The notes under the pieces were generated by a model. The model searched no databases, was not told the DNA's origin, and was given only the letters and a program-made list of their open reading frames with translations. Shown here one piece after another: positions 1-32,393 of a stretch of DNA of 32,393 nucleotides. This DNA comes from Victivallales bacterium (GTDB taxonomy: Bacteria > Verrucomicrobiota > Lentisphaeria > Oligosphaerales > Oligosphaeraceae): positions 1 to 32,393 of the forward strand of contig JAFRLI010000225.1 in the NCBI GenBank assembly GCA_017431255.1. Direction: 5' to 3'. Positions within the stretch are counted from its first letter, which is position 1, and each line of letters starts with the position of its first letter. The translations under genes were made by a program, and so were the position numbers.

Positions 1-1535
1 CACAACCCGAGGCGGTTGCCACACCAGTTGCACAATCCGAAGCGGTTGCCGCACCCGTCGCACAGCCCGAAGTGGTTGCCGCACCTGTTGCACAGCCCAG
101 AGTGGTTGCCGCGCCAGTTGCACAGCCCTCAGCGGTTGCCGCGCCCGTCGCACAGCCCGCAGTGGTTGCCGCGCCCGTTGCACAACCTACCGTAGCACAG
201 CCCGAAGTGGTTGCCGCGCCCGTCGCACAGCCTGCAATGGTTGAACAACCCGTGATTTCGCAGCCCACGCCCGTCGCACAGCCCGCAATTTTTGCAGCAC
301 CCGTCGCGCAGCCCGCAACGGTAGAACAACCCGCGATTTCGCAACCCGCGCCCACCGCACAGCCCGCGCCCGCAACCGAGCCCGCAGTGGTTGCCGCGCC
401 CGTTGCACAACCCGCCGTTGCACAACCCGCCGTTGCACAACCCACCGTGGCACAACCCGAAACGGTTGCCGCACCAGTCGCACAGCCAGAAGTGGTTGCC
501 GCGCACGTGGCACAGCCCGCGACAGTTGCACAGCCCGCGACAGTTGCACAGTCCGAAACGGTTGCCGCGCCCGCCGCACAACCCGCCATGGCGCAGCCAG
601 AAGTGGTTGTCGCACCCTCCGCACAGCCCGCAGTGGTTGCCGCTACCGTCGCACAGCCCGCGCCCATGGCACAACCCGCAGTGGTTGCCGCATCCGTCGC
701 ACAACCCGCAGTGGTTGCCGCATCCGTCGCACAACCCGAAGTGGTTGCCGCACCAGTCGCACAGCCCGCGCCCGTGGCACAGCCCGCCGTTGCACAACCC
801 GCCGTTGCACAACCCGCCGTTGCACAACCCACCGTGGCACAGCCCGAAGTGGTTGCTGCGCCCGCCGCACAGCCCGAAGTGGTTGCCGCATCCGTTGCAC
901 AGCCCGAAGTGGTTGCCGCACCAGTTGCACAGCCCACGCCTATAGAGAAACCTGAATTGGTTTTCAACGGCGAGACGCCGTCGGTACAGCCCAGCGGGAC
1001 GCCGTCGGTACAGCCCAGCGGGACGCCGTCAGTACAGCCCAGCGGGACGCCGTCGGTACAGACGGTTGAGATAGAGGAAAAGAAGGCGCGTCGTGTTGCA
1101 GAAACGGGGATGGCGGCGGTAGCGGCGGCGTCGGCGGTGCCAGGGGGAGCGGTTCCCGTTACGGGACCGATGGAAGTTCCTCAGACTGGTCCGACCGCAA
1201 GCGTTTTGAACCATGTGGAAGCGGCGACGGGAACGGAGATTTTCCTGGAAGCCGCGACAGCGGTTGCAGACACGATTCTGGTGTCGCCGCAGTTAATGCG
1301 TGGCGAAGGGGAGATTCTGGTGAAGTTGAAGCCAGAAGTCTTGAAGGGAACAACGATTCAGATTGTGTCGTCGGGCGATACGCTGTCCATTCATTTTGCC
1401 CCGACGGCTGCGGATGTCAGCGTTCTTTTGGAAAAGCACGCACCGCAACTTTCAGAATATTTGTCGTCGCACATCCATCGTTTCAAGATTTCGGTGGATG
1501 TCCGACGTAAGGATTTAGACGAGGGGAACGCGTGA
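1..1535 (+). CDS. sctP: Type III secretion needle-length regulator SctP (YscP/FliK-like), 5' partial
   Basis: The frame is open from base 3, so the true start lies left of the window. About 310 residues are a degenerate Pro/Ala/Val/Gln repeat (VVAAPVAQPA-type decamers mixed with AVAQP pentamers). An eight-residue PSVQPSGT-type repeat follows, then a linker, then a C-terminal domain from about base 1300. That domain (GEGEILVKLKPEVLKG, then a hydrophobic strand/helix pattern ending FKISVDVRR) matches the Flg_hook/FliK C-terminal substrate-switch domain. In T3SS the SctP N-terminal part acts as a molecular ruler for the needle and the C-terminal domain contacts SctU to switch substrates. Position directly upstream of sctQ-R-S fits the classical P-Q-R-S order. 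The stop overlaps the next ATG (ATGA at 1535), implying translational coupling. Identity rests on the C-terminal domain and context; the repeat itself is low complexity. Confidence 0.8.
   Translation, partial: QPEAVATPVAQSEAVAAPVAQPEVVAAPVAQPRVVAAPVAQPSAVAAPVAQPAVVAAPVAQPTVAQPEVVAAPVAQPAMVEQPVISQPTPVAQPAIFAAPVAQPATVEQPAISQPAPTAQPAPATEPAVVAAPVAQPAVAQPAVAQPTVAQPETVAAPVAQPEVVAAHVAQPATVAQPATVAQSETVAAPAAQPAMAQPEVVVAPSAQPAVVAATVAQPAPMAQPAVVAASVAQPAVVAASVAQPEVVAAPVAQPAPVAQPAVAQPAVAQPAVAQPTVAQPEVVAAPAAQPEVVAASVAQPEVVAAPVAQPTPIEKPELVFNGETPSVQPSGTPSVQPSGTPSVQPSGTPSVQTVEIEEKKARRVAETGMAAVAAASAVPGGAVPVTGPMEVPQTGPTASVLNHVEAATGTEIFLEAATAVADTILVSPQLMRGEGEILVKLKPEVLKGTTIQIVSSGDTLSIHFAPTAADVSVLLEKHAPQLSEYLSSHIHRFKISVDVRRKDLDEGNA
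3..950 (+). repeat. Degenerate 30-nt/15-nt tandem repeats inside sctP
   Basis: The coding repeat is built from 30-nt units of the form GTGGTTGCCGCGCCCGTCGC plus CAGCCCGNA, with blocks of 15-nt GCCGTTGCACAACCC-type units at about 410-450 and 780-835. Unit lengths are multiples of three, so gain or loss of units changes ruler length without a frameshift. Some neighbouring units are near-identical (for example around 680-740), suggesting recent unit duplication. The array is interrupted by diverged units near 240-330. Confidence 0.85.
975..1061 (+). repeat. 24-nt tandem repeat in sctP (TPSVQPSG units)
   Basis: Three complete units and a 15-nt partial fourth of ACGCCGTCGGTACAGC followed by CCAGCGGG run from 975 to 1061. 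They encode TPSVQPSG repeats and differ at only one base (GTCAGT at about 1030). Their near identity, compared with the more diverged 30-nt repeat upstream, suggests a young expansion. Confidence 0.85.
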
Positions 1536-1627
1536 TGAAACCGTTGGACTTTTTGAAGGAACTGCCGCCGTTTGCGACAATGTCGCCGCTGGAGATACTG
1601 ACGCATCCCGCGTGGAACATCGTGTAA
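1535..1627 (+). pseudogene. Short ORF, probable N-terminal piece of sctQ cut by an in-frame TAA
   Basis: This 30-residue ORF (MKPLDFLKEL...HPAWNIV) starts at an ATG overlapping the sctP stop and has a GAGGGG ribosome-binding site. It ends at TAA 1625-1627. The same frame stays open straight after the stop (SESGKACLLKADG) and runs into the SctQ-like coding region. Read through, it would give a 282-residue protein of normal SctQ style. It is therefore more likely the severed start of sctQ than an independent gene. A genuine short leader peptide coupled to downstream reinitiation at 1691 cannot be excluded. Confidence 0.5.
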
Positions 1628-1690
1628 TCGGAGTCCGGGAAGGCATGCCTGTTGAAAGCGGACGGGAATGCGCCCTCGGAGGAGTTCCAT

Positions 1691-2383
1691 ATGAAGATAC
1701 GATTTGGGAAGGAAGAGTGCGTGCTGGGTCTGGCACCATGTCCTGCCATGCCGGAGTTCAGCAAATTGCTGTCAATCCGCGAGCAAGTTCCGGAGCCAAT
1801 CCTGTTGGCGGTTTTGGAAGCGGAGGCAGGCACCCTGTTCCAAACTCTGGAAGACGCTGTGCGAATCGAGTTGAGCATCGCCGGACCGACCGACGTCGCG
1901 GGAACCGATCCCGTACCGTTCCGTCTGCTCCAGCAGGAGGACGGCAACGAATACCACTTCACCCTCTCCATGACCCCGCACATCCTTGCCACCCTCGGCA
2001 ATCTGGAACACCTGGATTTGACGGATCCCTCCATCGCAGGCATCTCCCTTGACGCCGAAATCGAACTCGCCGTCTTTGATCTGTCCCCGGATGAAGAGGC
2101 TGGCCTTGCCGTGGGGGACTGCCTGCTCCTGCCTGAACTCTCCGGCGAACACCCAGGACGCATTATCCTGCGCGGAAAAGGCGATCCCGAACGACTCCGC
2201 ATTCTGGCAGACACAACACGGCAAATCTCCTTCGCAGAATATGTCGCTGCAGACGGAACCCCACGCTGCTCCGCGGACGGCATCGACGCATTGCTGCTGA
2301 TGAAAGCGGGAACGCGTCGCGCCTCTGGACGTCGAGTGAAGTTGGGAGTTCAGAACGCAATGCAACTGGAGGCAATATGCTGA
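1691..2383 (+). CDS. sctQ: T3SS cytoplasmic ring (C-ring/sorting platform) protein SctQ, likely truncated
   Basis: The protein resembles SctQ/YscQ (FliM/FliN family). A helical N-terminal part (PEPILLAVLEAEAGTLFQTL) is followed by a beta-rich stretch and one SpoA-like surface-presentation domain (SLDAEIELAVFDLSPDEEAG, then a GDCLLLPEL motif). ATG 1691 was chosen because GGAGGAG lies 6 nt upstream. The frame also contains TTG 1652 and, beyond an in-frame TAA at 1625, the coupled ATG 1535, which I think was the ancestral start. Only one SpoA-like domain is visible, against two in many SctQ proteins. The gene lies between sctP and sctR and its end overlaps the sctR start. SctQ normally forms the cytoplasmic sorting platform that engages the ATPase and substrates. 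Confidence 0.65.
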   Translation: MKIRFGKEECVLGLAPCPAMPEFSKLLSIREQVPEPILLAVLEAEAGTLFQTLEDAVRIELSIAGPTDVAGTDPVPFRLLQQEDGNEYHFTLSMTPHILATLGNLEHLDLTDPSIAGISLDAEIELAVFDLSPDEEAGLAVGDCLLLPELSGEHPGRIILRGKGDPERLRILADTTRQISFAEYVAADGTPRCSADGIDALLLMKAGTRRASGRRVKLGVQNAMQLEAIC

Positions 2384-3057
2384 ATGCTGACCCATTTGCG
2401 CTAATTGTCCTATTCATTGGACTGTCGCTGTTGCCGTTTTTGGCGATGATTGCAACGAGTTACCTGAAGATTGTCGTTGTAATGTCGTTGATTCGCAACG
2501 CACTCGGCATCCAGTCCATTCCGCCCAACATGGTCATCAATGCCATGGCGTTGATTCTGACGTTCTACATCATGGCACCTCTCATGAACCAAAGTTGGGA
2601 TATTCTACAGCAGGGACTCAAGGACAACAAGCCCGAAGTCATCTACCAGACTGACATCGCCGCACGCGCCGCCGAACCCTTCCGAGGTTTCCTCAAACGA
2701 AACACCGCTGAAAGCCACATCGTCTTCTTCGCCAGCACCGCCGAACGCCTCTGGGCAAAAACCGAGGTCGACGCCCAGGGCAATCCCATCAAGGTCCCCG
2801 CCGTCGTCGATCCCGACAGTTTCTACATCCTCGTCCCCAGTTTCTGCGTCTCCGAATTGACCCGCGCCTTCCAAATCGGTTTCCTCGTCTACCTTCCCTT
2901 TATCGCGATTGACATCATCATCTCGAACATCCTCCTGGCAATGGGTATGATGATGGTCTCCCCCGTGACCATCTCCCTCCCATTCAAGTTGCTCTTGTTC
3001 GTGATGGTGAATGGGTGGGCGCGCCTCATCCAAGGCCTCGTTCAAAGTTACGTGTAG
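2377..3057 (+). CDS. sctR: T3SS export gate protein SctR
   Basis: A 226-residue FliP/YscR family protein of full family length. Diagnostic segments are the early TSYLKIVVVMSLIRNALG motif and the following PPNMVINAMALILTFYI, plus a C-terminal pair of hydrophobic helices around DIIISNILLAMGMMMVSP. Four or so transmembrane segments flank a periplasmic loop (about residues 70-150). SctR forms the core of the export gate in the inner membrane with SctS and SctT. The ATG at 2377 overlaps the sctQ stop, so the two are translationally coupled; sctS starts 4 nt after this stop. Confidence 0.95.
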   Translation: MLNADPFALIVLFIGLSLLPFLAMIATSYLKIVVVMSLIRNALGIQSIPPNMVINAMALILTFYIMAPLMNQSWDILQQGLKDNKPEVIYQTDIAARAAEPFRGFLKRNTAESHIVFFASTAERLWAKTEVDAQGNPIKVPAVVDPDSFYILVPSFCVSELTRAFQIGFLVYLPFIAIDIIISNILLAMGMMMVSPVTISLPFKLLLFVMVNGWARLIQGLVQSYV

Positions 3058-3061
3058 CATC

Positions 3062-3331
3062 ATGTCCGAAGCACAACTGCTAGATTACGCGCAGACGACG
3101 CTGATTCTCGTCCTGAAACTGTCGCTATTGCCGATTGTGGTGGCGACCGTTATCGGGTTGCTTGTGTCGTTGTTACAGGCGTTGACGCAGATTCAGGAGC
3201 AGACCCTGGGCTTCGCCGTCAAACTCATCACCATTTCCATCACAATCATGCTGGCAGCCAACTGGATGGGATCCCAGTTACTGGTGTTCACCCAGGAAAT
3301 CTTTCTGAACATCCCATTCGTTTCCAGATAG
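3062..3331 (+). CDS. sctS: T3SS export gate protein SctS
   Basis: An 89-residue FliQ/YscS family protein with two transmembrane hairpin helices (LILVLKLSLLPIVVATVIGL and FAVKLITISITIMLAANWMG). The family signature LLQALTQIQEQTL lies between them. It begins at ATG 3062, four bases after sctR; an upstream in-frame GTG inside sctR is ignored because family length and the MSEAQLLDYA N-terminus fit this start. SctS packs around SctR in the export gate. Confidence 0.95.
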   Translation: MSEAQLLDYAQTTLILVLKLSLLPIVVATVIGLLVSLLQALTQIQEQTLGFAVKLITISITIMLAANWMGSQLLVFTQEIFLNIPFVSR

Positions 3332-3345
3332 AGGGGAACCCCTCG
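3332..3345 (+). other. Small hairpin between sctS and the sigma gene
   Basis: GAGGGGAACCCCTC begins right after the sctS stop and can form a GC-rich 5-bp stem with a 4-nt loop, 19 nt before the sigma factor ATG. It could limit translation or stabilise an mRNA end. It also contains GGAACC, the typical -35 core of many ECF promoters, but I see no convincing -10 partner at the right spacing. Confidence 0.3.
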
Positions 3346-3364
3346 AGCATACAGGTACCTGACA

Positions 3365-3853
3365 ATGACCATTGAAGACTACTACCGCACCATTGCCCCC
3401 AAATTGACCAACTACCTGATTGGCTCTGGCAGTACCTATGCAAACGCTTGCGATATCGTCCAAGAAACCTTCCTCCGCCTCTGGAATATGCGCGAACGGC
3501 TCCAGGACGACCCCTCCCAAGTCAGCGGACTCATCTACACCATCGCCCGCAACATCCGCATCAATATGATTCGCCACGACTCCCACGAAACCCTTCAGGA
3601 GGAAATCCGTGACGAAGACGCTGGCCCCGCCGCAGAAGCACCCTCTCCCAGCGATATGGAATACCTCCGGGGACGCATCAATTCCGCCCTCGAACAACTC
3701 CCGCCACTCATCCGGGAAGCCTTCGTCCTCTTCGAAATCTCCGACCTCTCCATCCGCGAAATCGCACAGATCACGGGCGTCACCGAAAACCTCGTCAAGG
3801 TCCGCATCCACCGCGCCAAAGAAAAACTACGCCCACTCCTGGCCGATCTGTAA
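3365..3853 (+). CDS. ECF-type RNA polymerase sigma factor
   Basis: A 162-residue sigma-70 family protein with only regions 2 and 4, the layout of extracytoplasmic-function sigma factors. Region 2 covers about residues 8-75 (DIVQETFLRLWNM, then YTIARNIRINMIR). Region 4 covers about residues 108-160 (LEQLPPLIREAFVLFEISDL, then helix-turn-helix IREIAQITGVTENLVKVRIH). It lies between sctS and further T3SS genes on the same strand, so control of T3SS transcription is a natural inference. Precedents are Pseudomonas HrpL and Bordetella BtrS, both ECF sigma factors controlling T3SS. No separate anti-sigma gene is recognisable in the window; the STAS/phosphatase pair downstream may feed into its control. 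Confidence 0.9.
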   Translation: MTIEDYYRTIAPKLTNYLIGSGSTYANACDIVQETFLRLWNMRERLQDDPSQVSGLIYTIARNIRINMIRHDSHETLQEEIRDEDAGPAAEAPSPSDMEYLRGRINSALEQLPPLIREAFVLFEISDLSIREIAQITGVTENLVKVRIHRAKEKLRPLLADL

Positions 3854-3933
3854 GAAAAAAACGAACGCCGAGGTGCACCGCGAGGCCGGTTGGACGATCG
3901 TTTTGCAATTTCTTCTTAAAAAACACGAAACTG

Positions 3934-3959
3934 TGTAACCTTTTTTTAGTTGGAGCGTA
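3934..3959 (+). promoter_or_regulatory. Candidate ECF-sigma promoter upstream of the small T3SS-locus gene
   Basis: TGTAACC (3934-3940) and CGTA (3956-3959) are separated by 15 nt including a T-tract. This matches the general ECF promoter pattern of an AAC-containing -35 and a CGT-containing -10. It sits in the only substantial gap of the T3SS operon (3854-3995), directly after the ECF sigma gene and about 35 nt before the next start codon. The match is by eye from one site. Confidence 0.45.
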
Positions 3960-3995
3960 TTCAAGGTAAAGAAACCAACAAAAGAGGTGATGACC

Positions 3996-4265
3996 ATGAA
4001 CATGACGCCCATCAACAGAAACACTTTCTCGCCGGCGGTCGCCCCCCAAGATACGAGCGTTCCTGTTACCCCACAGGAATCCCAGCAGAAGACGAACAGC
4101 CCGCTGAAGGTAACGGTTCGGGACCAACCCGCAAATGTCACCTTCCAAGATGAGATTTCCACGGAAATCGAATTGGATGCCACCAACCGCAACGACCATC
4201 TGGGAGACTTGATTCGCCAGGCCCTGAGTTATTCCTGCCCCCCGATGCCAACGTTCCCTAAATAG
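3996..4265 (+). CDS. Small protein of unknown function in the T3SS locus
   Basis: An 89-residue protein that I do not recognise. ATG 3996 is chosen because the strong Shine-Dalgarno GAGGTGA ends 5 nt upstream; GTG 3987 and ATG 3990 overlap that site. The first half is polar, rich in Pro/Ser/Thr/Gln and probably disordered. The second half has an acidic stretch (DEISTEIELDATNRN) and an amphipathic helix ending in LGDLIRQALSYSCPPMPTF. It has no signal peptide or membrane segment. Its position, size, disordered N-terminus and likely separate promoter suit a secreted T3SS component (needle, inner rod or early substrate) or a chaperone partner, but no family match supports a specific role. Confidence 0.65.
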   Translation: MNMTPINRNTFSPAVAPQDTSVPVTPQESQQKTNSPLKVTVRDQPANVTFQDEISTEIELDATNRNDHLGDLIRQALSYSCPPMPTFPK

Positions 4266-4297
4266 GAGAACAACTTCTGGACCTGAACGCACAAAAC

Positions 4298-4972
4298 TTG
4301 ACGAACCCGACTGCGGCGGTATCCGACGCAGGCGGGTCTTTGCGTTCAGAAGCAGTTCCCGTGGAGGGAGTTGCAAGCCAGGAAATGACCATCGAAAACG
4401 GGTTTGTTCGCGTGGAAGACGGGGAATGGCTCGTGTCGCTTGGAATGCCAACGGCAGTCCAAGGGGAAACCCGGGCAAGCACAATGCCTCCCCCGCAGGA
4501 GGGTCTTTCCTTCTGGAAGCGTTTCTTTGCCCCGGACCGGCATCGCCTCTCGTTCGTCACCCTGAAGGGAAAAATGTGGTGCGCAGTGAAAGCACGCCCG
4601 TTTCTGACACGGATTGACCTCGGGGAAACCGTCACGATCGTCACGGACCGCTTGCTGCTGGCACCATCCAGTTCGCGCAAGGGAGGACGGATGATTCGCA
4701 TCATCCCATTTTCCTTCCGGGACGCCATCTGCGTCACCGAATGCCAGATGGGATGGGCCGTGGTGGCGACGGAATCACGCACCACGCGAATCGTCGTCCA
4801 AGACGGCGGTACCCTCTCCGTAAAACCTTCCAGTGTCGTGGCTTGGACTGGGAATTCCCCAACGGGATTCTGCCCCCGCCTCCGCCTTCGCGACCTCTTC
4901 CTGCCTCGAATGCCGAAATGCCTGTCGCTGACATTCCACGGTCCCTGCATTGTCTGGATGGAGGGAGGGTAA
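4298..4972 (+). CDS. AIM24-like (DUF124-type) beta-rich protein in the T3SS locus
   Basis: A roughly 224-residue, mostly beta-strand protein. Its C-terminal end (GGTLSVKPSSVVAWTGNSP, then LSLTFHGPCIVWMEGG) resembles the last strands of AIM24/TRAP-like beta-sandwich proteins. There is no signal peptide or clear membrane helix, although FWKRFF at about residues 71-76 is strongly basic-aromatic. The start is uncertain: no ATG or GTG is available, TTG 4298 has no ribosome-binding site, while CTG 4277 lies 8 nt after AGGAG and would add seven residues. It is wedged between the small unknown gene and sctT and ends 3 nt before sctT, so it is very likely co-transcribed with the T3SS genes. Its role there is unknown. 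Confidence 0.55.
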   Translation: MTNPTAAVSDAGGSLRSEAVPVEGVASQEMTIENGFVRVEDGEWLVSLGMPTAVQGETRASTMPPPQEGLSFWKRFFAPDRHRLSFVTLKGKMWCAVKARPFLTRIDLGETVTIVTDRLLLAPSSSRKGGRMIRIIPFSFRDAICVTECQMGWAVVATESRTTRIVVQDGGTLSVKPSSVVAWTGNSPTGFCPRLRLRDLFLPRMPKCLSLTFHGPCIVWMEGG

Positions 4973-4975
4973 CGC

Positions 4976-5755
4976 ATGAACTACTCGGATTTCCATAAAA
5001 TCGTCCTGGCGTTCGTGCTTTCCGCAATTCGCATCAGCGCGGCGATGGCGATCTGCCCCGCAACCTCCAGCACGATGATTACAGGGCTGGCACGCCGCGT
5101 GGCAGCCCTGGCGTTTGCCGCCGTGCTGGTGCCCCGCGTTATCGCACAGATGGAAGAACTCTCGGCGTTCCTGTTCTGCGCCGTGGCGTTGAAGGAGGCT
5201 CTTGTGGGATTCCTCATCGGGTTCTTTGCCTCGATTCCGTTCTGGGTCGCGGAAAACACAGGAAACTTCATTGACAACCAGCGCGGCGCCACCATGGGTG
5301 AAGTCTACTCCCCACTGTCAGGTGCACAGGTCTCCACAACTGGCATCCTGTTCACGCAGATCGTTTCCACCATCTTTTACATCAGCGGCGCCATCCTCCT
5401 CTTTCTCGGTGCCATCTATGCCAGTTACGACTTCATCCCCCTCTTCGGAAAACAACTCGCCGCCGCTCCTGACGCCCACGCGTTCGCACTCGATACCCTC
5501 GACAATATGATGCGCACCACCTACATCATCTCCGCACCCATCATCATCCTGATGTTCCTGGCCACCATCGGACTCGGATTCGTCAACCGCACCGCTCCCC
5601 AATTGAACGTGTTTTTCCTCTCGATGCCCGTGAAGTCCGCGCTCGGCATCGCCTTCCTCATCGTGTACATAGAATACATTCTGGATATGCTGATGTACGA
5701 CTCCCAATCCGCCTTGCTGGGACCGCTCCTCCGCATCTTCGACGTCCAAACTTAA
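4976..5755 (+). CDS. sctT: T3SS export gate protein SctT
   Basis: A 259-residue FliR/YscT family protein with about six hydrophobic segments. Typical sections are VLSAIRISAAMAICPATSS near the N-terminus, KEALVGFLIGFFASIPFW, the ENTGNFIDNQRGATMG loop, and a C-terminal PVKSALGIAFLIVYIEYI. SctT completes the SctR/S/T export gate at the inner membrane. The start at 4976 lies three bases after the preceding stop. In classical clusters sctT is next to sctS and sctU; here regulatory and unknown genes have been inserted on both sides. Confidence 0.95.
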   Translation: MNYSDFHKIVLAFVLSAIRISAAMAICPATSSTMITGLARRVAALAFAAVLVPRVIAQMEELSAFLFCAVALKEALVGFLIGFFASIPFWVAENTGNFIDNQRGATMGEVYSPLSGAQVSTTGILFTQIVSTIFYISGAILLFLGAIYASYDFIPLFGKQLAAAPDAHAFALDTLDNMMRTTYIISAPIIILMFLATIGLGFVNRTAPQLNVFFLSMPVKSALGIAFLIVYIEYILDMLMYDSQSALLGPLLRIFDVQT

Positions 5756-5781
5756 TCCCCCATAACATAGGAGCTTCCATC

Positions 5782-6072
5782 ATGGAAATCAAAAAAACTC
5801 TCGAAGGCACAAAACTCACCGTCACTGTGGAAGGCAACTTGGACACCACGACCTCCCCACAACTCGAAAATGAACTCAAACTGAACGGGATTACCGAACT
5901 CATCCTCGACATCGGCGGCGTCACCTACGTCTCCTCCGCAGGTCTCCGCGTCTTCCTGACTGCCTGCAAGACCATGACCGCGCAAGGCACCATGACCATC
6001 CGAAACGCTCAACCCGCCGTCCTTGACATCTTCCAAATCACCGGATTCTCCAACATCTTCCATCTGGAATAA
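5782..6072 (+). CDS. STAS-domain anti-sigma factor antagonist (RsbV/BtrV-like)
   Basis: A 96-residue single STAS domain. The early GNLDTTTSPQLENEL and the core LILDIGGVTYVSSAGLRVF are characteristic; Ser52 aligns with the phosphorylated serine of RsbV/SpoIIAA. Such proteins bind an anti-sigma kinase when unphosphorylated and are switched by a serine kinase and a PP2C phosphatase. The next gene, 3 nt downstream, encodes both activities on one chain, so the pair forms a complete switch apart from the final target. AGGAG 8 nt before ATG 5782 is a good ribosome-binding site. Confidence 0.92.
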   Translation: MEIKKTLEGTKLTVTVEGNLDTTTSPQLENELKLNGITELILDIGGVTYVSSAGLRVFLTACKTMTAQGTMTIRNAQPAVLDIFQITGFSNIFHLE

Positions 6073-6075
6073 ACG

Positions 6076-8151
6076 ATGAAAGACACCAATAAATATCGCA
6101 TCGATATCCTCTGTGCCGCTTGTGTCGCAACGATTTTGACGTTTATGATCGTCGATATCGTCGAATCACGACAGGCCAAAGACCGCATCAAAACTATCAT
6201 GGAACGGGCGCGGTCGGATTTCAGAATCGAAATATTGAACAGCATGGACCGCGTGCTGACCTATGTTGCCCTGTGCATTCGCTCCCGCGCGGGCAGCGTC
6301 TCCAACGTCACTCAGGAGATGGTGGCCCAGTTCAAGAAAGAATATCAACTCGATGAAATCAACTTCGCCGACAGAAACGGCGTCATTCAGGCAACGACCC
6401 ACAAGGAACAACTCCACTATTATATGGGAACGGACCCCGATCCCAAAAAAGCGGCTGGCTTCCTTTGTCTCATCAACGACACCGTCTGGTACACCCAGCC
6501 ACCGCGAATCACCGTCAATGCCGACGACGCCTACCGCAAGTTCATCGGCATTCGCATGGACGGCGGATACCTTCAGGTCGGATTCGACTTCAAACGCCTC
6601 TCCGAAGACCTCTCCCGACTCCTTTCCGACATCGCACTCGAGTGGCATGTCAGCGGGAAAGGCTTCTTTATTCTTGCCGATGAGGAATCCGGCGAAGTCA
6701 TCTCGGATGGACGCTACTCGGTCTACCAGGTCATCCGCCACCTTTCGATGAAACGAACGCTTTGGACTCTGGGATTCTCCAAGGAAATCCTCAATTATCC
6801 CTCGAATTATGTCTTTGAAGCGAACGTCTTCGGCACGCCCAGTTTTTGCACCTCCTTCCCCATTCCCGAATCGGGTCACCGCGTCTGCATGATTGTCCCT
6901 CAAAGCGAGGTGATTCACGCCAAAAATGTCTCCGTTTGGACAACGATGGGAGTCTTGATTGTCATTTTCGCATTGGTCACCATGATTGCCTTGCGTCTGG
7001 TTACGTTGCAGGAACGCGCGGAGATAGAACGACAGGCCGAAGAGGAACGGCGCAACAAGGACCTCGCACTGGCCTCCTCCATCCAGGCCGCCGCACTCCC
7101 CAACCACTTCCCGCCCTTCCCCCAAATCGCCGACTGCGTCGACACCTATGCCATGATGCATCCCGCGAGGGAGGTCGGCGGCGACTTCTACGACTTCTAT
7201 TTCATCTCTAAGTCCCGCGTCGCCTTCCTCGTCGCCGACGTCTCCGGCAAGGGCATTCCCGGCGCAATGTTCATGATGCGCGCCAAGACGACTTTGAACG
7301 ACCTCCTTACCAGCAACGGCGACAACTTGGGACGTGCCGTCGCTTCCGTCAACGAACGTCTTGCAGAAGGCAATGACGCAAATATGTTCGTGACGGCCTG
7401 GGTGGGCGTTCTGGATGTGGATACCGGACGCCTGGAATATGTCAACTGCGGGCACAATCCCCCCATTCTTCAACATGTGAACGGGAAATACGAGTGGATG
7501 CGCACGGTGTCAGGTCTTCCGCTCGGAGTGTTCGGCGGGACAAATTACCAGCATAAGGTCCTGCAACTCCATCCAGGGGACAAATTGTTCCTGTACACGG
7601 ACGGCGTCACCGAGGCCCAATCCCATGATGGCTTCTACGGCGAGGAACGGTTGCTGGAGAAAATCTCCACCTTCACCGGCAATTCCAAGGCCACCTGCAA
7701 TCTCATCTCCCAGGACATCACCGCCTTCGCCGAGAATGTCCCGCAGGCGGACGACATCACAGTGCTCGATTTCCAGTTCCACGGCGTTCGCCGTGTCTTC
7801 CCGTGCAACTCGGAAGGTATGTGCGCCGCCGAAGAGTTCCTCTACGATTTGGACGTGGATCCCAGGCTCTCCATCGTGGTCGATGAAATCCTCTCCAACG
7901 TCGTACGCTGCTCTGGTTCTCCTACTTTTGAAATGACATTCCTGCGGCACGGTTCCCACAAGAACCTCGTCATCGCGGATCAGGGACACCCCTTCGATCC
8001 GCTGTCGCTCCCCGACCCCGATGTCAACGCCCCTCTGGAGGCGCGCAAGGTGGGCGGGCTCGGCATCTTCATGGTGAAGCAACTGGCGGAGCATGTTTCC
8101 TATCAGCGGGACGGCGAACGCAACGTGCTGACGGTTCAGATAAAGGTGTAG
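6076..8151 (+). CDS. Membrane sensor with PP2C (RsbU/SpoIIE-type) phosphatase and RsbW-like kinase domains
   Basis: A 691-residue protein. An N-terminal transmembrane helix (about residues 9-28), an extracytoplasmic sensor region, and a second helix (about 285-305) lead into a short coiled linker of charged residues. The PP2C domain (about 340-560) has REVGGDFYDF, VADVSGKGIPGAMFM, NCGHNPP, YTDGVTEAQ and ADDITVLDF, so the metal-binding aspartates are present. The C-terminal HATPase domain (about 575-691) has the N-box (VDEILSNVV), G1 (IADQGHPFDP) and G2 (GGLGIFMVKQLAEHV). Both opposing activities of a partner-switching module are thus fused, acting on the STAS protein just upstream. The sensor region is not an obvious known fold. 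It starts 3 nt after the STAS gene and ends one base before sctU, so it is part of the T3SS operon. Confidence 0.92.
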   Translation: MKDTNKYRIDILCAACVATILTFMIVDIVESRQAKDRIKTIMERARSDFRIEILNSMDRVLTYVALCIRSRAGSVSNVTQEMVAQFKKEYQLDEINFADRNGVIQATTHKEQLHYYMGTDPDPKKAAGFLCLINDTVWYTQPPRITVNADDAYRKFIGIRMDGGYLQVGFDFKRLSEDLSRLLSDIALEWHVSGKGFFILADEESGEVISDGRYSVYQVIRHLSMKRTLWTLGFSKEILNYPSNYVFEANVFGTPSFCTSFPIPESGHRVCMIVPQSEVIHAKNVSVWTTMGVLIVIFALVTMIALRLVTLQERAEIERQAEEERRNKDLALASSIQAAALPNHFPPFPQIADCVDTYAMMHPAREVGGDFYDFYFISKSRVAFLVADVSGKGIPGAMFMMRAKTTLNDLLTSNGDNLGRAVASVNERLAEGNDANMFVTAWVGVLDVDTGRLEYVNCGHNPPILQHVNGKYEWMRTVSGLPLGVFGGTNYQHKVLQLHPGDKLFLYTDGVTEAQSHDGFYGEERLLEKISTFTGNSKATCNLISQDITAFAENVPQADDITVLDFQFHGVRRVFPCNSEGMCAAEEFLYDLDVDPRLSIVVDEILSNVVRCSGSPTFEMTFLRHGSHKNLVIADQGHPFDPLSLPDPDVNAPLEARKVGGLGIFMVKQLAEHVSYQRDGERNVLTVQIKV

Positions 8152-8152
8152 T

Positions 8153-9244
8153 ATGGCGGAATCTTCAGGCGAAAAGACAGAAATGCCGACCGCGAAGCGT
8201 CTGCGCGACGCCCGCGAGAAAGGGCAGGTCTGCTCCTCCAAGGACGTGGTCTCCACCGCGCTCCTGATCGTCTTGATGTACCTGACCGCCATCCTCGCCA
8301 CCGTGCTGGTGGATGATGTGGCAGACCTCATCACCTTCGTGGGAAACAACACCGCGATGGACCCCTGGCACGCCATCCACATCGGGGGAATCAACGCCGT
8401 CTGGATTATCTGCAAGCACTCGTTCATCTTTGCCGCCGTGGCGGCATTTGTCGGCGTGGCGGCGCATGTCGTCCAGATTGGTTTTCTGTTCACGCTGGAA
8501 CCCATCAAGCCCGACATGAACAAGTTGAATCCCGCCGAAGCCTTCAAGCGCATTTTTTCCATGAAGAACGTGTTTGAATTTCTCAAGAATTGCGTGAAGG
8601 TGACCTTTCTGAGTTATCTCATCTGGAAACTGATTGTCGTTTCCATTCCCGAACTGCTCCCACTTTGCTACGGAACCCTTTCGGACCTCATGCCCTGCCT
8701 CGCCGTCATTCTGAAACGCCTCGCAGGCTACACGGCCTTCGGCTATGTCGTCATTGCCGCCGTAGACTTTTTCTTCCAGCAGAAAAACTTCACCAAGCAG
8801 ATGATGATGACCAAAGACGAGGTCAAGCGCGAGTACAAGGAAATGGAAGGTTCCCAGGAAGTCAAACAGGCACAGCAGAAGTTCCGACAGGAAATCCTCA
8901 ACGGACCCAACCCCGTTACCGCCACGAAAAAAGCCACGGTCGTTGTCACGAACCCCACCCACATCGCCGTCGGAATCGAGTACAAACCAGAAGAATCCCC
9001 GCTCCCGAAAGTCGTCGTCGCAGGAACCGACTATGTCGCGGCCATCATTCGACGGACCGCCATGGAGGAAGGAATCCCCATCATGGAGAACGTCCCCCTC
9101 GCACGACGCCTTTACGCCCAGGTCGAGGTCGAGCACTACATCCCTGTCGAACTCGTCGAACCCGTCGTCGAAGTCCTCAAATGGGTGAAATCTCTCGACC
9201 AGGCTCGCAAGGAAGACGAAGAACTCGACGCCATCGAACTGTAA
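8153..9244 (+). CDS. sctU: T3SS export apparatus switch protein SctU (autocleaving)
   Basis: A 363-residue FlhB/YscU family protein. The N-terminus has the family motif GEKTEMPTAKRLRDAREKGQ, then four hydrophobic segments to about residue 215. The cytoplasmic domain carries the autocleavage site NPTH at residues 267-270 (within VVVTNPTHIAVGIEY), followed by PVVVAGTDYVA-type and ENVPLARRLY motifs. Cleavage between Asn and Pro is needed for the change of substrate specificity, in which SctP takes part. It is the last T3SS gene in this window. Two imperfect 18-nt repeats begin at its stop codon, and the next gene converges from the other strand. Confidence 0.96.
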   Translation: MAESSGEKTEMPTAKRLRDAREKGQVCSSKDVVSTALLIVLMYLTAILATVLVDDVADLITFVGNNTAMDPWHAIHIGGINAVWIICKHSFIFAAVAAFVGVAAHVVQIGFLFTLEPIKPDMNKLNPAEAFKRIFSMKNVFEFLKNCVKVTFLSYLIWKLIVVSIPELLPLCYGTLSDLMPCLAVILKRLAGYTAFGYVVIAAVDFFFQQKNFTKQMMMTKDEVKREYKEMEGSQEVKQAQQKFRQEILNGPNPVTATKKATVVVTNPTHIAVGIEYKPEESPLPKVVVAGTDYVAAIIRRTAMEEGIPIMENVPLARRLYAQVEVEHYIPVELVEPVVEVLKWVKSLDQARKEDEELDAIEL

Positions 9245-9277
9245 CGACAGCGTCCCACGTAACGATGGCGTCCCGCC
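9242..9277 (+). repeat. 18-nt direct repeat starting at the sctU stop codon
   Basis: TAACGACAGCGTCCCACG (9242-9259) is followed directly by TAACGATGGCGTCCCGCC (9260-9277), 14 of 18 bases identical. The first TAA is the sctU stop and the second is in the same frame. It belongs to the stop-anchored repeats described under findings. The rest of the 73-nt gap before thyX holds nothing recognisable. Confidence 0.6.
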
Positions 9278-9317
9278 GTCGGAAGGGAATGTCCCCTCTA
9301 CACCGTCTCGCTGTCGG

Positions 9318-10007
9318 CTACCATCCCAGGACTTCTGCGACGTGCGGGAGGCTGGGCTTGATAAGTTGCTTGATGGCGGTCGCGTATTCGCGTATTTCGA
9401 CCTGTGCGTGAGGACTATCGCGAAGTTCAAGGAACTTGATAAGGTTTCCCAGGTCGACGGTGCCCCAGAAGGTGGTCATCATATTCTGCGGGAGGACACC
9501 GCGAGCCTGTTCACGGCAGACGCCTGCGTCGAGGAGTTTCTCGTAGGCAGCGAAGGCAGCGGCGTTCTGTTCCCGAATGATGGCCTTGCAGGCTTCCTGG
9601 TCGATTTTGTCTGAAGCCTTGGAAGCCTGACGGTCGCTTTCCGATTGTTCGCGCAGTTCTGCGGGCACGAAAAACTCGAGGTCTTCCTGGGTATAGCGGC
9701 GGGAAATTTCGTTGTAACTCCAGGTGCGGTGGCGGTGCCACTGGGAGCGCACGAAGAGCGGGCAGTGCACCAGGAACGTGAACACCACGTGCTCCAGCGG
9801 ACTGGTGTGATGGTTCTCGATGAGGTACTTCACGAGCACGACATCGCGTTGGTCCATCTCTTTCTTGAGTTTTCCAAAGGAAACGCGCGCGGCGTTCACG
9901 ACCGTGGTTTCCGTACCCATCTGATCGACGAGTCCAATCCACCCCTGACCATCCAGAACCATTACGTGGTTGGGCGGCGGGACATTGACATTCTCGCTGG
10001 ATGCCAT
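9318..10007 (-). CDS. thyX: Flavin-dependent thymidylate synthase ThyX
   Basis: A 229-residue ThyX. The family signature RHRxxSxNExSxRY is complete (RHRTWSYNEISRRY, residues 92-105). The enzyme makes dTMP from dUMP using methylenetetrahydrofolate and FAD/NADPH. ATG at 10007 was chosen because AGGAG lies 8 nt upstream; a further in-frame start upstream would run into the spacer after the ACP gene. It is the last gene of a ketosynthase-ACP-thyX run on the minus strand with a 25-nt gap to the ACP stop. No ThyA is visible in the window. Confidence 0.95.
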   Translation of the reverse strand: MASSENVNVPPPNHVMVLDGQGWIGLVDQMGTETTVVNAARVSFGKLKKEMDQRDVVLVKYLIENHHTSPLEHVVFTFLVHCPLFVRSQWHRHRTWSYNEISRRYTQEDLEFFVPAELREQSESDRQASKASDKIDQEACKAIIREQNAAAFAAYEKLLDAGVCREQARGVLPQNMMTTFWGTVDLGNLIKFLELRDSPHAQVEIREYATAIKQLIKPSLPHVAEVLGW

Positions 10008-10032
10008 ATCGTGTGCTCCTGGCTTTTTTATT

Positions 10033-10278
10033 TTATTTGGAGGAAAGGAATGGTTCAAGATAGTCCACGCAACCCTTCATAGTGGCAAACTTGGGATAGT
10101 CCGCCTCAGGGACTTCCACCCCGTACTGCTTGCGCAGTTCCATAATGACATCCAGAAAATCCATCGATTCCAACTTGCCCTTGAGGTTTTCCTCCATTTC
10201 CAGGCTTCCCCAGTCCACATCTTCGACAATGTCATTCAGGATGTCAACCATTGCGCTGTGGATTTCTTCTCGAGTCAT
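10033..10278 (-). CDS. Acyl carrier protein
   Basis: An 81-residue acidic helical protein with the carrier-protein pattern. Ser38 in KLESMDFLDVIMEL is the predicted 4'-phosphopantetheine attachment site; the canonical motif is DSL/MD, so Asp is replaced by Glu here. AGGAG 7 nt before the ATG supports the start. It follows a ketosynthase gene after a 45-nt gap, so it probably carries that enzyme's acyl substrates. Whether this is the housekeeping fatty-acid ACP or a specialised carrier cannot be decided from sequence alone; the atypical motif and isolation from other fab genes favour a specialised role. Confidence 0.88.
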   Translation of the reverse strand: MTREEIHSAMVDILNDIVEDVDWGSLEMEENLKGKLESMDFLDVIMELRKQYGVEVPEADYPKFATMKGCVDYLEPFLSSK

Positions 10279-10323
10279 TTCTTTCTCCTTAGTTCTGTGT
10301 GATGTTGCTATGATGTTGGATGA

Positions 10324-11574
10324 TTATTGGTATTTTCCCACGATGAGAACGCAGTTGATTCCGTACATGCCGAAGGAATTGTTGAGGATGGTTTCCACGC
10401 ATGGAACGGACCGTGGGGCATTCAGCACCAGATTGGGCAGAGCGCACTGCGGGTCGAGTTGCTCGACATTCAGGCAGTGGTGCACAAGATTGTCCTGGAA
10501 GGAAGGCAAGTTTCCGGCGAGTTCCAGAGCCGCAGCCGCGCCCATCGCGTGCCCGATGAATCCCTTCGTATTGTTGATGCAGGTGTCGGGACAGGAATCA
10601 CCAAAGACCTCGCGCAGTGCCTCGCATTCCTTGGCGTCGCCCAGAAGCGTGCCAGTGGCGTGTGTGTTGACAATGTGGATGTCCTGCGGGCGCAGATGTG
10701 CATTCGCAAGTGCCTTGCGGATGCACTGCGCCTGGCGTTCCGCGTTGGGAAGAGCCATGTCGGTGGCGTCCGAATTATAGCAGTGTCCCAGGAGTTCCGC
10801 ATAGATTTTGGCACCGCGCGCCTTTGCGTGGTCCAGACGTTCCAGCACATAGACCGCCCCGCCCTCGGAAATGACGATTCCATTGCGCTTCTGGTCAAAC
10901 GGACGGCTCGCCTCGGCGGCCGACGGTGCGTCGTGCGCCAGCGAATTCTCCGCCTTGAACGCCGCAAAAATCCCGAAGGTTCCCGGCGATTCCGAAACGC
11001 CGCCGGCCAGCGCCATATCGACCTCGTCCAGCAGTATCTGCTGCATGCCCGTGACGAGTCCCAGGTTGCCCGCAGCACATGCGCCGCCCAGGCAATAATG
11101 CGGTCCCGTAATGCCGAGATTGACCGTCACCGCGCCGGCAGGGCTATTGGCAACCGTCCGTGGATTGTGATAATGCGACCAGTAACTCACCTGGTAGTTG
11201 TACTTTGAGATTTCGTAGATTTGCTCCTCGGTTTCCACATTGCCGTGCTCCGTGATTCCGAGAAACACACCAATGCGGTCCGAGGCAAAATCGCGTCCGA
11301 TTTCGAGCCCCGCATCCGCCAGAGCCTCATGTGCACAATAGACTCCAATCGAACCGGCGCGCGTGCCAGTGCGAACCTCCTTGCGCTTCTGGTACTTCAA
11401 AGCGTCAAAGTCGCAGAGACCAGCGTAGGTTTTCCCGAAATAACGTATCTCGTAGTCGCGGACACCCGACTTCCCCGCAAGCAAATTTGCGCGGAACTCA
11501 GGCAGACTGTTGCCGTTCGGTGCCGTCAATCCGACACCTGTGATGACAATGCGTTGATGATCGTTGCGTTCCAT
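10324..11574 (-). CDS. Beta-ketoacyl-ACP synthase (FabF/KAS II-like)
   Basis: A 416-residue condensing enzyme. The N-terminal VITGVGLTAPNGNS motif, active-site Cys166 (GGACAAGN), catalytic His in NTHATGT and Lys/His in NTKGFIGHAMGAA make a complete Cys-His-His set with the conserved lysine. The sequence around the cysteine (CLGGACAAG) differs from the usual TACASG of FabF. ATG 11574 begins the conserved domain; its ribosome-binding site is weak. First gene of the minus-strand run with the ACP and thyX; the 141-nt AT-rich gap upstream (11575-11715) probably holds the promoter. It could serve fatty-acid elongation or a small polyketide/lipid pathway. Confidence 0.9.
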   Translation of the reverse strand: MERNDHQRIVITGVGLTAPNGNSLPEFRANLLAGKSGVRDYEIRYFGKTYAGLCDFDALKYQKRKEVRTGTRAGSIGVYCAHEALADAGLEIGRDFASDRIGVFLGITEHGNVETEEQIYEISKYNYQVSYWSHYHNPRTVANSPAGAVTVNLGITGPHYCLGGACAAGNLGLVTGMQQILLDEVDMALAGGVSESPGTFGIFAAFKAENSLAHDAPSAAEASRPFDQKRNGIVISEGGAVYVLERLDHAKARGAKIYAELLGHCYNSDATDMALPNAERQAQCIRKALANAHLRPQDIHIVNTHATGTLLGDAKECEALREVFGDSCPDTCINNTKGFIGHAMGAAAALELAGNLPSFQDNLVHHCLNVEQLDPQCALPNLVLNAPRSVPCVETILNNSFGMYGINCVLIVGKYQ

Positions 11575-11715
11575 AATTCGTAGTTGTGACAATGAATCTA
11601 ATTTATCCCAATATGATAATATAAGGCATTTCCCAGAATATTCGACAGGAAACCTCAAAAAAACTTTCGAGAGTGTTTGAGAATAGGAAAATAGCAGTGC
11701 CTTGCTTTATTTCCC

Positions 11716-13026
11716 TCAGGCAGGCGAAGCCGTCTTCAGTTCGGCATACCAATCCAGGAAGGCGCGTGCCTGGCGTTCGAGGGGGAATTGTGCGCCGCGA
11801 GCAGCGGCGGCAGCGGAAATGCGGGCCTGGTCCTCCGCGGGCATTGCAAGGAGTTGCTGCACGCGATGCGCGAGTGCATCGGCATCGCCAGTGGGAGCCA
11901 GGAAACCCGTCTCGCCGTCAAGCATTTGTTCGGGAATACCGCCGGTTGCCGTGGCGACGACAGGCGTGCCACACGCCATCGCCTCCGTAATGGTCTTTCC
12001 AAATGCTTCCGCACGCGCCGCATGCAGAAATACATCCGCTGCACGATAGCATTGCGCCATCTTCTCTGCAGATTTAACATAGGGAAGCACGTGCAGCCGC
12101 GCGTCACCGACACGGATATCGCTGCCAACACACAGGAAGTGCAGCGAAGGACAGTTCTGCAGGAGGCGTTCCAGGCACGAAGTGGTGGTGACCGGATCCT
12201 TGAAGAGATTCTTCGTGGAAGCGGCGGCAAACATCAGGACAGGGACATCCGGCGGCAACCCAAGTTCGCGGCGAGCAGCCGCTTTGTCACCTGGCGTGAA
12301 AATCTCCGTTCGGATACCATTCGGAACAACGCGGTACTCCTGCGCCGGAATGACCTGCCGCGCCTGGTCAAGAAGCCACTGCGACGGTGCCGTCACAAAA
12401 AGGCGGCACTGCGCAAAAATACGCTGCTTTTCATGCCAGTTCTGCGCGGTGGCATCCCGTCGCACCGACGGATAAACCTCCAGGGACGGACATTCCCCGC
12501 AACCGCTTTTCCACCGCTCGCAGGTGAAGAAATGCGCACAGTGCCCCGTAAGAAGCCAAGCATCGCGCAAATTGAGAATCAGGGGTGCCTGGCGCGAGAG
12601 TTCGGGGAGCGCATGGAGGTCGAAATACCATCCATGGAGATTGTGGCAGTGGATGATGTCGGGACGTGCGGGGAGCGTATCGAGGATTTGGTGGGAACCC
12701 GGGAAGTCATGCTCGTCGCGTCCGGTGCGCCAGTCGGCGAAACGTTGCGGAGAGGCAAGACGGTCGAAGGAGCGTGCTGCGCAACGAGCGCCTGGCAGGC
12801 ATCCTTCCCAGGAGCGCATTGCCTGCGCCATAGCGTGGAAGCAGCGTCCGCGCAAGCCGGGCGGCGTGGGGCGGGGAATCTCGAACACACCCTCGTCCTG
12901 CGTGTACTTGCGCCCGACCGCCAGCCACGATTCATGGCCCACCGCACGATAGGCACGTAGCAAGTTGAAGGCCGTGCCTTCCGCACCGCCCCCCGCATCC
13001 GCTGTATTGATTTGCAAGATTCGCAT
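11716..13026 (-). CDS. Glycosyltransferase family 4 protein
   Basis: A 436-residue GT-B fold protein. The N-terminal nucleotide-fold strand MRILQINTADAGGGAEGTAF with a glycine-rich loop, and the C-terminal donor site DVFLHAARAEAFGKTITEAM plus CGTPVVATATGGIPE, are classic for GT4. It would transfer a sugar from a nucleotide donor in the cytoplasm, probably to a cell-surface polysaccharide or LPS. Cysteines at FFTCERWKSGCGECP suggest a small metal-binding insertion seen in a subset of GT4 enzymes. ATG 13026 starts the domain; the frame continues upstream into a repeat element and that part is not coding. Confidence 0.92.
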   Translation of the reverse strand: MRILQINTADAGGGAEGTAFNLLRAYRAVGHESWLAVGRKYTQDEGVFEIPRPTPPGLRGRCFHAMAQAMRSWEGCLPGARCAARSFDRLASPQRFADWRTGRDEHDFPGSHQILDTLPARPDIIHCHNLHGWYFDLHALPELSRQAPLILNLRDAWLLTGHCAHFFTCERWKSGCGECPSLEVYPSVRRDATAQNWHEKQRIFAQCRLFVTAPSQWLLDQARQVIPAQEYRVVPNGIRTEIFTPGDKAAARRELGLPPDVPVLMFAAASTKNLFKDPVTTTSCLERLLQNCPSLHFLCVGSDIRVGDARLHVLPYVKSAEKMAQCYRAADVFLHAARAEAFGKTITEAMACGTPVVATATGGIPEQMLDGETGFLAPTGDADALAHRVQQLLAMPAEDQARISAAAAARGAQFPLERQARAFLDWYAELKTASPA

Positions 13027-13058
13027 AAGGTCACTTTTGCAGGAAAACCAATTTTTGA

Positions 13059-13269
13059 GTCCACAGAACACACAGAATACACAGAAAGCAATCCGCCGCT
13101 TTGCGGCGGCTTGCACTTATGTATTCTGTTTCAAACGATTCTGTGTGTTCTGTGTGTTCTGTGGACTTTGAATCCACAGAACACACAGAAAGCAATCCGC
13201 CGCTTTGCGGCGGCTTGCACTATGTATTTTGTTTCAAACGATTCTGTGTGATCTGTGTGTTCTGTGGAC
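13059..13269. repeat. Two tandem copies of an inverted-repeat element with 9-nt array arms
   Basis: Copy one spans 13059-13166 and copy two about 13173-13269. Each begins with 9-nt units of the type CCACAGAAC/ACACAGAAT and ends with the inverted set TCTGTGTGT/TCTGTGTGT/TCTGTGGAC. The core of about 55 nt contains a GC hairpin (CCGCCGCTTTGCGGCGG) and TTTCAAACGATTCTG. The copies are nearly identical over the shared core. The element fills the gap between gmhB (stop about 20 nt away) and the GT4 start. No transposase is present; it looks like a small non-autonomous or palindromic repeat. Confidence 0.85.
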
Positions 13270-13286
13270 TTTGAAAGGGGTTACAA

Positions 13287-13817
13287 TTACCTCAGGAGTT
13301 TTAGGAGGAACGGAACCGCCTCCGCCAACGAAGCAAAGGAAACATCCGCCCCGCAATCGGGCGTCTTTTCGGGATTCAGGCGAATCTGCACGGTCGTGAG
13401 CCCGAAAGCACGCCCCATTTCAATGTCGCCAGCACGATCGCCGATCATCGCCGAACGCGTCAAATCCACCTCAAATTGGGCACAGGCCTGGCGCAGCATC
13501 CCCGTGCGTGGCTTGCGGCAGTCGCACTCCTCCCAGGGACCATGCGGACAAAGGAAAATCCCCGCCAGAACCACACCCTCCTCCCGCAACAGTTCCCGCA
13601 GACGCGCATGGACGCATTCCAATTCCTCCGGCTTGACCAGCCCCCGCGCAATCCCCGATTGATTCGTCACCAAAGCCAACTGGAATCCTGCGTCCTGAAG
13701 CACCTTCAGCGCACGTCCCGCGCCTGGCGTGAGTTCGACGCCAGCGGGGTCCCGCAGGTAGGGATGGTCGTAAATGAGGGTATCGTCCCGGTCCAGAAAA
13801 AGGAATGGACTGCTCAT
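13287..13817 (-). CDS. gmhB: D-glycero-D-manno-heptose-1,7-bisphosphate 7-phosphatase GmhB-like (HAD-IIIA)
   Basis: A 176-residue HAD-superfamily histidinol/heptose phosphatase. FLFLDRDDTLI at residues 5-15 carries the nucleophile and acid/base aspartates (DxD), LALVTNQSG is motif II, and MIGDRAGDIEMG is the C-terminal metal motif. The zinc loop CPHGPWEECDCRKP (C-x-H...C-x-C) is diagnostic for GmhB rather than other HADs. It would make heptose-1-phosphate for ADP-heptose and LPS core. AGGAG 6 nt upstream supports the ATG at 13817, which overlaps the TGA of the upstream PHP gene (ATGA). The GT4 gene downstream fits a surface-glycan theme. Confidence 0.88.
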   Translation of the reverse strand: MSSPFLFLDRDDTLIYDHPYLRDPAGVELTPGAGRALKVLQDAGFQLALVTNQSGIARGLVKPEELECVHARLRELLREEGVVLAGIFLCPHGPWEECDCRKPRTGMLRQACAQFEVDLTRSAMIGDRAGDIEMGRAFGLTTVQIRLNPEKTPDCGADVSFASLAEAVPFLLKLLR

Positions 13818-14683
13818 AGGGCACTCCTGTACTGTTGCCCCCGTTCGCGAATCGGCTCCAGCAACTGGTCTGGCACCTGGAAGCCGTTGCCGTAGCCAGT
13901 TCCGATGTGGATTCCGATGTGGTGGGTGCCGCCGTGGTAGTCCGTCCCCCCGCTCACCAGCAACCCCTTCTTTTGGGCAAGGTGCAGGGCATTCTCCGTG
14001 TTCGTGGACGAAAATGTCGGATAATATGCCTCGATTCCATCCAGCCCGTACGACATCATCTCCTCCACAATGCGCGTGCATTTTGCAAGCGTCATGGAAG
14101 TACTGGCGAATGGGTGCGCCCAAATGGACACACAGCCGGCCGCACGCAATGCTGACAGCGCCGTCTCCACAGGCAAAACCTTCCGCGGCACGTACGCCGG
14201 ACCCGAACGATTAATCAACTTGTCGAACACCTCCTGCGAGTTACGCGCAAATCCCAACTTCACCACCGCGTCCGCGATGTGAGGACGTCCCAGCACAAAC
14301 TTCCCCGTCCCGAACGATAGTGCCAGTTCCCGCGTCACAGGAATCCCCAACGCGTTCAGTTTTGCGATGATTTCATCATTGCGCTCCTGGCGCCATTCGC
14401 GAATCTGCACCAGCGCCTTCTCCAAGGCCTGGTTGGTACAATCCACGAACAAGCCGACCACGTGGCACCTCTCCCCGCAGGAAACCGTGCAGGAAAGTTC
14501 GATTCCCGGAATCCCCTCGAACCCGATTTCCTGCGAGACGCGCAGAAAGTCCGGAATGCCGTCCAGCGTGTCATGGTCGGTCAAGGCGAGTGCGCGCAGC
14601 CCATGCTCCTTGGCGACTTTCGGGAGAATGCCAGGCTCCAGAATACCATCCGAAGCACTGCTGTGACAATGTAAATCTATCAT
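13814..14683 (-). CDS. PHP-domain phosphoesterase (RNase AM/YciV-like)
   Basis: A 289-residue PHP protein. Metal ligands are seen in DLHCHSSASDG (N-terminus), LALTDHDTLDG, GIELSC, and later WAHPF and GGTDYHG. The length and TDHDTLDG spacing match the YciV/TrpH group, which includes 5'-3' exoribonuclease and nucleoside 3',5'-bisphosphate phosphatase activities. It is translationally coupled to gmhB by a 4-nt overlap. GGAGGA lies 11 nt before the ATG. It is divergent from the FHA gene, with a palindromic element in between. Confidence 0.88.
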   Translation of the reverse strand: MIDLHCHSSASDGILEPGILPKVAKEHGLRALALTDHDTLDGIPDFLRVSQEIGFEGIPGIELSCTVSCGERCHVVGLFVDCTNQALEKALVQIREWRQERNDEIIAKLNALGIPVTRELALSFGTGKFVLGRPHIADAVVKLGFARNSQEVFDKLINRSGPAYVPRKVLPVETALSALRAAGCVSIWAHPFASTSMTLAKCTRIVEEMMSYGLDGIEAYYPTFSSTNTENALHLAQKKGLLVSGGTDYHGGTHHIGIHIGTGYGNGFQVPDQLLEPIRERGQQYRSAL

Positions 14684-14740
14684 TCTTGAAAAAATCCTCC
14701 GCTATTACGTGACAATTGCTTTTTTAGGCTTACATTATTG

Positions 14741-14905
14741 TCAATTGAGGTAATTGCAAAACTCTCATCCCAACCGCCTTCACGGCGCGGCGCGAGGGCT
14801 TCATCGCTCAAACTCCGCGTGGTCACCACGCTTCGCTTTCGCTCTTCGCCCTCGCTTGCGGCGTTTTGGCGGTTGGGCGGTAGTTTTGCAATTCCCTCAA
14901 TTAAT
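14741..14905. repeat. Long imperfect palindrome (about 165 bp) between the PHP and FHA genes
   Basis: The left arm (TTGAGGTAATTGCAAAACT ... CCAACCGCC) pairs with the right arm (GGCGGTTGG ... AGTTTTGCAATTCCCTCAA). Inside, GGCGCGAGGGC pairs with GCCCTCGC, and near the apex GTGG-TCA-CCAC forms a further stem. The whole could fold into one long hairpin in DNA or RNA. It ends about 50 nt before the FHA start codon. There is no coding content; the FHA reading frame happens to be open through it. It looks like a MITE-type dispersed element, but copy number cannot be judged from one window. Confidence 0.75.
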
Positions 14906-14953
14906 ATAACAGACAAAAGGCAAAATGACAACGATTCCTCACGAGGTGCTTCC

Positions 14954-16882
14954 ATGATGAGACTCAAAGTGTTGAACGGTGCTGACATTGGGCGCGTGCT
15001 AGAGATCGTCCCGGACTTCACGATTGGGCGCGAGGTCGACAATAACTATGTTGTGGAAGACGATAGCGTTTCTCGCCATCACTGCCGTTTTTCGCGCCGG
15101 GGTTCTGCCTGGTTTGCCGAGGATTTGCAGAGTCTGAACGGCGTTTATGTCAACGGCGACAAACTGACCATCGAGGGACGCATCTACGACCGCGATGTCA
15201 TCCGCATCCACTCCTATGAGTTCCAGGTGATGGACGATGATCCCGCCAACGCCCGCCATGCGGCCGCCGCCCTCAAGGTCCCGCCTGCCGAAACGAATCC
15301 CCAGCCGGCGGACGCATCGGATTCTTCTGCGCAAACCGTTCTGTCCGCGCCGTCTCCCGTGGAGGGAGGCAAGCCGGCTGGCGGGAAACTCGTCGGTGTC
15401 GTTGGATTCGTCCTTCTGCTGGCGGTCATTGGATTCCTGGCCAAGAGTGTCTTCAAGGGGGAACCGGAAGAGGAACCCGAGCCTGCCGCCAGCACTGAAC
15501 AGGTGCAGAATCCGGCTCCCATCGCGACCCCCAGTCAGGAAATCAACGGCATGCTGTCCGCTGACGACCTGAAGAACCTCAAGTCAGAGACGCTGCCGCA
15601 GCAACCCGCCCCGGAAGCGGAACCCGAGGAAGAGGCTCCAGCCACGCCAGCACCTGTTGCGCAGACTCCCGTCTTTGTGCCTCCTGCACCCGTCGAACAG
15701 AAGGGTCCCCAGAACATCCTCGTGGAAAGCACTCCGGCAGGTGCCACCATCTACCTGGACAAGAAGCAGTTCGGCGTCACTCCCGCCGTCCTGCGGGACA
15801 TTGCGCAAGGCCGCCACATCCTCGAACTTCAGAAGGACGGTTATGAAACCGTTGAGCGCCCCCTGGTCGTCAACCAGAACTATCAATCGCAGCCTGTGGA
15901 ATTGACTGCGAAATTGGGGACGGTGACCGTGGAAAGCACTCCTGCGGGGGCCTGGGTTTGGGAAGGACGGCGCCTGCTGGGCGTGACGCCAGTCGTGGTG
16001 GAAGGTCTCTGCGAAGGAGAACACGAGTTGCGCGTGGAAGGTCCTGCCTGCAAGCCACACATGGAGAAAGTGACGATTGCGGCAACGACCGCAGAACGCG
16101 TGAACGTCCAGTTGGAATCGCTACTGGGTTCGCTGGAAGTGACGACGCGCCCCGCCGGATTCCAGATCTACCTGAACGGCGCTCTGCTCGGAACCACCGT
16201 CCACGCGGAAACGGGGAATCTCTCGAAGCCCTTCCTCGTTGAAAACCTGGCGGCGGGAATGGCTTTGCTGAAGATTGAGCATCCGTCGGGTCTCTCGGAC
16301 AATGCACGCATCCAGATTCTGCCGGGCAAGGTCAACAAGCAGAGTGCACGTTACTGGCTGCCCACGCACCGCCTGAAACTGGCGGACGGCGAAGCCGTCG
16401 GAATGCTCATCGAAGTCACTGACCGTGGCGACTACGTTCTCGAACTTGCCAACCGCAAGATGGAACGCTACCTCAAACCACAAATCATCGAGGCGCAGCA
16501 ACTCACGGACGAGGAAATCAAGGAAATCATCGCCTCGTCGAAAAAGGCAGGTGCGAAAGGTCCGCGCGACGCTCACAAGACCACAGCCGAACAGTTCGGC
16601 AAGCACGTCCGCGACATGAACGACGCGACGTTCCGCGAAACCTTCGTCGGCCACAAAATCCTCATCACCGGAAAACCCACCAGCCGCTTTATGGACAAGG
16701 GGAACATCGTCGTCCTCTTCGGTTTCAACATCCGCGCCACATTCGTCGACGGCACGCCAGAAACCGTCTTCCAGCAAATCGCAGACCTCATCGAAGCCGG
16801 GAAAACCATCACCATCAACGGAATCTGCGAACGACGCGCCAACAACATGGCTTTCCTCAAAGACTGCATCCTTGAGGAATAG
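14954..16882 (+). CDS. FHA-domain membrane protein with three PEGA-like repeats and a C-terminal OB-like domain
   Basis: A 642-residue protein. The FHA domain (about 1-95) has FTIGREVDNNYVVEDDSVSR and the SRHHCRF and LNGVYVNG motifs for phosphothreonine binding. A Pro/Ala linker leads to a transmembrane helix (about 144-164, VGVVGFVLLLAVIGFLA) and an acidic Pro-rich stretch. Three PEGA-like modules follow (about 254-312, 321-386, 391-453), each with VESTPAGA or VTTRPAGF and a GVTP-type turn. The end (about 559-642, FVGHKILITGKPTSRF to FLKDCILEE) resembles the tRNA_anti-like OB fold. GAGGTG 5 nt before ATG 14954 fixes the start. It probably relays cytoplasmic phospho-signals to an envelope-side module; its partner is unknown. 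Confidence 0.85.
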   Translation: MMRLKVLNGADIGRVLEIVPDFTIGREVDNNYVVEDDSVSRHHCRFSRRGSAWFAEDLQSLNGVYVNGDKLTIEGRIYDRDVIRIHSYEFQVMDDDPANARHAAAALKVPPAETNPQPADASDSSAQTVLSAPSPVEGGKPAGGKLVGVVGFVLLLAVIGFLAKSVFKGEPEEEPEPAASTEQVQNPAPIATPSQEINGMLSADDLKNLKSETLPQQPAPEAEPEEEAPATPAPVAQTPVFVPPAPVEQKGPQNILVESTPAGATIYLDKKQFGVTPAVLRDIAQGRHILELQKDGYETVERPLVVNQNYQSQPVELTAKLGTVTVESTPAGAWVWEGRRLLGVTPVVVEGLCEGEHELRVEGPACKPHMEKVTIAATTAERVNVQLESLLGSLEVTTRPAGFQIYLNGALLGTTVHAETGNLSKPFLVENLAAGMALLKIEHPSGLSDNARIQILPGKVNKQSARYWLPTHRLKLADGEAVGMLIEVTDRGDYVLELANRKMERYLKPQIIEAQQLTDEEIKEIIASSKKAGAKGPRDAHKTTAEQFGKHVRDMNDATFRETFVGHKILITGKPTSRFMDKGNIVVLFGFNIRATFVDGTPETVFQQIADLIEAGKTITINGICERRANNMAFLKDCILEE

Positions 16883-16915
16883 GGAACGACGAGGTTTTGC
16901 CCCCCCGGAAAGGAT

Positions 16916-16943
16916 TTGCAAAAACACATAAATGCGTTATTGT
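16916..16943 (+). promoter_or_regulatory. Candidate sigma-70 promoter of the deacetylase-like gene
   Basis: TTGCAA (16916-16921) and TATTGT (16938-16943) are spaced by 16 nt, each matching four of six consensus bases. The site is in the AT-rich gap after the FHA gene and 37 nt before the next ATG. The match is modest and judged by eye. Confidence 0.35.
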
Positions 16944-16979
16944 AACTGGAAAACACTTCAACAACAAGGAGTTTCCCAA

Positions 16980-18488
16980 ATGAAAAACATGGTTTCGCTT
17001 GCAATGGTCTTCGCTGGCGTGGTCGGTGCGGCAGAACTCACACCTGACTTTGGTGCCGTGGCATTTCGGTTTGACGACAACCAGACCATCAAGAAATGGA
17101 CGGAGATGTGCGCGGTTTTCGAGAAGCATCACGTCCCGCTGTGTGCGTCCTGGAATACCGATAAGATTCTCAATGACAAAGACTATCAGCAACTGGCCAA
17201 GAAGATGGTTGCCGGCGGTCATGAGGTCATGGACCATACTCCCGTGCACAATCCTTTCGTGGTGAATATCAGTCATCTGGACCAAGTCGAGGACGCCAAG
17301 GTTCACCACAAGGACGAAAACAACATTTATTTGGACTACAAGTTCCTCCCAAACCCCAAGGGCAAACCATTTACGATGAAAGTGAAGAAAAATGTCGGGG
17401 AACCTACGGGGGATATCGGTCCTGGCGGTTATATTTTGGCACAGAACCTGGAAGATAAGAAGCTGTATTGGTTGGTAAGCAATGCCAAAACTCCCAACAT
17501 GTACAGAATCGGGGATTTTTGGGCAAAGGATGGGGTGGACCTTGGTGAGAAAGAGTACCAGTTTCAGCGTGTGGAAACCCGAAAAGGCTTTGATTTCTAC
17601 CCGGAGAACATACGTTTTATCGTGCGTTGTGCCAAGCGCAATTTTGAAGCATTGGGGTTGCCTTCCCCCCAATGCTGGATTCAGCCTGGCGGTGCTATTG
17701 TGTTTCTCTCGGCGGAGCAGTTGCAGTCCTCATTGGAAGCGGAAGGGTACATTTCCGCCGGGACCTATAGTGTGAATGCTAGTGGGAAAGCACCAAAGTT
17801 CACGTGCAATCCGTCGTGGAAGTTGGAACGCTATCGGATGCAGTGGGGCGATATTCATATGGAGAAGGATTCCGTCGAGACTGCGAAGACTTTGATTGCC
17901 GATGGAATTGCGAGGCGTCGCGTGATGATTGCCGCAAGCCACATGATTGTGAGGAACTATGCTGGCGGTTGGCAGAAGTTCCTGGAGGCACATGACGAAT
18001 TGCTTGGGTGGATGAAGGAAAACCAGATTCCCGTTGTCACGCAGGCCACGCTTGCCAAGGCGTTCTACAGCAACTGTCTCCAAATCTCCGGAAATCTGCT
18101 GCCCGATCTGAAACGCGATTTGGACGGCAATGGACGCCCCGATGGCTGGGCTCCGGCAAAAGAAACCAGCATTCAAGACGGAGCCATTCAGTTCAAGAAC
18201 GACGGCAACGTCTTCTTGATTCCCAATCTCGGCGGCGCCACTTCTGGCGAATGGACCCTGACCTGCGAGCACAATCTTCCCAAAGGTGCCTCCCTCGTGC
18301 TCAGCATCGTCCCGATGGCCGTTTCCGCAAAATCGGGCGATACCATCCATCTCTCCCTGGCCAAAGACCTGCCTGCCAGTTTCACACTACCCCCGAAAAC
18401 GCAGCAGGTCACCATCACCTGCAAAGCCAACAATCTGCAAGGAAACACCGTCACCCTCAAAAATCTCCAGATTCTCCGCAAGAAATAA
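16980..18488 (+). CDS. Secreted polysaccharide-deacetylase-like protein (NodB-type fold)
   Basis: A 502-residue protein with an N-terminal signal peptide (MKNMVSLAMVFAGVVGA, cut before AELTP), so it is exported. The start of the catalytic domain has FRFDDNQTIKKWTEM, which resembles the metal-binding TFDD motif, and GGHEVMDHTPVHNPF resembles the H-x-x-x-H motif of polysaccharide deacetylases. The middle is long and poorly recognisable. The C-terminal part (from about residue 375, LKRDLDGNGRPDGWAPA) looks like a beta-sandwich carbohydrate-binding or DNRLRE-like domain. AAGGAG 8 nt upstream fixes ATG 16980. Substrate is unknown; chitooligosaccharide or acetylated glycan is plausible. Confidence 0.7.
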   Translation: MKNMVSLAMVFAGVVGAAELTPDFGAVAFRFDDNQTIKKWTEMCAVFEKHHVPLCASWNTDKILNDKDYQQLAKKMVAGGHEVMDHTPVHNPFVVNISHLDQVEDAKVHHKDENNIYLDYKFLPNPKGKPFTMKVKKNVGEPTGDIGPGGYILAQNLEDKKLYWLVSNAKTPNMYRIGDFWAKDGVDLGEKEYQFQRVETRKGFDFYPENIRFIVRCAKRNFEALGLPSPQCWIQPGGAIVFLSAEQLQSSLEAEGYISAGTYSVNASGKAPKFTCNPSWKLERYRMQWGDIHMEKDSVETAKTLIADGIARRRVMIAASHMIVRNYAGGWQKFLEAHDELLGWMKENQIPVVTQATLAKAFYSNCLQISGNLLPDLKRDLDGNGRPDGWAPAKETSIQDGAIQFKNDGNVFLIPNLGGATSGEWTLTCEHNLPKGASLVLSIVPMAVSAKSGDTIHLSLAKDLPASFTLPPKTQQVTITCKANNLQGNTVTLKNLQILRKK

Positions 18489-18514
18489 GCCTCACCCACA
18501 ACAAGGAATATCCC

Positions 18515-19084
18515 ATGACAGAACAACAAAGTCCTGAAGAAATGATGCAGCAGGCTGGTGAGTTTGCACGTCAACAGTCGCGCAATCAGTTAGACTTGCT
18601 CATTCACTCCCTCAAGAACTCGTTCTCCTTCGAGGGGCGCGCCACTCGAATGGAATACTGGACCTTCATCATCACCGTATTTCTGCTCAATATCATCTTG
18701 TTTGGCGTAACAACCCTTTTGGGGTTCATATCCAAATACCTGGGCGTGCCGTTTGGTGTCTTAACCATGTTTCTGAATATCTTCCTGATTTTCCCAACCA
18801 TTTCCGTGACAGTGCGCCGCCTCCATGACCTGAACCTCTCCGGCTTCTGGATTTGGTACCTCTCCTCTTTTGGACTTCCCATTGTCTTTTTGGTCAGTCT
18901 CCTTGACCTTGACAAGAGCTGCTCTTCCGTGATGGAGAAAGTCAACAAAAGCTGCACGAACTGGGTTTCCTGGTTGCTTCTGCCATTCTTCTGGTTCTTT
19001 GGCGCACCCAGCGTCCAGTTCATCCTCTATCTCTACAAGGGCAAAGACGAGGACAATGATTTCGGTCCTTCTCCCTACCGCTAA
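18515..19084 (+). CDS. DUF805 family inner-membrane protein
   Basis: A 189-residue protein. After a polar N-terminus, SFSFEGRATRMEYWTF is the DUF805 entry motif. Four hydrophobic segments follow, with SVTVRRLHDLNLSGFWI as the conserved loop and a final YLYKGKDEDNDFG-type end (family: GTxGxNxFGPxP). Function of the family is not known. AAGGAA before ATG 18515 supports the start. It lies 26 nt after the deacetylase gene and 20 nt before GH16 on the same strand. Confidence 0.9.
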   Translation: MTEQQSPEEMMQQAGEFARQQSRNQLDLLIHSLKNSFSFEGRATRMEYWTFIITVFLLNIILFGVTTLLGFISKYLGVPFGVLTMFLNIFLIFPTISVTVRRLHDLNLSGFWIWYLSSFGLPIVFLVSLLDLDKSCSSVMEKVNKSCTNWVSWLLLPFFWFFGAPSVQFILYLYKGKDEDNDFGPSPYR

Positions 19085-19104
19085 CCAAAAACCAATTCTC
19101 GCAA

Positions 19105-19926
19105 ATGCAATCCTTTTCCTTGGCAAATCACGAGGACAGCCTGCTGCCCGACGGCAATTGGAAACTCGTCTGGAACGATGAGTTCGACGGCACGGAACTC
19201 GACCGTTCCAAGTGGGACTATCGTCTCACTATGATGGGAAAACGCCACCCCGCCTGGACAGAGAAAGGTGTTTACCTCGACGGGCACAGCAACGCCGTCT
19301 TCACCATCCTGGAAGAGGATGGGCGTCCCGTGAGTTCCCAACTCCAGACGGGCTACAACTTTATGGACGAACCAGTCGTTCCCACGAAAAACGGCAAAGA
19401 GTACCTGCAGTGGACCGTCGGCAAACTCCACAGGAATCTTTTCACGCACACCTACGGCTACTACGAGTGCCGTTGCCGTCTGCAGCAGCGCACCGATGCC
19501 TGGTGGAGCGCATTCTGGATTCAATCTCCCGTCATCGGAGCCTCCCTGGATCCGGCGGATACCGGGACCGAAATCGATATCATGGAGTGCTTCCATTCTG
19601 GCGGCATTGTTCCCCACAATGCCTTCACGGGCGGCTATGGCCTCGATTGCAAGCGCGCCTTCGTCGGTGGACGAGACGGCCTGGACCAGAAAGCTTTCCA
19701 TCGCTTCGGACTCCTCTGGGATGAAAACGGATATACCTTCTACATCGACGGCGTCGAAGACGGACATATCTCCGAATATGTCTCCAAACGTCCCGAGTTC
19801 ATCCTCATCTCCACCGAAGTGAAGGGATACCGCCTCGAATGCCACCAGGCACTCCCTCCCGCATTTGACGCCGTTGGCCAGGACGACTTCCTCGTCGATT
19901 ACGTCCGCGTCTTTGATCGAGTCTAG
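19105..19926 (+). CDS. Glycoside hydrolase family 16 (beta-glucanase/agarase-type)
   Basis: A 273-residue GH16 domain with little else. The catalytic motif ExDxxE is intact: Glu156, Asp158 and Glu161 (TEIDIMECF). The first strand LVWNDEFDGTELDRSKWDY and the C-terminal FLVDYVRVFDRV are typical. GH16 enzymes cut beta-1,3- or mixed-linkage glucans, galactans and related marine or plant polymers; subfamily cannot be assigned by eye. No signal peptide is seen at ATG 19105, unusual for GH16, and no ribosome-binding site is clear. The stop codon is the first unit of a 9-nt repeat. Confidence 0.93.
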   Translation: MQSFSLANHEDSLLPDGNWKLVWNDEFDGTELDRSKWDYRLTMMGKRHPAWTEKGVYLDGHSNAVFTILEEDGRPVSSQLQTGYNFMDEPVVPTKNGKEYLQWTVGKLHRNLFTHTYGYYECRCRLQQRTDAWWSAFWIQSPVIGASLDPADTGTEIDIMECFHSGGIVPHNAFTGGYGLDCKRAFVGGRDGLDQKAFHRFGLLWDENGYTFYIDGVEDGHISEYVSKRPEFILISTEVKGYRLECHQALPPAFDAVGQDDFLVDYVRVFDRV

Positions 19927-19955
19927 ACACTCTAGATGGGCTAGATGCTCTAGAA
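19924..19955 (+). repeat. 9-nt tandem repeat of in-frame TAG codons at the GH16 stop
   Basis: Units TAGACACTC, TAGATGGGC, TAGATGCTC and a partial TAGAAG place TAG at 19924, 19933, 19942 and 19951. All four are in frame with GH16, whose stop is the first. The flanking CTAG makes each unit palindromic at its core. This is one of the stop-anchored arrays. Confidence 0.7.
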
Positions 19956-20008
19956 GTTTTGCCAAGTCGCGTGTCTGCGCGGCCGCTGTTGTTCCAAGTC
20001 ATGGACCA

Positions 20009-20044
20009 CAATTCAGTTGAATTGTTTCCCAACGGCAATATCTT
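20009..20044 (+). promoter_or_regulatory. Candidate promoter with overlapping operator-like palindrome upstream of GH51
   Basis: CAATTCAGTTGAATTG (20009-20024) has perfect 7-bp arms around GT. It overlaps a possible -35 TTGAAT (20017-20022), with TATCTT (20039-20044) 16 nt further on as a -10. The arrangement would suit a repressor site for a sugar-responsive regulator. GH51 starts at 20090. No regulator gene is adjacent. Confidence 0.4.
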
Positions 20045-20089
20045 ATCAACTTTTTTCTTCCTTTGCCCCCTTTTCTGGAACCCAAAGAA

Positions 20090-21604
20090 ATGAAAACTTC
20101 AAAATTGTTTGCTGACCGACATTTGACCGTCGCCGAGGTCAATCCGAATCTGTTTGGGGGCTTCGTCGAGCACCTGGGACGCTGTGTCTACACGGGGCTT
20201 TACGAGCCAGGGCATCCTGAAGCCGATGGAAATGGATTTCGGAAGGATGTCGCGCGCCTCGTCGCCGACCTGAATATGCCGCTGACGCGCTATCCGGGAG
20301 GGAACTTCGTCTCAGGCTTTGACTGGAAGGATTCCATCGGTCCGAAGGAGAAACGCCCTCGCAAGCCCGACTATGCGTGGGACGCAATGGAACCGAACGA
20401 AGTCGGCGTGGACGAGTTCGTGAAATGGTGCCAAATTGCGAACACGTCACCGCTGTACGTGGTCAACCTCGGAACGGGCACCCCCCAGTCCGCACAGGAG
20501 TGCGTGGAGTACTGCAACTTCCCTGGCGGCTCCTACTGGAGCGACCTGCGCCGCGCCAACGGTGCCGAGAAGCCGCACAACATCCGCTGGTGGGGCCTCG
20601 GGAATGAAATGGACGGTCCCTGGCAGATCTGCCACAAGAACGCAGAAGACTATGCCAAAGTCGCCCATGACGCGGCCAAGATGATGAAGATGGTAGACCC
20701 CACCATCAAAGTCTGCGCCAACGGCTCCTGCAACCCCGGGTTGCCCACCTTCGGCGAATGGGACTACACCATAATGGACCGCCTGTTCGACGTCATTGAT
20801 ATGCTCTCTATGCACATCTATTTCAACGGCAAGGACGATGACTTCCCGTTCTTCCTCGCCGCCGCCGAACGGATGGACCATCTCGTCGAAAGTGCCATCG
20901 GCTGCTGCGACGCTGCCGCCGCACACCATCAATCCCGCAGGAAAGTGGACATCGCGGTAGACGAATGGAACGCCTGGAGCCGTGCGAAATCCGAGGGAAA
21001 TCAAGAAACCAAATGGCAGGTCGGGCGCTCCCTCGTTGAGGAGACCTACGACCTGAGCGACGTCCTGGTCGTCGCCGGTGCAATGATGAGCATGATGGAC
21101 CATGCCGACCGCGTGAAGATGGCTTGCATCGCACAGACCGTCAATGTCCTCTCGCTGATCATGACGCGTCCAGGCGGTCCTGCGTGGGCGCAGACGACCT
21201 ACTATCCGTTCCGGATGATGTCAAAGCATGGACGCGGCGGGATTGTGCTGCGTTCATCGCAGGAAGGACCGACCTTCGAGGTGAAAAAAATCGGCGAAGT
21301 TCCCTTTGTCCGCAGCGTAGTCATCCACCATCCCGAGAAGAACGAGGTCGTTCTGTTCGCGATCAACCGCTCTTTGGACGAAGACATGGAACTCCAGGCG
21401 GAACTCGGCAGCTTCCAGTTGGAGTGCGTCCTCGAAGCCACGGAACTCTACCACGACTCCATCGACGCCGCCAACACCGAGGGCAACGAAATGGTCGCAC
21501 CCGCCAGCATCCCCGCAACGCGCCTCACCCTTCAGAACAACTCCCTCACCGTCTCCCTTCAAAAACACTCCTTCGCCATGGTGCGACTTGCACTGAAGAA
21601 ATAG
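20090..21604 (+). CDS. Alpha-L-arabinofuranosidase, GH51
   Basis: A 504-residue intracellular-type GH51. Catalytic acid/base Glu173 lies in WWGLGNEMDG and nucleophile Glu292 in IAVDEWNAW. Other family landmarks are LFGGFVEHLGRCVYTGLYEP at the N-terminus and TRYPGGNFVSGFDW. A C-terminal beta-sandwich follows the barrel. Length is normal and no signal peptide is present, fitting action on imported arabino-oligosaccharides. ATG 20090 starts the conserved region. The glycyl radical enzyme gene begins 9 nt after the stop, so the two are likely in one transcript. Confidence 0.96.
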   Translation: MKTSKLFADRHLTVAEVNPNLFGGFVEHLGRCVYTGLYEPGHPEADGNGFRKDVARLVADLNMPLTRYPGGNFVSGFDWKDSIGPKEKRPRKPDYAWDAMEPNEVGVDEFVKWCQIANTSPLYVVNLGTGTPQSAQECVEYCNFPGGSYWSDLRRANGAEKPHNIRWWGLGNEMDGPWQICHKNAEDYAKVAHDAAKMMKMVDPTIKVCANGSCNPGLPTFGEWDYTIMDRLFDVIDMLSMHIYFNGKDDDFPFFLAAAERMDHLVESAIGCCDAAAAHHQSRRKVDIAVDEWNAWSRAKSEGNQETKWQVGRSLVEETYDLSDVLVVAGAMMSMMDHADRVKMACIAQTVNVLSLIMTRPGGPAWAQTTYYPFRMMSKHGRGGIVLRSSQEGPTFEVKKIGEVPFVRSVVIHHPEKNEVVLFAINRSLDEDMELQAELGSFQLECVLEATELYHDSIDAANTEGNEMVAPASIPATRLTLQNNSLTVSLQKHSFAMVRLALKK

Positions 21605-21613
21605 GATACCCCA

Positions 21614-23680
21614 ATGGACAATCGTATCGCTGAAATGAGAGAATCCCTGCTGGCTGGACGACACCACGCCCTGCGGCACAGGATTGCCTGGAATCTCGCT
21701 GAAACCTTCGCCGCGCAGAAAACACCTGCGGAAATGCGTGCCGCAGCCGCCCTGGAGGCTGTCCTGGCAGCAGAGCTGCCGGCGTTCCTGCCTGGCGAGC
21801 GCATTGCATTCCTACGGACGGTTGCCAACCTGCCCGAACTCTACACCCCGCAGGAATGGGAGGAACTCCGCGCCCGATACTCCTTCTCCGAAAAAGGAAT
21901 CCCGTTTAACTTCACTCCCGACTACGCCTCCGCCATCCACATCGGTCTCGACGCGCTTGCTACCAACATCTCCCAGCGCATCGAGCAGGCCCGGCAAGAT
22001 GGCGATTCGGAGGGGGCCTCCTTCCTCGCGGCAGGTCTCCGTGGCGTTCAGGCAGTCATTGACCTCGCGGAACGCTATCGTATCGCCGCCGAGAAGGAAG
22101 GACTCGCGGAAATTGCGGCGAACCTCGCCGTCGTCCCGCGCAAGCCGCCGCAGACCTTCCTGCAGGCACTCCAGATGTTCCGCATCCTTCACTATGCGCT
22201 ATGGTGCGAAGGCTCCTACCACAATGGGACGGGACGCCTCGACCTCACGCTCTGGCCCTACCTCCAGCACGACCTCCAAAACGGCACCCTCGACCGAGCC
22301 TCCGCACTCGCCCTCGTCGAGGAGTTCTTCCTCACCTTCAACCGCGACAGCGACCTCTACGTCGGCGTCCAGCAAGGCGACAATGGCCAGAGCCTCATGC
22401 TCGGCGGCTGCGACCGCGACGGCAACGATGTCTGGAACCTGTTCAGCGAACTCGCACTGGAAGCCTCCTGCAATCTCCGCCTCGTCGACCCCAAAATCAA
22501 CTTCCGCGTCTCCGAACGGACTCCCATCGAACGCCTGGAACTCGGCTCCCGCCTGACTCGCGCTGGTCTCGGGTTTCCGCAATACTCCAATGACGATGTC
22601 ATCCTCCCCGCTCTCCAGAAATGGGGCTATGCGCTGGAAGACGCTCGCGACTACACGGTCGCGGCCTGCTGGGAGTTCGTGATTCCAGGAGTCTGCCACG
22701 AGTTCGTGAACTTGGACGCGATTTCGCTCCCGCAGGCGGTTTTGGAAACGATGGAGCAATCGCAAGCCGCAGACTATCCATCCTTCCTGCATGACCTCGC
22801 CGCAGACTTGCGCAGCCGCGCCAAGGCACTTCTGGCGCACTACGAAAACCTCACGGAACTGCCGGGGCCCTTCATCTCCATGCTCTGCCCCATCGCCATC
22901 CAGAAGGCACGCAACATCACCCAGGCAGGAAAATACCACAACTGGGGCGTCCATGGCACGGGAATCGCCGTCGCCGCCGATTCGTTGACCTCCATTCGTC
23001 AACTGGTCTTCCAATCCCATCAACTCACACTCGCGGACTTTGCGCAAATCTGCAAGCAAAACTACGCTCAGCACCAGGACCTTCTCGCGCAAGTTCGAAA
23101 CACCATCCCGAAACTGGGCCAGAACAGTCCCGAGGCCGACCGCTCGCTGGACGACATCGTCGCACTCTGGCAACACGCCTGGGACGGTCTCCAAAACGCC
23201 CAGGGCGGCATCGTGCGACCTGGCACAGGCTCCGCCATGTATTACATCTGGCACAGCCGCAACTTCCCCGCCACTCCCGATGGACGGCTCCAGGGCGAAC
23301 CGTTCTCTGCAAACTACTCCCCGGCCCTGGACGTGCCTGTCGATGGTCCTCTTTCCGTCATCCGCTCCTTCACCGCACCACCCCTGGACGGCGTCTCCAA
23401 CGGCGGACCCCTCACCATCGAAATCCACGCCAGCGTTTTCACGGCACCAGACGCCGAGGCTCAACTCGCACAACTCATCGCCGACTTCGTGCGGCGCGGC
23501 GGACACCAACTCCAACTCAACTCCATCGACCGCGATACCCTCCTCGACGCACAAAAGCACCCCGAAAACCACCGCGACCTCATCGTCCGCGTCTGGGGAT
23601 GGAGCGGATATTTCATCGAACTCGACAAAGAGTACCAGGACCACATCATTCGCCGCGCAGAAATGACCCTCCATGGCTGA
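21614..23680 (+). CDS. Glycyl radical enzyme of the pyruvate formate-lyase superfamily (unassigned class)
   Basis: A 688-residue enzyme, shorter than the usual 750-850. The glycyl radical motif is RVWGWSGYF with Gly662 as radical site, 26 residues from the C-terminus as in pyruvate formate-lyase. The active-site loop reads VAACWEFVIPGVC: Cys352 followed by Glu354 gives the C-x-E pattern of eliminase-type members (diol dehydratase, choline lyase) rather than the CC of pyruvate formate-lyase. The PFL-like domain covers about residues 100-540. It would act anaerobically in the cytoplasm after activation by the downstream radical SAM enzyme, whose ATG overlaps this stop by 8 nt. Substrate is unknown; coupling to GH51 hints at a sugar-derived compound. 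Confidence 0.92.
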   Translation: MDNRIAEMRESLLAGRHHALRHRIAWNLAETFAAQKTPAEMRAAAALEAVLAAELPAFLPGERIAFLRTVANLPELYTPQEWEELRARYSFSEKGIPFNFTPDYASAIHIGLDALATNISQRIEQARQDGDSEGASFLAAGLRGVQAVIDLAERYRIAAEKEGLAEIAANLAVVPRKPPQTFLQALQMFRILHYALWCEGSYHNGTGRLDLTLWPYLQHDLQNGTLDRASALALVEEFFLTFNRDSDLYVGVQQGDNGQSLMLGGCDRDGNDVWNLFSELALEASCNLRLVDPKINFRVSERTPIERLELGSRLTRAGLGFPQYSNDDVILPALQKWGYALEDARDYTVAACWEFVIPGVCHEFVNLDAISLPQAVLETMEQSQAADYPSFLHDLAADLRSRAKALLAHYENLTELPGPFISMLCPIAIQKARNITQAGKYHNWGVHGTGIAVAADSLTSIRQLVFQSHQLTLADFAQICKQNYAQHQDLLAQVRNTIPKLGQNSPEADRSLDDIVALWQHAWDGLQNAQGGIVRPGTGSAMYYIWHSRNFPATPDGRLQGEPFSANYSPALDVPVDGPLSVIRSFTAPPLDGVSNGGPLTIEIHASVFTAPDAEAQLAQLIADFVRRGGHQLQLNSIDRDTLLDAQKHPENHRDLIVRVWGWSGYFIELDKEYQDHIIRRAEMTLHG

Positions 23681-24578
23681 CCTCGAAGGAATCGTATTCG
23701 ACATCCGCGAGTGGTGCCTGCACGATGGTCCAGGCGTCCGCACGACGGTCTTTCTCAAGGGCTGCCCGCTCCGTTGTCTCTGGTGCAGCAATCCCGAGGG
23801 GCAAGACGCGGTGCCGTTTCCCATGCCCTCCCACGACCGTTGCACTGCCTGCGCCGCCTGCCAGCACGCCTGCCCGCAGCACTGCATTCCCGCGCCTGGC
23901 ACCCTGCCAGGCAACGCCTGCACGGGATGCGGGGCCTGCGTCTCCGCGTGTCCCGCACGCCGCCTGCGGATGGTCGGACAGCGCATCACGGTCTCGCAAC
24001 TGACGGAACGACTCCTGCGCGACGCACCCCTCCTTCAACGCTCCCAAGGCGGCATCACCTTCTCAGGCGGCGAACCTCTCGCGCAACCCGACTTCCTCCT
24101 GGCCATGCTAGAACGTCTCTCCCCACTCCACACCGCCATCGAAACCAGCGGCTTTGCCCCAGAAAAACGCTATCGCCAAATGCTTGACCGCATCTCCCTC
24201 GTCCTCCAGGACATCAAATGCGCGGACGACACCCTCCATCGCCGCCTCACAGGTGTCTCCAACGAACCCATCTGGCGCAACATCGACCAACTCCGCAACT
24301 CGGGAATCCCCTATTTTATCCGAATGCCCCTCATCCCTGGCTTCAATGATTCCACCGACGACCTCCGCACCACCGCACAGCGCCTCGCAAAATCCCCCGG
24401 AAACCTCCTCGGAATCCACCTCCTCCCGTACCAGTCCGTAGGCTCCGCCAAATATCGACATCTTCGCCGCCCCTACCAAATCCCACACGAACTCCCTCCC
24501 CTCAATCCCGATATCCAACACATCTTCCACGACGCCAGCCTCCCCGCCTCCTGGCCATTCGGGGACACCGTCGCGTGA
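23673..24578 (+). CDS. Glycyl radical enzyme activase (radical SAM)
   Basis: A 301-residue activating enzyme. The radical SAM cluster CxxxCxxC is Cys31, Cys35 and Cys38 (GCPLRCLWCSNPE). A ferredoxin-like insert with two CxxCxxCxxxCP sets (CTACAACQHACP, CTGCGACVSACP) identifies the activase type that serves eliminase-class glycyl radical enzymes. TFSGGEPLAQPDF is the SAM-binding GGE motif. It would generate the Gly662 radical on the preceding enzyme. The overlapping start indicates translational coupling. A 7-nt tandem array begins 11 nt after its stop. Confidence 0.95.
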   Translation: MADLEGIVFDIREWCLHDGPGVRTTVFLKGCPLRCLWCSNPEGQDAVPFPMPSHDRCTACAACQHACPQHCIPAPGTLPGNACTGCGACVSACPARRLRMVGQRITVSQLTERLLRDAPLLQRSQGGITFSGGEPLAQPDFLLAMLERLSPLHTAIETSGFAPEKRYRQMLDRISLVLQDIKCADDTLHRRLTGVSNEPIWRNIDQLRNSGIPYFIRMPLIPGFNDSTDDLRTTAQRLAKSPGNLLGIHLLPYQSVGSAKYRHLRRPYQIPHELPPLNPDIQHIFHDASLPASWPFGDTVA

Positions 24579-24588
24579 GTTTAATGGG

Positions 24589-24672
24589 GTTAGTGGTTAG
24601 TGGTTAGTGGTTAGTGGTTAGTGGTTAGTGGCTAGTGGTTAGTGGCTAGTGGTTAGTGGGGAGTGGCTAGTA
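24589..24672 (+). repeat. Heptanucleotide tandem array GTTAGTG (about 12 units)
   Basis: From 24589: six GTTAGTG, then GCTAGTG, GTTAGTG, GCTAGTG, GTTAGTG, GGGAGTG and a final GCTAGTA. Because 7 is not a multiple of 3, the TAG in each unit steps through all three forward frames, and the reverse strand (CACTAAC) places TAA in all three reverse frames. The same unit with the same terminal GGGAGTG recurs at 32284-32325. Confidence 0.9.
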
Positions 24673-24737
24673 AAAGGACCAAAAGGACAAGAGTTATAGC
24701 ACTCTCTTTTGGTCCTTTTGGTCCTTTTGGTCCTTAG
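24672..24737. terminator. Long stem-loop with 9-nt repeat arms, probable bidirectional terminator
   Basis: AAAAGGACCAAAAGGAC (24672-24688) pairs perfectly with GTCCTTTTGGTCCTTTT (24712-24728), a 17-bp stem around a 23-nt loop that can pair a little further (AAGAG with CTCTT). Each arm is itself a 9-nt tandem repeat. On the minus strand the array starts at the GH27 stop (TAAGGACCA, AAAGGACCA, AAAGGACCA). It separates the convergent activase and GH27 genes, so termination in both directions is a reasonable inference. Confidence 0.65.
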
Positions 24738-25879
24738 ACCTTCTCGGGATGTGCGCGGAACACGCGGCAGGAGTGTGGCACAAGTTTGCCGAGATGGAGG
24801 AGTTCCTGCTTGAGGCCGAGGTCTTCTCCGGTGAAGACATCGGTGAAGCGCAACCCATACCCGCTGAGCACGGGGAACCCCATCTGCTCGAAGAGGCAGT
24901 GCATATTGGCCTCGTGGTCCATCAAATTGAAGAATCCGACTGCATAGTCGCCATCCGCCAGCATGCGAGCAAGCACCAGGCGGTCTGGAACGCCATCGGG
25001 AGCCCCGAACACTTGCACGGGATACGCAGGACGGCATTCAGGGTCCTGGTTGAATGCAATGAGCTCGCGGTTCGTGATGAGTTCCAGCACTTCTGGCTTG
25101 ATGGTCTCCAGGTTGCAGCCGAGCATCAACGGCGTCCCCATGAGTGCCCAGAGCGCAAATTCCGTGCGGTACTCTTCAAAGGTGCAGCCACCTCGTGCGA
25201 CGTGCCCCTCGTTGAACATTCCCACCGTGAGCATATCCATGTCGTTGAAGCATTGCGGTCCTGAAAAAGCGAACTTGGGGACTTGGCTTTTGGCGATGGC
25301 GGCGAAGGAGGCAAAGCTGTCGAAGATATCGCCTGTCGAACGATACATATGGGCACCCGTGGAGCGAATCCAGGCCCATGTGTTTTCTGCGCCCCAGTTG
25401 CAGGCGGAGAACAGAATGTCGCGCCCGCATTGACGCAGCGCGTTCCCCATGCGACGATACAGCACCGGTCCGGCAAAATGCTCGGGCTTGAAGCAGTTGT
25501 CGTACTTCAGGAAGTCGCAACCGAACTCGGCAAAGGTTTCTGCGTCCAGGAACTCGTGATCGTAACTGCCAGGATAGTTGGCACAGGTGCGGACGCCGTC
25601 GCAGGAGTACATCCCGAACTTGAGCCCTTTGGAGTGAATGTAGTCGGCAACCACTTTCATGCCATTCGGGAACTTTATGTGGTCTGGCACGATTTTGTGC
25701 GTCTTCGGGTCGCGTTCCCGCTCGGACCAGCAGTCGTCAATGACCACATACTGATAGCCCACTTTGTCCAAGCCCAGTTCGACAATTCGGTCTGCGGCAC
25801 GGCAGATGACCGATTCGTTGATGTTCTCGGCGAAGGTATTCCAGGTATTCCAGCCCATGGGAGGGGTGTTGACTAGCAT
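24734..25879 (-). CDS. Alpha-galactosidase, GH27
   Basis: A 381-residue GH27/clan D barrel. The N-terminal PPMGWNTWNTF, VIDDCWSERERD and nucleophile Asp127 in FLKYDNC are diagnostic. The acid/base aspartate lies in RSTGDIFDSF (about 184-187), and FNDMDMLTVG is also conserved. A short C-terminal beta domain follows. No signal peptide is present, so it probably acts on imported galactosides. AAAGGTGA 7 nt before ATG 25879 supports the start. A good promoter with direct repeats lies upstream, suggesting individual regulation. Confidence 0.95.
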   Translation of the reverse strand: MLVNTPPMGWNTWNTFAENINESVICRAADRIVELGLDKVGYQYVVIDDCWSERERDPKTHKIVPDHIKFPNGMKVVADYIHSKGLKFGMYSCDGVRTCANYPGSYDHEFLDAETFAEFGCDFLKYDNCFKPEHFAGPVLYRRMGNALRQCGRDILFSACNWGAENTWAWIRSTGAHMYRSTGDIFDSFASFAAIAKSQVPKFAFSGPQCFNDMDMLTVGMFNEGHVARGGCTFEEYRTEFALWALMGTPLMLGCNLETIKPEVLELITNRELIAFNQDPECRPAYPVQVFGAPDGVPDRLVLARMLADGDYAVGFFNLMDHEANMHCLFEQMGFPVLSGYGLRFTDVFTGEDLGLKQELLHLGKLVPHSCRVFRAHPEKV

Positions 25880-25921
25880 TGGTGTGTCACCTTTGGGTTT
25901 GAGGTTGTAAGATTGCGCTCT

Positions 25922-25969
25922 GGGTACTTGTCCCAATGGTTAATATACATTTTATTGGGTGCTTGTCCA
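25922..25969 (-). promoter_or_regulatory. GH27 promoter with paired operator-like direct repeats
   Basis: On the minus strand TGGACA (25969-25964) and TATATT (25947-25942) are 16 nt apart, each five of six against consensus. GGACAAGCACCC (25968-25957) overlaps the -35, and GGACAAGTACCC (25933-25922) lies near the expected transcription start. The two 12-mers differ at one base and are 35 nt apart. This geometry suits a repressor binding at both sites. The GH27 ATG is 43 nt further on. Confidence 0.5.
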
Positions 25970-25993
25970 TCTTCTTGCTGAGAGATTTTCACA

Positions 25994-26015
25994 CTAGATG
26001 TGCTAGATGTGCTAG
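25994..26015. repeat. 9-nt tandem repeat at the radC stop
   Basis: On the minus strand the radC stop TAG (26014-26012) starts units TAGCACATC, TAGCACATC and a final TAG, giving three in-frame stops 9 nt apart. The plus strand reads CTAGATGTG twice then CTAG. The unit resembles the CTAGATG-type unit behind GH16. Confidence 0.65.
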
Positions 26016-26779
26016 TTCTTCTTAGGTGGCTTTTTTTCCGTGTAGTTTTTCAGGAGGTGGTGTTCGCGGAAACTGAAGTATTCCGTGGAGGAGGTATTGC
26101 CGCTGACGATGATATGGTCCAGCACTTTGATGCCAATGACCTCGCCGGCGTCCACGATGCGATCCGTGGCCTCAATGTCGTAGGAAGAGGGAATGAGATT
26201 GCCGCTGGGATGGTTGTGGCAGAGGAGAATCTGGGAAGAGGCCTCGCGAATGGCGTTGCGGAACACCTCGCGCGGATGAATGAGGCTGCGGTCCACGAGA
26301 CCGACGGAGACCAGTTGGTCCCGAAGCAACTGCAATTGCGTGTCCAACAGCAGCACGTGGAACTCCTCCTGACGGCTGCCGATGAACATCCCTTGCAACA
26401 ATTGCGCAACCTCCTTGGGCGACCCCATGCTTGGACGTTTCTCCAGTTCCTGGTTCGCCATGCGGCGCGCGAGCGCAAAGGCGGCCATCAGTTCCAGAGA
26501 CTTGGTGAGTCCCATGCCTGGCGTTGCACGCAGTTCCTCCAGCGAGGCATCGCGCAGCGAGCGCAAATTGCCGCGATGGCGCCGCAGCAGATTTGCGGCC
26601 AGCGTCAGCACAGGTGTGCCGCGAAATCCTGTTCGCAGCAGCACCGCCAGCAGTTCCTCGTTGCTCAAGGCGTCTGCACCCAGATGCTGCAGGCGTTCTC
26701 GGGGCATCAAGTTGCGTTCCATCACCATCTGGGTGGAAGTTTTTGTAGTTGAGGAGTAGGATGTGTTTGGCATATTCAT
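26012..26779 (-). CDS. radC: RadC family JAB/MPN domain protein
   Basis: A 255-residue RadC. The N-terminal helix-hairpin-helix part has MPRERLQHLGADALSNEELL and LRATPGMGLTKSLELMAA. The JAB metalloprotease-like core has LCHNHPSGN and the DHIIVSG segment (H-x-H...S...D pattern). The name is historical: a repair role is not established for the family, which often accompanies mobile or competence functions. The first ATG (26779) is used; conserved sequence begins about 20 residues later, so a shorter form is possible. It starts 3 nt after the pseudopilin stop, suggesting one transcript. Confidence 0.93.
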   Translation of the reverse strand: MNMPNTSYSSTTKTSTQMVMERNLMPRERLQHLGADALSNEELLAVLLRTGFRGTPVLTLAANLLRRHRGNLRSLRDASLEELRATPGMGLTKSLELMAAFALARRMANQELEKRPSMGSPKEVAQLLQGMFIGSRQEEFHVLLLDTQLQLLRDQLVSVGLVDRSLIHPREVFRNAIREASSQILLCHNHPSGNLIPSSYDIEATDRIVDAGEVIGIKVLDHIIVSGNTSSTEYFSFREHHLLKNYTEKKPPKKN

Positions 26780-26782
26780 CGG

Positions 26783-27496
26783 TCAATCCGGTTGGGAGGT
26801 GTGGGAGATGATTCCATATTCGAGGCATCCATTGGACCATTGGATGAACCAGGGAGCCGTGTCGGAGGAATTGGGCGTCGCAAGGAACGAATGGAGGCGA
26901 TATGGGGAGACATGGCCGTCGAGGTGGCAGACATTGGCATGCGCATCGTGGCGGAATGGGGCTTCCAGACCGGCCTCCCAGTCGAGATCGAGTTCTTCGA
27001 GAAGATTGCTCCAGGTGTGGGTGTCCTTTTCGATGACGCACTGGTCGCCGCAATCAAATACCAGATATGCCTGCGAGGGGGAGGGAATGAGGGAAGGCGC
27101 GGGGCCGCGATGCCCGCCTGTTCCCTTGAAGTTCCAACCGAAGTTGCCGTCGTAGAGATGCAGACTTTCGTGCGTGGGCTTGGGAACATCGTCGGGGCTG
27201 GTTGGACAGTCGAGGATTCTGGGTTCGCTGTAGTATGGGAACAGGAGCCATGCCCAGTTCTTGCCGGCATAACTCAATGCCTGCGACTTGGCACTTCCTC
27301 CTCCTGGCAGACGCGACCGATTGTCGCTTGAATACAACACAAATGCCACGCCAATTTGACGAAGATTCCCCGTGCACGACATGGAAGCCGCGTCCCGTTG
27401 CGCCTTCCCTAGCGCCGGCAACAACAATGCTGCCAGAATCGCCAGAATCATCATCACACACAACAACTCCATCAGGGTAAACCATCTTTTGCTCAT
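26783..27496 (-). CDS. Prepilin-type pseudopilin with H-X9-DG motif
   Basis: A 237-residue protein. The N-terminal KRWFTLMELLCVMMILAILA is a class III signal: a short basic leader, then the hydrophobic helix with Glu near its start; the usual preceding Gly is replaced by Trp-Phe context. RHDAHANVCHLDGHV near the C-terminus is exactly H-X9-DG, the processing-associated motif of the large Lentisphaerota/Planctomycetota pseudopilin group. Cysteines at MSCTGNL and LDCP follow the family. GGAGG 5 nt before ATG 27496 fixes the start. These proteins are often present in very many copies; function is presumed type II-like secretion or envelope structure. Confidence 0.92.
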   Translation of the reverse strand: MSKRWFTLMELLCVMMILAILAALLLPALGKAQRDAASMSCTGNLRQIGVAFVLYSSDNRSRLPGGGSAKSQALSYAGKNWAWLLFPYYSEPRILDCPTSPDDVPKPTHESLHLYDGNFGWNFKGTGGHRGPAPSLIPSPSQAYLVFDCGDQCVIEKDTHTWSNLLEELDLDWEAGLEAPFRHDAHANVCHLDGHVSPYRLHSFLATPNSSDTAPWFIQWSNGCLEYGIISHTSQPD

Positions 27497-27902
27497 TGAA
27501 ACCTCCATGTTTTTTGAGTGAATTGCGGGAATCGTTACAGTAATTCCTTTCGCACGAGACACAAGCCTCTGCCACAACTAGCACCAAATAAACTAACTTT
27601 CTGAGAATTGAACCTTCTATTTTGAGAAACCGCCCCCCGACGCGATTTCGGGGAGCATCTGCGTTTCATAGAAGAAGAGCCCACCGGAAGAACAATGGCG
27701 CAATGGAGGACGACCACGCTGGTCCAGAGTCGCTCCGGAAGGCGGGAAGCCGCTGGTATTCCCAAGGAATCGGGATTTTGAGGGGGTCGGGCATTTGCTT
27801 TTTGGGGAGGAAGTTATACATTAATAAGGTGGATTTTTGTTTTTGAAAAGAGGCAATCCAAATTACCTCTGAAGTCACCATCAAGCAAAAGGCAGAACGA
27901 CA
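27497..27902. other. 406-nt intergenic region between divergent pseudopilin and RpiB-GlyA genes
   Basis: No coding region is convincing: the 74-codon plus-strand ORF at 27622-27846 has no recognisable family and poor codon character. The right half is AT-rich (TTATACATTAATAAGG at about 27814-27829) and should contain the rpiB-glyA promoter, but no well-spaced -35 is visible. The left half must hold the pseudopilin promoter. Confidence 0.6.
27849..27870 (+). promoter_or_regulatory. Imperfect palindrome upstream of RpiB-GlyA
   Basis: AGAGGCAAT-CCAA-ATTACCTCT has 9-nt arms matching at eight positions, 33 nt before the start codon. It could be an operator or a 5'-leader hairpin. No known binding site is recognised. 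Confidence 0.3.
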
Positions 27903-29642
27903 ATGTATTTGAAAGACTGGCAGTCATCTGGGGAACCCGTGGTAGTGGGGATTGCGACGGACCATGGTGGTTATTCGCTGAAGGAACTTCTGGTTCCCTG
28001 GCTGGAAACCCTTGGCCTCAAGGTAAAGGATTTGGGACCAGCGACCTTGGACCCGAAGGATGATTATCCAGACTACGCGGTGAAACTCGCGGAAGCACTT
28101 TTGCACGAAGAGATTTCCTGTGGGATTCTGCTTTGCCGCAGCGGCATCGGAATGTCCATGACCGCAAATCGTTTCCATGGGGTGCGTGCGGCACTCGCCA
28201 CGACCGCAGATGCTGCCAAAACCAGCCGTCGTCACAACAACAGCAACGTTCTGGTGATTGGGGCGGAAAATCTCGCCGAGACCGAGGTCAAGGGAATCAT
28301 CGAAGCCTGGCTCGCCACCCCCTTCAGCAAAGAGGAAAGGCATGCACGCCGCCTCATCAAACTGGAAAACAAAACCTACGACGAAATCACCCCCATCCGC
28401 CTCGCCGATCCCGAAATGGCCGCCATCATGGAGCGTGAAAAGAGCCGCCAGACCCGCGGCATCGAACTCATCGCCTCCGAGAACTTCGCGAGCGTCGCGG
28501 TCCGCGCCGCCGCCGGTTCCATCATGACGAACAAGTACGCAGAAGGCTATCCAGGCAAGCGCTACTACAACGGCTGCGTCCATGTGGACGAAGCCGAGAG
28601 CCTCGCCATCGCCCGCGCCTGCGAACTCTTCGGCGCGGAGGCCGCGAACGTCCAGCCGCACTCTGGCAGCCAGGCAAATGCCGCCGCCTACGCGGCCATC
28701 CTCGAGCCGGGCGATACCGTCCTCGCCATGCGTCTTGACCAGGGTGGACACCTCAGCCACGGACACAAGGTCAACTTCTCGGGGCGCACCTACAACTTCG
28801 TCGCCTACGGTGTCGATCCCGTTTCCGAGCAAATCGACTACGACGCGCTGGAGCAACTGGCATTGGAAAACAAGCCGAAGTTGATTCTCGGCGGTGCTTC
28901 CGCCTATCCTCGCATCATCGACTTCAAGCGGATGCGTGAAATCGCGGACAAAGTTGGCGCGTACCTGATGGTGGATATGGCGCACATCGCGGGTCTGGTT
29001 GCCGCCGGCGAGCATCCCAGCCCCGTTCCCTACTGCGACATCGTCACCACCACCACCCACAAGACCCTGCGCGGACCGCGCGGCGGCCTCATCCTCTGCA
29101 AGCAGGATTTGCTCAAGAAAATCAACTCCCAGGTGTTCCCGGGACTCCAAGGCGGTCCTCTCATGCACATCATCGCGGCCAAGGGCATCTGCTTTAAGGA
29201 AGCCCTCTCCCCCGAGTTCAAGGCCTACCAGCACCAACTCCGCCTCAACGCCGCCGCCCTCGCGGAAGCGCTCAAGAACGAAGGATTCCGCATTGTCTCC
29301 GGTGGAACCGACAACCATCTCATGCTCGTTGACCTCCGCCCCAAGAACACCACAGGCAAGGACACGGCAACGGCGCTCGACTTCGCGGACATCACTGTGA
29401 ACATGAACATGATTCCCAACGACCCGCAGAAGCCCACGGTCACCTCCGGTGTCCGCATCGGCACGCCCGCCGTCACCACCCGCGGCATGAAAGAACCCGA
29501 AATGGCGACCATCGCGCACCTCATCGCGTGCGTGGTGGACCACATTGGTGACGAAGCCGTCTACGCAGAAGTCCGCGAACAGGTTCACGCCCTCACGGAC
29601 CGCTTCCCGATGCCGCAATTCCTCCCCGCAAACTGCCTGTAG
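27903..29642 (+). CDS. Fused ribose-5-phosphate isomerase B / serine hydroxymethyltransferase
   Basis: A 579-residue two-domain protein. Residues about 12-150 are Rpi[13 protein letters not shown], Cys78 in [19 protein letters not shown], and [15 protein letters not shown]. Residues about 165-579 are [52 protein letters not shown], and PLP lysine Lys387 in [14 protein letters not shown]. Both active sites look intact; in RpiB the usual CGTG is CRSG. SHMT makes glycine and methylenetetrahydrofolate from serine, RpiB interconverts ribose-5- and ribulose-5-phosphate. The genes are neighbours in many bacteria, so fusion of adjacent genes is a plausible origin. No stop or start signal separates the domains. 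Confidence 0.95.
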
Positions 29643-29651
29643 GACACGCCT

Positions 29652-30707
29652 ATGCCAGCGCTGACAATCATGAAAAATGCAGATGGGCTGTGGGATTCCA
29701 CCCCGACCTACCTGTTCGACCATGCGGAAACCTTCCGCGTAGACCCTCATGGTGCAGCACTGCAGTGGTTCCACGAAGCACACTACGGTCTCGCCATCAA
29801 TTTCGGCCTCTATTCTCTGATTGGCAAGGGCCGCGAGGCCCTCGCCAATGGAGAAATCTCCCCCGCCGAATACGAACGGCTCCCAGAACGCTTCTCGGCA
29901 GAGCATTTTGACGCGCAGGACATCGTGGAGTTCGCAATCGCCAACGGAATGCGCTACCTCGAATTCACCGTCCGCGACGCAGAAGGATTCAGCCTCTACA
30001 ACTCGCAGGTCAGTGACTTCAACTGCGCGCGTTCCAAAGCCAAGCGCGACCTCCTCGGCGAAATCGCCTCCGTCTGCGAATTCCACGGCGTCGGCCTCTG
30101 TCTCCGATATTCCCATGGACGCGACTGGCGACACCCGCACGCCCCAGAATCCCGTAGTGCCGCCAGCGAGCAAAATCTTGCCGAATACACCGCGTTCGTC
30201 GAGGCCCAAATCAAGGAACTTCTCACGCAATATGGCCCCATCGCCGCACTTTGCCTCGACGGCATTGACGCGGCGCGCGCCGTCGGCCCCGAAAAACTGC
30301 TCCTGGACGACCTCTACCAGATGGCGCATTTCCTCCAACCGCAAATCCTGCTCTCCTATCAGCAGGGCGTCACGGGCGGGGAGGACTTCTTTACCGCCTT
30401 CGGCGACATTCCCCCAGAAGACGCGCCCGAAGAACTCGCGGGACACATCCATCGCCAGAACGAGAAACCCGTCCAAATCCGCGAGCCTCTGACGCCTGGC
30501 AACTGGGGATATCACGTCGATATGGCTGGCAAACACCTCAAGACAGAGGATATCTGGAAACGCCTCCGCCATGCAGGCGAGTCCGAGGTCAATTTCCTGC
30601 TCGGCACAAATCTGATGCCAGACGGCTCACTCGATCTGGAGGACATCAATCCCCTCCTCACCATCGGCGAACGCATCGAAAAACACGGCTTCCCGGGCGT
30701 ACGATAA
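29652..30707 (+). CDS. Divergent GH29-like (alpha-L-fucosidase fold) protein
   Basis: A 351-residue protein with the GH29 barrel order. HYGLAINFGLYSL matches the family's FGLFIHWGLYS, RYLEFTVRDAEGFSLYNSQV matches YAVLTTKHHDGFCLWDS, and ALCLDGID matches the nucleophile motif WxDG. However, the fucose-binding histidines (HWG, KHHDGF) are replaced by Asn and by Arg-Asp-Ala-Glu. The protein lacks a C-terminal sandwich domain and a signal peptide. Activity on fucose is therefore doubtful; a changed substrate or a non-catalytic role is possible. It lies 9 nt after the RpiB-GlyA gene and 21 nt before the MFS gene, on the same strand. Confidence 0.75.
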   Translation: MPALTIMKNADGLWDSTPTYLFDHAETFRVDPHGAALQWFHEAHYGLAINFGLYSLIGKGREALANGEISPAEYERLPERFSAEHFDAQDIVEFAIANGMRYLEFTVRDAEGFSLYNSQVSDFNCARSKAKRDLLGEIASVCEFHGVGLCLRYSHGRDWRHPHAPESRSAASEQNLAEYTAFVEAQIKELLTQYGPIAALCLDGIDAARAVGPEKLLLDDLYQMAHFLQPQILLSYQQGVTGGEDFFTAFGDIPPEDAPEELAGHIHRQNEKPVQIREPLTPGNWGYHVDMAGKHLKTEDIWKRLRHAGESEVNFLLGTNLMPDGSLDLEDINPLLTIGERIEKHGFPGVR

Positions 30708-30728
30708 CAACCCTGGAACATCAACGAG

Positions 30729-31928
30729 ATGAAAGCGAGTGAAATCTTCCGTGCGGACTCGAAATACCGCGCATTTCTGGCGTCGATTTTCGCTTTTGCG
30801 CTAGCCTACGGTTTGTACAAAGGCGTGATAGACAACTATTTGGCAGAAATTGTCGGAATGTCGGAGTTTGACAAGGGGGTATCGGAGTTTTTCCGAGAGA
30901 TGCCAGGTTTGATGCTGGTATTTTTGCTGGCGTTGCTGTATGAGTTTTCGGCGGAGAAAATCTACAAACTGGGGTCAGTCATCATGCTGCTGGGCATGGG
31001 GATGCAGGCTCTGGTGCCCGCGACGCGGGTTTTGGTGACGCTCGCCATTTTCACGTTTTCCCTGGGAGAACACATCCAATTGGGAATGAAAAGCACGCTG
31101 TCGCTGGTGTATGCGAAGCCGGGTCATGGTGGGGTGGCGCTGGGATGTCAGAGCGCGGTGTTCCAATTCGGGACGCTGGCGGGCTTCGGGGCGGTAGTCG
31201 CGGTATTCTGGTTGCTGGGACGCGACACCTCGCTGTTCCGTCCCATCTTTGGCGTCAGCACGCTGATGGTGTTCCTCGGAATGCTCATTTCGTGGCAACT
31301 GACAAGCAACACCGCCACAGACGCAACCAAACGACGCTTCTACTTCAACCGCAAATACACCAAGTACTACATGCTGGAGGTGTTCTACGGGGCACGCAAG
31401 CAGATTTTCTTCACATTCGGTCCGTATGTGCTGGTCTTGTTCTACGGTGCCAGTGCAATGGCCATCAGCGTGCTGTTCGCCGTGGCGGCCATCTGCTCCT
31501 TCGTGGCGTCCCCCGTCGTGGGACGCATCATCGACCGCCTTGGATACAAGGTGGTCATGGTGGCAGACACCCTCATCCTCGTGCTCGTCTGCTTCTGCTA
31601 CGGCTTCGCACACCACCTCTTCCCCAAGGAGGTCGCTTTCTACATCTGCTGCGTGAACTACGTGCTGGACGCCGTCATTTCGCTCGCTGCCATGGCTTCG
31701 AATGTGTACGTGCAAGACCTCTCGGAAAGCGTCGAGGAAACACGTGCAACCATCTCGACGGGGGTGTCCGTCAACCACCTCATCACGATTCTCATTGCGC
31801 TTTTCGGCGGCTGGATTTGGCACAAACTCGGAATCGAAACCCTCTTCATGCTCTCTGCTGTCCTGGGACTCTGCAACAGCGCCTACGCAGCCACTATCCG
31901 TTCCCCCAAACGCGCCGCAAAAGGATAG
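30729..31928 (+). CDS. Major facilitator superfamily transporter
   Basis: A 399-residue protein with about twelve hydrophobic segments in two halves. A basic cytoplasmic loop (ATDATKRRFYFNRKYTKYY) lies near the middle and VVGRIIDRLGYKVVMVAD resembles the MFS loop motif between helices in the second half. Substrate cannot be assigned; the company of glycosidases without signal peptides makes a sugar or oligosaccharide importer plausible. The ribosome-binding site is weak. folK starts 5 nt after the stop. Confidence 0.88.
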   Translation: MKASEIFRADSKYRAFLASIFAFALAYGLYKGVIDNYLAEIVGMSEFDKGVSEFFREMPGLMLVFLLALLYEFSAEKIYKLGSVIMLLGMGMQALVPATRVLVTLAIFTFSLGEHIQLGMKSTLSLVYAKPGHGGVALGCQSAVFQFGTLAGFGAVVAVFWLLGRDTSLFRPIFGVSTLMVFLGMLISWQLTSNTATDATKRRFYFNRKYTKYYMLEVFYGARKQIFFTFGPYVLVLFYGASAMAISVLFAVAAICSFVASPVVGRIIDRLGYKVVMVADTLILVLVCFCYGFAHHLFPKEVAFYICCVNYVLDAVISLAAMASNVYVQDLSESVEETRATISTGVSVNHLITILIALFGGWIWHKLGIETLFMLSAVLGLCNSAYAATIRSPKRAAKG

Positions 31929-31933
31929 TCGTC

Positions 31934-32302
31934 ATGCAGGTACTTCTGGGCATCGGTTCCAACTGCAACGCAGACGAAAACATCGCCGCCGCCAAAGAGC
32001 GTCTGGCGGTTCTGCTGCCAGGCATTCAATTCTCCCGAGTCTGGCAATTCCCCGCAGCCCAGGGCGGGAACGTCCCTCCCTATTCCAATCTCGCCGCTCT
32101 CGCCAATACCTCCTTGTCCCAAGACGAACTCAAGCAGCAACTCCGCTGCATCGAAGCAGAACTCGCACGCAATCGGGACACTCCCGACTCGGTCACCATC
32201 GACCTCGACCTCCTCGCCTTCGGAAACACCCGCTCCCCTGACCTCCTCGCCTGCGACTACTGCCGACTCCCCGCCTCCGAGTTATTAGTGGTTAGTGGTT
32301 AG
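31934..32302 (+). CDS. folK: HPPK-like FolK, C-terminus ending inside a heptamer repeat
   Basis: A 122-residue protein resembling 2-amino-4-hydroxy-6-hydroxymethyldihydropteridine pyrophosphokinase. LLGIGSNCNADENIAAA at the start and ARNRDTPDSVTIDLDLLAFG (the R-D...DxD catalytic segment) match the family. Full FolK is about 160 residues with an RxFVLxPLxEI end; here the frame runs into the GTTAGTG array after PASELL and stops at a repeat-borne TAG, with the last residues (LVVSG) encoded by repeat. Some short FolK-like proteins end near this point, so function may be kept. It would make the pterin precursor of folate. Confidence 0.75.
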   Translation: MQVLLGIGSNCNADENIAAAKERLAVLLPGIQFSRVWQFPAAQGGNVPPYSNLAALANTSLSQDELKQQLRCIEAELARNRDTPDSVTIDLDLLAFGNTRSPDLLACDYCRLPASELLVVSG

Positions 32303-32325
32303 TGGTTAGTGGTTAGTGGGGAGTG
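32284..32325 (+). repeat. Second GTTAGTG heptamer array, overlapping the folK stop
   Basis: Units: ATTAGTG, four GTTAGTG, then GGGAGTG (32319-32325). It shares unit and terminal GGGAGTG with the array at 24589-24672, indicating a dispersed element rather than a chance run. The folK stop TAG (32300-32302) is inside the array. Past it, 32326-32393 shows no feature I can support. Confidence 0.9.
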
Positions 32326-32393
32326 GGGATTCGTTAGTGTATTGACGGCACAACCACAAGGTCTCCTGAAACATAACCAAAAACACGCATTCC

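What the first reader, a model, noticed from the sequence alone, without database searches (positions are those of the whole stretch)
3365..8151. T3SS operon with built-in ECF sigma factor and partner-switching module
An ECF sigma, a STAS antagonist and a PP2C/HATPase protein are interleaved with sctR-S-T-U. In Bordetella, BtrS (ECF sigma) and BtrU/V/W control T3SS expression and secretion; Chlamydiae also have Rsb-type modules. Here the elements are embedded between export-gate genes, suggesting that envelope signals are coupled to secretion. No anti-sigma gene is visible, so the switch's final target is open: sigma, a missing anti-sigma or a secretion component.
Basis: partly seen in the sequence, partly recalled or inferred. 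Interest (0 to 1): 0.65.

Follow-up and report, generated by a model that had tools for sequence, protein, structure and literature searches.

The report
Sigma factor and switch inside injectisome operon
In uncultured gut bacteria of the Kiritimatiellae, the genes for a protein-injection machine carry their own transcription switch, whose DNA target was found in front of candidate injected proteins, plus a membrane sensor pair and an overlooked small partner protein that may be the sigma factor's brake.

Summary
In detail: an ECF sigma gene, a STAS gene and a membrane PP2C-HATPase gene are interleaved with sctR-S-T-U. The layout recurs in independent genomes: sctS-ECF in 8 loci and sctT-STAS-PP2C in 3 further genomes. 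The lineage is Kiritimatiellae, not Lentisphaerota. The two regulators have different histories.

(1) The ECF sigma belongs to the T3SS. It lies beside sct genes in 20 of 26 relatives. A promoter box, GTAACCTT-N13-YGTA, lies in front of orf92, translocator-type genes, CesT chaperones and large unknown ORFs. The box numbers 99 in 12 ECF-ortholog genomes; in a class-wide control it numbers 43 in 193 other genomes.

It is small, mostly disordered, adjacent to the ECF in 20 of 26 loci, and the best anti-sigma candidate.

(3) The STAS/PP2C-HATPase pair is a widespread family module, also present in genomes without this T3SS. It joined T3SS loci several times; its target is unknown.

It works like Bordetella Btr control (ECF, secreted anti-sigma, partner switch) but is not a member: kinase and phosphatase are fused here. 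All functions are inferred from sequence.

The parts
3..1535 (+). SctP/FliK-like protein (needle-length/switch region), cut by the contig start; repeat-rich N-terminus
   Evidence: position before sctQ-R and homology to the same gene in relatives; no family scan was run, so the name is inferred
1652..2383 (+). putative sctQ (C-ring); coding start may be 1748
   Evidence: no Pfam hit; 30-37% homologs directly before sctR in relatives; name inferred from position
2377..3057 (+). sctR
   Evidence: TIGR01102 244.9 bits, cut-off 208.6
3062..3331 (+). sctS
   Evidence: TIGR01403 99.5 bits, cut-off 76.5
3365..3853 (+). ECF sigma factor, inferred master regulator of T3SS substrate genes
   Evidence: Pfam Sigma70_r2 and r4_2; orthologs inside T3SS loci
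3934..3962 (+). ECF-type promoter TGTAAC-N16-CGTA (GTAACCTT-N13-CGTATTC) in front of orf92
   Evidence: conserved sequence and exact spacing across relatives
3987..4265 (+). orf92: small partner of the ECF, candidate anti-sigma (possibly exported)
   Evidence: adjacent to the ECF in 20 of 26 loci; conserved C-terminal R-D-D-x-L-G-x-L-V-x-x-A-F-x-L-P-x-P-x-M-P-x-F; residues 1-60 without predicted structure, helix 71-80
4298..4972 (+). orf224: conserved T3SS-linked protein of unknown function (start may be 4385)
   Evidence: in 14 of 29 family genomes: all 12 with SctU plus two more; in family relatives it lies in the sctV cluster; AIM24 match below cut-off
4976..5755 (+). sctT
   Evidence: TIGR01401 213 bits, cut-off 163.05
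5782..6072 (+). STAS-only protein with the phospho-acceptor motif SSAGL at residue 51
   Evidence: Pfam STAS 5.5e-15, TIGR00377 over cut-off
6076..8151 (+). membrane sensor with PP2C phosphatase and RsbW-like HATPase domain in one chain
   Evidence: SpoIIE 2.2e-47 and HATPase_c_2 5.9e-15; TM 11-29 and 293-311; catalytic motifs invariant in 20 homologs
8153..9244 (+). sctU
   Evidence: TIGR01404 381.6 bits, cut-off 358

Best explanation
This is the export-gate operon of a Kiritimatiellae injectisome carrying two regulatory layers. Layer 1: the ECF sigma directs RNA polymerase to a promoter GTAACCTT-N13-YGTA (AAC-N16-YGTA) in front of orf92, translocator-type genes, CesT-type chaperones and large proteins that look like secreted substrates, so it is the T3SS substrate-regulon sigma, comparable in role to Bordetella BtrS or Pseudomonas HrpL. 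orf92 is itself behind such a promoter and is the best candidate for the sigma's negative partner; by analogy with Bordetella BtrA it may be exported through the T3SS, which would link machine activity to transcription. Layer 2: a membrane sensor with phosphatase and kinase domains in one chain sets the phosphorylation state of the STAS protein, which then acts on an unknown target (a secretion component, orf92 or something outside the locus). Shown here: gene order and its conservation, intact catalytic motifs, the promoter box and its link to the ECF and to substrate-type genes. Inferred: that this ECF reads the box, the anti-sigma role and export of orf92, the sensing, and any effect of STAS on secretion.
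For: ECF orthologs lie beside sct genes in 20 of 26 Kiritimatiellae loci. The box has one spacing: N13 26 times, N14 twice, N8-12 and N15-20 never. It occurs 99 times in 12 ECF-ortholog genomes (reversed-pattern control 18) and 0 times in 7 family genomes without the ortholog (control 10). Across the class it occurs 23 times in the 5 ECF-ortholog genomes and 43 times in the other 193. 58 of 72 boxes lie 15-100 nt before an ATG opening an ORF of at least 80 aa, against 33% of random positions. Downstream genes are orf92, translocator-type genes, a CesT chaperone (PF05932 6.2e-7) and ORFs of 300-1300 aa with no Pfam family over cut-off among those scanned. In the order, orf92 was found convincingly only in the five genomes that have the ECF ortholog. 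In Gammaproteobacteria (L216, L217) the small ORF directly after the ECF ranked 2nd and 3rd of 2741 ORFs with the orf92 C-terminal model. Bordetella precedent: PMC7498569.
Against: No binding, transcription or secretion was measured. That the ECF itself reads the box rests on co-occurrence. orf92 has no similarity to a known anti-sigma family, and in G199-G201 it lies away from the ECF. It could instead be a first secreted substrate or a chaperone-like protein. The cross-phylum motif matches are individually weak (E 0.0037-0.15). The STAS/PP2C pair occurs without T3SS or ECF in related genomes, so its role in secretion may be only its operon position.
Confidence: 0.7

Rival explanations
1. One integrated switch: the STAS protein and the HATPase domain control the ECF sigma directly, with the HATPase as its anti-sigma, as in RsbW-sigmaB.
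For: The genes share one operon in the window and in part in G199-G201, and the HATPase motifs are intact.
Against: The STAS/PP2C-HATPase pair occurs in genomes with no ECF ortholog and no SctU, such as G010, G016 and G018. In G216 the ECF is in the T3SS locus but the pair is elsewhere. RsbW-type proteins are known for sigmaB/sigmaF-type sigmas, not ECF (own knowledge). ECF orthologs have a closer partner, orf92.
Confidence: 0.12
2. orf92 is not a regulator but the first ECF-driven secreted substrate (effector, rod or plug), and the ECF has no dedicated anti-sigma, like HrpL.
For: orf92 has a substrate-like disordered N-terminus, lies behind an ECF box as the candidate effectors do, and has no predicted membrane segment or known anti-sigma domain.
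Against: Adjacency to the ECF over many genera and in different T3SS arrangements, single copy, a conserved short C-terminal motif rather than a variable effector domain, and a similar motif beside ECF orthologs in another phylum.
Confidence: 0.35
3. The STAS/PP2C pair has no role in secretion; it serves a general envelope response and was placed in the operon by chance rearrangement.
For: Free-standing orthologs with other neighbours in most genomes; the tree needs at least four changes of the T3SS-linked label.
Against: Tightly packed placement next to sctT is kept in four genomes despite 52-53% PP2C identity. Other T3SS loci hold differently built STAS/HATPase/PP2C sets next to sctV (G006, G012), and in G206/G207 the pair closes an ECF-orf92-large ORF-chaperone array. 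Repeated association argues for function.
Confidence: 0.25

Closest known systems
Bordetella btr/bsc T3SS control: BtrS (ECF), BtrA/BspR (secreted anti-sigma), BtrU/V/W
   Same: ECF sigma for T3SS genes and unlinked effectors, a partner gene beside the ECF gene, and PP2C, STAS and HATPase functions tied to the T3SS (PMC7498569)
   Different: Here PP2C and HATPase are one membrane protein; genes lie between sctS-T and T-U; the PP2C/STAS pair is of separate origin from the ECF; orf92 homology to BtrA was not tested; no BvgAS-type input was seen in the array
HrpL regulon of Pseudomonas syringae
   Same: T3SS ECF sigma driving T3SS and effector genes (role from the abstracts of PMC5263251 and PMC3879358)
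   Different: Different box (GTAACCTT-N13-YGTA here; hrp box from own knowledge GGAACC-N15/16-CCAC); a conserved small partner accompanies the sigma; far phylum
RsbU/RsbV/RsbW partner-switching modules
   Same: PP2C, STAS with Ser acceptor and RsbW-like HATPase with intact motifs
   Different: Kinase and phosphatase fused behind a membrane sensor; no sigmaB-type sigma in the operon
HsbR-HsbA of Pseudomonas aeruginosa (STAS linked to FlgM/RpoS control)
   Same: STAS-based partner switch reported to regulate RpoS (PMC6482189, abstract and search only); that one HsbR chain holds both kinase and phosphatase is own knowledge
   Different: Membrane sensor rather than response regulator; T3SS injectisome locus and ECF sigma

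Membership tests
Non-flagellar T3SS export gate | SctR, SctS, SctT and SctU over curated non-flagellar cut-offs, flagellar models below | tested here: met
   TIGR01102, TIGR01403, TIGR01401 and TIGR01404 over cut-off; fliP, fliQ, fliR and flhB below
ECF sigma factor | Sigma70 region 2 and region 4 in a protein of about 160-200 aa, no region 3 | tested here: met
   r2 at 7-72, r4_2 at 104-155 of 162 aa; TIGR02937 over cut-off
ECF sigma factor | promoters with an AAC-type -35 and a CGT-type -10 at fixed spacing | tested here: met
   binding itself not testable here
ECF sigma factor | cognate anti-sigma encoded nearby | tested here: inconclusive
   orf92 adjacent in 20 of 26 loci but no known anti-sigma family
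Bordetella Btr system | separate PP2C (BtrU) and HATPase (BtrW) proteins | tested here: not met
   one fused chain in the window and its closest relatives
Bordetella Btr system | anti-sigma exported by the T3SS (BtrA) | not testable with these tools
   export and binding of orf92 need experiments; sequence relation to BtrA not tested
Bordetella Btr system | ECF controls T3SS translocator and effector genes | tested here: inconclusive
   box before translocator-type genes, chaperones and large ORFs; transcription not measured
Rsb partner-switching module | STAS with Ser/Thr acceptor, HATPase with N box, PP2C with metal-binding Asp motifs | tested here: met
   SSAGL; DEILSN, DQG, GGLG; GGDFYD, ADVSGKG, TDG, ADD
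Rsb partner-switching module | a sigmaB/sigmaF-type sigma as final target | tested here: inconclusive
   none in the operon; the rest of the genome was not searched for one
Known small or zinc-finger anti-sigma families (NepR, FlgM and the like) | match to a curated model | tested here: not met
   orf92 and its G005 homolog have no Pfam hit even at E 10; orf92 has no NCBIfam hit at 0.1

The most novel reading that the evidence does not exclude
orf92 founds a new family of small, exported anti-sigma factors. It pairs with one ECF lineage in Kiritimatiellae and in Succinivibrionaceae, and uses T3SS export as the signal that releases the sigma to express the substrate regulon; in the window clade a fused kinase-phosphatase sensor and STAS protein gate the same machine.
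Probability: 0.35. Interest if true: 0.78.

Novelty: new variant of a known kind. Interest (0 to 1): 0.62.

Why it matters
No paper found in the library describes T3SS regulation in Kiritimatiellae. The promoter box gives a direct handle on the substrates of an uncultured injectisome: candidate effectors, chaperones and translocators can be listed from sequence alone. Rumen T3SS genes correlate with methane yield in sheep, and most could not be assigned to known bacteria (PMC5549432); rumen Kiritimatiellae are now a testable source. The repeated, independent joining of ECF and partner-switch modules to T3SS loci in distant phyla suggests that coupling secretion to transcription is a recurrent solution.

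Tried and rejected
orf224 as a known family: AIM24 match below cut-off, two homologs without Pfam hit, and a five-sequence AlphaFold model of no use (pLDDT 31); not interpreted. G006 gene after sctU as another ECF: by its sequence it is a membrane protein instead. Strict box in the own sctC-V contig: GTAACCTTTTTTT at L179:414 lacks the -10, so no claim is made that the ECF drives the structural operon. c35 (the ~93 aa gene after the different ECF in G001/G024/G058/G059) as an orf92 homolog: it was not among the matches of the C-terminal model. Chimeric assembly: rejected, since the same order occurs in independent genomes. A longest-ORF gene caller misled by antisense ORFs was replaced by a codon-scored one.
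Full report
WHAT IS THERE. The window is one whole contig (G000:C256) of a draft genome of 3.54 Mb in 352 contigs. Its first 9.2 kb carry, all on the + strand: an sctP-like gene cut by the contig end, a putative sctQ, sctR, sctS, an ECF sigma gene, orf92, orf224, sctT, a STAS gene, a PP2C-HATPase gene and sctU. SctR, S, T and U exceed the non-flagellar NCBIfam cut-offs and the flagellar models do not. From sctR to sctU most gaps are a few bases to 33 bases; the exception is the 133 bases between ECF and orf92, which hold a promoter. The gene pointing the other way after sctU (9318-10058) begins a stretch with no T3SS gene recognised. The own sctV cluster is on another contig, G000:C337: sctC, sctW, a SycN-type chaperone, an SctX-like protein, sctV and sctD.

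IS THE ORDER REAL AND CONSERVED. sctS directly followed by the ECF is seen in the window and in L194, L195, L196, L197, L208, L211 and L213; in L208, L211 and L213 orf224, sctT and sctU follow. The other half, orf224-sctT-STAS-PP2C, recurs in G199, G200 and G201, with sctU next in G200 and G201 (the G199 contig ends in between), at 52-53% identity for the PP2C protein and 62-70% for STAS. In other genera the ECF sits after sctU (G005, G022, G015, L202, L203, L205, L207, L209, L210) or before the sctC-sctV cluster (L199, L206). By my count 20 of 26 Kiritimatiellae ECF orthologs lie beside T3SS genes on the piece examined. A more distant ECF (c36; Pfam regions 2 and 4 in the G024 copy) follows sctU in G001, G024, G058 and G059. 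So an ECF at the T3SS is common in this family; its exact slot moves. G012, G020 and G006 showed none beside sctU.

THE MISSED PARTNER. orf92 (92 aa) lies between the ECF and orf224. It matches no Pfam model even at E 10. With an alignment model it is found convincingly in exactly the five genomes of the order that have the ECF ortholog, one copy each, beside the ECF, and in the wider set it is adjacent to the ECF in 20 of 26 loci by my count. In G199-G201 it lies just before a large ORF that precedes orf224. Conserved is a short C-terminal stretch, R-D-D-A-L-G-x-L-V-x-x-A-F-N-L-P-P-P-x-M-P-x-F; the first 60 residues have no predicted structure and a helix covers 71-80. In two Gammaproteobacterial loci with an ECF ortholog of 46-49% identity (L216, L217) the small ORF directly after the ECF carries a related motif and ranked 2nd and 3rd of 2741 ORFs (E 0.11-0.15, so only suggestive). 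The four such genomes (L215-L218) have SctU over the cut-off.

THE PROMOTER BOX. TGTAACCTTTT, about 11 bases, then [CT]GTAnnC stands in front of orf92 in the window (3935) and in G005, G022 and G015, and in front of the ECF itself in G002. In the wider set it precedes orf92 in most loci and also translocator-type operons in L211, L213, L268 and L269. In G022 and G015 the -35 part overlaps the end of the ECF coding sequence, so part of that conservation could be coding; in the window, G005 and G002 it is not coding. The spacing is fixed: N13 26 times, N14 twice, none for N8-12 and N15-20. Genome-wide the strict pattern occurs 4 times in the own genome, 23 in G200, 30 in G201 and 99 times over 12 ECF-ortholog genomes, with 18 for the reversed pattern; it occurs 0 times (reversed 10) in seven family genomes without the ortholog. 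The broader control is less clean but agrees: 43 in the other 193 genomes of the class, 0.22 per genome, against 4.6 per genome in the five ECF-ortholog genomes of that set; ECF orthologs were not searched in all of those 193. 58 of 72 boxes have an ATG with an ORF of at least 80 aa within 15-100 nt, against 33% at random positions. What follows the boxes: ORFs of 300-1300 aa, several from repeated families, of which none of the seven scanned had a Pfam match over cut-off; proteins of about 150 aa, of which the one scanned is a CesT chaperone over the Pfam cut-off; and orf92. That the large proteins are T3SS effectors is inferred from box, chaperone neighbours and N-terminal appearance only. 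The pattern was derived from some of the same loci, so the whole-genome counts, not the loci, are the independent test.

THE PARTNER SWITCH. The PP2C protein has predicted membrane segments at 11-29 and 293-311, phosphatase motifs GGDFYD, ADVSGKG, TDG and ADD, and kinase motifs DEILSN, DQG and GGLG, whose key residues are invariant over 20 homologs; STAS has SSAGL. Thus kinase and phosphatase for the STAS serine can be in one chain. In relatives this pair is mostly free-standing and it is present in genomes with neither SctU nor the ECF ortholog. In the tree the window groups with G199, G200, G201 and the free-standing G216 pair (100/99), and the T3SS-linked label needs at least four changes. 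G006 and G012 carry separate STAS and HATPase genes next to sctV, and in G206/G207 the pair closes an array sctU-ECF-orf92-large ORF-chaperone. So partner switches joined T3SS loci several times.

MECHANISM. I favour two layers: the ECF as substrate-regulon sigma with orf92 as candidate negative, perhaps exported, partner; and the sensor/STAS pair as a post-translational switch of unknown target. Bordetella offers the precedent for both layers: BtrS activates T3SS genes, the T3SS-exported BtrA counteracts it, and BtrU/W/V control secretion by an unknown mechanism (PMC7498569; a CesT chaperone is needed for BtrA secretion according to the title of PMC10732220). Likelihoods: ECF reads the box 0.85; orf92 is a negative partner 0.5; it is exported 0.4; the STAS pair influences secretion or substrate expression 0.5. 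These are judgements.

NOVELTY. Each kind of part is known; the combination, its placement in the export-gate operon, the fused kinase-phosphatase sensor, the orf92 family and the box-defined regulon in this phylum were not found in the papers searched. Hence a new variant of a known kind.

Noticed in passing
L215-L218 (Succinivibrionaceae/Aeromonadales MAGs): ECF orthologs of 46-49% identity with a similar box and a 97-109 aa ORF after them; that ORF also ends in a LSDDALDGVCAAG-like stretch resembling a double-glycine leader. SctU there is only 38% identical to the window's, so the ECF is the better conserved part.
   Followed up: partly
L219, 7977-14317: A related ECF lies directly before HlyD-like and peptidase-ABC-transporter-like genes (NHLM/PCAT type, by eye), so this ECF lineage may also serve a type I export system.
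   Followed up: no
window 4298-4972; L147, L148, L150, L151, L154, L155: orf224 is present in every family genome with SctU and in G056 and G019, in the sctV cluster in the family relatives; a conserved T3SS-linked protein of unknown function.
   Followed up: partly
G200 and G201, 23 and 30 boxes (L337-L351 for G200): Large multi-copy protein families behind ECF boxes with recurring 'MFGG..IP..V..AM...DY.KGKPLTARRI' segments: candidate T3SS substrates of rumen Kiritimatiellae.
   Followed up: partly
G000:C11:3723, G000:C180:5856, G000:C286:18715: The other three strict boxes of the window's own genome; two lie before large ORFs (525 aa and over 1378 aa), one near a contig end.
   Followed up: partly
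G006:C36 (L055) and G012:C4 (L154): Separate STAS and RsbW-like HATPase genes (with PP2C in G006) embedded just before sctV: a second, differently built partner switch in T3SS clusters of the same family.
   Followed up: partly
L276, 361-4799: Two PP2C-HATPase fusion genes in tandem after one STAS gene.
   Followed up: no
window 3-1535: The sctP-like gene has a long A-x-P-V-A-Q-P repeat region at the contig start, which may be why the assembly broke there.
   Followed up: no
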